A stretch of 64,000 bases of DNA from Larkinella terrae (GTDB lineage: Bacteria; Bacteroidota; Bacteroidia; Cytophagales; Spirosomataceae). The DNA is taken from positions 1 through 64,000 of the forward strand of contig NZ_WJXZ01000004.1 in NCBI RefSeq assembly GCF_009668025.1, written 5' to 3'. The notes below the pieces were generated by a model. That model was not told the DNA's origin, ran no database searches, and worked only from the letters and a program-made list of their open reading frames with translations. The translations under genes and the position numbers were made by a program. Below, piece by piece: positions 1-64,000 of the stretch; the stretch's first letter is position 1; each line of letters begins with the position of its first letter.

Positions 1-125
<125 letters not shown>

Positions 126-252
126 ATGATTTGTACTTATACTTTACGCAGAAACCTTACTTCTTACTTACTTGGTCAACTTGTCAAAGAACGTGTTTTC
201 CTCGCTTGGAAAACTGTTGCTGAACGCTTCCGTCCAGCCGTATTATCTATTT

Positions 253-292
253 GGGACTGCAAAGATAGCGGTTTGTTTTGCTCAGCGCAAGT
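253..292 (-). promoter_or_regulatory. rRNA operon promoter (Bacteroidota type)
   Basis: On the minus strand a -7 element TATCTTTG (260-267) fits the Bacteroidota consensus TAnnTTTG exactly. A TTG -33 element lies at 288-290, about 20 nt upstream. Transcription would start near 253, giving a 16S leader of about 130 nt. The rest of the gap to pruA (293-370) holds nothing else recognisable. Confidence 0.75.
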
Positions 293-370
293 CCTTTTTT
301 GAAAAAAGTTGATTTACCGAAACATTCTTTTTTCAATGCAATTCTATCTCCTTAATTACGCATTTTAACC

Positions 371-2002
371 TTATTCACCTGCCAAAAACGGATACCGGAA
401 ATCGGTTGGCGGCACCAATGTCTCTTTGATCGTTCGGGCCGAAACCCAGCGGTATAAATTCAGTAACGAACCGGCTTTATCATTAGTCCCGGACCCGCGG
501 GCTCCGCCGAAAGGTTGCTGGCCAACCACCGCTCCCGTCGGCTTGTCGTTGATGTAGAAATTTCCGGCCGCGTTCGACAGTTTTTTGGTCACCAGTTCAA
601 TGGCGTAACGGTCTTTTGCGAAAAATGCGCCCGTTAAGGCATACGGCGAAGTCTGATCTACCAGTTCAATGGTTTGCTCGAAATTGTCGGGATGATAAAT
701 GTAAACCGTCAAAACCGGGCCGAATATTTCCTCGCACATGGTTACATAAAGCGGATTGGCGGCTACCAAAACCGTTGGTTCCACAAAAAAACCGTTGGTT
801 TTATCCACATTTCCGCCCGCGATCACCTCAACTGTCGGGTCATTTTTTGCATTTTCAATGTACTTGCTGATCTTGTCAAACGCTTTTTCGTCAATAACCG
901 CGTTTACAAAATTCCCGAAGTCTTCGACACTTCCCATTTTAATAGCCTGTAAGTCAGCTACAATATATTCCCGAATCTGATCCCAAAGAGTCGATGGAAT
1001 GTAGGCGCGGGATGCTGCGGAGCATTTCTGTCCCTGATATTCGAAGGCTCCACGGACTAACGCCGTTGCTGCGGCTTTCGGATCGGCGGATTCGTGGATC
1101 AATACGAAATCCTTCCCACCGGTTTCGCCAACGACGCGCGGATAGGATTTGTACTGGTGAATGTTTTCGCCAATTTTTTTCCAGATTTGTTGAAAAACGC
1201 CGGTACTTCCCGTGAAGTGAATGCCCGCAAAATCCGGGTGTTTGAAAATGACTTCGCCGGCCAGCGGACCGTCTACGTAAATCAAATTGATGACTCCGTC
1301 GGGCAATCCGGCTTCTTTCAGCACTTCCATGATTACCTGCGCCGAATAGATTTGCTGATAAGCCGGTTTCCAAACGACGGTGTTTCCCATCATGGCGGGT
1401 GCCGTTGGCAAATTTCCGGCGATGGCCGTAAAGTTGAAGGGCGTCAATGCGAAAACGAAGCCTTCCAGCGGGCGGTATTCCGAGCGGTTCCAGACACCCG
1501 CCGATGAGCGTGGCTGCTGGCTGTAGATTTCCGTCGCATAATGGACATTAAACCGCAGAAAGTCAATTAGTTCGCAAGCCGAATCGATTTCAGCCTGATA
1601 CGCATTTTTCGACTGACCCAGCATCGTGGCGGCATTGATCTTATAGCGGTAAGGGCCCGCCAGCAGCTCGGCGGCTTTTAGAAAAATGCTGGCGCGGTGT
1701 TCCCAGGATAGATTGGCCCATTGTTCTTTCGCATTTAAAGCGGCCGTAATGGCCTGCTCGACGTGGGATTGATCTCCTTCGTGGAAATAACCCAGAATCT
1801 GATGGCGGTTATGGGGGGCTACTAATTCTTTCTGAGCATCGGTTCGCACCTCGTCTGCCCCGATATACATGGGAATATCAACGGTTTTTGAAGACGCTTC
1901 GGCCAGTGCCGCTTTCAATTTTGCGCGCTCGTCGGAACCGGGACGATATTCTTTAACCGGCTCATTTTGTGGAATTGGTACCTGAAAAAAGCCTACTGAC
2001 AT
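371..2002 (-). CDS. pruA: L-glutamate gamma-semialdehyde (1-pyrroline-5-carboxylate) dehydrogenase
   Basis: The protein has 543 residues, the length of the stand-alone P5C dehydrogenases of the aldehyde dehydrogenase superfamily. It oxidises L-glutamate 5-semialdehyde to glutamate with NAD+, the second step of proline breakdown. Visible marks are the cofactor-side stretch FTGSTGVF (near 263-270), the general-base Glu293 in GETGGKD and the nucleophile Cys327 in GQKCSAASR. The C-terminal GARGSGTNDKAG is the usual family signature. It is transcribed leftward, convergent in direction with nothing and divergent from thrC across a 158-bp gap. No proline dehydrogenase gene is next to it, so proline catabolism is not an operon here. 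Confidence 0.95.
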   Translation of the reverse strand: MSVGFFQVPIPQNEPVKEYRPGSDERAKLKAALAEASSKTVDIPMYIGADEVRTDAQKELVAPHNRHQILGYFHEGDQSHVEQAITAALNAKEQWANLSWEHRASIFLKAAELLAGPYRYKINAATMLGQSKNAYQAEIDSACELIDFLRFNVHYATEIYSQQPRSSAGVWNRSEYRPLEGFVFALTPFNFTAIAGNLPTAPAMMGNTVVWKPAYQQIYSAQVIMEVLKEAGLPDGVINLIYVDGPLAGEVIFKHPDFAGIHFTGSTGVFQQIWKKIGENIHQYKSYPRVVGETGGKDFVLIHESADPKAAATALVRGAFEYQGQKCSAASRAYIPSTLWDQIREYIVADLQAIKMGSVEDFGNFVNAVIDEKAFDKISKYIENAKNDPTVEVIAGGNVDKTNGFFVEPTVLVAANPLYVTMCEEIFGPVLTVYIYHPDNFEQTIELVDQTSPYALTGAFFAKDRYAIELVTKKLSNAAGNFYINDKPTGAVVGQQPFGGARGSGTNDKAGSLLNLYRWVSARTIKETLVPPTDFRYPFLAGE

Positions 2003-2160
2003 ACGTTTGTTGATTTTTGAAGCCTGCTAAATTAGATAATGGAAAGCAAACGATTAAGGTTCCTTATCCATTGTGAACCGGTTTTTGGCATTTGTCGAAT
2101 CTTTTGTTCGGTTAACGGTTTGGGGTTTCGTAACTTGCGGCAATTTTTCAGCTCTTTATC

Positions 2161-3465
2161 ATGAAGTTTTACAGTACGAATAATCCTTCTGTCCGGGTTT
2201 CGATGGAAGAGGCTTTGCTCCGAAGTTTGCCCGCAGACCGGGGCCTGTATATGCCGGAAACGATCCCATTTATGGGCGTAGATTTCTTTAATTCCATTTC
2301 GGGCGGCTCGCTGTCGGATATCGGATTTCAGATCAGCTCGGCGCTTTTCAAGGATTCGATTCCATCCGATAAACTGGAAGAACTGGTTCATCACGCTTTT
2401 CCGTTCGATACGCCGGTTGTGACGCTGGAAGACGGAAAGACGCACGTTCTGGAGTTGTTTCACGGTCCATCGCTGGCTTTTAAGGACGTTGGTGCGCGCT
2501 ACATGGCGGCCATGATGGGCTATTTTCTGGAAAAATCGAACCGGGAAGTACACATTCTGGTAGCCACGTCCGGCGATACGGGCGGAGCCGTGGCGATGGG
2601 CTTTTTGGGCGTTCCCGGTATTAAAGTAACGATCCTGTATCCAAGCGGTCGCGTGAGTGAGCTACAGGAAAAACAGTTGACGACGCTCGGGCAGAACATT
2701 ACGGCCATTGAAGTAGATGGTTCGTTTGACGATTGTCAGGCGCTGGTCAAAACCGCTTTTACCGACAGCGAATTGAATCAGCAGTTTAGTTTGGCTTCGG
2801 CCAATTCAATCAATATTTTCCGGCTAATCCCGCAAAGTTTCTACTACGCCCGGGCCTACGGTCAGGTGAAGCATTTAGGAAAACCGGTGGTTTTTTCGAC
2901 GCCAAGCGGTAATTTCGGCAATCTGAGTGCCGGTGCGCTGGCTTATAAAATGGGATTGCCGGTTCAACAATTCATTGCGTCAACGAATCGGAACTACGTG
3001 GTCCCGAAGTACCTGGAAACCGGAATTTATGAACCGAAACCGTCGGTAGAAACCATTTCAAACGCAATGGACGTTGGCGCGCCGAGCAATTTCGTGCGAT
3101 TAACTCACCTGTTTGACGACAATTTTGAAGCGTTAAAGCAAATTCTGAGCGGTTATTATTTTGATGATGAACAAACCAAACAGGCGATGGCGGCTGTTTA
3201 TCAACAATTTGATTATGTCATGTGTCCGCACACGGCCGTTGGCTACTTAGGTTTGAAGAATTATCAACAATCCCACCCGGATGTGTGTGGAATATCACTC
3301 GCCACCGCGCATCCGGCGAAGTTCAAAGAACTCGTTGAGTCAGTTATCCACAAACCGGTGGAAATCCCGGCGGAGCTGGAAGAATTAATGAATCGTCCGA
3401 AACACAGTTTTAAGATGAAGGCCGACTTCACGGAATTCAAGGAATTCCTTCTGCAAACAGCCTGA
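2161..3465 (+). CDS. thrC: Threonine synthase
   Basis: This 434-residue PLP enzyme converts O-phospho-L-homoserine to threonine, the last step of threonine synthesis, in the cytosol. The PLP-binding lysine is Lys108 in HGPSLAFKDVGARYM. ATSGDTGGA and the C-terminal phosphate-binding TPSGNFGN are present, and the start MKFYSTNNPS is typical of family members. The gene stands alone: thrA and thrB are not adjacent. The 2003-2160 gap separates it from the divergent pruA; I could not find a clean TAnnTTTG box there (the nearest is TAACTTGC, 6 of 8). A strong bidirectional hairpin follows the stop. Confidence 0.96.
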   Translation: MKFYSTNNPSVRVSMEEALLRSLPADRGLYMPETIPFMGVDFFNSISGGSLSDIGFQISSALFKDSIPSDKLEELVHHAFPFDTPVVTLEDGKTHVLELFHGPSLAFKDVGARYMAAMMGYFLEKSNREVHILVATSGDTGGAVAMGFLGVPGIKVTILYPSGRVSELQEKQLTTLGQNITAIEVDGSFDDCQALVKTAFTDSELNQQFSLASANSINIFRLIPQSFYYARAYGQVKHLGKPVVFSTPSGNFGNLSAGALAYKMGLPVQQFIASTNRNYVVPKYLETGIYEPKPSVETISNAMDVGAPSNFVRLTHLFDDNFEALKQILSGYYFDDEQTKQAMAAVYQQFDYVMCPHTAVGYLGLKNYQQSHPDVCGISLATAHPAKFKELVESVIHKPVEIPAELEELMNRPKHSFKMKADFTEFKEFLLQTA

Positions 3466-3468
3466 AAA

Positions 3469-3503
3469 TGAAAAAGTCCCGCCGAGTTGGTGGGACTTTT
3501 TCA
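3469..3503. terminator. Bidirectional rho-independent terminator
   Basis: Perfect 12-bp stem TGAAAAAGTCCC / GGGACTTTTTCA with an 11-nt loop, immediately after the thrC stop and touching the stop of the convergent TPR gene. A and T tracts flank both sides, so it can end transcription from both genes. Confidence 0.85.
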
Positions 3504-5312
3504 TTAATTGATCGTATCTCCCCGCAAGGCCCTAAACCGCTTTCGGGCTTCTGCACCGAAAATACTGCCTGGGTATTTCTGCAAAAGCTGGTTGTAAAGC
3601 TCCATCGCCCTGGGCTTATCCTGTTTGTTTTCCTCGTACGTTTTTGCCGTCAGAAAAAGCGCATCATCGCCCAGCACATCTTCGCTGTATTTGGCTGAAA
3701 TCTGCTCCAAATCCTTCAAAGCTTCGTCAACCTTGTTTTGCTTAATGAGCGTGTTCGCCCGCAGCCACAAAATATTATCGGCCAGGCTGTGATCTTTGTA
3801 TTTGGCGTACATTTCGTAGAGCGCCAAAGCCGCCGAATCGACTTTATTCTGGAACAGCATTAACTCAATCGAAGCGAACTCCTTCATGGCGGTTTCGTTG
3901 CTGTCCGAATCCATACCGGTATTGTCCATAATGAGCAAACTGAGCGCCCCGGCATCGTTGGCAATTTCCCGACTAGTGGCCTGTTTCAGAATATCCAATA
4001 CCTCTTTCGACAGCTCAAATTCGCCTTTGTAATAGTGTAAACGGGCGTTCCGTAGTTTGGCTTCATAACCGAGCAATTCCTCTTTCTGCGATTTTTCAAC
4101 CTGCGAATACAACAAGGTTGCTTCCCAGGGCTCACCTTTCAAGAGATAAATATCGCCCATGTCCAGCTTACAGCGGTCGATAAACGCTTTTTCGTTTTTG
4201 CTGATTTCGGTGGCCAGTTGCAGAATCGTTATCGCCGTATCTTTTTCGTCCAGGTAAAAAGCGTACAGATTGGCCGTGCTGCGGAGTGCTTCCAGCGTGC
4301 GGTTATTCTTGCCCAGTTCCTGGAACATCTTCTGGTAATCGGCAATCAGCTTCCGGATTTCGGAATTATCCACCGGATAGGTGTTCTTTACCTGCTCTTC
4401 CCGCGCCTTGATGACGAGCCGCCGGGCGAATGCGTAGAGCTGTCCCTGTGGATATTCCTTCGCTACGTACTCAAACATGGCCGCTGCGTTCTTATAATCT
4501 TTATTCTGGAGTGCAACCGCACCCAGATCATAAACGCGTACACCGGTCAATTTTAAGCGTTTGTCGAGGGCCCGTTCCTGAATGAATGCTTTATAGAAGT
4601 CCTTCTTCTGCGTCAGATACCAAACCAGCATTTCGGTGTAAAACATCTCGTTCGGATTTTCCTGCACTTTCTTGTACAAAACCGTCTCGAGCATTTTCTG
4701 ATCGGCGTCTTTCAGATTGTCCTGCAACATGGCCTGCACGTTGTCCCGGTTACCCGGTATCAGTCCCCAATGCAGCAATTCGTCGATCATATTCTCCTTC
4801 TGGCCCACTGCGCCGTACAGACGCGCCAGTTCGCCGGCGTAGGCCAGCGGTTCCCGGCTTTGTTCCCGGCCTTTTTTCAGCACTTTAATGGCCCATGTAG
4901 CTTTGTGTTTTTCGGCAAAGTCCTGCGCCAGTTCAGGTAAGCCGTTTACATTGCTGCTGGCCACCGATATAGCCTTGTTAAAATAAACGTCCGCTTTAGC
5001 CGAGTCATTCCGGCTTTCTTCCAGAATACCGGCCTGCAGGAGTACATACGGATTTTTGTCGTCCGATTTTACCAGGCGCCGAATCACTTTTTCCGCATCC
5101 GCGATTTTGTTCAATTTTACCGCACTCTCCACATACTGACTCATGAGCTGTTTACTGGCTCCGGTTTTCATCAGTTTCTGATAGATCGTGTATGCTTTTT
5201 CAAATTCTCCTTTTTTGAAATATTCATCGGCCAGATCCGGACCTTCCTGGGCAAACCCACTAACCAAGCCGACTACCAGCAGCATAATCAGTACTCCTGC
5301 TATCTTCTTCAT
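3504..5312 (-). CDS. Exported tetratricopeptide-repeat protein
   Basis: The protein has 602 residues. It starts with a signal peptide (MKKIAGVLIMLLVVGLVSGFAQ), so it is secreted or periplasmic. The rest is alpha-helical and made of TPR-like units: repeated patterns such as ADEYFKKGEFEKAYTIYQKL near the N-terminus, ALQNKDYKNAAAMFEYVAKEYPQGQ in the middle and ELYNQLLQKYPGSIFGAEARKRFR at the C-terminus. Such proteins are scaffolds for protein-protein contacts; no catalytic domain is visible. Its promoter must lie in the adjoining DnaA-box region, so transcription of this gene leaves the putative origin leftward. The specific role is unknown. Confidence 0.85.
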   Translation of the reverse strand: MKKIAGVLIMLLVVGLVSGFAQEGPDLADEYFKKGEFEKAYTIYQKLMKTGASKQLMSQYVESAVKLNKIADAEKVIRRLVKSDDKNPYVLLQAGILEESRNDSAKADVYFNKAISVASSNVNGLPELAQDFAEKHKATWAIKVLKKGREQSREPLAYAGELARLYGAVGQKENMIDELLHWGLIPGNRDNVQAMLQDNLKDADQKMLETVLYKKVQENPNEMFYTEMLVWYLTQKKDFYKAFIQERALDKRLKLTGVRVYDLGAVALQNKDYKNAAAMFEYVAKEYPQGQLYAFARRLVIKAREEQVKNTYPVDNSEIRKLIADYQKMFQELGKNNRTLEALRSTANLYAFYLDEKDTAITILQLATEISKNEKAFIDRCKLDMGDIYLLKGEPWEATLLYSQVEKSQKEELLGYEAKLRNARLHYYKGEFELSKEVLDILKQATSREIANDAGALSLLIMDNTGMDSDSNETAMKEFASIELMLFQNKVDSAALALYEMYAKYKDHSLADNILWLRANTLIKQNKVDEALKDLEQISAKYSEDVLGDDALFLTAKTYEENKQDKPRAMELYNQLLQKYPGSIFGAEARKRFRALRGDTIN

Positions 5313-5339
5313 TTTTCTTTTTTATTAATTTAAAAAATA

Positions 5340-5740
5340 AAGGGTTTAAAAGGTTGTTGCCTGTGGATATGTGGACAAGTTCTTTTTGCACATTTGATTT
5401 TCAATACTGTGGATAAGTATTTTGAGTTATCCACAACCAAATTTTGTTTATCCACACATAACTAATTGAAAATCAATATAATTTTAATTTATCCACATTT
5501 GCAATCCGATAAAGTAAGGCTATTCAGACACATTTCCACAAGATACAATTTAAACATTTCCACGTGTTAATGAATGGTAGAATAAGTTGTGGAAAATAAT
5601 GGAGTTGTACACTATCCACACCTGACAATTTTCTTATCCACATGGGTATGCGGTTTGTCCACAGCAACTTTTGTTCCCTTTCACATTTTCTCCACACTAT
5701 CCACAGGGTTTTCCACTTACTTTTCCACTGATTATTTGTG
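5340..5740. other. oriC: Putative chromosomal replication origin (oriC)
   Basis: The 450-bp gene-free stretch 5313-5764 carries five exact DnaA boxes TTATCCACA: 5427-5435, 5448-5456, 5489-5497 and 5634-5642 on the plus strand and 5408-5416 on the minus strand. One-mismatch boxes lie at 5362-5370 and 5370-5378 (both minus), 5612-5620, 5655-5663, 5688-5696 and 5697-5705. AT-rich tracts at 5312-5350 and 5461-5490 could be the unwinding element. The gidA (mnmG) gene lies 2.6 kb away and a parS-like site 4.5 kb away, as at many bacterial origins. Box sequence and clustering are seen directly; origin function is inferred. Confidence 0.85.
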
Positions 5741-5764
5741 TTTTTTTAATTTCACATTGACCTT

Positions 5765-7372
5765 TCAAAAGGCGTCCAAATCTTCTGTTATGTCAAAGTT
5801 GGCTTTAATGGGTATGATGCCTTTGTTTCGGGTGAAGAAGTAGATAGGTTCGGGCAGGCGGTTTTCGGTCAGATCGCCACTGTCCCACCGTCCGTTTCCA
5901 TTTTCATCGATGATAACACGGAGCCGGTAGCGACCCGGTTTTATGTTAACGAATCGGTAGGTCAGGTTGTTTGATTGCTTATCGACGAGCTTGAAATTTT
6001 CATCCAATAATTCAATAATGAACTGCTTGGCTGTCGTGTTGATCTTCCCCGTTAGCACGCCGTACTTCTCGGGATCACGGATGAAGTAATTCAATTCCGC
6101 AGCCGTCGTCGAGTCGTTCAAGACACTAATAAATGCTCCTCTGCCCAACCGAAGTACGACGCTGTTTTTAGCCGTTGTTACTTTGGTTAGGATGAACCGG
6201 GTTTGGTTGTCTTCCCACCGATAGTCTTCAGGAGCCAGCGGGATGCGGTTGGTCGTGTCGCTGAAAAGCCGGAGCGAATCGGTGGTGATGTGTTTCATCG
6301 GTTTTGAAAATTGCAACACCACCTCCATCTTCCGGTCAACGTCGCCGTTGTCGGCGGGCTTGGCAGTGATCGTAACCGGCTCCAATGTTTCCCGGCGCGT
6401 AGGGGTTCGGAACTTGAATTTCTGGGTAAGCTCGGCTTTATTCTTCAACGAATCCGTCACTGTAATCTTTAATCGAACCGTATCCGTTGTCGCCCGTGAA
6501 TTAAAAAAAGTGAGTTCCGTCGGCGTTCTGAAATACGAGGGGAGGCTGTCCTGGGGATTTGTAAACTGTACTTTATAGCTTTCTATACCTCTGTCAAAGA
6601 CATATGTATACGTATTGACGAGCTGCTGCGTCCTCACGGAGCGTGGAGGAGTATTGTAAAACGAAAATAATTGCAATTTTATCGTGTCATTATTTGCTTT
6701 CAAATCAAGATCGCCCTTCAATAATGCCATTTTTTCGGTATTCGGATTTAGAATATAATTTAAATTTTTATCATCAAATGCGAAGATCTTATAGCGCCCA
6801 TCCTTCACATTTTCCAATAAGAACACACCGGAGGTATCGGTTCGCGTGAAATAGTATGGTTTTACTTTGGTCGGCGTCAGTGTGTCGTTCACGACGTATA
6901 AGCCGACCAGCGTGTTCAAAGTAGGCTGTCCGGTTTGAATGTCCGTCACCTTCCCTCCTACCCTAAGCGAGTCAATCGTGCTGCCGGTACTGAAAACCAG
7001 TTTGAGACTCAGGGCCGGGTTGTTCTCCGTAACGTCTTTTACGGCATCCGTGAAATTGAACGTATAAGTTGTATTCTCCTTGAACGGTTTATCGAAAACC
7101 AGGCGCAAGCTGGTGGGCTTTATCTTGGGTTTAAAAGGCGATTCCGGTTCGGGCGTGATAAGCACTTTCTGGTTGGCATTTTCAACCCGAATGTATTCGT
7201 TGAAAAAGAGCTCGATCGATTTTTCATTGAAATTCTTCTGTTTATTGATCGGCGTACTCTTCACCAAAACCGGTGCCAGCGTATCTTTTTTACCTCCGAT
7301 TGGTGCGGCATATTGCGAACACGAATTCAGAAAAACAGCAATGATGGCGAATAATGCGAGTGCTTGTTTCAT
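5765..7372 (-). CDS. Ig-like domain (Big_5/SbsA type) lipoprotein
   Basis: The product is a 535-residue lipoprotein with lipobox LNSC (Cys18) after a short hydrophobic signal. Residues about 30-130 (LAPVLVKSTP..., FNEYIRVENANQKVLITPEPE...) match the bacterial Ig-like fold seen at the start of many Bacteroidota surface proteins (Big_5 family). This is followed by a carboxypeptidase-regulatory-like stretch (GGKVTDIQTGQPTLNTLVGLY) and a second Ig-like unit around 330-420. The C-terminal region (VNIKPGRYRLRVIIDENGNGRWDSGD) resembles another beta-sandwich. It is probably anchored in the outer membrane. The gene ends against the putative origin and no enzymatic motif is visible. Confidence 0.85.
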   Translation of the reverse strand: MKQALALFAIIAVFLNSCSQYAAPIGGKKDTLAPVLVKSTPINKQKNFNEKSIELFFNEYIRVENANQKVLITPEPESPFKPKIKPTSLRLVFDKPFKENTTYTFNFTDAVKDVTENNPALSLKLVFSTGSTIDSLRVGGKVTDIQTGQPTLNTLVGLYVVNDTLTPTKVKPYYFTRTDTSGVFLLENVKDGRYKIFAFDDKNLNYILNPNTEKMALLKGDLDLKANNDTIKLQLFSFYNTPPRSVRTQQLVNTYTYVFDRGIESYKVQFTNPQDSLPSYFRTPTELTFFNSRATTDTVRLKITVTDSLKNKAELTQKFKFRTPTRRETLEPVTITAKPADNGDVDRKMEVVLQFSKPMKHITTDSLRLFSDTTNRIPLAPEDYRWEDNQTRFILTKVTTAKNSVVLRLGRGAFISVLNDSTTAAELNYFIRDPEKYGVLTGKINTTAKQFIIELLDENFKLVDKQSNNLTYRFVNIKPGRYRLRVIIDENGNGRWDSGDLTENRLPEPIYFFTRNKGIIPIKANFDITEDLDAF

Positions 7373-7381
7373 TAGTTGGCA

Positions 7382-7414
7382 TAAAAAACCCTGAACAGGT
7401 GGGCTATTCAGGGC
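7382..7414 (-). terminator. Rho-independent terminator downstream of the methyltransferase gene
   Basis: On the minus strand a CCCTGAA / TTCAGGG stem (7407-7413 and 7389-7395) is followed by a run of six T (7383-7388). It lies 16 bp beyond the stop at 7430 and would end the mnmG-methyltransferase transcript. Confidence 0.75.
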
Positions 7415-7429
7415 GTGAGAATTAATTGA

Positions 7430-8320
7430 TTATTGAGCCTGAGCAACGTAAATCAAGCTTGAATAATTACCTCCATTCTGATAAGCGGCCCAATTAGAAC
7501 GAATGCCATTCCAAAAACTTTCAAGGTAAGCGGGCTTTCCGTCCCGGTTTTTCGTGCTGAGCATGTTCACATAAAAGGCATCGAACAGCATCGGGCGCTG
7601 TTCTTTCAACTCAAAACCGTATCGTTTCAACAACGTTTTCATAACGTCTGGCGCAAAATGGTAAAGGTGCCGGGGCACATCATAAGCGGCCCAGAACGCC
7701 TTGTAATGCTGCGCATCCCACGACTGATAGTTTGGAACAGCAATCACCAGATAGCCTTTTTGCCGACTGTGGTTTCGGATCCATTCCAGTGTTTCCGACA
7801 ACTCGTGCACGTGTTCCAATACGTGCCACATCGTGATGACATCGTATTTCTGCTCCTCTTCCAGTTCAAAAATTGACTTTTTTAACGGTACTTTAGTTCG
7901 CTCAAAAGCCTGCTGACGCGTGTTTGCATCAGGTTCCGTACCCATTATTTTCCAACCTGCTTCCTGACTGGCCGAGAGAAAATAACCGGAACCGCAACCA
8001 ATATCCAGTAGCTGACCTTTTCGTGGAGACAGGCTGGTGATCAGTTTGACTTTCTGCTGAACTGTAATTTTCCGGACCGAATGGTACAGCTGACTAATGA
8101 TTCCCTTGCGCGTATCGCTGTGCGAAATGTACTCTTCGGACTGATAAAACCGCCCAATCTCCGCTTCCACCGGACGCGGATTCGTCGCTTTAAAACCGCA
8201 CTGCTCGCAACTCTGAATAGTAAATTCGTTTTTCGAAACCAGAAAATCGGTACACGTTAGCCAGTTTGAAAACGACTGATTTCCACAAACCGGGCACTCC
8301 CTAAGGTGTTCAAGTGTCAT
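7430..8320 (-). CDS. Class I SAM-dependent methyltransferase with N-terminal zinc ribbon
   Basis: The protein has 296 residues. The N-terminus holds two CxxC pairs (CPVC near 9-12, CEQC near 38-41) that would bind zinc. The SAM-binding motif I is LLDIGCGSGYF, with the acidic partner in GTEPD further on and the post-I stretch DVITMWHVLEHVHEL. This zinc ribbon plus Methyltransf_23 layout is common in enzymes acting on sugar or small-molecule substrates, but the substrate cannot be read from sequence. It starts 1 bp after the mnmG stop, so the two are almost certainly co-transcribed. Confidence 0.88.
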   Translation of the reverse strand: MTLEHLRECPVCGNQSFSNWLTCTDFLVSKNEFTIQSCEQCGFKATNPRPVEAEIGRFYQSEEYISHSDTRKGIISQLYHSVRKITVQQKVKLITSLSPRKGQLLDIGCGSGYFLSASQEAGWKIMGTEPDANTRQQAFERTKVPLKKSIFELEEEQKYDVITMWHVLEHVHELSETLEWIRNHSRQKGYLVIAVPNYQSWDAQHYKAFWAAYDVPRHLYHFAPDVMKTLLKRYGFELKEQRPMLFDAFYVNMLSTKNRDGKPAYLESFWNGIRSNWAAYQNGGNYSSLIYVAQAQ

Positions 8321-8321
8321 G

Positions 8322-10184
8322 CTAGCGCCCTAAATAAATCATCAAAATGGAAATGTCTGAAGCACTGACACCGCTAATGCGCGATGCCTGGCCAATGGTT
8401 TGCGGTCGGATTCGCTTTAACTTTTCACGTCCTTCGAACGATAAAGCCGACAACCGGTCGAAGTCAAAATCCGGTCGGATCAGCAGCGTTTCGAGCTTTT
8501 CGGTTTTCTCAACCATCAGCCTTTCCTTCTCAATGTAGCTCTCATATTTTACCAGGATAACCGCTTCCTCGATGGTTTCTTCGTTGAACGCATGTAGGTA
8601 ATCAGCGACATTTTCGCTCAGGGAGATGAGTTCCTTGTGGTTAATTTCCGGGCGCCGTAGCAATGAATATGGCGAGGTTTTCTCCCGAATCTGCGCGCTG
8701 CCCAGTGAATCTAAAACCGTATTGATGGTCTCCGGCTGCACGCGCATCTGCTTCATCTCCTCCAGAATAGCCGCTACGTTTGCTTTTTTAGCCTGCATCA
8801 AATCATACCGCTCCTGCGTTGCCAGCCCGATTTCGTAGCCTTTTTCGGTTAATCGGAGGTCCGCATTATCCTGGCGGAGGATGGTTCGGTACTCCGCGCG
8901 GGACGTAAACATACGGTAAGGTTCCTCAGTGCCTTTCGTAATCAGGTCATCGATCAGCACACCAATGTACGCTTCCGAGCGTTTCAGGGTAAACTCTCCC
9001 AATTCCTTTGCCGAATTATGGGCGTTTATTCCGGCGATCAAACCCTGACAAGCGGCCTCTTCGTAGCCGGTTGTTCCGTTGATTTGACCGGCAAAAAATA
9101 GCCCGCCGATCAACTGGGTCTCCAGCGTTTGCTTCAATTGCGTCGGCGGAAAGTAGTCGTATTCCACCGCATAGCCCGGGCGAAACATCTTGGCATTTTC
9201 AAAACCGGGTATTTTCCGCAGGGCTTTGATCTGCACATCTTCTGGCAATGAGGTTGAAAAACCGTTCACATAAACCTCGACGGTGTCCCAGCCTTCCGGT
9301 TCTACAAAAATCTGGTGCCGGTCTTTGTCCGCGAAACGATTTATTTTATCCTCTACCGACGGGCAGTACCGGGGCCCCAAACCCTTGATACGGCCTGTAA
9401 ACATGGGTGAACGTTCAAAACCGGTTTTCAGAATTTCGTGAACTTCCGGGTTTGTGTAGGTAATCCAGCAGTGCCGTTGCTTGGTTAATGCCGGGGTGTT
9501 GAGGTAGGAAAACTTGCCGGGATTCTCATCACCGGGCTGTTCTTCCATTAAATTGTAGTTCAAACTTCGTCCATCCACCCGGGGCGGAGTACCGGTTTTC
9601 ATACGCCCGGATTCGAATCCGAGCTGTACCAACTGCTCGGTTAAACCGCTGGCTGAGCGCTCGGCGGTTCTGCCTCCTCCGAAAGTTTTTTCGCCAATGT
9701 AGATTTTTCCATTCAGGAAAGTTCCGTTTGTAAGTACAACGGAATCGGCCTGAATTTCCATCCCCATGCTGGTTTTCACGCCGGTTACCCGTTGGTTTTT
9801 TACCGTGATTTCGGTGACCATATCCTGCCAGAAATCCAGATTTGGTGTTTCTTCCAGCGTTTTGCGCCACTCAGCCGCGAACAACATCCGGTCACTTTGG
9901 CAACGCGGACTCCACATAGCCGGACCTTTTGACCGGTTGAGCATCCGAAACTGAATCATTGATTTATCGCTGATGATTCCGGATTGTCCACCGAGGGCGT
10001 CAATTTCCCGAACGATTTGCCCTTTGGCCACACCACCCATTGCCGGGTTGCACGACATTTGAGCAATAGTCTGCATGTTCATTGTAATCAGTAAAACTGA
10101 CGAGCCCATTGTGGCCGCAGCTGTAGCCGCTTCGCAACCGGCATGTCCCGCACCAACTACGATGACATCATACTTATTAAACAT
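8322..10184 (-). CDS. mnmG: tRNA uridine-5-carboxymethylaminomethyl modification enzyme MnmG (GidA)
   Basis: This 620-residue FAD protein works with MnmE to install the cmnm5 group on the wobble uridine of certain tRNAs. The dinucleotide-binding motif GAGHAGCE lies at residues 11-18. [13 protein letters not shown], the C-terminal GxxYxGYxxR-like region and the tail [15 protein letters not shown] fit the family. A longer frame is open upstream to 10313, but the extra 43 residues are hydrophobic and unlike the family, so I start at 10184 ([13 protein letters not shown]). The gene is a conserved neighbour of oriC in many bacteria. Its leader contains a parS-like site. Confidence 0.97.
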
Positions 10185-10215
10185 AAAGCGTGAAATTTTA
10201 CAAAGTTTGAAAAAA

Positions 10216-10232
10216 TGTTCCACGTGGAAACA
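10216..10232. promoter_or_regulatory. parS: parS-like ParB-binding site in the mnmG leader
   Basis: TGTTCCACGTGGAAACA contains the invariant CACGTG core of bacterial parS (TGTTNCACGTGNAACA) with both flanks nearly intact. It matches 13 of 14 positions of the inner palindrome GTTCCACGTGGAAC. It sits between the mnmG promoter and start codon and 4.5 kb from the DnaA-box cluster. parAB genes are not in the window. The assignment is by motif and position only. Confidence 0.6.
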
Positions 10233-10256
10233 TTTCACAGTGCGCAACAAAAAAAC

Positions 10257-10271
10257 GCAAATACAAAAATA
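10257..10271 (-). promoter_or_regulatory. mnmG promoter -7 element
   Basis: The minus strand carries TATTTTTG (10264-10271), an exact TAnnTTTG match, placing a start near 10257 and a leader of about 70 nt that includes the parS-like site. The surrounding sequence is AT-rich; the -33 element is not clear. Confidence 0.5.
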
Positions 10272-10339
10272 GAAAATAAAATACGAGCAAAAGATGAGAA
10301 TTGTTAAAATCAACGCAGCAACGAACGAAAAGATTCAAA

Positions 10340-10364
10340 ATAAAAAAGGGGCCGGAGCCCCTTA
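10340..10364 (-). terminator. Terminator of the DUF4175 gene
   Basis: On the minus strand AAGGGGC and GCCCCTT pair around a TCCG loop, followed by a T-rich tract (10341-10346). It lies directly after the stop at 10367. Confidence 0.8.
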
Positions 10365-10366
10365 AC

Positions 10367-13300
10367 TTACTTTAACTTTTTGAGATACGAATCAACTTCG
10401 CGTTTGTAAAAAGGTGAAAAATCGGGCGGAACGGATCGCAACAATTCAACTTGTTTTTGCTTGTCCTTTACCAATTGTTCGTATTGTGGTGGCGGTTTTC
10501 GCATAACCGGTTTTGCCTGTTCCGCTTTCCGCTGCAAATCTTCTTCCTGCTCTTTAATGGCTTTTTCCGATTCCAGCAAGCGAATTAACATTTCCTGCTG
10601 GCGTTTAATAGTATTCTGGGTGACGCGTTTGTTGACAAGATCCGTTTCGGTCTCATCCATTTTATTCATGATGTCATTCATTTCACCACCCAATTTTTTG
10701 CCCAATTCAGTGCCTTTTTGAGCATCCTGAAGTTCTTTCAGCATCCGGCGCATCATAGCTTGCTCAGCCGCCAGTCGGGAAAGTTCTTCCGACATACCGC
10801 GTCCGCCTTTGCCGCCCTGCCCTTCTTTCATGAGTTTCTGCATGCGCTCGTTCAACTGCTTCTGCATCTCTCCCATCGACATAGCCTTGCCTTTCCCCTT
10901 CTTCTTACCCTTACTACCTTTGCCCGAAGCCGACATCTGACTCATCTGTTGCTCCTGCATTTGCTTGAACACATCGCTCAACATCAGGGCCAAATTATTG
11001 ATAGATGTCATGGCAAATTGCTGCTTCGATGTAGCAACATTTAATCGACGTTCGCGGATATATTTGACGCTCTCATCCATGTAACCCTTCATGTTGTTGA
11101 GCTCACGAGTCACAAACGTCTGAATCTGGAGCACCCGATTGGCCAGCGCATAAAGACTATCTTCGATAATTTTAGCGTCATCCTGCAGCTTCAATTGATC
11201 CTGAGCGAGCTTTACAAAACGCGGATCCTGCAACGAAACTGCCTTGAAATCTTTCATAACGCGTTCCTGATCGAATGAAAGTTGTATCAGATTTTCAAGA
11301 ATGTCACGCAGATCATCCATGTTTTCCTGCGACTCTTCCATCTCCGCCGACTGCATCTGCTGCTCCAGCTGCTCGCTCAACTTCTTCATTTGCTTGGCCG
11401 CATTCTTCTGGGATTTCGATGCTTTGTCGTTCTGTTTCTGATCCAGTTGCTTCTGGCTTTCCTGTTGCTCATTACTGATTTCCTGCTGAAGATCTTCGTG
11501 CGTATCCTGTTTTTCCGCATTCTTCATCTCCTCGGCCATCTTTTCAATATCCTTCAGATCTTCCCGAGTCTTTTCAAATTCCTTATTGAGTTCTTCCTGT
11601 TTTTTGCTCAACTCCGAATTCTCGTCCTTTTTGGCGTTATCGTCCTTTTTCGAATCGCCGTTTTGATCCTTCTTATCGCCATTTTCGTCCTTTTTGGACT
11701 GCTGATTTTCATCCTTTTTCGACTGAGCGTTCTCGTCTTTTTTCGACTTTGCATCTTCATCCTTTTTGGATTTGGCATCGTCTTTTTTCGGCTGCGCCTT
11801 ATCGTTCTTATCTTTTTGAGCTTCCAGCTTCTCGGTTTCGCTCGCTAATTTCTCCTGCTTTTCGGCCTGCTTTTCGAGGTCTTTGATGGCGTTTTCCATC
11901 TTCTGTTCCATCTGAAGTTGCTTGAAAAGCTCCAATGCCCGCTCCAATTCCTTCTCCAGATTTTTCTCTTTGTTCTTCAGCCGATCGAGCATATCGATCA
12001 TTTTGTCGTCCTGCTTCTGCTCCAGCATTTTTTTCAGTTCCTCGTAGAGCTTCTGCGTTTCGGGGTCCATCAGTTCATTCATGAGCTTTTGCAGCTGCTC
12101 GAATTTCTGAAGCATTTCCGGATTCTGATTATTAAACCGCTGCTGACGTTCGTTGCTGGTTTTGTTTTGCTCCTGCAGTTCTTTCAGTTCCTGCATCAAT
12201 TCCTCCCGCTTTTTCAGCAAGTCTTCTGCCTGTTTCTTATCCTGAAAATCCAGATTCTTTTTCGTCTGAAGGCGGTTTTCCAGCGTGTTCAGATTCTTTT
12301 TCAGTTGCTGGGCTTTCGTCAGCGTTTTACTAATCTGGTTCTCAGTTTGCTGAGAGGAGCGTTCAGCCTCTTCGGCCAGCTTGGCCTGATCGGGAACGGC
12401 AAACTGAGCAAAGGTGGAACGAGCGCTTTTGTAGCCGTTAATCACGTCGTTGTCCCAAACCTGAACGAAGTATTCCAGCCGGTCGCCGGGCTGCATTTTC
12501 AGGCTGTCGAGGCCCCACTGATAATAAAAATTCTGCGTAGCCGCCGACCGGTTGAACGGAATGGCGCGGGTTAAGAATTTATCGGGAGCGTTCTGACCCG
12601 CCCGAATCACTTTGTACTGGACTTTCAAATTGGAAAAACCGTAGTCGTCGGTGATGGTCCCACCCAGCATTACATAGTTGTAGAACGTCGTGTCCTTGAA
12701 GTTTTCCAGTGAAACCTGCGGGAATTTGTCGTTAACGACATTCAGCGTATACTGAATATTATCGCGGCTGGCGGCCACTTTATTCTTCAGCGAAACCGAA
12801 TACGTCGATGATTTTTTCACGACACGCGAAAATTCGAACTCGTCCGACGATTGTTTATCGGCGATCAAACCGCGCGGGTCGCCCGCAAACCGGATCAAAA
12901 CCGAATCCGTATTGGCGGCCGAAAACCGCCAGGTGACTTGCGTGCCTTCCGGCACCAGCAAGTTGCCAACGTTCGAAAGTTGCTCAGACGGTTTATTCAA
13001 ATACCCCGGATAAACCAGGCTAACGTCAAAAGAGAGTAGGCCCGGGCGATCCAGAACGACTAACTCATAACCCGGTGAAGCAAACCCGACGGATTCAAAC
13101 CGAAACGGAATGTTCCGCTGAACATTGTCAAATGTGTAGGAAAAATGCCCCTTACCGTCGTTGTTGAGCTTAAAGCGCGTCTGATTGGAAACCAGGTAAA
13201 CATCCTGCGGCAGTGTATTTCCTTTCAGTTCGAGTTCCAGCGTATAGTCCTCGTTCCGGAAGGCTTTGAGATTCTTATTCCGCAATTGAAACTGAAACGG

Positions 13301-13888
13301 CGCTTCTTCCGCAAACTCCTGATCGTAACTGATGATGCGTTTCGAGGTGCTGGTCAGAAATGCCGGATACAGCAACAGCAAACCGCCAATAATAAACGCC
13401 GGGATGATGGCGTATTTCACAAACCGGCGGTTCTGATTGATTTGAATGGCATCGGCAAACCGCACAATCAGCAATTGTTTAGACCGCTGGTTAATGCTGG
13501 CTTCGAGCAGGTCGCTCTGCTGGCGGGTCAGGGCGCGGAGTTGCAGCGTGTTCAGCAGCTTATCCCCTACTTCCGGGAAAAACCGCCCGATCTGTTGCGC
13601 GGCTTCTTCGTTGGTCAGCGATTTTCCAATGCCGTACAAATGCACCAGCGGGTTGATCACCCAGTAGTACAGCGCCGTCAGCATAACCGCTAAGGAACCA
13701 AAGAACAGAATGCCTCGGACGGGTGAACTAAACCGGCCGAAAAATTCAGCCGTGTTCATCAGCAAATAGACCGATAACGAAAAAGCAATGAAAAAAATGG
13801 CGCCTTTGGCAACCTGATTGATATAAAATTTCTTTCGGTATTCTTCAATACGCAGCAGCAGCGTTTGAATTGAGTCTTGCATCTGCAT
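10367..13888 (-). CDS. DUF4175 family membrane-anchored coiled-coil protein
   Basis: This 1173-residue protein has two N-terminal membrane segments (about 27-45 and 59-80) and a third near 155-175. An extracytoplasmic beta-rich region follows (about 190-500), then some 650 residues of highly charged coiled coil. Homologues in Bacteroidota are annotated DUF4175; their biochemical role is not known to me. Residues about 700-760 hold a lysine/aspartate/glutamate repeat based on SKKDEN. A glycine-rich GKGSKGKKKGKGK segment near 958-970 and a K/M-rich stretch follow. The start could also be the second Met (13882). The gene stands upstream of mnmG but is separated from it by a terminator. Confidence 0.8.
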   Translation of the reverse strand: MQMQDSIQTLLLRIEEYRKKFYINQVAKGAIFFIAFSLSVYLLMNTAEFFGRFSSPVRGILFFGSLAVMLTALYYWVINPLVHLYGIGKSLTNEEAAQQIGRFFPEVGDKLLNTLQLRALTRQQSDLLEASINQRSKQLLIVRFADAIQINQNRRFVKYAIIPAFIIGGLLLLYPAFLTSTSKRIISYDQEFAEEAPFQFQLRNKNLKAFRNEDYTLELELKGNTLPQDVYLVSNQTRFKLNNDGKGHFSYTFDNVQRNIPFRFESVGFASPGYELVVLDRPGLLSFDVSLVYPGYLNKPSEQLSNVGNLLVPEGTQVTWRFSAANTDSVLIRFAGDPRGLIADKQSSDEFEFSRVVKKSSTYSVSLKNKVAASRDNIQYTLNVVNDKFPQVSLENFKDTTFYNYVMLGGTITDDYGFSNLKVQYKVIRAGQNAPDKFLTRAIPFNRSAATQNFYYQWGLDSLKMQPGDRLEYFVQVWDNDVINGYKSARSTFAQFAVPDQAKLAEEAERSSQQTENQISKTLTKAQQLKKNLNTLENRLQTKKNLDFQDKKQAEDLLKKREELMQELKELQEQNKTSNERQQRFNNQNPEMLQKFEQLQKLMNELMDPETQKLYEELKKMLEQKQDDKMIDMLDRLKNKEKNLEKELERALELFKQLQMEQKMENAIKDLEKQAEKQEKLASETEKLEAQKDKNDKAQPKKDDAKSKKDEDAKSKKDENAQSKKDENQQSKKDENGDKKDQNGDSKKDDNAKKDENSELSKKQEELNKEFEKTREDLKDIEKMAEEMKNAEKQDTHEDLQQEISNEQQESQKQLDQKQNDKASKSQKNAAKQMKKLSEQLEQQMQSAEMEESQENMDDLRDILENLIQLSFDQERVMKDFKAVSLQDPRFVKLAQDQLKLQDDAKIIEDSLYALANRVLQIQTFVTRELNNMKGYMDESVKYIRERRLNVATSKQQFAMTSINNLALMLSDVFKQMQEQQMSQMSASGKGSKGKKKGKGKAMSMGEMQKQLNERMQKLMKEGQGGKGGRGMSEELSRLAAEQAMMRRMLKELQDAQKGTELGKKLGGEMNDIMNKMDETETDLVNKRVTQNTIKRQQEMLIRLLESEKAIKEQEEDLQRKAEQAKPVMRKPPPQYEQLVKDKQKQVELLRSVPPDFSPFYKREVDSYLKKLK
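11632..11793 (-). repeat. In-frame short tandem repeat coding for (S)KKDEN units
   Basis: Within the DUF4175 gene about seven imperfect units of roughly 24 nt encode variants of Q-SKKDEN/A-KSKKDED. The units differ by substitutions and by one or two missing codons, so the array may vary in length between strains. The encoded stretch is a charged, probably unstructured linker between coiled-coil blocks. Confidence 0.7.
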
Positions 13889-13997
13889 CGGTCAGTTCGA
13901 AAAGGGTTAATACTGCTTCATTAAATACACTTCGGGTATCTTGTAAATGAAGATAATCAATTGATCACTAACATCCTTCTGATAACGAAAAAGATCG

Positions 13998-14384
13998 TTA
14001 GACAATTTTATCCGATGGCCCGTCACCTGCGTTTTCGGGTTCGTCGAGGTATTCATTGAAGTACGTAATGACGTGGAGTTTCAGAAAATTTTCCTGCGTC
14101 AATAAGTCAATGTACGGAAGTTTCTGAACCAGCTTCCAGTGTGGCCAGCCATCCTGATCGGTGCCAACCAACTCGTAATAGCCCGACAGGCTCAGGACTT
14201 TGCAAATGGCGATGTGCATTAGATCCTGCTTTTGCTCTTTCGTGAAAACCTGAGTTCCACGACCCAATTCCTGCACACCAATCAAAAACAAGACGCTATT
14301 CAGATCCGCCGGGCGCTTGCCGACGGTTTTTTCCAGATAATCCAGCACCTGCTCCCATTCCTGTTCAATTTCCTGAGTGATCAT
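13998..14384 (-). CDS. Conserved hypothetical protein
   Basis: The product has 128 residues and starts MITQEIEQEWEQVLDYLEKTVG. It is soluble with no signal peptide or membrane segment. The sequence FLIGVQELGRG-x-FTKEQKQDLMHIAICKVLSLSGYYEL looks like a compact helical fold, and the acidic tail is probably disordered. I recognise it as the kind of short protein conserved in Cytophagales but know no function. It lies 109 bp upstream of the DUF4175 gene in the same direction and may share a transcript with it. Confidence 0.75.
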   Translation of the reverse strand: MITQEIEQEWEQVLDYLEKTVGKRPADLNSVLFLIGVQELGRGTQVFTKEQKQDLMHIAICKVLSLSGYYELVGTDQDGWPHWKLVQKLPYIDLLTQENFLKLHVITYFNEYLDEPENAGDGPSDKIV

Positions 14385-14517
14385 ACTTTTTACTTATTGT
14401 GCGTTTTTTATCTCGTTTTTATGACTTTTTACGACCTCATTCGTCACATAGTACAGAACAAAAGAGGACCGCAAAAACCGGTTTGTTGCATTAAAACTTT
14501 TTTGCCTGATTAAGTTC

Positions 14518-15234
14518 GTGAAAATCATTGGAAAACTAATTGTAGACGGCTTTCAGGAGCTGTTAAACCTGTTCTATCCAAACCCGTGTTTGCTGTGTCA
14601 GAATACGCTGCAAAGCCAGGAAGAACTGGTCTGTACCGCTTGCCGGTTTCAGTTACCCGAAACCGGTCAACACCGGGGTGAAGCGCTGGTGTCAGGACAG
14701 GCTAAGTTTGCCGGAAAAATTCCGGTGGAGTTTGTGTACGCTTATCTGTATTTTACCAAAAAGGGAAAAACGCAGAAACTGATTCACGCCTTGAAATACC
14801 GCGACTGCAAAGAAGTCGGCAGTTTGCTGGGACGCTGGTACGGTTTTCAGTTGAAGAACGATATCCGGTTACACGAGCAAATCGACCTGATTGTGGGCGT
14901 TCCCCTGCATTCGGCAAAACTGCGGCAGCGGGGCTACAACCAGAGCGACTGGTTTGCCCAGGGCTTGTCGGAAAGTCTGGAAATACCGTGGAGCGATCAG
15001 GCGCTCGTCCGAAATCAATATACAATCAGTCAGACCGGAAAAGACCGGATCGGGCGCTGGCAGAACGTCAGCCATGTGTTCAGCGTGAAAAACCCTGATT
15101 TAGTGGCAAATAAGCGGATATTACTGGTAGATGACGTTCTGACTACCGGAGCAACTTTGGAGGCCTGTACAGCGGCTTTACTGGCCGCAAACAGCCGTTC
15201 GGTCGGGATTATAACAGTAGCGGCCACCCGGTAG
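14518..15234 (+). CDS. comF: ComF family phosphoribosyltransferase-like protein
   Basis: The protein has 238 residues and uses a GTG start. It has the two parts typical of ComF: an N-terminal zinc-binding segment with Cys24, Cys27, Cys39 and Cys42, and a PRTase fold with the PRPP-loop motif VDDVLTTGAT at about 204-213. ComF proteins are needed for DNA uptake during natural transformation in Gram-positive and some Gram-negative bacteria, but many homologues have no proven role. A GC-rich dyad (AGCGGCCAC / GTGGCCGCT, 15219-15247) overlaps the stop codon and may help end transcription towards the convergent gldJ. Confidence 0.92.
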   Translation: MKIIGKLIVDGFQELLNLFYPNPCLLCQNTLQSQEELVCTACRFQLPETGQHRGEALVSGQAKFAGKIPVEFVYAYLYFTKKGKTQKLIHALKYRDCKEVGSLLGRWYGFQLKNDIRLHEQIDLIVGVPLHSAKLRQRGYNQSDWFAQGLSESLEIPWSDQALVRNQYTISQTGKDRIGRWQNVSHVFSVKNPDLVANKRILLVDDVLTTGATLEACTAALLAANSRSVGIITVAATR

Positions 15235-15269
15235 TCGAGTGGCCGCTGAAGGGTTTAGGAAGGAGTGTC

Positions 15270-16532
15270 TTATTTGTTCCGTCCTCCGGCAATCATCGCA
15301 CAACGGAAACCAATCGTTGCGGTTGCCGAATCCTGTGCTAAAAACCGGCGGGTTCCCGGAGCCAGCCAGTAGGCTACATCAGCCCACGAGCCACCTTTGT
15401 AAACCCGTAATTTATCGTTAATGATTGAGTTACCATTTTTAGTATCGTAATTTTTTTCTTCATCCTGATAACCGTCCCGACGCAGCGGGTTCAGATCATT
15501 CATGTCCTGATACGACAACGGACGGTAAACGTCATAAACCCACTCGTTCACGTTACCGGCCATATTATACAAGCCGAAGTCGTTTGGCGGATACGTGTAA
15601 ATCTCAGCCGTAATGATGGCAGCATCGTTCGATTTTCCGGCAATACCGGCGTAGTCACCACGACCGCGTTTGAAGTTCGCCAGCATCTGGCCTTGCTTGC
15701 GGCCTTTCTTGGCGTTCCGGACCGACGAACCATCCCAGGGATAAATCCGCTGATTCGACTGGTTTTCGTCGATATATTGCGTACCGATCATCGCTTTTGA
15801 AGCATATTCCCATTCGGCTTCCGACGGCAGACGGTAATTCGGCAACACGTTACCGCTTTCCATTGACGCTGTGGTTTGCGAATTTTTGGCTACGGCCTGT
15901 TCAGCAACCGGAGCGGCTTCTTCTTTTTTCTTCCGTTTCAGGGAGAAACCTTTTTTCTTGCCGGATGAGCTGCCTTTCGAAGCCAGGTTTGCATTAACCG
16001 CATCAGTCCGCCAGGTTGAATAATCCACGGCCTGCTCCCATGACACCCCAACAACCGGGTAATACCGGAAACCGGGGAAACGGAGGTATTGCGTTACGTA
16101 GGGGTCGTTATACGACAGCGGGTTTTTCCAAACGTTCGTGTCGGGCAACGCGCGGGTGTAAATTTCTTCCGATGAATCGCGCTGAATCGCGTCGAGGTAT
16201 TCCAGGTAGTGAATGTTGGCAATTTCCGTTTCGTCCATGTAGAACGACTGAATACTGACGGTACGCTCCCGGTTGTCACGCGAGTTCATGACATCTTCTT
16301 CAAGTGCACCCATCGTGAAACGACCGCCTTCGATGAACACCAGGTTCGGACCAGCCGACTGACCTCTGTACTTCGCTACCTGAAATCCATTCTCCTTGTT
16401 GTAATTAATACCGGTGGCCGTACTCTCTTTTCCCGGCTTCACGCTGGTTGGGTGCTTGGGCTTACACGCGCCTAAAACTGCGGCAAACGCCAGCAGGTAG
16501 ACCATCGACCGTAACGGTTGTTTTCGATTCAT
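15270..16532 (-). CDS. gldJ: Gliding motility / type IX secretion lipoprotein, GldJ-like (SUMF1 domain)
   Basis: The 420-residue lipoprotein has lipobox LGAC (Cys23). The body is a formylglycine-generating-enzyme-like (SUMF1) domain: FIEGGRFTMG near 66-75, SFYMDETEIAN near 96-106, YPVVGVSWEQAVDYSTWR near 156-173, YRLPSEAEWEYAS near 240 and AGNVNEWVYDVY near 320. The stretches RALPDTNVWKNPLSYNDPYV and YLRFPGFRYYPVVGVSW resemble GldJ more than GldK. These proteins are outer-membrane components needed for the T9SS/gliding machine and lack known enzymatic activity. A lysine-rich insert (about 185-215) splits the domain. The rest of the gld set is elsewhere. Confidence 0.75.
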   Translation of the reverse strand: MNRKQPLRSMVYLLAFAAVLGACKPKHPTSVKPGKESTATGINYNKENGFQVAKYRGQSAGPNLVFIEGGRFTMGALEEDVMNSRDNRERTVSIQSFYMDETEIANIHYLEYLDAIQRDSSEEIYTRALPDTNVWKNPLSYNDPYVTQYLRFPGFRYYPVVGVSWEQAVDYSTWRTDAVNANLASKGSSSGKKKGFSLKRKKKEEAAPVAEQAVAKNSQTTASMESGNVLPNYRLPSEAEWEYASKAMIGTQYIDENQSNQRIYPWDGSSVRNAKKGRKQGQMLANFKRGRGDYAGIAGKSNDAAIITAEIYTYPPNDFGLYNMAGNVNEWVYDVYRPLSYQDMNDLNPLRRDGYQDEEKNYDTKNGNSIINDKLRVYKGGSWADVAYWLAPGTRRFLAQDSATATIGFRCAMIAGGRNK

Positions 16533-16557
16533 TGTGATTAGGTAACTAATAGAAGTT

Positions 16558-16565
16558 CAAAATTA
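16558..16565 (-). promoter_or_regulatory. gldJ promoter -7 element
   Basis: TAATTTTG on the minus strand matches TAnnTTTG, 26 bp before the gldJ start codon. The gap between gldJ and the mfd stop is only 89 bp, so gldJ probably has its own promoter although it lies downstream of mfd in the same direction. Confidence 0.5.
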
Positions 16566-16621
16566 CAGTATGTCAGGCAAACTTTCACGATTACGAACAA
16601 CCAGAAACGCAATTCCGGTTA

Positions 16622-19600
16622 TTATTCCACCATCTGACTCAACACATCGTCCATCTGATCGACTGTATTTACGTCTCGTTGCGTAAAAATCAGTTTTCCT
16701 TTAAGGTCTTTTAATGAGCAGGTTGCCGAATTTTTCTTGACGTAATCAATTACTTTGCCAAACTGCCCGGAGTTGAAGAAAACGTCATTCCCAGAAGAAA
16801 CGAAGGTTCCCTTCATGATATTATTCTTCAGCGTCAATTTTTCAAGCTGTAAACGCTCTGCTTTCCAGCGAACGGTCACTAATTTGATGAGATTTTCAAC
16901 TTCTTCCGGCATCGGGCCAAACCGATCGATAATCGAATGTTGAAAACTCGTTAATTCCTTCTGATTTTGGATGTTATCCAGCTGATTATACAACGACAAA
17001 CGCTCCGATATATTGGCTACGTATTTTTCAGGAATCAACACCTGCAAATCCGTCTCAATTAGCGTATCAGGCAGCAGCGTTTTCAGGCTATCCTCATTCG
17101 GCATGAAGAGGTTTTTAAACTCCGTTTCTTTCAGCTCCTGAACGGCTTCGTCCAGAATCTTGTGGTACATTTCAAAACCGAGGTCATTGACAAAACCGCT
17201 CTGCTCGGCTCCTAACAAATTCCCGGCGCCCCGGATATCGAGGTCGCGCATTGCAATCTTGAAGCCTTCGCCAAGTTCCGAAAAATCCTCGAGCGTTTGC
17301 AGCCGTTTGCGCGCGTCGGACGTAATGACCGATACCGGTGGCGTCATCAGATAACAGAAGGCCTTCTTGTTGGATCGCCCAACCCGACCGCGCATCTGGT
17401 GCAGATCCGACAAACCGAACATGTGAGCCTGATTAATGATAATCGTGTTGGCGTTCGGAATATCCAGACCGGATTCGATGATGTTGGTCGAAACCAGCAC
17501 GTCCGATTCGCCTTCGATAAACCGGGTCATAACCCGCTCCAGGCGATCGCCTTCCATCTGGCCGTGGGCCACCGACACGCGGGCGTCGGGCACTAGGCGC
17601 ATAATCAAATTGGCAATTGACTCAATGTCGCTGACGCGGTTGTGCACAAAAAACACCTGTCCACCCCGCCGGACTTCGTAACTAACCGCATCGCGAATCA
17701 CGGTTTCGCTGAACGTATGCACTTCCGTCGTCACCGGCTGGCGGTTGGCTGGCGGTGTTGCGATGACGGAAAGGTCGCGCGCACCCATGAGCGAGAAGTG
17801 CAGCGTCCGCGGAATAGGCGTTGCCGTGAGGGTCAGCACATCGACATCCACCCGCATTTCTTTTAACCGGTCCTTCGTTTTGACGCCAAATTTCTGTTCC
17901 TCGTCGACGATGAGCAACCCTAAATCCTTGAATTTGATGTCTTTGTTTACAATCCGGTGCGTGCCGATCAGAATTCCGGTTTCGCCGGAAGCCACACGCT
18001 TCAGCGTTTCCTTGATCTGAGCCGCAGTCCGAAACCGGTTGATATATTCAATTTTCACCGGAAAATTGGCCAGTCGTTCCTTAAATGTATTGTGGTGCTG
18101 CATGGCCAGAATCGTGGTTGGCACCAAAACCGCCACCTGCTTATTGTCCGTCACGGCTTTAAAAGCCGCCCGAATGGCCACCTCGGTCTTCCCAAAACCG
18201 ACATCCCCGCAGACCAGCCGGTCCATCGGGTGCGATTGTTCCATATCTGCTTTGACGTCCGACGTTGCCTTGGCCTGATCGGGCGTGTCTTCGTAGATAA
18301 ACGACGATTCGAGTTCGGCCTGAAGAAAGCTGTCGGGCGAAAACGCAAAACCGGGCGCCTGCCGCCGTTTGGCGTAGAGCGAAATCAATTCTTTCGCAAT
18401 GTCTTTAACCTGCTTTTTAACGCGCGATTTTTTCAGCTCCCATTCCTGCGAACCGAGCTTGCTCATGACCGGCGGAGTACCTTCTTTGCCGGTGTATTTC
18501 GCAATTTTGTGCAAACTGTGAATGCTGACCAGCAGAATGTCGTTGTCGCGGTAAATCAGCCGAATCGCTTCCTGCTCGCGCCCGCCCACGTCCACTTTTT
18601 CAAGACCCGCAAACCGCCCGATGCCGTAATCGACGTGCGTCACGTAATCGCCCGCCTGAAGTGTTTTTAACTCCCGCAGGGTCAGGGCTTTCGACTTGGA
18701 GAATTTATCGCGGACGCGGTATTTGTAATAGCGGTCGAAAATCTGATGATCCGTGTAACAAACCACTTTCGTTTGTTCATCGATGAATCCTTCTTTCAGC
18801 GAAATGCCCAGCGACTGAAATTTGAGAAACGGATCAAGTTCTTCGAAAATGGTTTTCAGTCGTTCCTGTTGCTTGTAGGACTCGGCCGCGATGATATTGG
18901 TGTAGCCTCTCGACTGATTATCCGCCAGATTGTCGACCAGCCGCTTGAAATCCTTATTAAACGACGGCTGCGCCTTAGAACTATATAGCAGAGGGCGTTG
19001 GGCAGAGGGTAAACCATCTTGCTCATCGGCAAGCTCCCTGCCCTCTGCCCTCTGCCCCTTGCTTTTAAAATAAAACCGGCGGCCAAATTCCACCGTCCGG
19101 AAGGTTTTGATCTGGTTGAGCAAACCCCGGCGGGTTTCGAACAGCACGTTCGGGTCCGAAACCACCTGAATGCCGCCTTTGCCGCCGATCAGGCTAGCCA
19201 GGCTTTGCTCGGCTTTCTCGAAATTTTTGTCGATAATTTCGAGCGTCAGTTCCACGTCTTTAAACCAGATCGTGGCCGTATTTGGGAGAAATTCCAGAAA
19301 CGGTTCGCGCGTTTCGTGAATCAGCTTGTTTTCAATGTTGGGAATGATGCTGATCTGATCGACCGGATCGGTGGAAAGCTGGCTTTCGGGGTTGAACAAC
19401 CGGATGCTTTCAATTTCGTCGCCGAACAGTTCGATGCGGTATGGAAACTCACTGGCAAACGAAAAAACGTCGATAATCCCCCCGCGAATTGAAAACTGAC
19501 CGGCTTCGTACACAAAATCGGTTTTCTCGAAATCGTAACTATTGAGCAGTTCATTGATGAAATTGGCGTCCAGCTTGTCCCCGGTTTTGACGGACAGCGT

Positions 19601-20035
19601 ATTGGCCCGCAACGACCGTTTGTTGATCACTTTTTCCGACAGAGCCTCTGGATAGGTCACCACCAAAACCGGTTCCTGCGAATCGAGATTGAGTTTATTC
19701 AGGACTTCGGCCCGCATCAATACGTTTGCATTTTCAATCTCTTCGTATTGATACGGTTTTTTGTATGACATCGGGAAAAACAGCACCTCTTTCTCCAGCA
19801 GATTCTGCAAATCATTGTAGAAATAAGAAGCTTCTTCCCGGTCGCTTAAAACGAACAAAAATGTGGAGGGATTCATGCGGTAAACAGACGCAGCCAGCAC
19901 GGCATCCAGGCTCCCGATAATGCCTTTTAGTTGAATTCGGGCTGGTTCGGTGGTAGATGGCTGACGGAATTGTTCACCAATAATTTTGATGAAACTATCT
20001 TCGGTATAAAGCGTAATTAAATCGGCTACTTTCAT
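16622..20035 (-). CDS. mfd: Transcription-repair coupling factor Mfd
   Basis: This 1137-residue DNA translocase frees RNA polymerase stalled at lesions and recruits UvrA. Parts in order are a UvrB-like N-terminal region, the RNA-polymerase-interacting CarD-like domain (GDYVTHVDYGIGRFAGLEKV, about 455-475), Walker A GDVGFGKTE (about 608-616), the DEEQ box (about 708), helicase motif QMRGRVGRSNK and the C-terminal TRCF domain. I start at MKVADLITLY (20035); the open frame extends 19 codons further without family likeness. Unusual is an in-frame palindromic insert at about residues 326-350 (bases 18987-19060) between the N-terminal region and the CarD-like domain. Confidence 0.96.
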   Translation of the reverse strand: MKVADLITLYTEDSFIKIIGEQFRQPSTTEPARIQLKGIIGSLDAVLAASVYRMNPSTFLFVLSDREEASYFYNDLQNLLEKEVLFFPMSYKKPYQYEEIENANVLMRAEVLNKLNLDSQEPVLVVTYPEALSEKVINKRSLRANTLSVKTGDKLDANFINELLNSYDFEKTDFVYEAGQFSIRGGIIDVFSFASEFPYRIELFGDEIESIRLFNPESQLSTDPVDQISIIPNIENKLIHETREPFLEFLPNTATIWFKDVELTLEIIDKNFEKAEQSLASLIGGKGGIQVVSDPNVLFETRRGLLNQIKTFRTVEFGRRFYFKSKGQRAEGRELADEQDGLPSAQRPLLYSSKAQPSFNKDFKRLVDNLADNQSRGYTNIIAAESYKQQERLKTIFEELDPFLKFQSLGISLKEGFIDEQTKVVCYTDHQIFDRYYKYRVRDKFSKSKALTLRELKTLQAGDYVTHVDYGIGRFAGLEKVDVGGREQEAIRLIYRDNDILLVSIHSLHKIAKYTGKEGTPPVMSKLGSQEWELKKSRVKKQVKDIAKELISLYAKRRQAPGFAFSPDSFLQAELESSFIYEDTPDQAKATSDVKADMEQSHPMDRLVCGDVGFGKTEVAIRAAFKAVTDNKQVAVLVPTTILAMQHHNTFKERLANFPVKIEYINRFRTAAQIKETLKRVASGETGILIGTHRIVNKDIKFKDLGLLIVDEEQKFGVKTKDRLKEMRVDVDVLTLTATPIPRTLHFSLMGARDLSVIATPPANRQPVTTEVHTFSETVIRDAVSYEVRRGGQVFFVHNRVSDIESIANLIMRLVPDARVSVAHGQMEGDRLERVMTRFIEGESDVLVSTNIIESGLDIPNANTIIINQAHMFGLSDLHQMRGRVGRSNKKAFCYLMTPPVSVITSDARKRLQTLEDFSELGEGFKIAMRDLDIRGAGNLLGAEQSGFVNDLGFEMYHKILDEAVQELKETEFKNLFMPNEDSLKTLLPDTLIETDLQVLIPEKYVANISERLSLYNQLDNIQNQKELTSFQHSIIDRFGPMPEEVENLIKLVTVRWKAERLQLEKLTLKNNIMKGTFVSSGNDVFFNSGQFGKVIDYVKKNSATCSLKDLKGKLIFTQRDVNTVDQMDDVLSQMVE
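18987..19060. repeat. Palindromic repeat inserted in frame in mfd
   Basis: An imperfect inverted repeat built on GGGCAGAG words (left arm 18987-19010, right arm 19036-19060) lies inside the mfd reading frame. It encodes about 25 residues (KGQRAEGRE ... PSAQRPLL) that look like no Mfd domain. The frame stays open, so the protein would carry a hydrophilic loop here. A related GGGCAGAGGGC word occurs in the palindrome at 21581-21673. Confidence 0.75.
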
Positions 20036-20123
20036 AGAAAATATAAAATACCAAAAGCCGCAGGGACGAAAATCTCCATGCGGCAAAAGCATCCAATTAA
20101 CCGTGGATAGGCGGTTTTTGTTG

Positions 20124-20131
20124 CAAAATTA
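20124..20131 (-). promoter_or_regulatory. mfd promoter -7 element
   Basis: The minus strand has TAATTTTG overlapping the stop codon of the barstar-like gene, 89 bp before the mfd start. A hairpin GCCGCA/TGCGGC (20057-20084) lies between the box and mfd and could act as a weak terminator or leader structure. Confidence 0.5.
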
Positions 20132-20566
20132 AACGGCGCGATCGTACGCAAAATCCTCTTTCTCGAAGAGAGCAACCAACGAATCACTGGGTTGAAACAG
20201 AATCACCAGCTGCCGGGACGCAACGCCCTCTTCCTCCTCATCGACCCACTTCCAGTCTTCGGCAGCCGCGTCCAGAATATTTAAAACGTCAACTTTCTTG
20301 GCGTCACTTTTCTCCTGCGACAAAAAAGCGTCCGTATCCGTAATGTAAACCGCAATTTTATCCTCCTCCAGCCAATCCAGATCGTTCAGGGCGTCGTCGA
20401 GCGATTCCAGGCCGAATTCAAACTCGTCGGGAAACCGGAGTTCGCGGGCAATCTGCTCGTAAAACTGCTTCAGAGTTTTGGCCTGCTGACCGTCGATCCG
20501 GGCCAGCCGAAAATCAGCGTACGGTTTCAGGTCTGAATCCGAGGAAACGAATCGAAAATTGGCCAT
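20129..20566 (-). CDS. Barstar-like (barnase inhibitor family) protein
   Basis: The product has 145 residues. The segment ARIDGQQAKTLKQFYEQIARELRFPDEFEFGLESLDDALNDLDWL follows the barstar pattern (a DG turn, an amphipathic helix, then FPxxFGxNxDALxDxLxDLxWL) with the usual acidic patch that blocks the active site of barnase-type RNases. It is very acidic overall (DEEEEG near 113). No secreted ribonuclease gene lies nearby, so it may be an orphan inhibitor or a regulator of another partner. It is the last gene of a leftward group with the isomerase-like gene 32 bp upstream. Confidence 0.7.
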   Translation of the reverse strand: MANFRFVSSDSDLKPYADFRLARIDGQQAKTLKQFYEQIARELRFPDEFEFGLESLDDALNDLDWLEEDKIAVYITDTDAFLSQEKSDAKKVDVLNILDAAAEDWKWVDEEEEGVASRQLVILFQPSDSLVALFEKEDFAYDRAV

Positions 20567-20598
20567 GTAAAACGGGAAAAATAACCCGGCAAAAGTAG

Positions 20599-20895
20599 TT
20601 AATTCAACGAAAACAAGGGCATTCGTAACGAAACGATATTATTGAACATCAGTTCCGTAATGGTCGGGTCCATGAAGTTGATCAACGGAAACTCCGAAAT
20701 AATTTCCATCGCTTCAAATTCCGTCTGGGCCTTGACGACGCACCACAGCTTCTGGCGATCGAAGGATAAAGCATAAGTCAGCAGCTTGCCACTTTCCATC
20801 AGCTCATTGACTTTCAAACGCTGGTGCGGAATTTTTACCGTAAATTCCTCGGTCATTTCGGCCGGGAGATTGATTTCTACCATAAACTGACTCAT
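20599..20895 (-). CDS. Muconolactone isomerase-like dimeric alpha/beta-barrel protein
   Basis: This 98-residue protein resembles the muconolactone delta-isomerase family: the opening FMVEINLPAEMTEEF, a central ALSFDRQKLWCVVKAQTEFEAMEIISEFPLINFMD and a final beta strand. The ferredoxin-like fold forms dimers or decamers. True muconolactone isomerases act in catechol catabolism. Here the neighbours are a ring-cleaving dioxygenase and an esterase, so a role in handling quinone or aromatic breakdown products is plausible but unproven. It lies 14 bp downstream of the esterase gene. Confidence 0.65.
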   Translation of the reverse strand: MSQFMVEINLPAEMTEEFTVKIPHQRLKVNELMESGKLLTYALSFDRQKLWCVVKAQTEFEAMEIISEFPLINFMDPTITELMFNNIVSLRMPLFSLN

Positions 20896-20909
20896 CGGAC
20901 GTGGTAGGT

Positions 20910-21575
20910 TTAAGTGTACAACTCACGAATGGGCGCGCCGGAGGTCGGCGAACCGGCAATTAACTGGTTAACAATCTTTAACTCATCTTCGTTGACCGAA
21001 TGCGGAAAATTTGGATATAATTTCATTTTCACTTCCGCACCCATTGCCCGGAACACCCCTTCCGACTCGATCACCCGGTCTTTCGGAATGTGTGGATCGA
21101 TATCACTGCACCCCAGAAAAACCGGAGTTTCGTCCAGTTCGCCTTCATACAGCCGGGGTGTACCCGGCGGGCCGATCAAACCGCCACTCAGCCCGAAAAC
21201 ACCGCCGTAGGGCATCGCATGACGAGCAACAAATTCCAGCGCCAGACAGGCCCCCTGCGAAAAACCGAGCCAGAAAATCTGGGGCGTTTTGAAGTTGTAA
21301 TCCGATTGCAGCCGGGCGCGCAGGCTGGTCAATACCTGTAAGGCCGACGACAAATACGGTTCGTTCTGCTCCAGCGGGCTCAGGAACGAATACGGATACC
21401 AGGTGCCCTGGCTGGCCTGCGGGGCAACGAAAGCAAAGTCTTTGTCGGTAATGTACTCGGACAGCGACAGAATATCCCGGGCGGAAGCCCCCCGACCGTG
21501 CACCATGACCATGACTTTGGACGCTTTTTCCAGTGGTTGTCCGGCCGTAAGAAAGTTGTTGGGATCGTGTATCAT
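20910..21575 (-). CDS. Alpha/beta-hydrolase, phospholipase/carboxylesterase family (MhqD-like)
   Basis: The protein has 221 residues with an alpha/beta-hydrolase fold. The oxyanion region is VMVHGRGASARD, the nucleophile is in GFSQGACLALEF, the acid is probably in LGCSDIDPHIP and the histidine in PNFPHSVNEDE near the C-terminus. It has the size and motifs of MhqD, an esterase of the Bacillus subtilis MhqR regulon that is induced by quinones. The next gene upstream encodes an MhqO-like dioxygenase, which supports that reading. The two are separated by the palindrome at 21581-21673. Confidence 0.8.
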   Translation of the reverse strand: MIHDPNNFLTAGQPLEKASKVMVMVHGRGASARDILSLSEYITDKDFAFVAPQASQGTWYPYSFLSPLEQNEPYLSSALQVLTSLRARLQSDYNFKTPQIFWLGFSQGACLALEFVARHAMPYGGVFGLSGGLIGPPGTPRLYEGELDETPVFLGCSDIDPHIPKDRVIESEGVFRAMGAEVKMKLYPNFPHSVNEDELKIVNQLIAGSPTSGAPIRELYT

Positions 21576-21580
21576 CGTTT

Positions 21581-21673
21581 AGGGGGCAGAGGGCCTGGGG
21601 CGAAGGGCATAGGGTGCTTTGCAAAAGTAGAATGCGTCAGCCACCCCATGCCCCAACCCCTATGCCCCCTGCT
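21581..21673. repeat. Long GC-rich palindromic repeat
   Basis: Arms 21581-21615 and 21641-21673 are imperfect reverse complements made of repeated GGGCAnAGGG and GGGGCnTnGGG words. It fills nearly the whole gap between the dioxygenase stop and the esterase start, so in RNA it would form a hairpin inside an apparent operon. Confidence 0.75.
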
Positions 21674-21675
21674 AT

Positions 21676-22617
21676 TTATTTCACTTCAATTTTCGGTAAA
21701 GCCGCTTCGATTTTCGCGCGACGAGGTTCGTACCACTCGGGCAATTTAAGCGTTTTCCCCAATTCAGCAACCGGTTCATCGACCGCAAACCCCGGAGGAT
21801 TGGTGGCCACTTCGAACAAAATACCGCCCGGTTCGCGGAAATAAATGCTGTGGAAATAGTTCCGATCCTGAACGGGAGTAACCTGATAACCGGCTTCCAG
21901 CAGTTGCTGTTGCAACACGATCTGCGATTCATCGCTGTCGGTCGAGAAGGCAACGTGGTGCACCGAACCATTGCCCTGGTGCGCCCGAACGTCGTTGGGC
22001 GAATGTTTCACGTCCACGTAATTGCCCGAGCCGCCTATGCCCGCCTGAAACCGGAACAAACCGGCCTCTTCAGATACCAACGTGTGACCAAGCGATTCGG
22101 TTAATAATTTTACCGTATCGTCGACTTTAAATTCGTTTAAGGTAACGGTATGAAAGCCCCTGATCGCGTGTTCGACGGGAATAAAACCGTTCGACCAGCC
22201 GGGCCGTTGGTCGTTATCGTGAGCCACCAGCTCGATGCCCATGCCGTCGAAATCTTCAAACCGCAAATAGGTTTCATTAAATCGTTGGTACGGCCCCGAA
22301 AAAGGAATGTTGAATTCGTGCAGCCGGTTGGTCCAGAAATTCAAAGAAGCTGTTGGAACGGAAAAAGCCGTGTAGGTCAGTTGTCCCCCACCCTTCCGGC
22401 CCCGTGGAATGCCTTTGCCGTACGGAAAGAACGTCAGAATACTGCCCGGCGACCCGGTCTCGTCCCCGTAATACAGGTGATAAACATCCGGCGCATCGAA
22501 ATTGATGGTTTTTTTGACCAATCGTAATCCCAGAATGTGCGTATAAAAATCGACATTGCTTTGGGCATCACCGGCCAGAGCCGTAACGTGGTGTAATCCA
22601 TTGACGAGCGTTTCCAT
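21676..22617 (-). CDS. Ring-cleaving dioxygenase, glyoxalase fold (MhqO-like)
   Basis: This 313-residue protein contains two vicinal-oxygen-chelate halves. The first opens with LHHVTALAGDAQSNVDFYTHILGLRLVKK. The second contains GSVHHVAFSTDSDE and ends with YFREPGGILFEVAT. The likely metal ligands are the His in HHVTAL, the His in VHHVAF and the Glu in LFEVAT. The family includes MhqO, MhqA and MhqE, which are thought to open hydroquinone rings and protect cells against quinones and diamide. It heads a leftward operon and is preceded by a palindromic operator-like region at 22661-22696. Confidence 0.85.
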   Translation of the reverse strand: METLVNGLHHVTALAGDAQSNVDFYTHILGLRLVKKTINFDAPDVYHLYYGDETGSPGSILTFFPYGKGIPRGRKGGGQLTYTAFSVPTASLNFWTNRLHEFNIPFSGPYQRFNETYLRFEDFDGMGIELVAHDNDQRPGWSNGFIPVEHAIRGFHTVTLNEFKVDDTVKLLTESLGHTLVSEEAGLFRFQAGIGGSGNYVDVKHSPNDVRAHQGNGSVHHVAFSTDSDESQIVLQQQLLEAGYQVTPVQDRNYFHSIYFREPGGILFEVATNPPGFAVDEPVAELGKTLKLPEWYEPRRAKIEAALPKIEVK

Positions 22618-22660
22618 AGATAAAGTCAGTTTATGAGAGCAATAATAGTCAAATTTGTTT

Positions 22661-22696
22661 TAAATGTATCGACATTTAATGTATATACATTTAAAT
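22661..22696. promoter_or_regulatory. Palindromic operator-like region upstream of the dioxygenase operon
   Basis: Two adjacent dyads lie 44-79 bp upstream of the dioxygenase start: AAATGTATCGACATTT and AATGTATATACATT, embedded in TTTAA flanks. Dyads of this size are typical binding sites of MarR/DUF24-type repressors, which control the homologous operons in Bacillus. No regulator gene is adjacent, so the binding protein is unknown. Confidence 0.5.
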
Positions 22697-22769
22697 TAAA
22701 AAGAAAGTTCATATGGTTCAAATATTCTTGTCAGATCGCCATTTCGTTAGCATGACAACAAAAAAGCAT

Positions 22770-22777
22770 TACTTTTG
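22770..22777 (+). promoter_or_regulatory. Promoter -7 element for the riboswitch-TonB receptor transcript
   Basis: TACTTTTG is an exact TAnnTTTG match, 16-20 nt before the TPP aptamer. Transcription would begin near 22784, just upstream of the aptamer, as expected. Confidence 0.65.
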
Positions 22778-22792
22778 CACCGCTAATCTTAC

Positions 22793-22872
22793 TAAGGGGT
22801 GCCTCAATATAACGGGCTGAGATTATACCCATTGAACCTGCACCGGGTAATGCCGGCGAAGGGACGTAACGG
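22793..22872 (+). promoter_or_regulatory. TPP (thiamine pyrophosphate) riboswitch
   Basis: The conserved THI-box elements are all present in order: AGGGGTGCC at about 22795-22803, GGCTGAGATTATACCC at 22815-22830, TTGAACCTG at 22832-22840, then GGGTAATGCCGGCGAAGGGA at 22844-22863. About 100 nt separate the aptamer from the start codon of the TonB receptor. Binding of TPP would switch the gene off. The mechanism (termination or translation) is not obvious: I see no strong terminator after the aptamer, so masking of the translation start is more likely. Confidence 0.95.
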
Positions 22873-22974
22873 AAGGATTCAGAGCGTAAGGTTCTGATTT
22901 TGTAAAACTTACTAAAACATTTTAACCACAACAGATAGGTCGGCCCCTTGCCTATTGTAAACTTTTCATGTCCT

Positions 22975-25356
22975 ATGAAAAAAGTTACAGCCTATCTTGT
23001 TGGCACGACCGCACTCGTTTTGCTGACGTGCCTGCCCTCCTGGGCCCAACTTTCACTTTCCGGAACCGTCAGTGACGCCGACGGCGGAACCCTGCCCGGA
23101 GCCGCCATTGCCGTGGAAGGAACGTACAAAGGCACCTTTTCCGACGCCAACGGCGCATTTCGGCTGACCAACTTAAAAGCGGGTTCGGTGCAAGTACGGG
23201 TTTCGCTGCTGGGTTTCGAGCCGGTTTTGCAATCCGTGGAACTCCGCCAGGACGCTCAGATTGCGGTTTCTTTAACCAAAACCGCCGTTGCGATCGATGA
23301 GGTCGTCGTCAGTGCGACGCGGGCCAATCAGAAGTCGGCGATTGCCTACACCAACGTTTCGGTGAAGGAATTGAACAAGCAGAATCTGGGGCAGGATATT
23401 CCGCTACTGCTCAATTTTACGCCTTCGCTGGTCACGACTTCCGACGCGGGTGCGGGCGTGGGCTACACCGGTTTTCGGATTCGGGGCTCGGATGCGACGC
23501 GGATCAATGTGACGGTCAACGGCATACCGTACAATGACGCCGAATCGCAGGGTACGTTCTGGGTCAACATGCCGGATCTGGCGTCGTCGGTGAGCAGCAT
23601 CCAGATTCAGCGGGGCGTCGGTACCTCCACCAACGGCGCGGGAGCTTTTGGGGCATCGGTCAACGTGCAGACCAACAGTTTCGAGAAAAATCCCTACGGC
23701 GAGGTGGACGTTTCCGGCGGTTCGTTCAATACGCTGAAAACCACCGTGAAAGCCGGTTCTGGTTTGCTCAATAATCATTTTGTGGTCGATGCCCGGCTTT
23801 CCCGGATTACCTCCGACGGCTATATCGATCGGGCTTCTTCGAACCTGAAGTCGTTTTACGTTTCCAGCGGCTGGTACGGCAGGAAAAGCTTCGTGCGGCT
23901 GAATGTCTTTTCAGGTATGGAGAAAACGTACCAGGCCTGGAATGGCGTACCGGAAAACCTGCTGAAAACCAATCGGACGTATAATTCCTATACCTACGAC
24001 AACGAGGTGGATAATTACCAGCAGGATCATTATCAGTTGATTAGTTCGCATGAGTTGAGTAAAAACTGGCGGCTGAATGCCTCGTTGCATTACACCCAGG
24101 GGCGGGGTTATTACGAACAATACCGGGCTGACAACAAACTGTCCGATTACGGTTTGCCGTCCATCGTCATCCGGGACTCGACTATCAGCAAAACCGATCT
24201 GATTCGTCGGCAGTGGCTGGATAACGACTTTTACGGGGCGGTTTTTTCGCTGGATTACAACAGTTTCGGAAAACTGACGGCTAACATCGGCGGGGGCTGG
24301 AACAAATACACCGGTAAACATTACGGCGAAGTGATCTGGGCGCGGTTTGCCAGTACGAGCAACATCCGGCAGCGGTATTACGACAACGACGCGACTAAAA
24401 CGGATTTTAACCTCTACGGAAAAGTGTACTACCAGTTTACGTCTAAATTCAACGCCTACGTCGATTTGCAGGTTCGGACGGTCGGGTATTCATTTCTGGG
24501 TTTCAATCAACAGGGTCAGAATGTCCAGCAGGATGCGGATTTGAGCTTTTTCAACCCCAAAGCGGGCGTTACCTACGCCCTGAACGACCGCAGCAGCGTG
24601 TATGCTTCGTACGGCGTGGGGCACCGCGAACCAAACCGCAATGACTACACTCAATCGACACCCGCCAGCCGCCCGAAAGCGGAAACCCTGAACGACTGGG
24701 AGGCCGGTTACAAACTGCAAACTCAACGGCTGGCGTTTTCGGCGAATCTGTTCTACATGAAATACAAAAACGAGCTGATTTTGACGGGGCAGATCAATGA
24801 CGTCGGTGCCCAAAATCGGGTAAACGTGCCAAAAAGTTACCGCGCGGGCATCGAACTGGAAGCCGGAACTGTGCTGGCAAAGCAACTCCGCTGGAATGTC
24901 AATGCGTCGTTTAGCCAGAACAAAGTCAAATCGTTTACGGAATACCTGGATAATTACGATACCGGAAAACAAACGATAAACCAATATACCAACACCGACA
25001 TTGCGTTTGCGCCCAACACCATCGTTGGGTCGCAGTTGCTCTATACACCGGCTAAAGGGCTGGAAATCGGGTTCTTATCGAAATACGTCGGGAAGCAATA
25101 CATGGACAATACGTCCAACGAAAACCGTAAACTGGATGCGTATTTTGTGAACGACCTGCGGTTTATCTACACGCTGAAGCCGAAAGGCATGAATGAAATT
25201 ACCTTTTCGCTTCTGCTGAACAACGTTTTTGCCGAACTCTACGAATCGAACGGTTACACGTTCAGCTACCTTTCGGAAGGTAAAACCGTTACGGAAAATT
25301 ACTACTACCCGCAGGCTGGCCGGAATTTTCTGGCGGGGGTGCGAATTAAATTCTGA
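22975..25356 (+). CDS. TonB-dependent outer-membrane receptor, probably for thiamine or a precursor
   Basis: The 793-residue receptor has a signal peptide ending SWAQ. A carboxypeptidase-regulatory beta-sandwich follows (LSGTVSDADGGTLPGAAIAVEGTYKG), typical of Bacteroidota receptors, then a plug domain (ATRANQKSAIAYTNVSVKEL; TGFRIRGSDATRINVTVNGIPYND) and a 22-strand barrel ending in the aromatic terminus AGVRIKF. I start at ATG 22975 (MKKVTAYLVG); an open TTG frame 27 nt upstream is less likely. The TPP riboswitch upstream ties it to thiamine status; a TPP-controlled receptor of this kind is known in Bacteroides. No SusD partner or inner-membrane thiamine transporter is adjacent. A long palindrome follows the stop. 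Confidence 0.93.
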   Translation: MKKVTAYLVGTTALVLLTCLPSWAQLSLSGTVSDADGGTLPGAAIAVEGTYKGTFSDANGAFRLTNLKAGSVQVRVSLLGFEPVLQSVELRQDAQIAVSLTKTAVAIDEVVVSATRANQKSAIAYTNVSVKELNKQNLGQDIPLLLNFTPSLVTTSDAGAGVGYTGFRIRGSDATRINVTVNGIPYNDAESQGTFWVNMPDLASSVSSIQIQRGVGTSTNGAGAFGASVNVQTNSFEKNPYGEVDVSGGSFNTLKTTVKAGSGLLNNHFVVDARLSRITSDGYIDRASSNLKSFYVSSGWYGRKSFVRLNVFSGMEKTYQAWNGVPENLLKTNRTYNSYTYDNEVDNYQQDHYQLISSHELSKNWRLNASLHYTQGRGYYEQYRADNKLSDYGLPSIVIRDSTISKTDLIRRQWLDNDFYGAVFSLDYNSFGKLTANIGGGWNKYTGKHYGEVIWARFASTSNIRQRYYDNDATKTDFNLYGKVYYQFTSKFNAYVDLQVRTVGYSFLGFNQQGQNVQQDADLSFFNPKAGVTYALNDRSSVYASYGVGHREPNRNDYTQSTPASRPKAETLNDWEAGYKLQTQRLAFSANLFYMKYKNELILTGQINDVGAQNRVNVPKSYRAGIELEAGTVLAKQLRWNVNASFSQNKVKSFTEYLDNYDTGKQTINQYTNTDIAFAPNTIVGSQLLYTPAKGLEIGFLSKYVGKQYMDNTSNENRKLDAYFVNDLRFIYTLKPKGMNEITFSLLLNNVFAELYESNGYTFSYLSEGKTVTENYYYPQAGRNFLAGVRIKF

Positions 25357-25357
25357 A

Positions 25358-25459
25358 CCGTCCAGAACTGGGATTACCCGGATTTAAGGATTAAGAGGAT
25401 TTTATTGCGTAGCCATTCTAGTTAATCCTTAAATCCGGGTAATCCCAGTTCAGGACGGG
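25358..25459. repeat. Long near-perfect palindrome between convergent genes
   Basis: The left arm (25358-25394) and right arm (25422-25459) match at 36 of 37 positions with a 27-nt loop. The arm is built on GGATT words recurring every 9-10 bases (GGGATTACCCGGATTTAAGGATTAA). It separates the convergent TonB receptor and DUF2283 genes and could terminate both. The same words occur in the palindrome at 37918-38060. Confidence 0.9.
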
Positions 25460-25464
25460 TAATT

Positions 25465-25659
25465 TTATGCCATTTCTATCTCAAATTTAGTTGGATTGAC
25501 CTGAGTGTTGGATGCATTCAAAACTTCAATCCCGACCAAAGTTCCTGTTTCAGAGTAATCCAGAATAACGCCCGGTTTTTCTTCATCGCTTTCTGCCACA
25601 GATTCATCGCTGAGACGGATATAAAGTATATCGGTTTCTTTGTCGTATTTTACTTTCAT
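25465..25659 (-). CDS. DUF2283 domain protein
   Basis: This 64-residue protein begins MKVKYDKETDILYIRLSD and contains GVILDYSETGTLVGIEVLNAS, the hallmark of DUF2283. Its start overlaps the stop of the DUF4258 gene by 4 bp (ATGA-type coupling). DUF2283 and DUF4258 genes are often found as pairs; the arrangement resembles a type II toxin-antitoxin module with DUF2283 in the antitoxin position. No toxicity is demonstrated from sequence, so the function stays open. Confidence 0.85.
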   Translation of the reverse strand: MKVKYDKETDILYIRLSDESVAESDEEKPGVILDYSETGTLVGIEVLNASNTQVNPTKFEIEMA

Positions 25660-25919
25660 GTGTATTTGCTCAATTTAGAGGTTCGATATACCGTTTTAAC
25701 CAAATTCGGGGTCTTTTCGGAATTAACAAAAATTCTGATAAGATAAGTTTTATCAGCTTGAATGACAATTGCTTGATAAATAACTTGCCCTATGCCGTCG
25801 GGAATTATCTTATCAGGATTATTCAAAACCTCGTGAACAACTTTTACCGAAATGCCGCGCAAAGTCATCTGTTCAATGGCATGGCGGGATAACTCAAATT
25901 CCATAGTATTATCATCCAA
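25656..25919 (-). CDS. DUF4258 domain protein (possible toxin of a DUF2283 pair)
   Basis: The product has 87 residues: SRHAIEQMTLRGISVKVVHEVLNNPDKIIPD, a middle YQAIVIQADKTYLIRIFVN and the C-terminal NLVKTVYRTSKLSKY. That is the DUF4258 pattern (a helix with HAxxRMxxRGI, then a small beta sheet), distantly like RelE-type folds. The start could be MDDNT (25919, overlapping the cystathionine synthase stop by 8 bp) or MEFELS (25904, a 7-bp gap). It is translationally coupled to the DUF2283 gene and may read through from the upstream metabolic gene. Confidence 0.8.
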   Translation of the reverse strand: MDDNTMEFELSRHAIEQMTLRGISVKVVHEVLNNPDKIIPDGIGQVIYQAIVIQADKTYLIRIFVNSEKTPNLVKTVYRTSKLSKYT

Positions 25920-27051
25920 TCGCCCGCTCCAGATCCTTGATCAGATCATCAACATCTTCAATCCCAACGCTTAAGCGAATCAGCGTATCTTTCAAACCGT
26001 TCTTTTCGCGTTCTTCCTTCGGGATGCTGGCGTGGGTCATTGAAGCCGGGTGCGTGCAGAGCGACTCCACCCCACCCAGCGATTCGCCGAGCGAAAACAC
26101 CTGAAAACTCTCCATTACCCGAACGGCTTCCGGCAGCGAATCGCCGTGGAGTTCGAACGATACCATGCCGCCAAAACCGCGCATTTGTCGTTTCGCCAGC
26201 TCGTGCTGCGGGTGGTTTTCCAGGCCCGGATAATTTACCTTACTGACCTTAGGGTGCTGGCTCAGGTACTGGGCGATTTTCAGGGCGTTTTCGCAATGCC
26301 GCTGCATCCGAATATGAAGCGTTTTGATCCCGCGTAATACTAGAAAACAATCCTGCGGCCCCGGCACCGCCCCGCACGCATTCTGAATAAATTCGAGCCG
26401 TTTGGTCAGCTCGTCGTCGTTCAGAATGAGGGCGCCCATTACCGTATCGGAATGACCGCCGAGGTATTTCGTCGCCGAATGCAGCACGATATCGGCACCT
26501 AGATCCAGCGGGTTTTGCAGGTACGGCGACGCAAACGTATTGTCAACAACCAGCAACGTATTTTTAGCTTTCGTAATGGCCGCAATGCTTTGAATATCAA
26601 CGATCCGCAGCAACGGATTGGTGGGTGTTTCAATCCAGACCATCTTGGTCGCGGGCGTGATGGCGGTCTCCAGCGCCGACGGATTTTCGAGGCCGATAAA
26701 CTTGAATTTCAGGCCGTATTCCTGAAAAACCCGCACCATAATCCGGTACGTGCCGCCGTAGAGGTCGTTGCTGGCAATGATCTCGTCGCCGGGTTTGAAC
26801 AGCTTCAGGATGGCGTCGGTAGCGGCCAGACCGGATGCGTAGCAAATCCCGTGTTGGCCGTTTTCGAGCGCGGCCAGGTTGTTTTGCAACACCGTCCGGG
26901 TCGGGTTTTGCGTGCGGGCGTACTCGTAGCCCTTGTGCTTTCCGGGCGATTCCTGCACGTAGGTCGACGTCTGATAGATGGGCGTCATAATCGCGCCCGT
27001 CGTGGGGTCCGGTTCGATGCCGGCGTGGATGGCTTTCGTGGCGAATTTCAT
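25912..27051 (-). CDS. metB: Cystathionine gamma-synthase (trans-sulfuration PLP enzyme)
   Basis: The protein has 379 residues, the family length. The PLP lysine is Lys195 in [11 protein letters not shown]; the cofactor-phosphate loop is YASGLAA near 71-77 and the PLP-stacking Tyr lies in NDLYGGTYR near 98. It joins an activated homoserine to cysteine giving cystathionine, or performs the reverse gamma-elimination; sequence alone does not separate metB from cystathionine gamma-lyase, so the symbol is provisional. I start at [11 protein letters not shown] (27051); the frame is open 27 codons further upstream but that would overlap the divergent gene. Confidence 0.85.
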
Positions 27052-27105
27052 ACCCGAAGGTAATGCGGTTTTACAAATGGTACCAGTCCAAATGAGGAAA
27101 TGGTG

Positions 27106-27113
27106 TAATTTTG
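27106..27113 (+). promoter_or_regulatory. Promoter -7 element directly before a start codon
   Basis: TAATTTTG fits TAnnTTTG exactly and ends 4 bp before the GTG start at 27118. With the usual 5-8 nt spacing, transcription would begin at or a base or two inside the start codon, implying a leaderless message. Confidence 0.5.
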
Positions 27114-27117
27114 GCGC

Positions 27118-27795
27118 GTGAAAGTAAACCAATTTAAAGTTTTATCGGGACCGGCGCTGGCAGGAATCGTGCTGTCGGTGGCTCCCCTCCTGTTCAGTTC
27201 GGCGCTTACGTACCTGACCCTTTCGAATGAATCGCTGATTGCCCAATTCAACGGTTGGGAATGGCTGGTGGTGACGATTGCCTGTTGTTTTACCTCCGCG
27301 TTTGCGCTTACTCCCCCGACCTTTCTGGCCCTGATTTTCGGCTATTTCCTGGGTTGGAACTCCTTATTGCCGCTGTTTGCGCTTAACATGATCTGCATTT
27401 TACTGGTAAACCGAATGGTTCACTGGTTCGATCAGGACCGGTTTGTGCGGTTTATCGAGCAGAATCCGAAGGCCCGGAACGTACTGGAACGCATTCGCGA
27501 CCAGGAATTGAAAGTCATTTTTTACACCAAATTATCGCCGGTTTTGCCGTTTGCCGTCACCAACCTGGTGTTTGCCTTGTCCGGTGCGCGACTTCGCAAT
27601 ATTCTCCTGGGCGGTTTTCTGGGCATGATTCCGCGGACACTGGTAGCGGTTTGGACGGCGCAACAGGCCAAAGAAATCCGGACGCTGGTTGAAAATCCGA
27701 ATGCCGGAAGCTGGACGCAAATCGCGATTGGGGTGCTGCTGCTGGCGTCGGTGGTCGGGTTATTTTCGGTGCTAAACCGGGTCTTGAAACGTTAA
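27118..27795 (+). CDS. TVP38/TMEM64 family (VTT domain) inner-membrane protein
   Basis: This 225-residue protein starts at GTG. Membrane segments are visible at about 12-34, 50-68, 72-92, 140-160 and 198-218. Between them lies the conserved VTT/SNARE-associated core: PPTFLALIFGYFLGW, then FYTKLSPVLPFAVTNLVFALSGARLRNILLGGFLGMIPRTLV, with the family's F/Y-x-R/K-LSPxxPF motif. Related proteins (DedA, TMEM41B) move lipids across membranes or support membrane potential; the substrate here is unknown. It overlaps the convergent hydrolase gene by 4 bp. ATG alternatives lie far inside, so the GTG start is preferred. Confidence 0.85.
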   Translation: MKVNQFKVLSGPALAGIVLSVAPLLFSSALTYLTLSNESLIAQFNGWEWLVVTIACCFTSAFALTPPTFLALIFGYFLGWNSLLPLFALNMICILLVNRMVHWFDQDRFVRFIEQNPKARNVLERIRDQELKVIFYTKLSPVLPFAVTNLVFALSGARLRNILLGGFLGMIPRTLVAVWTAQQAKEIRTLVENPNAGSWTQIAIGVLLLASVVGLFSVLNRVLKR

Positions 27796-28550
27796 AGAAT
27801 CTTCGCGACTTTTTCGATCAATCGGTTGTGACCGGTTTTCAAAACCGTTAGTTCGTAGGCTTGCAACCGGCGGGTCAGGGGTGTCAAAAAAGAAACCGGC
27901 AAAATTTGGTCAAAATGCCCTACAAAAAACCGGATTCGGATGGGATGCTGGTGAAAGAGCTCGCTTACTTTCCGGTGATCAAATTGCAATTCCCGAAAAT
28001 ACACCCAGGAGTTGTACACTGACTCCCGCTGCTGTTCCGTCGAAAGCGTGTTTTCGGCAAATTTCAGGGCACTTCGGTTGAGCAATCCAACCGATAAAAA
28101 AAACTGCCCCAGTCGGTGCAACAACGGCATGTGTTTCAGCAAATACCGGAAAAGTTGTCGGCCCAAACCGGTACTCGTTGCCATTCGGTACCACGGGCTG
28201 ACCGTAATGCCATCGGGAGCGAGTAGGACCAGTTCGTCGACACGTTGGGAAAACGCTTCGGCGACAGCCAGCGCAAACCGCCCGCCCATGCTGAACCCAA
28301 TGACGGAAAACCGTTCGATCCGGTGCTGGCTCAGAAATTCCTGCATAATTTCCCGGAACGCTTGTTTGGTCAGCACGTCGTCGGCCACTTTAGCAGGTTG
28401 GGCGCCGTGAAAAAACAGGTCGAAAGCGTAGACGGCATACCGACCTTCCAGCGCAGCCGCCAGCGGTTCGAAAGCCCGGTGGTCCTGGCCGATGCCGTGA
28501 AAAGCCAGTAAAGGAATGGGGCCGTCTGACAGCTTAAAAACCGGGAGCAT
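27792..28550 (-). CDS. Alpha/beta-hydrolase
   Basis: The protein has 252 residues with the alpha/beta-hydrolase fold. LLAFHGIGQDHRAFEPLAAAL supplies the oxyanion hole, the nucleophile serine is in VIGFSMGGRFALAVAE, and a C-terminal histidine (TGHNRLIEK) completes a likely triad. The DQILP segment may carry the acid. The substrate is unknown. I chose MLPVFKLSDG (28550) because the 14 upstream codons lie outside the family core. It is downstream of prfB in the same direction with a 60-bp gap. Confidence 0.8.
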   Translation of the reverse strand: MLPVFKLSDGPIPLLAFHGIGQDHRAFEPLAAALEGRYAVYAFDLFFHGAQPAKVADDVLTKQAFREIMQEFLSQHRIERFSVIGFSMGGRFALAVAEAFSQRVDELVLLAPDGITVSPWYRMATSTGLGRQLFRYLLKHMPLLHRLGQFFLSVGLLNRSALKFAENTLSTEQQRESVYNSWVYFRELQFDHRKVSELFHQHPIRIRFFVGHFDQILPVSFLTPLTRRLQAYELTVLKTGHNRLIEKVAKIL

Positions 28551-28610
28551 AGCTAAATAGACAAGAAACGGCCGTCCCCGGCAAGTATTCAACCGCCGGG
28601 GACAAAACCG

Positions 28611-29688
28611 CTAATCCTGCATCAGCAGGTACGATTTGATAAAACCGTCCAGATCGCCGTTCAAAACCGCGTCGGTATTGGAGGTCTGAAAACCGGTCCG
28701 ATGGTCTTTCACCCGGCGGTCGTCGAGGACATAACTGCGGATTTGCGAACCCCACTCGATTTTCTTCTTGCTGGCTTCCACTTCGGCCCGGGCCGCGTTG
28801 CGTTTCTCCACTTCGATCTGATACAGCTTCGATTTCAACAGCCGCATCGCTACTTCCTTGTTTTGCAACTGGCTCCGTTCCTGCTGGCATTCGATGATCA
28901 GGCCCGACGGTCTGTGGCGCAGCCGTACGGCGGTTTCCACCTTGTTGACGTTCTGACCACCCGCTCCGCCCGATCGGAACGTATCCCACTCAATATCAGC
29001 CGGATTGACATCAATCTCGATCGAATCGTCGATCAGTGGATAGGCATAAACCGAAGCAAATGAGGTATGCCGCCGGGCGTTGGCGTCGAAGGGCGAAACC
29101 CGCACAAGCCGGTGAACGCCGTTTTCGGATTTCAGAAAACCGTAGGCCAACGGGCCGTCCACTTCCAGCGTCGCCGACTTGATGCCCGCGCCGTCACCGG
29201 GTTGGTAATCCACCTGTTTGACTTTGTAGCCGTGTTTTTCGGACCACATCAGGTACATGCGGTAGAGCATATCGGCCCAGTCCTGGCTTTCGGTTCCGCC
29301 CGCGCCGGAGTTGATTTCCAACACCGCACTGAGCTGATCCTCCTCGTTGCTGAGCATTTTTTTCAGCTCCAGATCGTCCAGTGCCGCCTTCACTTTTTCG
29401 CCTTCCGCGTCGATTTCCTCTTCCGAAACGTCACCGGCTTCGTAGAATTCGAACAGCGTTTCGAGGTCCGCCAGCAGCGAATCGACCTGCTCGTAGCCGG
29501 TCGTCCAGCCTTTCAGGACGCGGACCTGTTTCATGGTTTTTTCGGCCCCTTCGGCGTCCTGCCAGAACTCCGGCTGGCTGGTCCGGTCTTCTAAATCAGC
29601 GAGTTGTTCTTTCTTGCTATCGTAGTCAAAGATACCCCCTCAGGGCCTCTACTCTGGCCCTCACGTCCTTTAATTGGTCGGTCGTCAT
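28611..29688 (-). CDS. prfB: Peptide chain release factor 2, with programmed +1 frameshift
   Basis: The full protein is about 358 residues: 20 codons from ATG 29688 to CTT (29629-29631), then an in-frame TGA (29626-29628), then a +1 shift continuing at GAC (29627) to the stop at 28611. The slip site AGG GGG TAT CTT TGA C is the classic RF2 autoregulatory site with its internal Shine-Dalgarno-like AGGGGG. The shifted frame restores family sequence ([24 protein letters not shown]). The SPF anticodon-like tripeptide lies near residue 199 and GGQ near 241. The factor reads UGA and UAA; low RF2 levels favour the shift. Confidence 0.97.
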
Positions 29689-29810
29689 GATGCGTGAAAC
29701 AATGATTGATGTAAGAATAAGTCCGCAAAGATACGGTTTTGCCAACCGCAATCCGAATGCAACAAAAAAGCGGATGATTTCATCCGCTTCTCAATTTCTA
29801 TTAAAACCGG

Positions 29811-30335
29811 CTAAGCGCCTTTTTGTTGTACGTCGAGAACCAGCCTGAGCGGAACATCCAAAAGCTCGGCAATTTGCTCAGTGGATAATAAATTTTTCTG
29901 AATAGCGGAGAGAATTAAGGTTCGCTTGGCCTGCTCCTGACCCATTCGAACGCCATTTTCGGTGCCTTCCCGAACGCCTTCTTTGATGCCTTCCTCGCGG
30001 CCTTTGATGTACAGCCGGTCGATGGTGATGTCGAATCCGTTTGCCATGGTTTCTGCTTCTTCTGAAACGATTGATTGAAAATTACGGAGTTGTGACAAGA
30101 TTTCCAACTGCCGGATGAATTTGCCCAATTGCATATGATCGGGTGCTGCCTGGTGCAGATTACGCAAAATCTCGCCAATCACTTCGCGCGGTTCTTCAGC
30201 CTGAAAGTCTGCTAAAACCGTCAGTATCAGTTCTTCCGGTTTTTTAGAGTTAATAAATTGCTGATACGGAATTTCGCTCAGGTTGATAAGTTGATAGCTA
30301 TACCGTAAAGTTCCGATAGGCAATTCAACGGGCAT
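29811..30335 (-). pseudogene. Rpn/PD-(D/E)XK transposase-family protein, N-terminally truncated
   Basis: This open frame of 174 residues matches the C-terminal half of the Rpn (recombination-promoting nuclease) family: RYSYQLINLSEIPYQQFINSKKPEELILTVLADFQ, then the low-complexity hinge KGREEGIKEGVREGTENGVRMGQEQAKRTL and a short helical end. The PD-(D/E)XK nuclease half expected in front is missing. Twelve codons upstream of ATG 30335 the frame meets a TAG, and beyond that a GC-rich palindrome (30384-30454) occupies the space. It is probably a decayed copy, although a short product could still be made. Confidence 0.65.
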
Positions 30336-30383
30336 TCTGGCGCGATTGTGCGCCTGTCTGGGAGTAGAACTCCCCTATTTGAA

Positions 30384-30454
30384 CTGCCCCCAACCCCCTG
30401 AAGGGGGCTTTACCATACTCAATTTAAAAGCCCCCTTTAGGGGGTTGGGGGCAG
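30384..30454. repeat. GC-rich palindrome with CCCCCAACCCCCT arms
   Basis: Arms 30384-30411 and 30427-30454 pair almost perfectly around a 15-nt AT loop, made from runs of C and G (CCCCCAACCCCCT and AAGGGGGC). Each arm contains its own small palindrome (CCCCCTgAAGGGGG). It lies in the divergent gap between the truncated Rpn gene and lpdA. Repeats with these words are widespread in Bacteroidota genomes. The remainder of the 30336-30696 gap holds the lpdA promoter and nothing else I recognise. Confidence 0.85.
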
Positions 30455-30618
30455 ACTTCTAGGGTAGAAAATAAGCTTTTTAGACAGCGACGAGACATAA
30501 AGCCAGAAATTCCGAAGTGGTTTTTCCTTAGACGTCATCGGGTCCAAAAAGTCATTCCCGAAAACCGGGCAGATGGGCAAGCTGGTCGGAATGAAGTAGG
30601 TAAATCAACTTTTCAGGC

Positions 30619-30626
30619 TAACTTTG
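30619..30626 (+). promoter_or_regulatory. lpdA promoter -7 element
   Basis: TAACTTTG fits TAnnTTTG and lies 70 bp before the lpdA start codon, implying a leader of about 65 nt. Confidence 0.55.
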
Positions 30627-30696
30627 CGTTCCCCTGATGGAGTTCATTCGGGGCTTCCTGAGGTTAATTCTTCACGTTCATTAACATTCCTCAAAT

Positions 30697-32097
30697 ATGG
30701 CATCACAATATGATGTAATTGTTCTCGGCAGTGGCCCTGGTGGCTACGTCGCTGCTATTCGTGCGTCGCAACTGGGTTTCAAAACGGCCATTATCGAACG
30801 CGAAAGTCTGGGTGGAATCTGCCTGAACTGGGGCTGTATTCCCACCAAAGCTTTGTTGAAAAGTGCACAGGTTTTTGAATACATCAAACATTCTGAAAAT
30901 TACGGTATTACCATCAATGGCGAATCCAAGCCCGATTTTCCGGCGGTGATCAAACGCAGCCGGGGTGTGGCCGACTCCATGAGCAAGGGGATTGCGTTCC
31001 TGATGCGGAAAAATAAAATCGATGTGCTGCTCGGCAACGGAAAAGTAAAACCGGGTAAGAAAATCGACGTAACGGATAAAGACGGTAAAACCACCGAATA
31101 CGAAGCCAAACACATCATCATTGCCACCGGCGGTCGCGCCCGCGCCCTGCCTGCCGTGCCCATCGATGGCGAAAAAGTGATTGAATACCGCAAGGCGATG
31201 TCGCTGGCGAAACAACCCGAATCGATGCTGGTGATTGGTTCCGGCGCCATCGGTGTGGAGTTTGCCTACGTATACGCAACGATGGGTACGAAAGTGACCA
31301 TCGTTGAATTTCTGCCGCGTATCGTGCCGGTCGAAGACGAGGAAGTCTCGAAAGAACTGGCGAAGCAGTACAAGAAGCTGGGCATCGATATTTACACCAG
31401 CTCGGAAGTAACGAAAGTAGATACGAGCGGCAAACTGAGCAAAGTGTACGTCAAGACGCCGGACGGCGAAAAGACGTTCGAGGTTGAAACCGTGCTGTCG
31501 GCCGCTGGCGTTGTCGCCAACATTGAGAACATCGGTCTGGAAGAAACCGGTATTAAAACCGAGCGTGGTAAAATCACCACGGATGATTATTATCGGACAA
31601 ACGTTGAGGGTTATTACGCCATCGGCGACTGTACGAAAGGCCAGGCCCTGGCGCACGTAGCATCGGCAGAAGGCATCATTTGTGTCGAAAAAATCGCCGG
31701 TCTGGATCATGTCGAACCGATGAACTACAACAATATTCCGGGCTGTACGTACTGCCAGCCTGAAATCGCGTCGGTGGGCTACACGGAAGCAGCCGCGAAA
31801 GAAGCCGGTTATGAAATTCTGGTGGGAAAATTCCCGCTGTCGGCTTCGGGTAAGGCCAAAGCCGCCGGGGCACCGGAAGGGTTCGTGAAGGTAATTTTCG
31901 ACAAAAAATACGGCGAGTGGTTAGGCGCTCACTTTATCGGCTATAACGTTACTGAAATTGTTGCCGAAGTGGTGGCTGCCCGCCGTCTGGAAACAACGGG
32001 TCACGAAATCCTGAAAGCGGTTCACCCCCACCCGACCATTTCGGAATCGATCAAAGATGCCACAGAAGCGGCTTACGGAGAAGCCATTCACCTCTAA
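30697..32097 (+). CDS. lpdA: Dihydrolipoyl dehydrogenase (E3)
   Basis: This 466-residue flavoprotein reoxidises the dihydrolipoamide of 2-oxo acid dehydrogenase complexes and the glycine cleavage system. The FAD motif GSGPGGYVAA is at 11-20 and the redox disulfide is Cys42/Cys47 in GGICLNWGC. The NAD motif GSGAIGVEFAYVYATMG lies near 177-193, and the catalytic HPHPTISE with His445 and Glu450 is near the C-terminus. The gene stands alone, so E1 and E2 components are encoded elsewhere. A clear terminator follows. Confidence 0.97.
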   Translation: MASQYDVIVLGSGPGGYVAAIRASQLGFKTAIIERESLGGICLNWGCIPTKALLKSAQVFEYIKHSENYGITINGESKPDFPAVIKRSRGVADSMSKGIAFLMRKNKIDVLLGNGKVKPGKKIDVTDKDGKTTEYEAKHIIIATGGRARALPAVPIDGEKVIEYRKAMSLAKQPESMLVIGSGAIGVEFAYVYATMGTKVTIVEFLPRIVPVEDEEVSKELAKQYKKLGIDIYTSSEVTKVDTSGKLSKVYVKTPDGEKTFEVETVLSAAGVVANIENIGLEETGIKTERGKITTDDYYRTNVEGYYAIGDCTKGQALAHVASAEGIICVEKIAGLDHVEPMNYNNIPGCTYCQPEIASVGYTEAAAKEAGYEILVGKFPLSASGKAKAAGAPEGFVKVIFDKKYGEWLGAHFIGYNVTEIVAEVVAARRLETTGHEILKAVHPHPTISESIKDATEAAYGEAIHL

Positions 32098-32125
32098 GTC
32101 AACCGAATAACGGTTTTTATTCCAG

Positions 32126-32156
32126 AACCCCGCAGCGAAAGTTGCGGGGTTTTGCT
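32126..32156 (+). terminator. lpdA terminator
   Basis: Stem AACCCCGCA / TGCGGGGTT (32126-32134 and 32143-32151) with an 8-nt loop and a T-rich tail, 29 bp after the lpdA stop. Confidence 0.85.
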
Positions 32157-32243
32157 TTTACGATTCAGTCGGCAAAATGCACAGTTGATAAGGCGGTTTT
32201 TCCGTTTGCCGACAACTCATCTTTCCTGCCGCGCCGGATCGTT

Positions 32244-32251
32244 TACTTTTG
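32244..32251 (+). promoter_or_regulatory. Promoter -7 element of the four-repeat protein gene
   Basis: TACTTTTG matches TAnnTTTG, 50 bp upstream of the ATG at 32302. Confidence 0.6.
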
Positions 32252-32301
32252 TCGTACGGTTTGCAAAACCGCCCATTAACAACAAATACGACTAAACGAC
32301 C

Positions 32302-33987
32302 ATGAAAAAACCAGTACTGCTCTGGTTGGCGGTTACGTTCTCCGTAGCGGCCAATGCCCAAGACCTCATGACCGGCCCACTGGCCGGTGTCTCGACCCAA
32401 CTGCAATCCGTTAAAACCGGTAATGCCCAGTTTGTTCAGAAAATCGAAGCTTCCCAACCGAATTACCGGGCCACCTTTTCTGTCACCAAAACCAGCGATA
32501 AAGGCAAAGGTGACGAAAACACCTACTTCCTGAACCTGTCGGATCTGGACGTTTCGACAGTGACGTATAAAGTAGAACGCGACGTAATTGCGGTTATGGC
32601 GGACACAAAACAGCACCGGAAATTTGTCCGCTACAGCGAAAACGGCGAACTGAAGAATCTGACGGATCGGGTGAAACTCTACGCCGACAATCCGGACATC
32701 GCCAAAGCCCTGGTCGAATCCTTGAAAAAAGTGATTCAGGCGGCTGAAAAAGCCTACAAACCGACCCGGACGCCCGAGACGCTGGACGAATTGCGGACGT
32801 GGCTGAAAGCCAACATCGGCAACGAAGCCATCGGTTCGGAGAAATACGAACAGGCGCTGACATTCGACTACGACAACCCGTTGCGGGCGGTTTTTCGCCG
32901 AAGCGAGGTGAGCGCGAAAGGTTCGGCATCTTCCGAAACGTATTCGTTCAACCTCGGCGATTTGGCGCTGGAAGGTTTGCAAGTCGAAACGAAAGGCAAA
33001 CGGCTGGAACTGTCGCTGGTGACGCAGCAGAAGCAAAAGCTGATGGGTTACGCCAAAGACGGCAAGCTGGACAATGTGGTTCAGACATTTGAAATTATCG
33101 GTAGCGACGCCGACAAGATTCGCGATATTGCCGGAGCCTGGCGCAAACTGATTCCGCTGGCAGTTAAGCAATTGGAGTCGCGCAAACCGACGTTTGCCAA
33201 TATGACAGGCGCTCAGAAATACCTGGAATCGAGCATAACGTCCGCCAAAACCAACGACCGGACGATTGAGCAAACCTTAAAACCGGATTGCATCTGCACG
33301 TATACCCGGCGCGAAACGTACAACAAGAACAATACCGAGGAAGTCTACGAATTCAATCTGGCCGATCTGGCCGAAAAAGGCGCGAAACTGGGCGTCGATA
33401 AAGAACTGTATACCATCGAATTAAAAACGCGCGACAACCGCCGGTTTATCGGTTACACCAAAAACGGCGTTCGTCAGAATTATGTCTCCCAGCTAGAATT
33501 AGCGGCTGATAACCTGGAGAATGTCCGGTACATGTCGCAGGCGGTTGAGAAAGCGGTTCAGTTGTGTGCATTGTCCCGGAAAAGTCCGGTGCCGACGGGT
33601 AGCCAGCAGGCCCGGCTCGACTGGATTAAGGAGCAACTGCCGAAAGATCTGGGCGAAAAAGAGCCAACCAGTTACGCGCTGACCACCGACAACGGCACTT
33701 GCGACCTGAAATTGACGGTGACGCAGGGTGGCAGGAAAGTATCGGAACTCGTCTACGATCTGGCGCTGAAAGACCTGAATGCCGACGCAACCAACTTTGA
33801 TGTAGACGGCAAAAATGTCTACGTCAACCTGGTGACGAAAGGCAAAGAAAAACTGGTAAAAACATACAAAGACGGAAAGCCTTCCGACTATGTCCACACG
33901 GTAAAAATCCAGCTTGGCGATATTGAAAAGGGCCGCTACGTGGCCGAAGCCTTCAAGCAGTTGATTCGGAACTGCGTATCGAATTGA
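32302..33987 (+). CDS. Secreted protein of unknown function with four internal repeats
   Basis: The product has 561 residues. A signal peptide (MKKPVLLWLAVTFSVAANAQ) is followed by four divergent units of about 120-140 residues. Each contains a core (TYFLNLSDLD, TYSFNLGDLA, VYEFNLADLA, VYDLALKDLN), then a strand ending in L-x-T with a K/R-x-x-GY or similar (IAVMADTKQHRKFVRYSENG, LSLVTQQKQKLMGYAKDG, IELKTRDNRRFIGYTKNG, VNLVTKGKEKLVKTYKDG) and a helix (IAKALVESLKKVI, KIRDIAGAWRKLI, NVRYMSQAVEKAV, KGRYVAEAFKQLI). I recognise no family and no catalytic motif. It has its own promoter and terminator. Confidence 0.85.
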   Translation: MKKPVLLWLAVTFSVAANAQDLMTGPLAGVSTQLQSVKTGNAQFVQKIEASQPNYRATFSVTKTSDKGKGDENTYFLNLSDLDVSTVTYKVERDVIAVMADTKQHRKFVRYSENGELKNLTDRVKLYADNPDIAKALVESLKKVIQAAEKAYKPTRTPETLDELRTWLKANIGNEAIGSEKYEQALTFDYDNPLRAVFRRSEVSAKGSASSETYSFNLGDLALEGLQVETKGKRLELSLVTQQKQKLMGYAKDGKLDNVVQTFEIIGSDADKIRDIAGAWRKLIPLAVKQLESRKPTFANMTGAQKYLESSITSAKTNDRTIEQTLKPDCICTYTRRETYNKNNTEEVYEFNLADLAEKGAKLGVDKELYTIELKTRDNRRFIGYTKNGVRQNYVSQLELAADNLENVRYMSQAVEKAVQLCALSRKSPVPTGSQQARLDWIKEQLPKDLGEKEPTSYALTTDNGTCDLKLTVTQGGRKVSELVYDLALKDLNADATNFDVDGKNVYVNLVTKGKEKLVKTYKDGKPSDYVHTVKIQLGDIEKGRYVAEAFKQLIRNCVSN

Positions 33988-34011
33988 GTTATAGTTAGGT
34001 TAATGGATGTT

Positions 34012-34048
34012 AACCCGCAGAACTCCCGATAGCTCTGCGGGTTTTTAT
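34012..34048 (+). terminator. Terminator of the four-repeat protein gene
   Basis: Stem AACCCGCAG / CTGCGGGTT (34012-34020 and 34035-34043) followed by TTTATT, 25 bp after the stop. Confidence 0.85.
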
Positions 34049-34073
34049 TCAATTAATATGTTGTGTGTACAAT

Positions 34074-34269
34074 CTAACAATGTTAGATTTGCTAAAAACC
34101 CTTTAAATCATGCCAAATCATGAATAATTCAGCTATAACAAGCTGGTAAAACCGCAATTCCTTTTACTTTGCCAGCTACAGCAAAAAGCGCTGACCGGAC
34201 TGCTGTCAATAAAAGATACATTTCGAAGTTGCATAATGGATTTCAAGTGCAAAAATCTAACAGTGTTAG
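34074..34269. promoter_or_regulatory. Pair of CTAACAnTGTTAG operator-like dyads
   Basis: The 342-bp gap 33988-34329 holds two copies of the same 13-bp dyad: CTAACAATGTTAG at 34074-34086 (with AAT/ATT extending the arms) and CTAACAGTGTTAG at 34257-34269. They are 183 bp apart, centre to centre. Dyads of this form are typical TetR-family operators. The second copy lies 60 bp before the DUF2520 gene start. No regulator gene is adjacent. Apart from these and the terminator I see nothing coding in the gap. Confidence 0.55.
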
Positions 34270-34329
34270 CTGGTAATGAGATAGTTACCGTTTTTTCGTA
34301 TATGTATACTTAGAAATTAACCTGACTCG

Positions 34330-35124
34330 ATGAAACTATCGTTTATCGGTGCCGGAAATCTGGCCTGGCATTTGGCAATGGCTTTCGAAAACGCCGGAAA
34401 TTTCATTTGCGAAGTATACAGCCGGGATGAAAAAAACGCCCGGCGGCTCGTTTCGATGCTGTACGATGCCCGGGTAAATCCGGATTTGAATTTTGCCGAA
34501 AGTGAGTCGGAACTGTTCGTGCTGGCTATTCCCGACGATGCGATTGAAGACGTTGCTGCCCAGTTGGTACTGCCCGAAAACGCGCTGGTGGTGCATACTT
34601 CCGGTAGTAAATCGCTCGAAATCCTTCGGCGGTTGATGGATATTTACAGCGACGTGCCGGTGCGAACGGGCGTATTTTACCCGCTTCAGACGTTCAGCAA
34701 AGGGACCAACGCGCTCCATTTTGAAGAGATTCCGCTGTGTATCGAAGCCAGCGACAAAGAGACCGAAACGCAGTTGGTTGCGCTGGGGCAGGAACTGAGT
34801 AAAATCGTTTATCTGGTCAATTCGCACGAGCGGAAAGTGCTGCACGTGGCCGCCGTTTTTGCCTGTAACTTCACGAATTATCTCCTCGGTATTGCCAAGG
34901 ATCTGACCGATTCCGAAAACCTGGAGTTCGATTTACTGAAACCGCTCATCGAAGAAACGTTCCAGAAAGCGCTCGATGCCCGGCATCCGGCGCTGGTACA
35001 AACCGGTCCGGCCCGGCGCGGAGATGTGAACACGCTGAGCCTGCATCTGGACTATTTGTCGGACAAGCCGGAGCTGCTTCGACTGTATAAAATGCTGTCG
35101 GACGGTATTCAGCAACGGCGTTAA
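34330..35124 (+). CDS. Rossmann-fold and DUF2520 domain protein
   Basis: This 264-residue protein has an N-terminal NAD(P)-binding fold (MKLSFIGAGNLAWHLA, then VLAIPDDAIEDVAAQL) and an all-alpha C-terminal DUF2520 domain with HERKVLHVAAVFACNFTNYLL and DARHPALVQTGPARRGDV. The layout is like pyrroline-carboxylate reductase or ketopantoate reductase, so an oxidoreductase role is likely, but the substrate is unknown. It ends 6 bp from the convergent epimerase gene. From memory, homologues in other Bacteroidota are often followed by a KdsC-like phosphatase, which here lies beyond the epimerase. Confidence 0.85.
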   Translation: MKLSFIGAGNLAWHLAMAFENAGNFICEVYSRDEKNARRLVSMLYDARVNPDLNFAESESELFVLAIPDDAIEDVAAQLVLPENALVVHTSGSKSLEILRRLMDIYSDVPVRTGVFYPLQTFSKGTNALHFEEIPLCIEASDKETETQLVALGQELSKIVYLVNSHERKVLHVAAVFACNFTNYLLGIAKDLTDSENLEFDLLKPLIEETFQKALDARHPALVQTGPARRGDVNTLSLHLDYLSDKPELLRLYKMLSDGIQQRR

Positions 35125-35130
35125 AACCGC

Positions 35131-36357
35131 TCAGCCAATCGGGCGATTGGGGCGCATAGCCGACCGGTTTTTGTTTTCCAAAACCGCCAGTTGTTCGAGT
35201 GCGCGCCAGGTTTGGTATAATCCTTTGACTAAATGGTAACACCCCTTTTCGGGCGTCGCCTTGCTGCTCAAAACCGGTTGTCCCTTGCGATCGAGCACAC
35301 CAAACCACTCCTTGTTGATCTTGTCGGGAAAATGGTGCCAGGTGTATTCGTGTACTTTTCGAACCCACTTCAGGCAATCGTTCTGGCGGGTATGCATGTA
35401 GCCCCGCGAAAAAACCGCCAGGGCTTCGGAATGCACCCAACCCAGTTTCCGTTCCCATTCGCTGTAAATACTGGGCCGTTCCTTCAGATCCGCGTACTGA
35501 AAAAAACCGCCGGACGGTTCATCCCAACTGATGTCGGCCAGATGAAGCGCCATCTGGACCGCTTGCTGAGCCAGTCGGCGGTTGCCGGTTAGTTCGGCGG
35601 CATCAAGCAGGTAGTTGGCGGTTTCGAAGACGTAGCCGCCGTGCAGACGTCGCCCCGGTGCGCTGTCGCAAAACGAGCCGCCGGGCAAAACGTTTTCTCG
35701 CAAAACCGTAATGCGTTTGTCAAAAAACTCATTCTGAATTTCGCTCAGAACCGCTTCGTAAGCCTGTTTGTAAAATTCTGGTTCGAGCAACGGGCGGGTT
35801 TCCAGCAAGGCTTTCAGCAACAGCATGGGTTCGCTGAGGTGCTTCAACTGCCGGAATCCGCCCAGTTCGGTTTCCCACTGGTCGCGCTGCTGCTGGCGGT
35901 GAGTAAGGATGGCAAGGATGGTTTTTCGGGCAAGGTCCGCAAAGAGTGGATCGTGGGTTGCCTGGTATACTTGCGCAAGCGCCATCGCGGCTGTGCAATC
36001 CGGCACAATGGTTTTCGCCGGAGCCACGGGTCTCCCCCGCCGGTCGACAACGGCCAGCCAGCGGTTTTGGTGCTGGCCATATTTCAGCAGAAAATCCGCG
36101 CCGTGTCGGGCCAGTTCGAGCCACTGCGGAATGGCGTCAACCTGATTGTACAGAAACGAAAATGCCCAGACCTGCTGCGCCTGCAGATGAATGAATTTAT
36201 CGCTATCGAATACGTCGCCCTGATCCGTAAGCGCATTAAAATAGCCCCCACAAACCGTGTCGCGGCTGTGTTGGGTCCAGAAGGGAATGATTGTTCGGAA
36301 AAGACTTTCCTGATACTCGGCAGCCAGTTTACTAAAATCCATCAAAATTTTCTGCAT
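35131..36357 (-). CDS. AGE-family epimerase/isomerase (N-acylglucosamine 2-epimerase type)
   Basis: The protein has 408 residues and the (alpha/alpha)6-barrel signature of the AGE family: IIPFWTQHSRDTVCGGYFNALT near 19-40, KFIHLQAQQVWAFSFLYNQ near 55-73, EPMLLLKALLETRP in the middle and KLGWVHSEALAVF near 305. The conserved His/Glu/Arg residues of the barrel centre appear to be kept. Members interconvert sugars such as N-acylglucosamine/N-acylmannosamine, mannose/fructose or cellobiose/glucosyl-mannose; the substrate cannot be told here. An alternative start is MDFSKL, 15 bp inside. Confidence 0.85.
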   Translation of the reverse strand: MQKILMDFSKLAAEYQESLFRTIIPFWTQHSRDTVCGGYFNALTDQGDVFDSDKFIHLQAQQVWAFSFLYNQVDAIPQWLELARHGADFLLKYGQHQNRWLAVVDRRGRPVAPAKTIVPDCTAAMALAQVYQATHDPLFADLARKTILAILTHRQQQRDQWETELGGFRQLKHLSEPMLLLKALLETRPLLEPEFYKQAYEAVLSEIQNEFFDKRITVLRENVLPGGSFCDSAPGRRLHGGYVFETANYLLDAAELTGNRRLAQQAVQMALHLADISWDEPSGGFFQYADLKERPSIYSEWERKLGWVHSEALAVFSRGYMHTRQNDCLKWVRKVHEYTWHHFPDKINKEWFGVLDRKGQPVLSSKATPEKGCYHLVKGLYQTWRALEQLAVLENKNRSAMRPNRPIG

Positions 36358-36428
36358 TCATTGGCGTTCTCGAAACTATAAGAAAATTGGAGTAAACGGA
36401 AATAAAACCGACTGAACGCGTATTTTTG

Positions 36429-36501
36429 GGAACACGGATCAACCGGATTGAATGGATTCGTGCGGATTAAAATCTGTTTTGATCTACTCAATCCGTGTTC
36501 C
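36429..36501. repeat. Palindrome with GGAT words in a divergent gap
   Basis: Arms GGAACACGGAT (36429-36439) and ATCCGTGTTCC (36491-36501) pair exactly. Inside the left half CGGATC, CGGATT, TGGATT and CGGATT recur every 10 bases or so. It lies between the divergent epimerase and KdsC-like genes, so it cannot be a terminator of either. Confidence 0.75.
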
Positions 36502-36526
36502 TATCGTTCCATTAATCTGAAAGAAT

Positions 36527-37081
36527 ATGGCCGCTTTACAGGAGCGATTCAAAAAAATAACCACTTTTATTTTCGACGTCGACGGCGTCATGACGGATGG
36601 CAGCGTGAACGCGCTCGAGTCGGGCGAACAATTCCGGACGTTCAATGTGCGGGACGGATACGCCATCGAGCGGGCGGTTCATTCCGGTTACCGGGTAGCG
36701 GTTTTGTCGGCGGGGAATCAGTTGGGCGTTCGGAAGCGGCTGGAATTCCTGAAAATCAAAGATATTTTCATGGGCGGGCCAACGGATCAAAAGCTCTACG
36801 CCTATCTGGGCTACCTGAACCGCGACAAAATCAACGAATCAGAGGTGCTATACATGGGCGACGACATTCCGGACCTTCCCGTTCTTTCCCGCCCGAATCT
36901 GCTCAGCACCTGTCCGGCCGATGCCGCCAATGAAATACAGGCCGTCTGCGATTACATTTCGCCCGTTGCGGGCGGACGCGGAGCCGTTCGGGATGTTATT
37001 GAGCAGGTTATGAAAGCGCAGGGCAAATGGCTGTCGTGGCTACCCACCAGTGAGCCGTTCAAATTGGACAATGAACGATAG
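36527..37081 (+). CDS. KdsC-like HAD phosphatase (3-deoxy-manno-octulosonate-8-phosphate phosphatase family)
   Basis: The protein has 184 residues. The HAD motif I is FDVDGVMTDG with nucleophile Asp17 and acid/base Asp19. Motif II is in VAVLSAGN (Ser), motif III Lys is in TDQKLYAYL, and motif IV is YMGDDIPDLP. It has no cap domain, as in the C0 subclass tetramer KdsC. KdsC releases phosphate from KDO-8-P in lipopolysaccharide synthesis; related enzymes act on sialic-acid-like 9-phosphates, so specificity is likely but not certain. It ends 1 bp before the stop of the convergent aminotransferase gene. Confidence 0.88.
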   Translation: MAALQERFKKITTFIFDVDGVMTDGSVNALESGEQFRTFNVRDGYAIERAVHSGYRVAVLSAGNQLGVRKRLEFLKIKDIFMGGPTDQKLYAYLGYLNRDKINESEVLYMGDDIPDLPVLSRPNLLSTCPADAANEIQAVCDYISPVAGGRGAVRDVIEQVMKAQGKWLSWLPTSEPFKLDNER

Positions 37082-37082
37082 C

Positions 37083-37901
37083 TTACCAGTTGCCCACCAG
37101 TTCATTAAACTCTTCCAGCAAAAACAGCGTCCGTTTGCCCGGTTTTCCGTCGCCGATGGTGAGGTCGCCAATCTGAACAATGGGCAATACTTTTTTGGTC
37201 GAACTGGTCGTAAAAGCTTCGTCGGCGTCGTAGAGTTCCGAGAGCAAAACCGGGCGTTCTTCCACCTGAAAATCGTTCTGCGCCAAGTGCATCACCGTTC
37301 GGCGGGTAATGCCGTGCAGAATATTGCGGTTAGGGGTAATCAGCCGGTCGCCTTTGAAAAGGAAGAAATTACTGCGGCTCAGTTCGCTGATTTCGCCGTT
37401 TTTCTGGTAAAGAACATCCGAGGCCCGGGCCGACCGAATGGCCTGCGCCAGCAGAATAACCCGTTTGTAATCCGTGCTTTTCACCTCGGCCATCTCGCGA
37501 ACGTAGTCGTCGAGAATCACCTTGATGCCTTCCTCAAACTGGGTATGCGGCATGGGGTGAAGTTCCTCGGTAATCATGACCAGGTTCGGATGCACCACGC
37601 TGATGCTGTCGGGGCTGTAACCGCCCGTCATCACAAAGCGTATAGCAACGTCCGGCAGACTGCTTTTCCCGATCAGTTCGATCACGACGCCATAAGCTTC
37701 CTCTTTCTGGATCGGCAGCGGCAGGTGCATCTTGGCGGCCGAATTGGCAAACCGCTCCCAATACCAGTCCCACTGAAAGGGCCGACCGTTGTAGGTCCGG
37801 AAATAATCGAAAAGCCCGAAACCGCGCAGCAGCCCGAGGTCGGTAACGCCGAACGCAATCTGCTCGACGGGGAGAATAGATCCGTTGAAATAACCGTACA
37901 T
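37083..37901 (-). CDS. Class IV PLP aminotransferase (branched-chain / D-amino acid / ADC lyase type)
   Basis: The protein has 272 residues with fold-type IV features. The start MYGYFNGSILPVEQIAFGVTDLGLLRGFGLFDYFRTYNG is the family N-terminus. The PLP lysine is Lys146 in KSTDYKRVIL, GEISELSRSNFFLFKG supplies the conserved Glu, and TTSSTKKVLPIV the phosphate-binding region. Short members of this family are branched-chain aminotransferases, D-alanine aminotransferases or aminodeoxychorismate lyases, and sequence inspection does not decide. A palindromic repeat lies just upstream of its start and fills the gap to ettA. Confidence 0.85.
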   Translation of the reverse strand: MYGYFNGSILPVEQIAFGVTDLGLLRGFGLFDYFRTYNGRPFQWDWYWERFANSAAKMHLPLPIQKEEAYGVVIELIGKSSLPDVAIRFVMTGGYSPDSISVVHPNLVMITEELHPMPHTQFEEGIKVILDDYVREMAEVKSTDYKRVILLAQAIRSARASDVLYQKNGEISELSRSNFFLFKGDRLITPNRNILHGITRRTVMHLAQNDFQVEERPVLLSELYDADEAFTTSSTKKVLPIVQIGDLTIGDGKPGKRTLFLLEEFNELVGNW

Positions 37902-37917
37902 AAATATCCAATCTATC

Positions 37918-38060
37918 TGAACCAGGATTCCGCGGATGAAAGGATTAACAGGAAATAAAAAATAGATTATTGCAGCTAATCCTGGTTAATCCTTTCATCC
38001 GTTTAATCCCAGTTCAAGACAATCTTAGTTAATCCTTCGCGTAATCCCAGTTCAGGATTA
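37918..38060. repeat. Compound palindromic repeat with three related arms
   Basis: A left arm at 37918-37953 (CCAGGATT, CGGATGAAAGGATTAAC) pairs with a right arm at 37977-38020. A second copy of the right arm, sharing TTAATCC and GTAATCCCAGTTCA, follows at 38028-38056. The words GAACTGGGATTA and AAGGATTAA are shared with the palindrome at 25358-25459. The element fills the gap between the aminotransferase start and the ettA stop codon, which touches it. Confidence 0.8.
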
Positions 38061-39725
38061 TACCAGTTTCTTATACTTAATCCGCTTCGGTGTGGCATCG
38101 CTGCCGAGCCGTTTTTTGCGGTTTTCTTCGTATTCGGAGAAGTTGCCTTCAAACCAGTAGACCTGCGAATCACCTTCGAACGCCAGGATGTGTGTGGCCA
38201 CGCGGTCGAGAAACCAGCGGTCGTGGGAAATGACCACGGCGCAACCGGCGAAGTTTTCCAATCCCTCTTCCAGCGCCCGCAGCGTGTTAACATCCAGGTC
38301 GTTGGTCGGCTCATCGAGCAGCAGCAGATTGGCGCCTTCCTTCAGCATCATCGCCAGGTGAACGCGGTTGCGCTCTCCACCCGACAGGTTTCCGATCTTC
38401 TTTTCCTGATCGGAACCGGTAAAGTTGAACCGGCTGACGTAGGCGCGGGCGTTAACCTGCTTACCACCCAGAATCACCCAGTCATTGCCGCCAGTGATGG
38501 TTTGAAAAACCGTTTTGTCGGCGTCGAGTCCGTCGTGTTCCTGATCAACGTAAGCCCACTTCACGGTTTCGCCGACTTCAAACGTACCGTTTTGCGGTTT
38601 TTCCTTGCCCGTAATGAGTTTGAACAAAGTCGTTTTCCCGGCACCGTTCGGTCCGATAATACCGACGATTCCACCTTGTGGCAACTGAAAATCGAGGTGT
38701 TCGAACAATAGCCGGTCGCCGAAGGCCTTGGTAACGTCGTGAGCTTCAATGACTTTTGAGCCCAGCCGCGGCCCGGCCGGAATAAAGATTTCCAGCTTGT
38801 CTTCTTTCTGGCGATTGTCTTCGCTCAGCAGTTTTTCGTAGGCACCCAGCCGCGCTTTCGACTTGGCCTGACGGGCTTTGGGAGCCATCCGAACCCATTC
38901 GAGCTCGCGTTGCAGGGTTTTCTGGCGCTTGGATTCCTGTTTCTCTTCTTTGGCCAGGCGGTTTTGCTTCTGATCGAGCCACGATGAATAGTTGCCTTTC
39001 CAGGGAATGCCTTCGCCCCGATCCAGCTCCAGAATCCAGCCCGCGACGTTGTCCAGAAAATACCGGTCGTGAGTCACGGCGATAACCGTTCCGGCATATT
39101 GGCGTAAATGTTCTTCCAGCCACAACACCGACTCGGCATCCAAATGGTTGGTCGGTTCGTCGAGCAATAGCACGTCGGGTTGTTTCAGCAGCAGGCGGCA
39201 AAGTGCCACCCGGCGTTTTTCACCACCCGAAAGATTCGCGATTTTGGCGTCTGAAGGCGGGCAACGGAGCGCATCCATCGCCTTTTCAAGCCGGTTATCC
39301 AACTCCCAGGCATTCAGATGGTCGAGCTTTTCCTGAACCTCTCCCTGCCGGGCAATCAGTTTGTCAAAATCCGCATCGGGGTCGCCGAATGCTTCGTTAA
39401 TCTGATCAAATTCCTTCAGTAAATCAACCGTTTCCTGCACACCTTCTTCCACCACTTCTTTCACGGTTTTGGTGCCATCGAGCTGCGGTTCCTGTTCCAG
39501 CATACCGACGGAATAGCCCGGTGAGAAAACAACATCTCCCTGAAAATTCTTATCAATACCGGCAATGATGCGCAAAAGGGTCGATTTACCGGAACCGTTC
39601 AAGCCTAAAACGCCGATTTTTGCACCATAAAAAAAGGAAAGGTAGATATTCTTTAGGATTTGTCGGTTTGGCGGAATAATTTTACTGACACCCGCCATGG
39701 AAAATATAATCGTTTCCTGACTCAT
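38058..39725 (-). CDS. ettA: Energy-dependent translational throttle protein EttA (ABC-F)
   Basis: The 555-residue ABC-F protein has two nucleotide-binding domains and no membrane segment. The first carries GLNGSGKST and the signature [15 protein letters not shown] with Walker [12 protein letters not shown]. The second carries [24 protein letters not shown] and [11 protein letters not shown]. An arm insert and a linker of charged helices (about 240-300) separate them. EttA binds the ribosomal E site and holds back initiation when ADP is high. I start at [10 protein letters not shown] (39725); nine upstream codons are open but unlike the family. Confidence 0.95.
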
Positions 39726-39796
39726 TGGTTTGATTACTTTTTTAGGTGGCAAATATCAACAATTAAACCCATAGCTCAGTCTTAAAGAGTAAAATA

Positions 39797-41167
39797 ATGG
39801 AACAAGCTCAATTGGTAGACGAATACGGTTACGTCAAAGACGGAAAGGTATTCTTATCGAGCTACCTCAGCTATCCGGACCGACAAATCGGTGAAGTGAA
39901 ACGCACAGAACAGGAAGCGCTCGATTATTTCAAAAATCGGTTTACCATTGCCGAAAACAAGGTAAATCAGTTAGAGCAGGAGGTCACGGATGCCCAGAAT
40001 AAGGGGTCGTACCTGACTAAACTCGTTCAACTGCGAAAAAAACTGCTCAGTTTCGACGCAATCGGCAATTTCATCCCCCTGCTAAACCGGCTCGACGAAC
40101 AGGAAGAAATTCTGGTTGAACTGATTCGGACCAACCAGCTTAAAAACCTCGAAATCAAGCACGCACTGCTGGCTGAAGCCGAAATGGTGGCCGACAGCAC
40201 CGAATGGCGGGAAACCGCTGAAAAGCTCCAGGAAATCAAGTTAAAATGGATCAAAACCGGTCCGGTAGATAAAGAACTGGACGAAACCATTGAGACTCGT
40301 TTCAGCGAAACCCTCGATAACTTTTTTCAGCGTCGGCGCGAATTCTTCAACGAGCAGAACAAGGTTATTCAGGAGCGCATGGACCGCTACGACAACCTGA
40401 TCTGGCAGGCCGAACGGGCGGTGCGGAGCATCTACGAAGCCGACCGCAGCCGGCCCTTCAAACGCGATAATCTGGAAGGTGAAGCCCTCGAACGGGCGAA
40501 TCTGGCCGAAGAGCGCTATATGAAAGCGCTGACGGAAGCCTATCACCTGATCCGGAATCTGAACAACGAATGGAAAGAAGTCGGTGAAGTGCCGATTAAG
40601 AAGTCCGGGAAAATTCTGAAGAAATACCGCCGGGCTACCAAAACCATTTTTGATCGCTACAACCTGGCGCGCGGTATTCAGCCGAAAGTTCGGATCGACC
40701 CACGCGTGGAGCAACAGATGAAAATGGCCGACGAAGCCGAAAAACTGGCCAAGCAGTCCAACATTCCGGCAGCTGCTGATCGGGCCAAAGAACTGCTCAA
40801 TCAGTGGAAGGAAATCAAGATTCCGTTCAAACTGGTGGACAAAGCGGTTTCGGAGCGGTTCCGGTCTTCGTGCGATAAAATCTTCGAATTGAATTACCTC
40901 GAACGCGTCATCAGCCGCAAATACCCGGCATTTGAACTCAAAAGCCGCTCCGAACAGTTGCGGACGAAAGTTCGGGAACTGGAGTATCTCGTTCGTCGCG
41001 AAAAAAGCGATCTCGCCATGTCGATGAGCAGCATGGACACGCTGGGCCGCCCTGGCAACGAAGATGCGGACAAGATGATGATGAGCAAGGTAAATACCCA
41101 AAAACGTAAAATTGCGATGAAAGAACAAATACTGACGGAATTCAACAAAGAGCTGAATCAGTATTGA
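39797..41167 (+). CDS. DUF349 domain protein
   Basis: This 456-residue protein is almost wholly alpha-helical with several DUF349 units: ADSTEWRETAEKLQEIKLKWIKTGPVDKELDETIETRFSETLDNFFQRR near 130-180, then LIRNLNNEWKEVGEVPIKKSGKILKKYRRATKTIF, and later AADRAKELLNQWKEIKIPFKLVDKAVSERFRSSCDKIF. The repeated W-K-x-G/x-P pattern is the family mark. It is cytosolic and probably RNA- or ribosome-associated by analogy with other coiled-coil DUF349 proteins, but no function is established. It is divergent from ettA with a 71-bp gap. Confidence 0.88.
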   Translation: MEQAQLVDEYGYVKDGKVFLSSYLSYPDRQIGEVKRTEQEALDYFKNRFTIAENKVNQLEQEVTDAQNKGSYLTKLVQLRKKLLSFDAIGNFIPLLNRLDEQEEILVELIRTNQLKNLEIKHALLAEAEMVADSTEWRETAEKLQEIKLKWIKTGPVDKELDETIETRFSETLDNFFQRRREFFNEQNKVIQERMDRYDNLIWQAERAVRSIYEADRSRPFKRDNLEGEALERANLAEERYMKALTEAYHLIRNLNNEWKEVGEVPIKKSGKILKKYRRATKTIFDRYNLARGIQPKVRIDPRVEQQMKMADEAEKLAKQSNIPAAADRAKELLNQWKEIKIPFKLVDKAVSERFRSSCDKIFELNYLERVISRKYPAFELKSRSEQLRTKVRELEYLVRREKSDLAMSMSSMDTLGRPGNEDADKMMMSKVNTQKRKIAMKEQILTEFNKELNQY

Positions 41168-41198
41168 AATAGAATAGAGAGGATAAAAAAAAGAGAAG

Positions 41199-41271
41199 AG
41201 ACGATTGACCATCGACAATTGACGATAGTTCTGCATCGGAGCTATCGTCAATGGTCGATGGTCAATCGTCT
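41199..41271. repeat. Palindrome built on TTGAC/ATCGAC words
   Basis: Arms 41199-41228 and 41242-41271 match at 29 of 30 positions with a 13-nt loop. The arm contains GATTGACC, ATCGAC, AATTGAC recurring every 8-9 bases. It separates the convergent DUF349 and glycogen synthase genes and may serve as a two-way terminator. Confidence 0.9.
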
Positions 41272-41273
41272 TT

Positions 41274-43094
41274 TCACGGTTTCCGGCGTTTCAGGGCCAG
41301 GTCGTGGGCGGTATCGTAGTAGGAACGGAGGTTGGTCCAGTCAAAGACTTCGGCGATATTTTCGACGCGGTTGCGCTGCGTAATCCGGTCGCGTTGCGAA
41401 AGCCGGACGAAACGAAACATGATATTGGCCAGTTGGTCAGCCGCTTCATTGAAGGATTGCGTTTTGCGATTGACGACGTAAATACCCCGATTTTCGTAAT
41501 CGCGCATGATCTGCATAATGAAATCGCCAAAACCGGACAGGTCGCTGGTGACGGTTGGAATCCCCCGCACCACACATTCCAGGGGCGTATACCCCCAGGG
41601 TTCGTAGTAACTTGGAAAAACCCCCAGGTGACAACCTCGTACAAACTGGCCGTAATCCAAGCCAAAAAGCGGATTGGTCGAGGAAATAAAGTCGGGGTGG
41701 TAAACGACTTTCACCCGGTCGTGGGCGTTGTTGACCAATTGAACCTGCCGAATAAACCGCACCATATCGTCTTCTTCGACCAGGTCGTGAGTCACGAACG
41801 GCGGTAACTGCTTGGTCTTGAAACTCTGAATGGTCCGCCGGAGCCGGAGCCGCCAGTATTCATCCACAAACTGATTCAAATCCGGCAGGTTGATGTCTTC
41901 ACCCGCTGCGGCATTCAGAAATAACTTATCACCCAACTGATTTTCAATGGCTTTGCAGGTTTCCTGAATCTCGTCGAGCAATGCGCGGCTGTGGAGTACG
42001 TCGGGGTTGATGGAGCGGAACGGTTGTTTGGTAATCATGAACATCACCACCGTCATATCCATGTTGGCTTCGCGCATTTTCCAGTTCAGCCGGGCGAGCG
42101 CTTCGAGCGTGATGTCGTAGCCTTTGTTGCTGAACTCAAACCGCCCTGACGTGAAAAAGTAGAGTGTTTTTTCCAGATCGAACGAATAACTCTGGAAAAA
42201 GTGACCCATCACAAACTCGTGAATCCGCTCCTTGAATTTGACGTGCAGGTTCTGAAATTCGTGCACCGCCGTAAACCGCACGATATTCAACCCGTTCGGT
42301 AGAATGAGATCGGGAACGCGGCCCAGAAAAACCTCGCATTCGCGGGCGGTAACGTCACTGACGGTCGTAAAGACGTGCGATTGCTGCGCCGACAGTCGTT
42401 CAATGGTTGCCTGAGCCTCAATGTTGTAGTGCTGGGCTTCGCGTTTCCAGTCGAAAAACGGCAGTTTTCCGTAAAAACCGGATTCATTCTGCGCCAGGTA
42501 GCGGCCCAGCATGGTCGCGTGGGTTGTAAAAACCGTAGCCACTTTGACGTTGTCCCGGCGCAGGTCCGGCAAACCGCTGCTGGCCATCCACTCGTGAAAA
42601 TGAACGGCAATATCGACGTGACGCGCGCTTTCGGCGGCCAGTTCCGTCAGGAAAATTCGCACCAGTTCGCCAAAACCGACCACCTGATTAACGAGGTCTT
42701 CGACGCCCAGCGTTGAAATCTGGTAGCGTTCCCAAAGCTGGTATTTAACCTGCTCGATGGCGGGGCCGAGGCTTTGAATACCAAACAAAACCACCCGGGG
42801 TTTGCCGGTGATGAGCCAGTGACCGTATTGCACTTCCAACCCTCTGGAACGCATGCTTTGCACCACGCGGCCGATTTCGGTGCCGTCGTCGTGCGTAATC
42901 GGTTCAAATTCAACAGCTGCCCGTTGGGGAAAATAAGGTCCGAGCAGAATATAATCCGTGTCCCATTTTTCAACCATCGACGGGACCTTCGACCGGATAA
43001 CGGTGTAAATACCGCCTACCTGGTTACAAACTTCCCAGGCAACTTCAATGAGCAATTTTCGCTTAGATGGAGAGAGCAATGATTCCAATGCCAT
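41274..43094 (-). CDS. Glycogen synthase, GT3 (eukaryote-like) type
   Basis: The protein has 606 residues. It begins KRKLLIEVAWEVCNQVGGIYTVIRSK, the opening of GT3 (animal/fungal type) glycogen synthases rather than of bacterial GlgA (GT5). Further marks are HFHEWMASSGLP, FTTHATMLGRYLA and the C-terminal donor-site segment PSYYEPWGYTPLECVVRGIPTVTSDLSGFGDF with the catalytic Glu pair. GT3 enzymes use UDP-glucose to extend alpha-1,4-glucan. Such genes are known in some Bacteroidota. It stands alone, with no branching enzyme or phosphorylase adjacent. Confidence 0.9.
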   Translation of the reverse strand: MALESLLSPSKRKLLIEVAWEVCNQVGGIYTVIRSKVPSMVEKWDTDYILLGPYFPQRAAVEFEPITHDDGTEIGRVVQSMRSRGLEVQYGHWLITGKPRVVLFGIQSLGPAIEQVKYQLWERYQISTLGVEDLVNQVVGFGELVRIFLTELAAESARHVDIAVHFHEWMASSGLPDLRRDNVKVATVFTTHATMLGRYLAQNESGFYGKLPFFDWKREAQHYNIEAQATIERLSAQQSHVFTTVSDVTARECEVFLGRVPDLILPNGLNIVRFTAVHEFQNLHVKFKERIHEFVMGHFFQSYSFDLEKTLYFFTSGRFEFSNKGYDITLEALARLNWKMREANMDMTVVMFMITKQPFRSINPDVLHSRALLDEIQETCKAIENQLGDKLFLNAAAGEDINLPDLNQFVDEYWRLRLRRTIQSFKTKQLPPFVTHDLVEEDDMVRFIRQVQLVNNAHDRVKVVYHPDFISSTNPLFGLDYGQFVRGCHLGVFPSYYEPWGYTPLECVVRGIPTVTSDLSGFGDFIMQIMRDYENRGIYVVNRKTQSFNEAADQLANIMFRFVRLSQRDRITQRNRVENIAEVFDWTNLRSYYDTAHDLALKRRKP

Positions 43095-43279
43095 ACAATT
43101 TGTTAGGGGTGGCTAGCCTACCTGTTTCCACGTGTCTGATCAACGGGTAGTTGTACCCGTCGAATGGTTTATATATCGTACCCCAAATAGAATACTTAAT
43201 GGCCTATTCAGTCGTGGAAAGGCGATTCGCGAGGTGATTTTACTACTTTTACACTAACTTTCAAATTATCAATTCGTTC

Positions 43280-44119
43280 ATGCCTACCGAAACACGTCAC
43301 ATTCTGTTAATGGACGGCCCCGACAGTACGGGACTCATTCACCGCGTCACCGGCGTACTGGCGCACTACAATCTGAATATCATTCGTAACGCCGAATACG
43401 TGAGCCCCGACCGGCAGTTTTTCATGCGCACCGAATTCGAAGGTAGTTACGATTCCGCCGTTTTGTCTGACAACCTGAAACAGACTTTACCGCCGGGCAT
43501 CAATCTCCGTATTAATCCTAAAAAAAAGAAAAATATTATTGTTTTTGTTACCAAAGAGCACCATTGCCTGGCAGAGCTTTTGATTCGCTACGCCTTCAAT
43601 GAGCTCGATGCGGACATTTTAGCCGTGGTCAGCAACTACAATACGCTGCAACCGCTGGTGAGCAAGTTCGGTATTCCGTTTCATTATGTTACGCACGAAC
43701 ACAAAACCCGCGAAGAACACGAGGAAGCCATTACCCGGACATTATCTATTTATGAACCGGAATACATCGTGCTGGCCAAGTACATGCGGGTGTTGACGCC
43801 CTCGTTCGTGAAACAATTCCCGAATCGGATTGTCAATATTCACCATTCGTTTTTACCCGCGTTCATGGGCGCAAGTCCCTACCGGCAGGCGTATGACCGG
43901 GGTGTTAAAATCATCGGTGCAACCGCCCATTTTGTGAACAACGATCTGGACGAAGGCCCGATTATTGCCCAGAATATCAAGGAGGTAGATCACCGGCACA
44001 CGGCGGCCGATATGGCAACGGAAGGCAAGGACGTGGAGAAAATCGTGCTGTCGCAGGCGCTCAAACTGGTCTTCAACGACCGCGTTTTTATCCACCAGAA
44101 CCGGACCATCATTTTGTGA
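43280..44119 (+). CDS. purU: Formyltetrahydrofolate deformylase
   Basis: The protein has 279 residues. An N-terminal ACT domain (HILLMDGPDSTGLIHRVTGVLAHYNLNI) is followed by a formyltransferase-like hydrolase domain with the catalytic triad region IVNIHHSFLPAF (Asn, His) and NDLDEGPII (Asp). It hydrolyses 10-formyl-THF to THF and formate, balancing one-carbon pools and feeding PurT-type purine synthesis. The ACT domain suggests control by glycine and methionine, as in E. coli. The 185-bp upstream gap contains a small perfect hairpin (ACGGGTA/TACCCGT, 43143-43160) of unknown use. Confidence 0.95.
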   Translation: MPTETRHILLMDGPDSTGLIHRVTGVLAHYNLNIIRNAEYVSPDRQFFMRTEFEGSYDSAVLSDNLKQTLPPGINLRINPKKKKNIIVFVTKEHHCLAELLIRYAFNELDADILAVVSNYNTLQPLVSKFGIPFHYVTHEHKTREEHEEAITRTLSIYEPEYIVLAKYMRVLTPSFVKQFPNRIVNIHHSFLPAFMGASPYRQAYDRGVKIIGATAHFVNNDLDEGPIIAQNIKEVDHRHTAADMATEGKDVEKIVLSQALKLVFNDRVFIHQNRTIIL

Positions 44120-44200
44120 GTCGAACAGAGTGACCCCGACCGGTGTTTAGTAAGAACCGGCTATTTTGTCGGCCAACGAGTCTCAACGGTTTGTAAACGC

Positions 44201-47035
44201 ATGGCGAGGTTTTCTCACTGGATCAAAATAGGCGCTGCCATGGCGGGCGTACTGCTGCTGGTGGGCCTGCTGCTTCCGCTTCTGCTGACAACCGTCTACA
44301 AGGAAAAAGTCATTCTGGCCGTTCGCGACGAATTTGCCACGCATTCCGAACAGCGGCTGGCCGATTTCAGCGTGGATTTTTCGTTACTCAGCCATTTTCC
44401 CAATCTCGCCATCCAACTCCACGATCTTTCGATACACGACAATAAAGGCGAAAAACCGCTCGAAATTGTCGGGATTGATCAGGCCAATCTGGTGCTGAGT
44501 ATCGGTGATTTATTTCGGGAAAGCCGCACGGTTCGGGAAGTTGTGCTTCGTGGAATTCGTTACAACCAATGGGTAGATTCGACCGGGCAAAAAACCGGTT
44601 TTGCCTGGAAAACCGAACGCCCGTCGGATACCACACATACCCACTCGGTCGAAATTCCGGAAATCCGGATCGAAGACGCAACGGTGACAGTTGTCAACGG
44701 CTATAAGCATAATGCGTTTTCAATGACCATCCAGCAGGCTGATCTGCGCGGCCAACTCAACCACCCGACGCTGCAACTGGAAGGGAAACTCGATGGCCGA
44801 ATCGAATACATCAAAAACCGCACGCTGACGATGTTTCGGTCTCAGCCTTTCACGGCCGACATCCATTACGCTTACAATCCATCGAACAAAACCGGTACGT
44901 TCACCCGGAGCCAGTTGCGGGTAAACGGCGCTCCGATCCGGCTGATGGGCAGCCACATGAAACTTCCCGGCAACGAAGGAACTTACGTGGACCTGGGTCT
45001 GATGGGTACGCAACCGGCGTATAAATTTCTGGCGGCCTTGCTGCCGGATTCGCTCAAACGCTACGCCGGGGATACGGCGTTGAAAGGGAATGTGGCTTTC
45101 CGGTTTCGCATGAAAGGGCGTAGCAATCCGACGGTTCGACCCCACAACGACATTCGGTTTCACCTGCAGGCTAAAAACTACCACTGGCCCAAAACTCCGG
45201 TGGTTTTTCAAACCGTGCAGCTGCGCGGCAACTGGAACAATGGGGCCGGTAATTCCCGCGAAACCACGAAGTTGACGCTCGAACAATTCCAGGTTCAAAC
45301 CGGGAAGGATACGCTGGAGGTACGGGGAAACCTGATCAATTTGGTTTCGCCGGTCGTCGACGCGAAAATAAACGGAAACTTATCGCTCCTGCAGCTGGCA
45401 CAATTCATGAACTGGCCCGGCGACTCACTTTATTCCGGCACGGCTTCGGTCGATCTCGCCGTTCGGAGCCCGTTGCTGTATTCGAACGTGGCGCGGCCTT
45501 CCGACGTTGAGCCTTTCTGGAGCGGAATGCTCGTCATCCGGAATGGCTGCCTTCATTTTCCCAAACCGTCAGGGCGCTGCACGGCGCTGAATGCCGACAT
45601 TCATTTTTTGCCCGAAAACAACATGCTTCGGATTCAGGAAGTAGTCGGAAAACTGGAAGGGCGTTCGTTTAAGATTAATGGTGAAATAACCAATTTGCTG
45701 CGGTATGTCTTGAGCGGAAACCGGGCCACGCACCCAGTCCGAACCAAACTGGCCGCGCATTGGCAGGAACTGGATTTCTCGAAACCAATGCCGCCTGCTC
45801 CCCGAAAAACCGGTCCCGAAAAAGTACCGACTTCGACGGATAGTTTGCTGGCCGGACTGCTGTTCGGAACCGAATATTCGGCCAGTATTCAGATCGACCG
45901 CATCCGGCTGCCATCGCGCGAAGATTTGAGCGATATGTCGTTTGTGGTTCATAAAAAAGGCGAACAGGTCCAGGTGCCGCAATTGCTTTGCCGAACCACG
46001 CTGGGCGGAAAAATCGCCGGTTTGGGGCATTTTCAACTGAATGAAGACGGTATTCAGGAACCGTATGCGGCCCTGAGCCTGTCGTATGAACGGCTGGACC
46101 TGCAAAAAATGGTGGCTTTGCTGGCCGGATTGAACAGCATGCAGGCGGCTTATAAACGCCCGGCTTCGCATTCTAAGAAAGCCGCTATCAGTGATTACCG
46201 GTTTGATGTGGAAGTGAAAGCCCAAAAACTGGACTACCAAACGCTGAAAGGGGACGATTTTGGTTTAAAAACCATCATTAAAGACGAAACCGCGCAGCTG
46301 GAACGGCTGACGATGAATGTCTTTGGCGGACGTTTGGGCTCCCACGGCCTGATGCGGCTGGGTCGGCCGGAAGGGTTTCCGGTGACGCTCAACGTGACGC
46401 TTCAGAAAATCGATTTGTACCAGCTGTTCCGGGCGGCCGAGGAAATGAAAATCGACGTGCTGAAGAGTGACAACATTCGGGGAAATGTCGATTGCGCCAT
46501 GACGCTGCGGACAGAATTGAACAACGATTTTCTGCCGGACATCAACAAAATAACCGCCTACACGAAAGCGTCGATCCGGCAGATGGAGCTGATCGAAGTG
46601 CAGCCGATTCAGCAGGCGCTGCGGTTTTTGCCGAAAGCCAAAACGAGTCATATTTACTTCGAAGACCTGGACGCCCGGTTTTTGCTGCACCAGAACCGGA
46701 TTCTGATGCCGGATATGAATCTGACCAGCAACCTTTCGTATTTACACCTGAACGGCGATTATACACTGAACAAAAAAGCCGCTTTTCTGGTCGAAATCAG
46801 TCTGACGGATTTGCTCTTCGGTAACAACAAACGACGCATCCGGCAAATCCAGGAACCCGACTCGACCCGAACCTCCCGGGGGTTAAAAAACCACCTGTTG
46901 CTTCAGCGCGATCTCGGAAAATACCGTATGAAACTGTTTGGCCGTCGCGACTTTGAAGCTCAGAAACAAACCCTGCAGTCGGAATGGCATGCCGAATTGA
47001 ATCGGCACCGCATTGACACTACTTTTGCCCAATGA
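44201..47035 (+). CDS. AsmA-like protein
   Basis: The 944-residue protein has one N-terminal membrane anchor (about 9-31: IKIGAAMAGVLLLVGLLLPLLL). AsmA/TamB-like beta-rich repeats follow, with an AsmA N-terminal pattern (LADFSVDFSLLSHFPNLAIQLHDLSIHD) and the typical C-terminal AsmA_2-like region (IDVLKSDNIRGNVDCAMTLRTELNNDF). Such proteins form long hydrophobic grooves spanning the periplasm and are thought to move phospholipids to the outer membrane. The gene overlaps the next by 4 bp, so the two are co-translated. Confidence 0.88.
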   Translation: MARFSHWIKIGAAMAGVLLLVGLLLPLLLTTVYKEKVILAVRDEFATHSEQRLADFSVDFSLLSHFPNLAIQLHDLSIHDNKGEKPLEIVGIDQANLVLSIGDLFRESRTVREVVLRGIRYNQWVDSTGQKTGFAWKTERPSDTTHTHSVEIPEIRIEDATVTVVNGYKHNAFSMTIQQADLRGQLNHPTLQLEGKLDGRIEYIKNRTLTMFRSQPFTADIHYAYNPSNKTGTFTRSQLRVNGAPIRLMGSHMKLPGNEGTYVDLGLMGTQPAYKFLAALLPDSLKRYAGDTALKGNVAFRFRMKGRSNPTVRPHNDIRFHLQAKNYHWPKTPVVFQTVQLRGNWNNGAGNSRETTKLTLEQFQVQTGKDTLEVRGNLINLVSPVVDAKINGNLSLLQLAQFMNWPGDSLYSGTASVDLAVRSPLLYSNVARPSDVEPFWSGMLVIRNGCLHFPKPSGRCTALNADIHFLPENNMLRIQEVVGKLEGRSFKINGEITNLLRYVLSGNRATHPVRTKLAAHWQELDFSKPMPPAPRKTGPEKVPTSTDSLLAGLLFGTEYSASIQIDRIRLPSREDLSDMSFVVHKKGEQVQVPQLLCRTTLGGKIAGLGHFQLNEDGIQEPYAALSLSYERLDLQKMVALLAGLNSMQAAYKRPASHSKKAAISDYRFDVEVKAQKLDYQTLKGDDFGLKTIIKDETAQLERLTMNVFGGRLGSHGLMRLGRPEGFPVTLNVTLQKIDLYQLFRAAEEMKIDVLKSDNIRGNVDCAMTLRTELNNDFLPDINKITAYTKASIRQMELIEVQPIQQALRFLPKAKTSHIYFEDLDARFLLHQNRILMPDMNLTSNLSYLHLNGDYTLNKKAAFLVEISLTDLLFGNNKRRIRQIQEPDSTRTSRGLKNHLLLQRDLGKYRMKLFGRRDFEAQKQTLQSEWHAELNRHRIDTTFAQ

Positions 47036-48105
47036 AGCAAGGTGCGAAGTCTGGAAATGACCTCAACAATGTCCGAAAACCGGCGGTTTTCTGGCTTTGC
47101 TTTTCGTGCGGTTTTCTGCTGCTGAGCGGTCCGGAAACACGGGCCCAAACCCGTCGTAACCGTGAAATTGACACCGCGTACGTAAAGACTTTCCCCGGAA
47201 AACTGACCGGACGGACGTTCCTTTCCCAAAAGTATACCTCCTTTGTTCTGTCGACTCCGGCGCGCTCGTCGACGTCGCTGCGTTTTCGCCCCAATTCCTC
47301 GCTGGATCTGGGTGTCGGCGCAACTTTCAAAGCCTTTACGCTGAATCTGGGGTACGGGTTGTCGTTCCTGAACAATCCTGAAAAAGGCAAAACCCGGGAT
47401 ATTGACCTGCAAACGCATGTGTATCTGCGAAAGTGGGTGCTCGACGGCTTCGCCCAGTTTTACACCGGTTATTACCTGACCCCACGCGGAAACGGATTGG
47501 CTGATCCGACGCGGTATTACCACCGGCCCGATATTGGGGCCTATGTGGTCGGCGGCTCGATTCGGCGGATGTTCAATTTTCGGCGGTTTTCGTTCCGGGC
47601 CGCATTGGTTCAGAACGAGTGGCAGAAGAAATCGGCAGGAACGTGGCTGGCCGGTTTTCAACTGCATTACGGAATCATCCGGGGCGACAGCGCCCTTGTT
47701 CCCGGCTCGCTGCAAACCGATTTTCCCATAGAAGCGGTGCGCCGGATGCGGTTTTTAAAATTAGGCCCCGGCGCGGGTTATGCCTACACGTTTGTGTATC
47801 GGGAACATTTTTTTGCCACCGGTTCGCTGACGGCCAATTTGAGCGCGACGTTCAGTAAGGAAATCTTTCAGCCCGGCCAGTTGACCTACGGAAATGTACG
47901 TCCCGACCTGCTTTTTCGGGCCGTTGCTGGTTACAACAGCGATAAATGGTGCCTGACGCTGAGTTGGATCAACGGCTCGCTGTCGGTTCAGAGTCCTTTT
48001 TATCGTTACGTCATTCACACCGGTAATTACCGGTTCACCGTCGCCCGGCGGTTTCAGACCAGCCGTCGCCTGCAGAAACTCGTTCCGGAAACGATCAAAA
48101 TCTGA
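47032..48105 (+). CDS. DUF4421 family outer-membrane beta-barrel protein
   Basis: The product has 357 residues. After a signal-like hydrophobic segment (about 20-38, FWLCFSCGFLLLSGPETRAQ) the sequence is rich in alternating hydrophobic strands with aromatic ends (YTSFVLSTP, LNLGYGLSFL, YYLTPRG, YVVGGSIRRMFNF) and finishes in a barrel-like region. The layout matches DUF4421, assumed to be an outer-membrane protein. It starts within the end of the AsmA-like gene (4-bp overlap), which hints at a shared envelope role. The substrate is unknown. Confidence 0.8.
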   Translation: MKQGAKSGNDLNNVRKPAVFWLCFSCGFLLLSGPETRAQTRRNREIDTAYVKTFPGKLTGRTFLSQKYTSFVLSTPARSSTSLRFRPNSSLDLGVGATFKAFTLNLGYGLSFLNNPEKGKTRDIDLQTHVYLRKWVLDGFAQFYTGYYLTPRGNGLADPTRYYHRPDIGAYVVGGSIRRMFNFRRFSFRAALVQNEWQKKSAGTWLAGFQLHYGIIRGDSALVPGSLQTDFPIEAVRRMRFLKLGPGAGYAYTFVYREHFFATGSLTANLSATFSKEIFQPGQLTYGNVRPDLLFRAVAGYNSDKWCLTLSWINGSLSVQSPFYRYVIHTGNYRFTVARRFQTSRRLQKLVPETIKI

Positions 48106-48237
48106 TTTATCCGGCGGTTTTTATTCCAAACAATAATCCAACGGGGCAGAATATTGGGCCGAAAATGTTCTCTAAATTATTATCTTTCGAGCCGTAATAA
48201 TCCTACGCTCATTTCTTTCCTGTTATAAGTAGCCATT

Positions 48238-49902
48238 ATGCAAAAATTACAAACGCTCGACTACGCTGTTTTCTTTATTTATTTCATCATCGTAGCGTCT
48301 TACGGCTACTGGATTTACCAACGAAAGAAGACGAAAGAAACCTCTTCCACTGATTTTTTTCTCGCCGAGGGTTCCCTAACCTGGTGGGCCATCGGATCGT
48401 CCCTAATTGCGTCCAACATTTCGGCTGAACAGTTCATTGGCGCTTCCGGCGACGGTTTTGCGATGGGGCTGGCCATCGCGACGTACGAGTGGATGGCAGC
48501 CGCAACACTCATTGTTGTGGCCGTATTTTTTATGCCCATTTACCTCAAAAACCGGATTTTCACCATGCCCCAGTTTTTGACCAAGCGGTATAACAATACC
48601 GTAGCGATGATCATGGCCATTTTCTGGCTTTTTCTCTACATCCTGGTCAATCTGACGTCGATTCTGTTTCTGGGCGCGCTGGCGGTTTCAACCATTTCGG
48701 GGCTAAACTTTACGTTATGCATGTTTGGGCTGGCGGTTTTTGCGGTTATTATTACGCTGGGCGGCATGAAGGTAATTGGCTATACGGACGTAATTCAGGT
48801 GTTTTTTCTGATTCTGGGCGGGCTTGCCACGACCTATCTGGCGATTAATCTGGTGTCGTCGGAAAATGGCACAACCGGCATTCTCAATGGTTTCAATCAC
48901 ATGCTGGCCAAGTCGGAAGACCACTTTCACATGATCTTCCCGAAAGGCCATCCGCATTATGCTTCGCTGCCCGGTCTGACGGTCCTGATTGGCGGTATGT
49001 GGATCGTAAACCTGAATTATTGGGGTTGTAATCAGTACATTACGCAACGGGCCTTGGGGGCCGATTTGAAAACCGCCCGTGAGGGAATTCTTTTTGCGGC
49101 CTTTCTCAAGTTGCTCATGCCCATTATTGTGGTGCTGCCCGGTATTGCCGCCTATACGTTATACCAGCAAGGGCTGTTTCAGCAGGAAATGCTGGACGCG
49201 ACGGGAGAAGTCAATAAAGACCACGCCTATCCGGTTTTGCTGAACCTGTTGCCGGCCGGTCTGAAAGGACTTTCGTTTGCCGCGCTGACGGCTGCGGTCG
49301 TGGCGTCCCTGGCGGGAAAAGCCAACTCAATTTCAACGATCTTTACGCTCGATATTTTCAAGAAATACATTTCGCCGAACGCCAGCGAACAGAAGCTGGT
49401 GCGGGTGGGCCGGATCGCCATCTGGGTATCGATGCTGATGGCCATTTTCATTTCGCCGTTCATGGGAATCGACAAAAAAGGCGGTTTTCAGTTTATCCAG
49501 GAAATGACCGGTTTGGTTTCGCCGGGCGTTTTTGCCGCCTTTATCATGGGCTTCTTCTGGAAAAAAACCAACTCGTCCGGTGCTTTATTCGCGATTGTGG
49601 GCGGATTTCTGTTATCCCTGTTTTTCAAATACATGCTGCCCGGTATGGTTAATCTGGAATTTCTGGCGCCGGTTGGTTTCGCCGTACCGAATCCGGATGG
49701 CATCTACACGATTCCATTTCTGGACACCATGGGCTTTGTATTCCTGATCTGTGTAGCGGTAATGATCGTTCTCGGCCTGCAAAAGCCAAGTGACAAAGGG
49801 CTTGAAATCGACAGCACCATGTTCAAAACGTCGTCGAACTTCGCCATCGGAGCCGTCATCGTTCTGGCGATTATCACGTTCTTGTACGCGTACTTCTGGT
49901 AA
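48238..49902 (+). CDS. Sodium/sugar symporter (SSS family)
   Basis: The inner-membrane protein of 554 residues has about 14 hydrophobic helices of the sodium:solute symporter family. The signature region NISAEQFIGASGDGFAMGLAIATYEW lies in helix 2 and its flank. GGMKVIGYTDVIQVFFLILGG is the family core, and KANSISTIFTLDIFKKYI (near 361-378) carries Ser/Thr residues of the kind that bind sodium. It is closest in look to the SGLT-type sugar transporters. The exact sugar is not readable. It ends 90 bp before the convergent cutC stop, across a long palindrome. Confidence 0.9.
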   Translation: MQKLQTLDYAVFFIYFIIVASYGYWIYQRKKTKETSSTDFFLAEGSLTWWAIGSSLIASNISAEQFIGASGDGFAMGLAIATYEWMAAATLIVVAVFFMPIYLKNRIFTMPQFLTKRYNNTVAMIMAIFWLFLYILVNLTSILFLGALAVSTISGLNFTLCMFGLAVFAVIITLGGMKVIGYTDVIQVFFLILGGLATTYLAINLVSSENGTTGILNGFNHMLAKSEDHFHMIFPKGHPHYASLPGLTVLIGGMWIVNLNYWGCNQYITQRALGADLKTAREGILFAAFLKLLMPIIVVLPGIAAYTLYQQGLFQQEMLDATGEVNKDHAYPVLLNLLPAGLKGLSFAALTAAVVASLAGKANSISTIFTLDIFKKYISPNASEQKLVRVGRIAIWVSMLMAIFISPFMGIDKKGGFQFIQEMTGLVSPGVFAAFIMGFFWKKTNSSGALFAIVGGFLLSLFFKYMLPGMVNLEFLAPVGFAVPNPDGIYTIPFLDTMGFVFLICVAVMIVLGLQKPSDKGLEIDSTMFKTSSNFAIGAVIVLAIITFLYAYFW

Positions 49903-49913
49903 AAGAGAGAAAT

Positions 49914-50007
49914 TGTTTCGCGGAGTTGAGCGGAGAAAAAGGGAGTTAAGCAGAGAAAATATAGCCTCCGCTTAACTCCCTTTTTCTCCGCTCAACTCCG
50001 CGAAACA
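49914..50007. repeat. 42-bp-arm palindrome that overlaps the 3' end of cutC
   Basis: Arms 49914-49955 and 49966-50007 match at 41 of 42 positions around a 10-nt loop. The arm repeats GGAGTT and GCGGAG words at roughly 10-base spacing. The right arm covers the final four codons and the TGA of cutC, so the palindrome is partly coding. It lies between the convergent symporter and cutC genes. Confidence 0.93.
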
Positions 50008-50732
50008 GCCACGTTTTTGATCACTTCTTTCACGATCTCGCTGCTCGTACTCAACCACTCGTATTCGCTCATCGCCACCGAAGCCATCGGGACGTCGGGG
50101 TTGCGGTATTCCATTCCGCTGTTCATCACCTTTTTTCCGGTTAAATGGAGCGCATGAACGCCCGCTGCGGCCAGTCGGGCGGCATTGGCGGGCGTGACTC
50201 CCGCTCCGGCCATGATCTCGATTCGATCACCGGCCTGTTCGGCCAATTTCTTCAGAAGCGGGATTCCGGCTTCGGCGCTGGCCTTTTGTCCCGAGGTCAG
50301 AATGCGTTTGGCTCCCGTCCGAATCACGGCTTCCAGCGCTTCCAGCGGGTCGCGCGTCAGGTCGAAAGCCCGGTGGAAGGTCACAGGCAGCGGATGCGCT
50401 AGTTGAACCAAATCAGCGGTTTTTTCTTCATCCACTGTTCCGTTGGCTTTCAGCAACCCCAGCACCACGCCGTCGGCACCGGTTTTTTTAGCGGTTTCAA
50501 TATCCCGGCGCATGACGGCCAGCTCGGTTTCATTGTACAGGAAATCACCACCACGGGGCCGAATCATGACGTAAAGGTCAATCGTTAGCTGCTCGCGCGC
50601 CAGTTCGATCAGGCCAAGGCTGGGCGTGGTTCCGCCCTCCCCCGCCCCACCGCACAATTCGATCCGGGCAGCTCCGCTGGCCTGGGCAATTAGGCAGGAT
50701 TCAAGTGAAAAGGCGCAGATTTCAATTTTCAT
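49992..50732 (-). CDS. cutC: CutC family protein
   Basis: The 246-residue TIM-barrel protein has the CutC hallmarks: IEICAFSLESCLIAQASGAARIELCG, IDLYVMIRPRGGDFLYN, ADGVVLGLL, VTFHRAFDLTRDP and GAKRILTSGQKASAEAG. CutC was linked to copper tolerance in E. coli and binds Cu(I) in some homologues, but its true enzymatic role is unsettled. The last residues SRS and the stop codon are supplied by the right arm of a palindromic repeat, so the C-terminus may differ from relatives without that repeat. Confidence 0.93.
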   Translation of the reverse strand: MKIEICAFSLESCLIAQASGAARIELCGGAGEGGTTPSLGLIELAREQLTIDLYVMIRPRGGDFLYNETELAVMRRDIETAKKTGADGVVLGLLKANGTVDEEKTADLVQLAHPLPVTFHRAFDLTRDPLEALEAVIRTGAKRILTSGQKASAEAGIPLLKKLAEQAGDRIEIMAGAGVTPANAARLAAAGVHALHLTGKKVMNSGMEYRNPDVPMASVAMSEYEWLSTSSEIVKEVIKNVAVSRS

Positions 50733-50875
50733 TGATTAGTAGGTCGTTAGAAATAAGAAAAGTTTGGGAAAGAATACAAACATTTCTAGCCACGAATCCG
50801 TTAAATGGCCTAAATAGCCTGTCAAACGTTTCTGAAAGAATTTTCGGGGAAATGTATAGGATATTCATATTTTTT

Positions 50876-50883
50876 TACTTTTG
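50876..50883 (+). promoter_or_regulatory. Promoter -7 element of the DUF2795 gene
   Basis: TACTTTTG, an exact TAnnTTTG match, lies 45 bp before the start codon at 50929 after an AT-rich run. Confidence 0.6.
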
Positions 50884-50928
50884 CACAATTTTACGACAAT
50901 CAGTCGTCATATTTTAGCAGAAACGCTT

Positions 50929-51150
50929 ATGTATTGGACACTCGAATTGGCATCCTATCTGGAAGATGCCCCCTGGCCGGCTACCAAAGATGAGTTGATC
51001 GATTATTCGATCCGCTCTGGCGCTCCATTAGAAGTAGTCGAAAACCTGCAGGAGTTGGAGGACGACGGTCAGCCCTACGAGAGTATCGAGGAAATATGGC
51101 CTGATTACCCAACTAAGGACGATTTCTTCTTCAACGAAGACGAATACTAG
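50929..51150 (+). CDS. DUF2795 domain protein
   Basis: This small acidic protein of 73 residues begins MYWTLELASYLEDAPWPATKDELIDYSIRSGAP and continues EVVENLQELEDDGQPYESIEEIWPDYPTKDDF, the DUF2795 pattern (a winged-helix-like fold of unknown role). The open frame runs 16 codons further upstream from a TTG, but the promoter box overlaps that part, so ATG 50929 is preferred. It is monocistronic, with a terminator directly after. High acidity and its own promoter suggest a strongly expressed regulatory protein, which is inference. Confidence 0.85.
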   Translation: MYWTLELASYLEDAPWPATKDELIDYSIRSGAPLEVVENLQELEDDGQPYESIEEIWPDYPTKDDFFFNEDEY

Positions 51151-51171
51151 CCGGTTGACACCCTGGAATTG

Positions 51172-51214
51172 ACCCAAAAAGGTACAGCCCCATGGTTGTG
51201 CCTTTTTGGGTTTT
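51172..51214 (+). terminator. Terminator of the DUF2795 gene
   Basis: Stem ACCCAAAAAGG-n-ACA / TGT-n-CCTTTTTGGGT flanked by T-rich sequence. It also faces the stop of the convergent crtZ and may end both. Confidence 0.8.
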
Positions 51215-51230
51215 AACTATTTCTGGCTCA

Positions 51231-51689
51231 CTATTTTTTCCGGTATTTCTTCGGAGCGTACAAAAAACCGAAGGCTTCGGCTCCCTGGCGTTTGTGCACC
51301 TTGTGGTGGATGTAGTGCGCCCGAATGATGCGTTGCAGGTACGGATGGCGGGTATTAAACCGGATTTTGATGCGCCGGTGTACAATCACATCGTGAAAGA
51401 TAAAATAAAAAATACCGTATAGCGTCACGCCAATACCGATGGGCGCCAGAAACCAGAGCGGCTCGACTTCACTCCCGACTACCACCATTCCGACGGCCAC
51501 CAGACTGAATACCACGCTGAACCAGTCATTCCGCTCCAGAAAACCGGCGTGATGATTGTGGTGCGAATGGTGCCAGCGCCACATAAAACCGTGCATGATG
51601 TACTTGTGGGTCCACCAGGCTACTCCCTCCATTCCGACGAATGTGACCAGTGCAATGACAACGTTTACGACCATTTTTTCGTTATCCAA
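51231..51689 (-). CDS. crtZ: Beta-carotene hydroxylase CrtZ
   Basis: The 152-residue membrane protein belongs to the fatty-acid-hydroxylase/sterol-desaturase superfamily. The four histidine clusters of CrtZ are present: HKYIMH near 28-33, HHSHHNHH near 40-47, FHDVIVHRR near 98-106 and HYIHHKVH near 125-132. Two or three hydrophobic segments surround them. It adds hydroxyl groups to the beta-ionone rings of carotenoids, giving zeaxanthin-type pigments. No other carotenoid gene is in the window. The start may be MDNEK (51689) or the Met five residues later. Confidence 0.92.
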   Translation of the reverse strand: MDNEKMVVNVVIALVTFVGMEGVAWWTHKYIMHGFMWRWHHSHHNHHAGFLERNDWFSVVFSLVAVGMVVVGSEVEPLWFLAPIGIGVTLYGIFYFIFHDVIVHRRIKIRFNTRHPYLQRIIRAHYIHHKVHKRQGAEAFGFLYAPKKYRKK

Positions 51690-51877
51690 TCAAAACCAAC
51701 TAAAAGGTAAAACCACTAACTAGATTAACTGGTTAATACTGAGAACCACTGACGAAATTAGTGCATTTTCCGGTAAAATAGTTGTGTAAACCTTTGGTTC
51801 GTATTGCTTAAAACGGTTATATTTAAAAGCAAGGGAGGGCTGGCAACCTTTCTGATACCTACACAGCCGACACACGG

Positions 51878-52522
51878 ATGGACTACAGGGCGCTCAAGGA
51901 ACTGGTTAGACAGGGTGAGGGAACGCATCTCGAATTCAAATTAAAGTCCAATCACCCCGAACGGATTATTCGTGAAATTGTGGCATTTGCCAACACGGAA
52001 GGCGGCAAGCTGCTGATCGGCATTGGCGACGACAAAAGCATTCAGGGCCTCAAACACGTTGACGAAGATGAGTACCTGCTGGAACGGGCCATCGAACGGT
52101 ATTGCTCGCCCGCCATTGACTACACGATGGAGCGCGTGCTCCTGTCCAACGAGCGGGAGGTGCTGGTCATTACCGTTCCGGAAAGTGAACGAAAACCGCA
52201 TTACGTCGACGATCCGCTCAACGACAGCCGACGCGTCTATATTCGCGTCGACGACAAAGCCGTACAGGCCAGCAAGGAAGTTCGCGAGATCCTGAAAGGC
52301 GAAACCGCCGAACGATCCATTCGCTTTACATACGGTGACAAAGAGCAGACGCTGATGCAGCATCTGGATCGAAACCAGAGCATTACTGTCGATCTGTTTG
52401 CCAACATTGCGAACATTCCACGGAAAATGGCCTCCCGCACGCTGGTTTTGCTGGTACTCGCCAATGTGCTGGAAATCCACCCGAATGAGATCGTGGACCG
52501 GTTTACAACGCGAATGGGATGA
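51878..52522 (+). CDS. AlbA_2 (Schlafen-type) domain protein
   Basis: The product has 214 residues. The N-terminal half is an AlbA_2 domain: GEGTHLEFKLKSNHPERIIREIVAFANTEGGKLLIGIGDDKSIQGL, then VLVITVPESERKPHYV and RRVYIRVDDKAVQAS. It usually binds nucleic acid, and the E-x-K motif is kept, so nuclease activity is possible as in Schlafen proteins. The C-terminal part (about 150-214) resembles a helical winged-helix region. Function is unknown; some AlbA_2 proteins are transcription regulators or belong to defence systems, but nothing in the context shows that here. Confidence 0.82.
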   Translation: MDYRALKELVRQGEGTHLEFKLKSNHPERIIREIVAFANTEGGKLLIGIGDDKSIQGLKHVDEDEYLLERAIERYCSPAIDYTMERVLLSNEREVLVITVPESERKPHYVDDPLNDSRRVYIRVDDKAVQASKEVREILKGETAERSIRFTYGDKEQTLMQHLDRNQSITVDLFANIANIPRKMASRTLVLLVLANVLEIHPNEIVDRFTTRMG

Positions 52523-52530
52523 ATGGATAA

Positions 52531-52611
52531 AATATCGAATACTGAATAGCGAATATTGAAGTTGAAACAGCTATTTCGACATTCGTTATTCACTATTCGG
52601 TGTTCGATATT
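52531..52611. repeat. Palindrome built on GAATA words
   Basis: Arms 52531-52560 and 52581-52611 match at about 25 of 30 positions. The left arm repeats GAATA every 7 bases (TCGAATACTGAATAGCGAATATTGAA). Several mismatches are T/C and would pair as G-U in RNA on one strand or the other. It lies after the AlbA_2 stop, in the codirectional gap before the TPR gene. The rest of the 285-bp gap holds that gene's promoter. Confidence 0.75.
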
Positions 52612-52683
52612 AAAACGTTATCATAGACAACCTTCCTGCCGATCATCCTGTCTTTACCGGGTGACTAATCCAATGTTTTCCAC

Positions 52684-52691
52684 TAACTTTG
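52684..52691 (+). promoter_or_regulatory. Promoter -7 element of the TPR/DUF4292/EnvC-like cluster
   Basis: TAACTTTG matches TAnnTTTG, 116 bp upstream of the TPR gene start. It gives a leader of roughly 110 nt. Confidence 0.5.
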
Positions 52692-52807
52692 TATATTGTG
52701 ACAGGCGGCACCCGGTTGTTGCAATAGAGAATGTGCCTAACACGTTTGAACTGAGAGGCCCGGCAGGGAATTCTCGATCGTTCAATTTATACTAAGAATC
52801 GCGACAG

Positions 52808-54562
52808 ATGCACAATCTGGTAAAATCCAATTGGCGGAAATGGCTGGTTGCCGGTATCGGTTGCCTGATGGTGTGCGCGATCACACCCGCTGAGGCACAG
52901 CGTAAAAACAGGGATAAGGAAGTAAAGCCGAAAGAAGGCGCCCGGGGCGTTGAGGAATCCCTGTTTACGGAAGGAATGAAGTTCATGATGATGGACGAAC
53001 CTTCGAAAGCCGTAGCGCAATTTCAGAAAGTTATTCAGCTTTATCCCGAAAATCCGGCGGCTCAGTATGCGACGGCCACGGCGCTGATGAAGCTGAACAA
53101 GCCCGACGAGGCCCTGCCGTTTGCCCAGAAAGCCGTTCAACTCGACAAGGGCGTCAACAAGTATTACGTGCTGCAACTGGCTGAATTACTGGTGAAACAA
53201 AAACGGTATTCCGACGCCGAAAATCTCTACGAAGAGCTGATCAAAAAAAGCCCCGACAACATCGAATACGGCGTTGAACTGGCGGCTATTTACCTGTTCG
53301 ATGATAAACCGGATAAAGCCCTCGACATGTACGACAAAGTGGAGAAGGCGACCGGCATGAACGAAGAAATTGTCCGGCAGAAACAGCGGATTTATTTAAA
53401 GCAGAACAAGGTTGAAAAAGCCATTCAGGAAGCCGAAAAACTGGTGGCTTCCGAACCGGGCGAAACCGATTATTTGCTGGAAGGTGCCGAACTGCTGATC
53501 GCCAACGAACGCAACGACCAGGCGGTTGACTGGCTTCAGCGGGCGTTGAAAGTCAATTCGGATTTGCCGCAGGCGCACGTCATGCTGGCCGATTTGTACC
53601 GCAAACAGGGCAACCTGGAAAAGTGCAGCCAGGAACTGGATAAGGTATTCTCAAATCCCAATCTGGAAGCCGACATCAAAGCGCGAATTTTGATGAGCTA
53701 CGTCAAAATGGTTGGCAACGACGAGAAAGCGAAACAAAGCGCGGTAAAGCTCGCCAAAGAGCTTGCCACTGCTCATCCGAAAGACGCCCGCTCGCAGGCC
53801 ATGTATGCGGATTTGCTGGCGCAGGATGGCAAAAAAGCCGAAGCACGCAACTATTACGTCAAAGCCGCCCACCTGGACAAAGCCACCTACGAAGTCTGGG
53901 GCGCGATTCTGCAACTTGACAGCGAACTCAATCAGGTCGACAGCATGCTGGTTCATTCCGAACAGGCGCTCGAATTGTTCCCGAATCAGGGTGTGATCTG
54001 GGCGTTTAACGGTTCCGCCAATTACTTTAAAAAACGGTATAAGGAAGCGATTGAAGCCTACGAAGAAACCCGGCGGTTATCGCCCACCAACACCGAACTG
54101 ATGAAGAGCGTGAATGCGCAACTCGGCGACGTTTACAACGGCATGGGCGATCATCAGAAATCCGACGAAGCTTACGAGCAGGTGTTGAAAGAAGATCCCG
54201 ACAACGACCACGTTCTGAACAATTACAGCTACTTTTTGTCTTTACGGAAAGAAAAACTACCGCTGGCGCTGCAAATGTCGGAGCGTCTGGTGGAGAAAAA
54301 TCAGAATAATGCCACGTACCTGGATACCTACGCCTGGGTTTTGTACGTCATGAAAGATTATGCCAAGGCCCGCACGTACCTTGAAAAAGCGATGCAGGCC
54401 GACAAAAACGTGAGCGGTACGATTATCGAACACTACGGCGACGTGTTGTATCAGCTTGGCGAGCACGAAAAGGCGGTTGAGCAGTGGAAAAAAGCAAAAC
54501 TCAAAGGAGAAACGACCGATCGGTTGGACAAGAAAATCGCAACCGGAAAAATTTATGAGTAA
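52808..54562 (+). CDS. Exported tetratricopeptide-repeat protein
   Basis: The protein has 584 residues with a signal peptide ending EAQR or near it (LVAGIGCLMVCAITPAEA). TPR units begin near residue 50 (SKAVAQFQKVIQLYPENPAAQYATATALMKLNKPDEAL) and continue in 34-residue steps to about 570 (HYGDVLYQLGEHEKAVEQWKKAKL). It overlaps the following DUF4292 gene by 8 bp (ATGAGTAA). The TPR-DUF4292-EnvC-like order is conserved in Bacteroidota, so the three products probably act together in envelope assembly; this protein would be the scaffold. The exact role is unknown. Confidence 0.88.
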   Translation: MHNLVKSNWRKWLVAGIGCLMVCAITPAEAQRKNRDKEVKPKEGARGVEESLFTEGMKFMMMDEPSKAVAQFQKVIQLYPENPAAQYATATALMKLNKPDEALPFAQKAVQLDKGVNKYYVLQLAELLVKQKRYSDAENLYEELIKKSPDNIEYGVELAAIYLFDDKPDKALDMYDKVEKATGMNEEIVRQKQRIYLKQNKVEKAIQEAEKLVASEPGETDYLLEGAELLIANERNDQAVDWLQRALKVNSDLPQAHVMLADLYRKQGNLEKCSQELDKVFSNPNLEADIKARILMSYVKMVGNDEKAKQSAVKLAKELATAHPKDARSQAMYADLLAQDGKKAEARNYYVKAAHLDKATYEVWGAILQLDSELNQVDSMLVHSEQALELFPNQGVIWAFNGSANYFKKRYKEAIEAYEETRRLSPTNTELMKSVNAQLGDVYNGMGDHQKSDEAYEQVLKEDPDNDHVLNNYSYFLSLRKEKLPLALQMSERLVEKNQNNATYLDTYAWVLYVMKDYAKARTYLEKAMQADKNVSGTIIEHYGDVLYQLGEHEKAVEQWKKAKLKGETTDRLDKKIATGKIYE

Positions 54563-55406
54563 ATCCCTTATTGGACTTTTGTGCGTCATCATGCTGATCA
54601 CAGCAGACGGATGCCGTCGGCGGAGATTGTTCCGCAACGCCCCGCCTTCGCCCCCAGCAGATACGGTTTCAGCGTCACCCAAAATCCGCACCGATACTAT
54701 TGCCACCGCTCCGCCCCCGGTTTTGCCTTCCATCGACCCCAATGCCAACGTTGATCAGGTTGATTTTGCCTATCTGACCGCTAAGTCGAAGGTTTCCTTT
54801 AAAAGTAAGGATCAGGACATCAACAATGCGAACGTAAACCTGCGGATCGATAAAGACAGCCTGATCTGGCTGTCGGTTTCGGGCGTAGGCGTTGAAGTGG
54901 CGCGGGCGCTGATTACAAAAGATTCCGTGGTGATTATGGACCGCATTCACCGCGAGTATTCGGTGTTTGATTACGCTTCCTTAAGTCAGCGGTTTAATTT
55001 TAACCTGGATTTTGGACTGATTCAGTCGCTTTTGGTCGGTAACCTGCCATTGCCCAAAGAACCCGCCCAACGGGTTAAAAATGAAAAGGATTTTTTGCTT
55101 CTGCGGCAACGCGAAGGCAAGGTGTTAGTGGATAATTACATTGGCGAACAAAACCGGAAACTGAAAAAGCTGCTGGTGGTTGAGCAGCCGACGAAAAATT
55201 CGCTGACGCTGGATTATGAGGATTTTACGGTGTTGAATAATTTCCTGTTTCCATACACCAGTCTGGTAACTGTCGATTACAAATCGAAAAACGACGGGCA
55301 ACCTTATCAGACCGTCTTACGAATTCGACACAACAAAGTAGAGCTTACCGATAAAAATCCGGGTTTCCCGTTCAGCATTCCGCCAAAATTCCAGCGGAGA
55401 CCGTAA
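54555..55406 (+). CDS. DUF4292 lipoprotein
   Basis: This protein of 283 residues starts at ATG 54555, overlapping the TPR stop. The signal peptide ends in a lipobox-like TADGC (Cys20) followed by a basic RRRR stretch. The rest is a beta-rich domain: VDFAYLTAKSKVSFKSKDQDINNANVNLRIDKDSLIWLSVSG, VSLTYRDFTV-like strands and IRHNKVELTDKNPGFPFSIPP at the end. The fold recalls LolA/LolB-type lipoprotein carriers, which fits DUF4292 annotations. It probably acts at the outer membrane with its neighbours. A longer upstream frame exists but is a shadow of the TPR gene. Confidence 0.85.
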   Translation: MSKSLIGLLCVIMLITADGCRRRRLFRNAPPSPPADTVSASPKIRTDTIATAPPPVLPSIDPNANVDQVDFAYLTAKSKVSFKSKDQDINNANVNLRIDKDSLIWLSVSGVGVEVARALITKDSVVIMDRIHREYSVFDYASLSQRFNFNLDFGLIQSLLVGNLPLPKEPAQRVKNEKDFLLLRQREGKVLVDNYIGEQNRKLKKLLVVEQPTKNSLTLDYEDFTVLNNFLFPYTSLVTVDYKSKNDGQPYQTVLRIRHNKVELTDKNPGFPFSIPPKFQRRP

Positions 55407-55424
55407 CTATCCCGGTATTGCAAG

Positions 55425-56867
55425 ATGCTTATGACGTACAGAGTGGTTCGGGCTACCGATTGGAAGACTGTTATCCTTACGCTTACCCTATGCTGGCTGG
55501 CTGCTGGAAGCATTATGGCTCAGCAGCGAAGCCGTCAGCAGCTGGAAAAAGAGAAGAAACAGAATATCGAGAAAGTATCGCAGATTCGGACGATTCTGAA
55601 AAAAACCTCTTCGCAGAAACAGGCCACCCTGGGGCAGCTCAAAGCGCTGAATCAGGAAATTGCGGCCCAGTCCAAACAGATTAACCTGCTCACGGAAGAC
55701 GTCAAACTGATGACATCCGAAATCCGGGAGCTGCGTCAGTCGTCGACTCAGTTGCAGAACAATCTGGAAAAACTCAAAAAAGAATACGGAGAAATGATTT
55801 ATGCCGCCGACAAACGGCGTCAACAGGTCAATCCGCTCGGTTTTCTGTTTTCCGCCGAAAGTTTCAATCAACTGGTGGCGCGGTACAAATACCTCCAGCA
55901 GTATTCCGAAGCCCGCAAGGGGCAGGTGCGGCAGATGGAGAAAGTGCGGGAGCAAATGCTGGTGAAACAGCAGGATGTTGAGCGCAAAAAGAAACAGCAG
56001 CAGGGAACGCTGGCCGTGCAGGTGAACGAATCGAAACGCCTGGAAGGTCTCAAGGATGAGAAAAACCGCATGGCGACGGAACTGAGCGAAAAAGAACAAG
56101 ACCTTCGCACCGAACTGACCGAAAGCCGGAAGGCGGTCAGTCGGCTGGAATCGGCCATTACGGAAATGATTCGCCGGGAAATTCGCGAGCGGGAAGAACG
56201 CGAACGTCTGGCTCGTCTGGCACGGTTAAAGGCAGAACGTGAACGGATTGCCCGCGAGAAGGCCGCAGCGGCAGCCGCAGCCAAAGCCGAACGGGCCGCA
56301 GCCGCCGAATCGGAAGCGAACAAACCGGAAGCTGCCGAACCCAAAACCGCTGAGCCCAAAGCCGCCGAACCGGCTTCGGAGGCCGCTGAACGAACCGCCC
56401 GTAAGCCCGACGAACGCCGGAATAACCTGCTGAATGACGAAGAAGCCGCCCTGGCGTCCTCGTTTGCATCGTCGAAAAACCGCTTGCCCTGGCCCGTTAC
56501 GCGCGGGTTTATTTCGGATCATTACGGCGTTAAACCGCACCCGGTTTTGAAAGGCGTCATGCAGGATAACCCCGGAATCGATATTCAGACCACGCCCGGG
56601 GAAGTGGTGCGGGCGGTTTACGATGGCGTCGTGCAGTATACGACCTTCGTGACCGGTATGCACAACATCGTTGCCATTCAACACGGTGATTATTACACGG
56701 TCTACGCCAAACTGAAGAGTGTTTCGGTGCAGGTTGGGCAGCGCGTCAAGGCCCGCGAAGTGATTGGCGTGGTTGCCACCGACAAAGACGGCGTCGCGGA
56801 AGTCCAGTTTCAGGTCTGGAAAAGCACCAACCGGATGAACCCCGAATCCTGGCTGATCGACCGTTAG
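55425..56867 (+). CDS. EnvC-like murein hydrolase activator with degenerate LytM (M23) domain
   Basis: The 480-residue protein has a signal peptide, a long coiled coil (about 40-290) and an Ala/Glu/Pro-rich linker (about 275-330). A C-terminal LytM/M23 domain spans about 355-475. The zinc ligands of active M23 enzymes are not all kept: the H of the HxxxD motif reads PGID, only the Asp of GIDIQTT remains, the usual Y-x-HL reads YAKL and the final LHFE-like strand reads VQFQVW. The enzyme is therefore probably inactive and, like E. coli EnvC, would activate amidases. It follows DUF4292 by 18 bp. Confidence 0.88.
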   Translation: MLMTYRVVRATDWKTVILTLTLCWLAAGSIMAQQRSRQQLEKEKKQNIEKVSQIRTILKKTSSQKQATLGQLKALNQEIAAQSKQINLLTEDVKLMTSEIRELRQSSTQLQNNLEKLKKEYGEMIYAADKRRQQVNPLGFLFSAESFNQLVARYKYLQQYSEARKGQVRQMEKVREQMLVKQQDVERKKKQQQGTLAVQVNESKRLEGLKDEKNRMATELSEKEQDLRTELTESRKAVSRLESAITEMIRREIREREERERLARLARLKAERERIAREKAAAAAAAKAERAAAAESEANKPEAAEPKTAEPKAAEPASEAAERTARKPDERRNNLLNDEEAALASSFASSKNRLPWPVTRGFISDHYGVKPHPVLKGVMQDNPGIDIQTTPGEVVRAVYDGVVQYTTFVTGMHNIVAIQHGDYYTVYAKLKSVSVQVGQRVKAREVIGVVATDKDGVAEVQFQVWKSTNRMNPESWLIDR

Positions 56868-57000
56868 TGGTTTGGTTTCCGAAAACCAGGCGCGGTCCAC
56901 CGAATCATTTTCCCAACTTCGTGGTTTTATTCCGTACAAATACCGGTAGATTGCCGACCAAATCCTGCTCACTGATTGCTTAAAACGGTTTACAAAACGA

Positions 57001-57819
57001 ATGTCTGTTCATAATCCCGACGTCAAACGGATCACGACCCGCGTTATTCAGGAATTGAAAAGCAAGGGCGAAAAAATTTCGGCGCTGACCGCCTACGACT
57101 ATTCGCTCGCCCGGCTGGTCGATGCCGCCGGAGTAGAGATTATTCTGGTTGGCGACTCGGCTTCCAACGTAATGGCCGGTCACGAAACCACCCTGCCGAT
57201 TACGCTGGATCAGATGATTTACCACGCCACCTCGGTGGTTCGGGCCGTCAAGCGGGCGCTGGTGGTGGTCGATTTGCCGTTCGGTTCTTACCAGGGCAAT
57301 TCGACAGAAGCGCTGCGGTCAGCCATTCGGATCATGAAGGAATCCGGCGCGCATTCCGTCAAAATGGAAGGCGGTTTAGAGGTGAAAGAGTCGATCATCC
57401 GCGTCCTGAGTGCGGGCGTTCCCGTGATGGGCCACCTGGGTTTAACACCCCAGTCGATCTATAAATTCGGGACGTATGCCGTTCGTGCCAAGGAGGAAAC
57501 CGAAGCGCAGAAGCTGATGGAAGATGCCAAAATGCTCGAAGACATTGGCTGTTTTGGCGTCGTTTTGGAAAAAATTCCGGCGACCTTGACAAAGCAAGTT
57601 TCTGAAAGCCTGACGATTCCGACGATCGGAATTGGTGCCGGGCCGGATGCCGACGGCCAGATTCTGGTGCTGCACGATTTGCTGGGTATTAACAAAGAGT
57701 TCAAACCCCGGTTTTTACGTCGTTACGCTGACCTGCACGGCATTATTACCGAAGCCATCGAACACTATGTCGATGATGTGAAAGATCGCGAGTTTCCGAG
57801 CAAAGAAGAAGCTTATTAG
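57001..57819 (+). CDS. panB: 3-methyl-2-oxobutanoate hydroxymethyltransferase
   Basis: The 272-residue TIM-barrel enzyme transfers a hydroxymethyl group from 5,10-methylene-THF to 2-oxoisovalerate, giving ketopantoate for pantothenate and CoA. Family stretches are [35 protein letters not shown], the metal-binding [13 protein letters not shown], and [20 protein letters not shown]. The catalytic Glu lies in the EKIPA segment. The start [20 protein letters not shown] is usual for the family. No other pan genes are near. Confidence 0.96.
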
Positions 57820-57846
57820 GCATCGGCCGGTTTATTGCGGGCGTTA

Positions 57847-57866
57847 AGACGGGTTAAAACCCGTCT
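57847..57866. repeat. Small palindrome AGACGGGTT/AACCCGTCT
   Basis: Two 9-bp arms around an AA spacer, just upstream of the RluA-type gene. The words are found in palindromic interspersed repeats of many Bacteroidota. It could form a short hairpin in the leader. Confidence 0.6.
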
Positions 57867-57874
57867 CTACCATT

Positions 57875-58600
57875 ATGAAACAGAAATACGTCGTTGTATA
57901 CGAAGATAACCACCTGATTGTGGTCAATAAAGAACCGGGAGTGTTGGTCCAGGCCGATAAAACCCGTGATGTACCGCTGCTTGATCTGATCAAGGAGTAC
58001 ATCAGAAAAAAGTACGATAAACCGGGCGATGTGTTTCTGGGAACCGTTCACCGGCTCGACCGGCCGGTTAGCGGGTTGGTCGTCTTTGCCCGCACGTCGA
58101 AGGCGCTGGAACGAATGAACGAGATTTTCCGGAAGCGTCAGGTGCAGAAAACGTATTGGGCGGTGGTTGGCCGAAAACCGAGGGAAGAAAAAGGTCGATT
58201 GACGCATTTTCTGCTCAAAGACGAAGCGACCAATACCGTAAAAGCCTACGAAGACGAAGTGCAGGGTTCGCAGCGCGCCGAACTGACCTACCGCTTACTC
58301 GGAAAAGTGAACGATCATTATCTGCTGGAAGTGAATCCGATCACGGGACGGCCGCATCAAATCCGGGTGCAACTGGCGAGTATGGGCTGCCCGATTCGGG
58401 GAGATATCAAGTACGGTTTTCCGCGGGCAAATCAGGACAGCAGCATCAATTTACATGCCAGACGGCTGTATTTTATTCATCCCGTCAAGAAAGAACCCCT
58501 GATCTGTAAAGCCGGGGTTCCGAATAATCCGTTCTGGGAAGAATTCTTATCGCTCGATCCCGAAGATTACAAGGACAAAAATCTTGATTTTATTTATTGA
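57875..58600 (+). CDS. RluA family pseudouridine synthase
   Basis: The protein has 241 residues and lacks the S4 domain found in longer RluD/RluC types. The catalytic motif is HRLDRPVSGLVVFA with Asp62. The family stretch LLEVNPITGRPHQIRVQLASMGCPIRGDIKYG and the C-terminal INLHARRLYFIHPVKKEP are present. Targets are uridines in rRNA or tRNA; the compact size fits several RluA subfamilies, so the exact target is unknown. It starts 55 bp after panB and may be cotranscribed. Confidence 0.92.
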   Translation: MKQKYVVVYEDNHLIVVNKEPGVLVQADKTRDVPLLDLIKEYIRKKYDKPGDVFLGTVHRLDRPVSGLVVFARTSKALERMNEIFRKRQVQKTYWAVVGRKPREEKGRLTHFLLKDEATNTVKAYEDEVQGSQRAELTYRLLGKVNDHYLLEVNPITGRPHQIRVQLASMGCPIRGDIKYGFPRANQDSSINLHARRLYFIHPVKKEPLICKAGVPNNPFWEEFLSLDPEDYKDKNLDFIY

Positions 58601-58716
58601 TTACGGTGATTGGCAAAAGGGTGAACATAGAATCATCCTATTGAGACACCCGATTGCGTAACCATTCGGACAAAAAACCGGTAATCGTTGGATGGAAAAC
58701 AGAATTTAGTAAAAAC

Positions 58717-58875
58717 TTACTTTACGGTAGGTGTTACATCCGACCAAAACTGGTTGAGTACCCGCTCTGCCATCTGAATTGCTCCCTGTACGGCGCCGAA
58801 TATCATGCATAACGGCAGGATAATTGGGAAAAAAACAATCCACTGCATGATCATGTTCAAATTGACCTTCTTCAT
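58717..58875 (-). CDS. Small single-pass membrane protein (52 residues)
   Basis: An ATG at 58873-58875 opens a 52-codon frame ending in TAA. The protein starts MKKVNLNMIMQWIVFFPIIL, has one clear hydrophobic helix (about 9-28) and a polar amphipathic tail (GAVQGAIQMAERVLNQFW) ending TPTVK. The alternation of hydrophobic and charged residues, a normal start and strong codon character support a real gene. Another frame on the same strand (58706-58915) encodes an unlikely protein. It sits in a 530-bp gap; the remaining parts (58601-58716 and 58876-59131) hold nothing else recognisable. Confidence 0.6.
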   Translation of the reverse strand: MKKVNLNMIMQWIVFFPIILPLCMIFGAVQGAIQMAERVLNQFWSDVTPTVK

Positions 58876-59131
58876 CTCGTGTTTGGGTAAAGGGTGCCAC
58901 TTTTATTAAGTCCAATGCGCTACAAATGACTTATTGTTGTTGAATAACGAACCGGAAAACGTAAATATTTCCGCCAATAGTTAAAAATAGTCTTGAATTA
59001 TTTCAACAACAAGGAATCGAAAAAAAAGATTTAAAAATTTATAAAAGCTATTCTGGCTGGTTTTTCTTATGTCATGGAAAAACCGTAATTTGTTCTTCCA
59101 TTAAGAATCTGAAATATTAGATAAATACAAA

Positions 59132-61072
59132 ATGTTAAATATTATCCAACTGTTACCGGATTCAATTGCCAATCAGATCGCGGCAGGAGAAGTGGTGCAA
59201 CGGCCGGCATCAGTGGTCAAGGAATTGTTGGAAAACTCAGTAGATGCCCAAGCAAAAACCGTACAAATTATTATTCGGGATGCCGGTAAATCACTGATTC
59301 AAATTATCGATGACGGTATCGGCATGTCAGAAACCGACGCCCGAATGAGTTTTGAGCGACACGCTACGTCGAAAATCCGCTCGTCAGACGATCTTTTTCG
59401 CATCCGCACGATGGGTTTTCGGGGCGAAGCACTGGCCTCGATTGCCGCCATTGCCCAAGTTGAACTCCGCACCCGCCGGTCCGATTCGGGCCGTGGCAGC
59501 GACGAATTGGGAACGCTGATCCGGATGGAAGGCTTTGAATTGAAAACCCAGGAATCGGTTTCGTGTTTGCCGGGAACAAATATTCTCGTAAAAAATTTAT
59601 TTTTCAATGTTCCCGCCCGGCGCAATTTTCTGAAGACCAATTCGGTCGAGATGCGGCATATTCTGGATGAGTTTCAGCGCGTCGCCCTGGCGCATCCCGA
59701 AGTCGCATTCTCACTTTATCATAACGATTCGGAGGTGTATAACCTCCAGGCCGGGAAATTGAGCCGCCGGATTGTCGATCTCTTTGGAAAGCAATACCGG
59801 GAACAACTCGCTTCCTGTGAAGAAGAAACGCCTTATGTGAGCGTTCGGGGCTACATTGGCAAACCCGAATTTGCCCGAAAAACGCGCGGAGAGCAGTTTT
59901 TTTTCGTCAACTCCCGCTTCGTTAAACATAATTACCTGCACCACGCCGTCGTCGGTGCGTATGAAGGAACGATTCAGGACGGGTTTCATCCGTTTTATGT
60001 GTTGTTCATCGAAATTGATCCATCGCACATCGATATCAACATTCACCCGACCAAAACCGAAATCAAATTTGATGACGAACGGTCGGTTTACGCCATCGTG
60101 ATGGCGGCCGTCCGAAAGGCGGTTGGCGTCTACAATTTAACCCCATCGCTCGATTTTGACGCCAATGTGAACTTCCTGCCGGTGACCCCGCTCCCCCGTC
60201 GATCGTCAGAAGCGCAGCCGGTTACCGAGCCGGAACCCAGAAACCGGTCGGCACTGCGTCCGATGTCACCGGCCTGGTCCGCGGAAGCTTCTGAACAAAA
60301 AGCCAATACCGGTTTTGATTTTCCGCGTAAGTCGGCCGCCAACTGGCAGGCGCTGTTTGAAGGTCTGGAGCCAACGGAAAAACCGGCGACGGAGGAAACG
60401 AACTTGTTCGAAAACCGCTCTTCAGCCGAAAAACCGTCCGAAACGGAGTCGGTAACGCTGGGGAGCCGGGTAAATAAACTGGTGACGTCTACGGTTGCGC
60501 TGGAAGGAACCGGGGCCATTATTCAGGTGCACAACCGCTACCTGGTGACGTCGGTACAGGCGGGTATGCTGGTCATCGATCAGCGCCGGGCCTACGAGCG
60601 GGTGCTCTACGACCAGTACCAGGCCGCACTGACCAAGCGCAATGGGGTTTCGCAGCAACTGCTGTTTCCGAAAACCGTGACGGTCATGCCGGTCGATTAT
60701 AACCTGGCGCTCGAATTACGCGATGATCTGACCAGTCTAGGATTCCTTTTTGATGAAATCGGCCAGAATGCGTTTCTCATTCAGGGCGTACCGGCGCTTT
60801 CGGTGGGTGAAAATGAAGAAGAACTATTTGCGAATCTGCTGGCCCAACTCCGCGAAGATACGGGGCGGCTGAAGCTGGAGCGGGCCGAGGTGCTGGCGCG
60901 TTCGCTGGCCCGGCGGTCGGCCGCGCGGCAGCAGAAACAACTGGCCGAGCCGGAACAACGGGCGTTGGTCGACCAATTAATTGCGTCAACGAACCCATCA
61001 TATACGCCCAACGGTGAACCGATTACAACTATATTGGCGTTGGATAAGTTAGCAGGATTATTTCGGTCCTGA
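59132..61072 (+). CDS. mutL: DNA mismatch repair protein MutL
   Basis: The 646-residue protein couples mismatch recognition by MutS to strand removal. GHKL ATPase motifs are clear: ELLENSVDAQ near 31-40, DDGIGM and GFRGEALASIAAI. A proline/serine-rich linker (about 350-440) joins the C-terminal dimerisation domain. There the endonuclease motif DQHAxxE reads DQRRAYE (about 483-489), and the conserved ACxxAxxAG and CPHGRP are replaced by ARSLARRSA and TPNGEP. The protein is therefore probably not a nicking endonuclease. Downstream lie two rhomboid genes. Confidence 0.95.
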   Translation: MLNIIQLLPDSIANQIAAGEVVQRPASVVKELLENSVDAQAKTVQIIIRDAGKSLIQIIDDGIGMSETDARMSFERHATSKIRSSDDLFRIRTMGFRGEALASIAAIAQVELRTRRSDSGRGSDELGTLIRMEGFELKTQESVSCLPGTNILVKNLFFNVPARRNFLKTNSVEMRHILDEFQRVALAHPEVAFSLYHNDSEVYNLQAGKLSRRIVDLFGKQYREQLASCEEETPYVSVRGYIGKPEFARKTRGEQFFFVNSRFVKHNYLHHAVVGAYEGTIQDGFHPFYVLFIEIDPSHIDINIHPTKTEIKFDDERSVYAIVMAAVRKAVGVYNLTPSLDFDANVNFLPVTPLPRRSSEAQPVTEPEPRNRSALRPMSPAWSAEASEQKANTGFDFPRKSAANWQALFEGLEPTEKPATEETNLFENRSSAEKPSETESVTLGSRVNKLVTSTVALEGTGAIIQVHNRYLVTSVQAGMLVIDQRRAYERVLYDQYQAALTKRNGVSQQLLFPKTVTVMPVDYNLALELRDDLTSLGFLFDEIGQNAFLIQGVPALSVGENEEELFANLLAQLREDTGRLKLERAEVLARSLARRSAARQQKQLAEPEQRALVDQLIASTNPSYTPNGEPITTILALDKLAGLFRS

Positions 61073-61105
61073 TATGATAAATTTGCCAGAAAACGTTACA
61101 ACTTT

Positions 61106-61882
61106 ATGATGCTTACGCCGGTTGTCAGGACGCTCCTGCTTATCAATGTCGGTTTCTTTGTTTTAAAACTGGCAGGAATCGACCTGATTCATTTTTTTGG
61201 GTTATACTCCTTGCTGTCACCGGCATTTGCGCCCCACCAGTTTGTAACCTACATGTTTTTGCATGCCGATTTTGGGCATATTTTCAGCAATATGCTGGGT
61301 TTGTTTTTCTTTGGCCCGATGCTTGAACAGGTTTGGGGGAGCAAACGGTTTACCATTTTTTACTTTATTACCGGTATTGGTGCCGGATTATTATTTTCGG
61401 GAATAAACTATTTTGAAGCCAGCCAGTTACGAGATGCAGTGGTTGCCTTTCAAAGCCAGCCGACACCGGAGTCATTAGAACTGTTTTTATCGGATCGGGG
61501 TCTATTGAGTCAGGGAGATAATTTTCTGAAAGTGTTTGAAGAAAACCCGACGGACCCTTCGTATATACGGGGAGCGATCCAGTTGGTGAATCAGTATCTC
61601 GAGCAGCAGTTAGACGTACCGATGGTAGGCGCTTCGGGGGCCATTTTTGGAATTTTGATGGCATTTGGATTATTATTTCCAAATACCGAACTTTTCCTAT
61701 TATTTCCACCGATACCCATCAAGGCAAAGTACCTGGTGGCGTTTTATGGTGCATACGAACTCTATTCGGGGGTCTATAGGGCACAATCCGACAATGTGGC
61801 GCATTTCGCCCATATTGGCGGTATGCTCTTTGCTTTTATATTGGTAAAATATTGGGGAAAGCAACGAAATAATTTTTATTGA
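61106..61882 (+). CDS. Rhomboid intramembrane serine protease
   Basis: The inner-membrane protein has 258 residues and about six membrane helices. The catalytic serine lies in GASGAIFG (about Ser177) and the histidine in HFAHIGG (about His235); HADFGHIFSNMLGLFFFG is the usual helix-2 motif. An insert of about 70 residues (NYFEASQLRD ... QQLDVPMVG) separates two helices, longer than in E. coli GlpG. Rhomboids cut transmembrane substrates within the bilayer; the substrate is unknown. It ends 3 bp before the start of a second rhomboid gene. Confidence 0.9.
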   Translation: MMLTPVVRTLLLINVGFFVLKLAGIDLIHFFGLYSLLSPAFAPHQFVTYMFLHADFGHIFSNMLGLFFFGPMLEQVWGSKRFTIFYFITGIGAGLLFSGINYFEASQLRDAVVAFQSQPTPESLELFLSDRGLLSQGDNFLKVFEENPTDPSYIRGAIQLVNQYLEQQLDVPMVGASGAIFGILMAFGLLFPNTELFLLFPPIPIKAKYLVAFYGAYELYSGVYRAQSDNVAHFAHIGGMLFAFILVKYWGKQRNNFY

Positions 61883-61885
61883 GTG

Positions 61886-62806
61886 ATGAGTGGACTGTTA
61901 GATGACTTCCGGAGCGAATTCAACAAGCCCAACAATACGTTGGTGCAGTTGATTCTTATTAATACCATTGTCTTTTTACTGCTGTTGATCCTGAAAGTGA
62001 TTCTGACACTGGCGGAGATGTCCGGCGTTTATACTCTGATCGTTGATCAACTTCGGTTACCCGCTTCGCTGAGCGTTTTCATCATGAAGCCGTGGACGAT
62101 GATTACGTACTTCTTCACGCACGAAGACGTCTTTCACATTTTGTTCAACATGCTTTTTCTGTACTGGTTTGGGCGGTTGATCGACGAATACCTGGGAAAC
62201 CGGCGACTGGTGGCGCTGTATATGCTGGGCGGTTTGGCGGGTGGTTTGGCTTACATCGCTATCTACAACCTGCTTCCCTACTTTCATGAGCAAGTGAGCG
62301 ATTCCCGGATGCTGGGCGCTTCGGCGGCCGCTTTTTCCGTTGCCGTCGGCGCTTCTACCCTATTGCCTAATTACACCTTTCATCTGCTGTTTTTTGGCCC
62401 GGTCCGGATCAAATACATTGCTTTCTTTTACATCGTGCTGTCGTTGGCGCGGTCCATCGGCCCCAATGCCGGGGGCGATCTGTCCCATCTGGGCGGGGCG
62501 CTGGTCGGTTTTCTGTTTATCAAAATGCTTCAGAATGGCACGGATCTGGGCCAGCCTATTTACTGGGTCATGGACGGATGGCAGAGCCTGTTCCGGAAAA
62601 AACCGCCGGTTAAGGTATCCTACCGCCAGCGGAGCAGCGCCAGCATGAGCGCCGGTTCCTACGCGGCCCCCTCGTCGCCGTCGGCGGTTGCCATGCCGGA
62701 TCAGGACGAAATTGATGCGATTCTGGATAAAATATCCCGTTCCGGTTACGAAAGCCTCACGCGGGAAGAGAAACAGAAACTATTTCGGGCCAGCCAGCGT
62801 GGATAG
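61886..62806 (+). CDS. Rhomboid intramembrane serine protease, second copy
   Basis: This 306-residue protein starts at ATG 61886 (a GTG just before is less likely). It has a soluble N-terminus, six helices with HEDVFHILFNMLFLYWFGRLIDEYLG, the catalytic GASAAAFSV (about Ser144) and the His in DLSHLGGALVG (about His202). A Ser/Pro-rich cytosolic tail (about 245-300) ends with the helix DEIDAILDKISRSGYESLTREEKQKLFRASQRG, a motif common in Bacteroidota rhomboids. It differs strongly from the first copy and probably has another substrate. A terminator lies downstream. Confidence 0.9.
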   Translation: MSGLLDDFRSEFNKPNNTLVQLILINTIVFLLLLILKVILTLAEMSGVYTLIVDQLRLPASLSVFIMKPWTMITYFFTHEDVFHILFNMLFLYWFGRLIDEYLGNRRLVALYMLGGLAGGLAYIAIYNLLPYFHEQVSDSRMLGASAAAFSVAVGASTLLPNYTFHLLFFGPVRIKYIAFFYIVLSLARSIGPNAGGDLSHLGGALVGFLFIKMLQNGTDLGQPIYWVMDGWQSLFRKKPPVKVSYRQRSSASMSAGSYAAPSSPSAVAMPDQDEIDAILDKISRSGYESLTREEKQKLFRASQRG

Positions 62807-62885
62807 ATTCTAAATTGTATTTTTCTCGCGGAAATTGTTCAGGTATTTTTGGCGGAAATACAGAACGAACGTTTAGTAAATTTAC

Positions 62886-62923
62886 TAAAAAGCACGCAGA
62901 AACGTTATTTCGGCGTGCTTTTT
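62886..62923 (+). terminator. Terminator downstream of the rhomboid genes
   Basis: Stem AAAAAGCACGC / GCGTGCTTTTT (62887-62897 and 62913-62923) with a 15-nt loop, 80 bp after the second rhomboid stop. Confidence 0.85.
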
Positions 62924-62994
62924 AGGCCTATAGCCTTCCACAATGCTGATTTTTGAGAATCAGTTAATTGGATGTGCAAGTTGTGTTTTTTTTG

Positions 62995-63002
62995 TACTTT
63001 TG
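62995..63002 (+). promoter_or_regulatory. dxs promoter -7 element
   Basis: TACTTTTG fits TAnnTTTG and lies 88 bp before the dxs start, giving a leader of about 80 nt. A TTG at 62968-62970 could be the -33 element. A short frame in this leader (63018-63128) overlaps the dxs start and is probably not translated. Confidence 0.6.
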
Positions 63003-63090
63003 CCCGGCAAAGATTTCATGAATGAATGTGGTGAAACAGTTTGTTGCCACACGGAGTTTATGAAAAACAATTTACACTACCCTACTCACT

Positions 63091-64000
63091 ATGTTGATCA
63101 CTCCCGGCAAATTACTCGCCAAGATTGACACCCCGGACGACCTCCGTAATCTGGATCAAACCGACCTCCCCCAAGTCTGTGCTGAACTACGACAGTTTAT
63201 TGTCGATAACGTATCAGTGTATGGCGGTCATTTTGGTGCCAGTCTGGGTGTTGTCGAATTGACGGTTGCCCTCCATTATGTTTTCAATACACCGGATGAT
63301 CAGCTGGTTTGGGATGTGGGTCACCAGGCGTATGGCCATAAAATTCTGACCGGACGGCGCGATATTTTTCATACCAACCGGTTTTACAAAGGCTTATCCG
63401 GTTTTCCGAAACGGAAGGAAAGTCCGTATGATTCGTTTGGGGTTGGTCACTCGTCAACCTCCATCTCGGCGGCTCTGGGTATGGCCGTAGCCTCGCAACT
63501 CCAGAACAATCCGAAGCGGCACCACATTGCGGTAATTGGCGACGGTGCCATGACCGCCGGTCTGGCCTTCGAAGGCATGAACCACGCAGGCTCGACCGAA
63601 GCCGATCTGCTGATTATCCTGAACGATAACTGCATGTCCATCGATCCCAACGTGGGGGCCTTGCGGGAATACCTGACGGATATTACAACCTCGCCGACCT
63701 ATAACAAGGTAAAAGACGAAGTCTGGAATCTGTTGGGCAAGATGAGCAATTTCGGCAAAAGCGCGCAGGACATCGTTTCGAAAATCGAAACCGGTTTGAA
63801 AGCGTCGCTGTTGAAGCAAAGCAATCTGTTCGAATCGCTGCATTTGCGGTATTTTGGCCCCATCGACGGCCACGATATCGATCATCTGGTGAGCGTGATG
63901 AACGATCTGAAAGACATTCCGGGTCCCAAACTGCTGCACTGCCTGACGGTGAAAGGCAAAGGCTACGGCCCCGCCGAAAAAGACCAGACCAAATGGCACG
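63091..64000 (+). CDS. dxs: 1-deoxy-D-xylulose-5-phosphate synthase (partial, 3' end cut)
   Basis: The first 303 codons are present; the gene runs off the right edge. It is the first enzyme of the MEP isoprenoid pathway and joins pyruvate and glyceraldehyde-3-phosphate using thiamine pyrophosphate. Family stretches are GGHFGASLGVVELTVALHYVFNTP near 46-69, VWDVGHQAYGHKILTGR near 74-90 and the TPP-binding GDGAMTAGLAFEGMNHAG followed by LNDNCMSIDPNVG. It begins at ATG 63091 (MLITPGKLLAKIDTPDDLRN). Isoprenoids made here would feed the carotenoid route that crtZ serves. Confidence 0.95.
   Translation, partial: MLITPGKLLAKIDTPDDLRNLDQTDLPQVCAELRQFIVDNVSVYGGHFGASLGVVELTVALHYVFNTPDDQLVWDVGHQAYGHKILTGRRDIFHTNRFYKGLSGFPKRKESPYDSFGVGHSSTSISAALGMAVASQLQNNPKRHHIAVIGDGAMTAGLAFEGMNHAGSTEADLLIILNDNCMSIDPNVGALREYLTDITTSPTYNKVKDEVWNLLGKMSNFGKSAQDIVSKIETGLKASLLKQSNLFESLHLRYFGPIDGHDIDHLVSVMNDLKDIPGPKLLHCLTVKGKGYGPAEKDQTKWH

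Follow-up and report, generated by a model that had tools for sequence, protein, structure and literature searches.

In Escherichia coli, dnaA lies apart from the chromosomal replication origin, oriC. The genes around that origin are arranged as mioC-oriC-gidA (PMC10225481), and the Ori-Finder paper places gidA among the genes beside origins (PMC2275245). In the Bacteroidetes, oriC is commonly found far from dnaA, as stated with reference to DoriC in PMC4755523. The oriC of Prevotella intermedia OMA14 described in the same paper belongs to another class of the phylum than Larkinella and resembles the locus studied here, being a DnaA-box locus at a skew transition with dnaA not nearby. Among the Flavobacteriaceae, oriC has been placed at mnmG, a neighbour that it would share with our locus, in Mariniflexile litorale (PMC11278836) and Algorimicrobium (PMC12843772), in both cases as predictions only. 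The former paper reports that dnaA had been assigned as the origin of Mariniflexile but that the skew did not fit, and one of its figure legends swaps ter and oriC relative to the text. The exact neighbourhood nevertheless differs, because the one flavobacterial relative whose TPR gene was examined (L040, Winogradskyella) has no box cluster beside that gene. Cytophaga hutchinsonii is a member of the Cytophagales. Its oriC is listed in a plasmid table (PMC5288383), and the likeness consists in an oriC fragment carried on plasmids used in a Cytophagales bacterium. No literature on a Larkinella replication origin was found among open-licence papers, a search that did not extend to DoriC, which perhaps holds predictions for the family. 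For Spirosoma, PMC11354047 names oriC only in a gene list, and none of the matches listed for oriC or DnaA boxes in Cytophagales named this order.

The window analysed here is a stretch of 64 kb at the start of one contig (G000:C17:1-64000) of the 7.85-Mb genome of Larkinella terrae, which is assembled in 22 contigs. Within it, an intergenic region flanked by two genes that both read leftwards is very probably the chromosomal replication origin of this bacterium, both replication from this region and the binding of DnaA being predictions from sequence. This view is based on a dense and conserved array of DnaA boxes, easily melted stretches beside and within it, a conserved gene neighbourhood and a GC skew switch in two complete relatives. 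The locus resembles oriC of E. coli in its TTATCCACA boxes and in the vicinity of gidA (mnmG). Unlike in E. coli, two genes and 2.6 kb separate the boxes from mnmG, and the other flank is made up of a TPR gene, thrC and an rRNA gene. The features of the locus are listed in Table 1.

Table 1. Features of the proposed origin and its surroundings, in window coordinates.
Feature	Position	Strand	Basis or remark
16S rRNA gene start, at contig end	1..123	-	RF00177
Three boxes, one exact (3344) and two TTATCAACA (3198, 3261)	3198..3352	+	Inside the end of thrC, beyond the TPR gene
TPR-repeat protein gene, constant neighbour of the cluster	3504..5312	-	Pfam TPR, orthologues
AT-rich, easily melted stretch, candidate unwinding element	5300..5359		Beside the overlapping box pair; includes the TPR start codon
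Proposed oriC, intergenic region of 452 bp	5313..5764		AT 0.686; 12 boxes at up to one mismatch; aligned in 10 genomes
DnaA-box cluster	5362..5705		5 exact and 7 one-mismatch boxes
Overlapping box pair TTGTCCACA/ATATCCACA	5362..5378	-	Alignment columns 591-608
AT-rich, easily melted stretch, candidate unwinding element	5439..5498		Inside the cluster
Outer end, candidate unwinding module with DnaA-trio-like triplets	5697..5764	+	Alignment, triplet search
Ig-like (Big_5) domain protein gene, other flank	5765..7372	-	Pfam
mnmG (gidA)	8322..10184	-	PF01134, E 4.3e-167

The first-pass annotation had marked five exact DnaA boxes and at least six one-mismatch boxes within about 350 bp of non-coding, AT-rich DNA. 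All five exact copies were located, at 5408(-), 5427(+), 5448(+), 5489(+) and 5634(+), and the one-mismatch boxes proved to be seven, at 5362(-), 5370(-), 5588(-), 5612(+), 5655(+), 5688(+) and 5697(+). The twelve boxes span 344 bp and all lie inside the intergenic region, which is indeed rich in AT. This number far exceeds the expectation for the region, since 500 dinucleotide shuffles of its own sequence yielded on average 0.32 boxes at up to one mismatch, and never more than 3. In the whole window, 7 exact boxes were found against a mean of 0.30 in 100 shuffles. The genome as a whole contains 54 exact boxes, for which the number of groups of five within 235 bp expected by chance is about 1.5e-11. 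Similar clusters at many other loci, which the annotation had named as a finding that would speak against an origin, did not appear: when exact boxes only are counted, the cluster is the only group of more than two in the genome. The relatives do have further groups of three or four exact boxes, outside the main cluster.

The neighbourhood of the cluster was also as the annotation had described it. The gene 2.6 kb to the right is gidA (mnmG) according to its Pfam match, and the 16S rRNA gene, of which the start is present on the minus strand, is transcribed away from the cluster. The order aldehyde dehydrogenase, thrC, TPR gene, cluster, Big_5 gene, methyltransferase gene and mnmG is the same at all seven named Larkinella loci, four of which also have the 16S rRNA gene at the end of the locus. 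The nearest named relatives of the window's TPR protein are its orthologues at seven Larkinella loci (83-97% identity), which places the host in or very near this genus, and the exact box on the far side of the TPR gene recurs in eight of eight relatives from the genus. Beyond mnmG, positions 10367-13888 encode a protein of 1173 residues with a match to DUF4175 and a long, charged middle part rich in Lys and Glu. Further to the right, a TPP riboswitch (RF00059, 22784-22881) is located upstream of an ORF starting at 22948, which by eye resembles a gene for a TonB-dependent receptor and suggests thiamin-related uptake.

The distribution of the genome over 22 contigs means that its replicons are not directly separable, and the cluster might on that account be the origin of a plasmid, a chromid or another inserted replicon. 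We regard this as hardly conceivable, because the window contains the start of a 16S rRNA gene, mnmG, mfd and thrC, because the orthologous locus is found on single contigs of 6.56 Mb (G001) and 7.03 Mb (G012) in two relatives, and because none of the ten flanking proteins tested matched a replication initiator.

We compared the TPR loci of 29 relatives (L003-L031), of which 28 were assessable, L030 being cut by a contig end. These 28 comprise 27 loci from the same family and one (L027) from another family. A cluster of at least four boxes with up to one mismatch within 400 bp was present upstream of the TPR gene at 27 of the 28 loci, the exception having three boxes; L031 has eight boxes in 400 bp. 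In several relatives, for example G011, all boxes of the cluster carry one mismatch. Among 20 further TPR loci, six reached four boxes per 400 bp (two of three from the same family and four of 17 from other families) and four had no box at all; outside the family, fewer than four boxes in 400 bp were thus found at 13 of 17 loci. A few orthologous loci, such as those of G015, G020, G048 and G054, are not part of these sets. The near-constant presence in the family set and the sparse hits beyond it indicate that the arrangement is a family trait with a patchy occurrence outside.

The gene for DnaA itself is located elsewhere. As the annotation had said, the window lacks dnaA; the genome has a single Bac_DnaA match, at G000:C6:673706-674191 on another contig. 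The proposed origin is not next to dnaA in the relatives either, and it does not correspond to a dnaA-linked oriC, as the distance between dnaA and the cluster is 1.6 Mb in G001 and about 1.3 Mb in G012. In both genomes dnaA has a position in the middle of a replichore (3.61 Mb in G001, 0.92 Mb in G012). At 17 DnaA-domain loci from 16 genomes, including that of the window and a second, weak match in G033 (L056), no more than two boxes with up to one mismatch were present in about 2.5-3.5 kb. Since none of these loci has a box cluster, dnaA was rejected as a marker of the origin. In some assemblies it is found near the start, at base ~560 of the main contig in G009 and at base ~520 in G028.

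The annotation had also predicted that the minimum of the cumulative GC skew falls at the cluster. On the scale of the chromosome this was borne out in two of four complete relatives. For G001, a member of the same genus with a single 6.56-Mb contig, 20 sampled stretches of 20 kb split cleanly into two arms: the skew was negative in all 11 stretches from 5.249 Mb through 0 to 1.989 Mb and positive in all nine from 2.297 to 4.941 Mb. The switch from minus to plus between 1.989 and 2.297 Mb brackets the orthologous cluster at 2.042 Mb, and the opposite switch (4.94-5.25 Mb) lies roughly half a chromosome away. For G012, which belongs to another genus (7.03 Mb), all 10 stretches from 6.669 Mb through 0 to 2.828 Mb were positive and eight of 10 from 3.159 to 6.338 Mb were negative, the switch between 6.338 and 6.669 Mb again bracketing the cluster, at 6.624 Mb. 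The evidence from G028 is weak, because its sampled cumulative minimum is near the TPR gene but single stretches scatter; its boxes are one-mismatch only. G045, from another family, does not agree with the prediction: its sampled skew minimum is not at the TPR gene, and this gene has no box cluster. The skew of both G028 and G045 is noisy and not decisive. In the genome under study the test was partial, as the contig starts 5.4 kb from the cluster; on this contig, 15 of the 20 stretches sampled beyond 64 kb were positive, as the right arm should be. Altogether, the skew in relatives, the conservation in the family and the location of dnaA at a place without a box cluster support the initial view of the cluster as a candidate chromosomal origin.

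The part of the prediction that did not hold concerns the finer scale, where the minimum is offset. The cumulative minimum of G001 is at ~2.016 Mb. It is displaced from the cluster towards mnmG by about 26 kb, which corresponds to 0.4% of the chromosome; the trough is flat from ~2.004 to 2.028 Mb, that is, 14-38 kb from the cluster. Likewise, a sliding profile of the window has its lowest cumulative value at ~30 kb, with very little change between 20 and 53 kb. Nearly all genes between 5765 and 22617 are on the minus strand and read towards the cluster; with replication starting there (~5.5 kb), they would be lagging-strand genes. The skew at fourfold sites of the minus-strand genes between 5.7 and 30 kb was -0.15 to -0.19 (errors 0.04-0.05), more like that of the other replichore. 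This offset could stem from a local inversion, or the origin may have shifted recently.

These data raise the possibility that the skew minimum, 14-38 kb to the right, marks the true origin and that the cluster itself is an origin-near site that titrates or controls DnaA. Besides the local minimum, the switch of gene strand at this position in both G001 and the window would fit such a location, and so would further box groups in two relatives. In G001, a second cluster, made up of four exact boxes within 110 bp (G001:C1:2010135-2010244; L085:6135-6244), lies at 2.010 Mb inside the skew trough and has as many exact boxes as the main cluster of this genome, so that the uniqueness of the main cluster is less clear in relatives; in G033, three exact boxes occur together at 2.758 Mb, separated from the main cluster by 28 kb in the direction upstream of the TPR gene. 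The second cluster of G001 is positioned just upstream of a gene that matches the window ORF at 48238-49902 with 70.7% identity over 1.16 kb. By eye, the product resembles a sodium:solute symporter. A counterpart of the second cluster is, however, absent from the window, which between 5.7 and 64 kb contains neither an exact box nor a cluster of one-mismatch boxes. Moreover, the synteny between the window and G001 stops at ~29.8 kb and the second cluster is not common to both, the main cluster is the one that is conserved across the family, and the offset is small, amounting to 0.2-0.6% of the chromosome. We therefore consider an origin to the right of the cluster unlikely.

Within the proposed origin, next to the TPR gene and 50 bp from its start codon, an overlapping box pair is found, of which TTRTCCACATATCCACAG is unchanged in all ten aligned genomes. 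AT-rich unwinding elements adjoining the boxes are represented by two candidates: 5439-5498 and 5300-5359 rank as the third and fourth least stable non-overlapping 60-bp stretches in the window. At the other end, beside the Big_5 gene, the sequence is nearly constant in the ten-genome alignment and consists, on the box strand, of a T-rich tract and then ATTGACCTTT; the complete order is an outward-facing box, two weaker TTTTCCACT copies, the T-rich tract and the conserved ATTGACCTTT. The same tail of T-rich tract and ATTGACCTTT is present in several relatives from outside the genus and absent from several, as read from box pairs listed at up to three mismatches per box and without a control. 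The basal unwinding system has been outlined as a tandem box pair, a spacer and a trio tract (PMC8287927). When the published rule for trios was applied in simplified form with a threshold of at least four triplets, three boxes with trio-like triplets were found, which is not above the shuffles (mean 0.74, maximum 5). Outward box pairs spaced by 12 or 13 bp were present at 14 of the 28 assessable loci, whereas 500 random placements gave 3.3 on average and no more than 11; the window itself has no such pair at up to one mismatch per box.

The proximity of the constant overlapping pair to the TPR start codon, together with the fact that the cluster ends at the start of this gene, might also be taken to mean that the cluster is a locus for DnaA titration or regulation, comparable to datA or DARS, or a DnaA-controlled promoter of the TPR gene. 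Against such a role of the cluster stand the chromosome-wide skew switch that brackets it in two complete relatives, the lack of a cluster at dnaA that could act as origin instead, and the absence of any larger group of exact boxes from the genome. Whereas loci of the datA or DARS type are located away from the origin, the cluster is ~26 kb from the skew minimum of G001 and inside the switch interval of G012. A regulatory locus in place of an origin is thus very unlikely. If the region is the origin, DnaA, encoded elsewhere on the chromosome, would occupy the boxes, which in the relatives are mostly oriented away from the TPR gene. Bound DnaA would then melt a neighbouring AT-rich stretch, for which 5697-5764, 5300-5359 and 5439-5498 are candidates. 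The helicase would subsequently be loaded, and two forks would set out, one in the direction of the rRNA gene and the other in that of mnmG.

DnaA boxes are not confined to the intergenic region in the relatives. A set of 30 TPR coding sequences, including the window's own gene, contained 26 exact boxes, distributed over 16 of the 30 sequences, whereas 2.8 were expected and at most 9 were seen in 200 shuffles in which codons were exchanged synonymously within each gene. At up to one mismatch, 70 boxes were counted against 29.9 expected (maximum 45). These counts are inflated by shared ancestry, as boxes at match nucleotides 1107-1131 recur in 11 loci. None of the 26 exact boxes is in the TPR genes of the window and its eight genus relatives, and the excess is consequently not a feature of Larkinella. 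The extreme case is G009, where a stretch of 5 kb comprising the TPR gene and its surroundings (G009:C6:3737446-3742425) contains 16 exact boxes.

At larger distances from the cluster, box density is also raised in total, but unevenly among genomes. In G009, 31 of 65 merged sites lie within 500 kb of it (11.9 expected), and in five genomes taken together this applies to 82 of 259 merged sites (41.7 expected), an approximately twofold and uneven excess that comes mostly from G009 and G011. For the reversed pattern, the same five genomes gave 20 of 174 (28.5 expected). These counts leave out 5 kb on either side of the cluster as well as G028, and use the main contig only for G009 and G011. In a comparison of the excess with 2000 random centres, the values out of 2000 were 40 for G011, 194 for G009, 313 for G001, 402 for G033 and 773 for G012; only G011 stands out clearly, G009, G001 and G033 do so less, and G012 does not. 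An accumulation of boxes near the origin has been reported for E. coli (PMC12371093). An inverted pair of exact boxes, six bases apart, occurs in four genomes (G000:C14:57878-57901, G033:C1:2600657-2600680, G001:C1:2330477-2330500 and G009:C6:3977974-3977997), in three of them at 185-290 kb from the main cluster, and perhaps represents a conserved DnaA-controlled site.

It is possible, and we suggest this tentatively, that the origin of the Spirosomataceae is not one intergenic array but a multi-kilobase territory of DnaA boxes over and around the TPR gene that acts as a graded sink for DnaA. The territory would include boxes inside the TPR gene in most other genera, boxes in thrC beyond its far end in Larkinella, and satellites at tens to hundreds of kilobases, with G009 as the extreme. 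The lack of exact boxes in Larkinella's own TPR genes makes this slightly less probable. A graded DnaA sink around the origin has been proposed for E. coli, and no such report was found for the Bacteroidetes. DnaA titration outside E. coli could be tested with the boxes that other genera have in their TPR genes.

As origins far from dnaA or near mnmG have already been reported for Bacteroidetes, the Larkinella locus is well conserved but fairly ordinary. The less expected results, namely that boxes extend into the TPR gene in other genera and that the skew is offset, are worth a second look. The proposed oriC, with the TPR gene, the Big_5 gene and mnmG as its constant neighbours, would provide a specific origin for a family with some assemblies that start at dnaA. 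An origin located far from dnaA affects replichore maps, growth-rate estimates based on read coverage, and decisions on which fragments to use in replicating plasmids.
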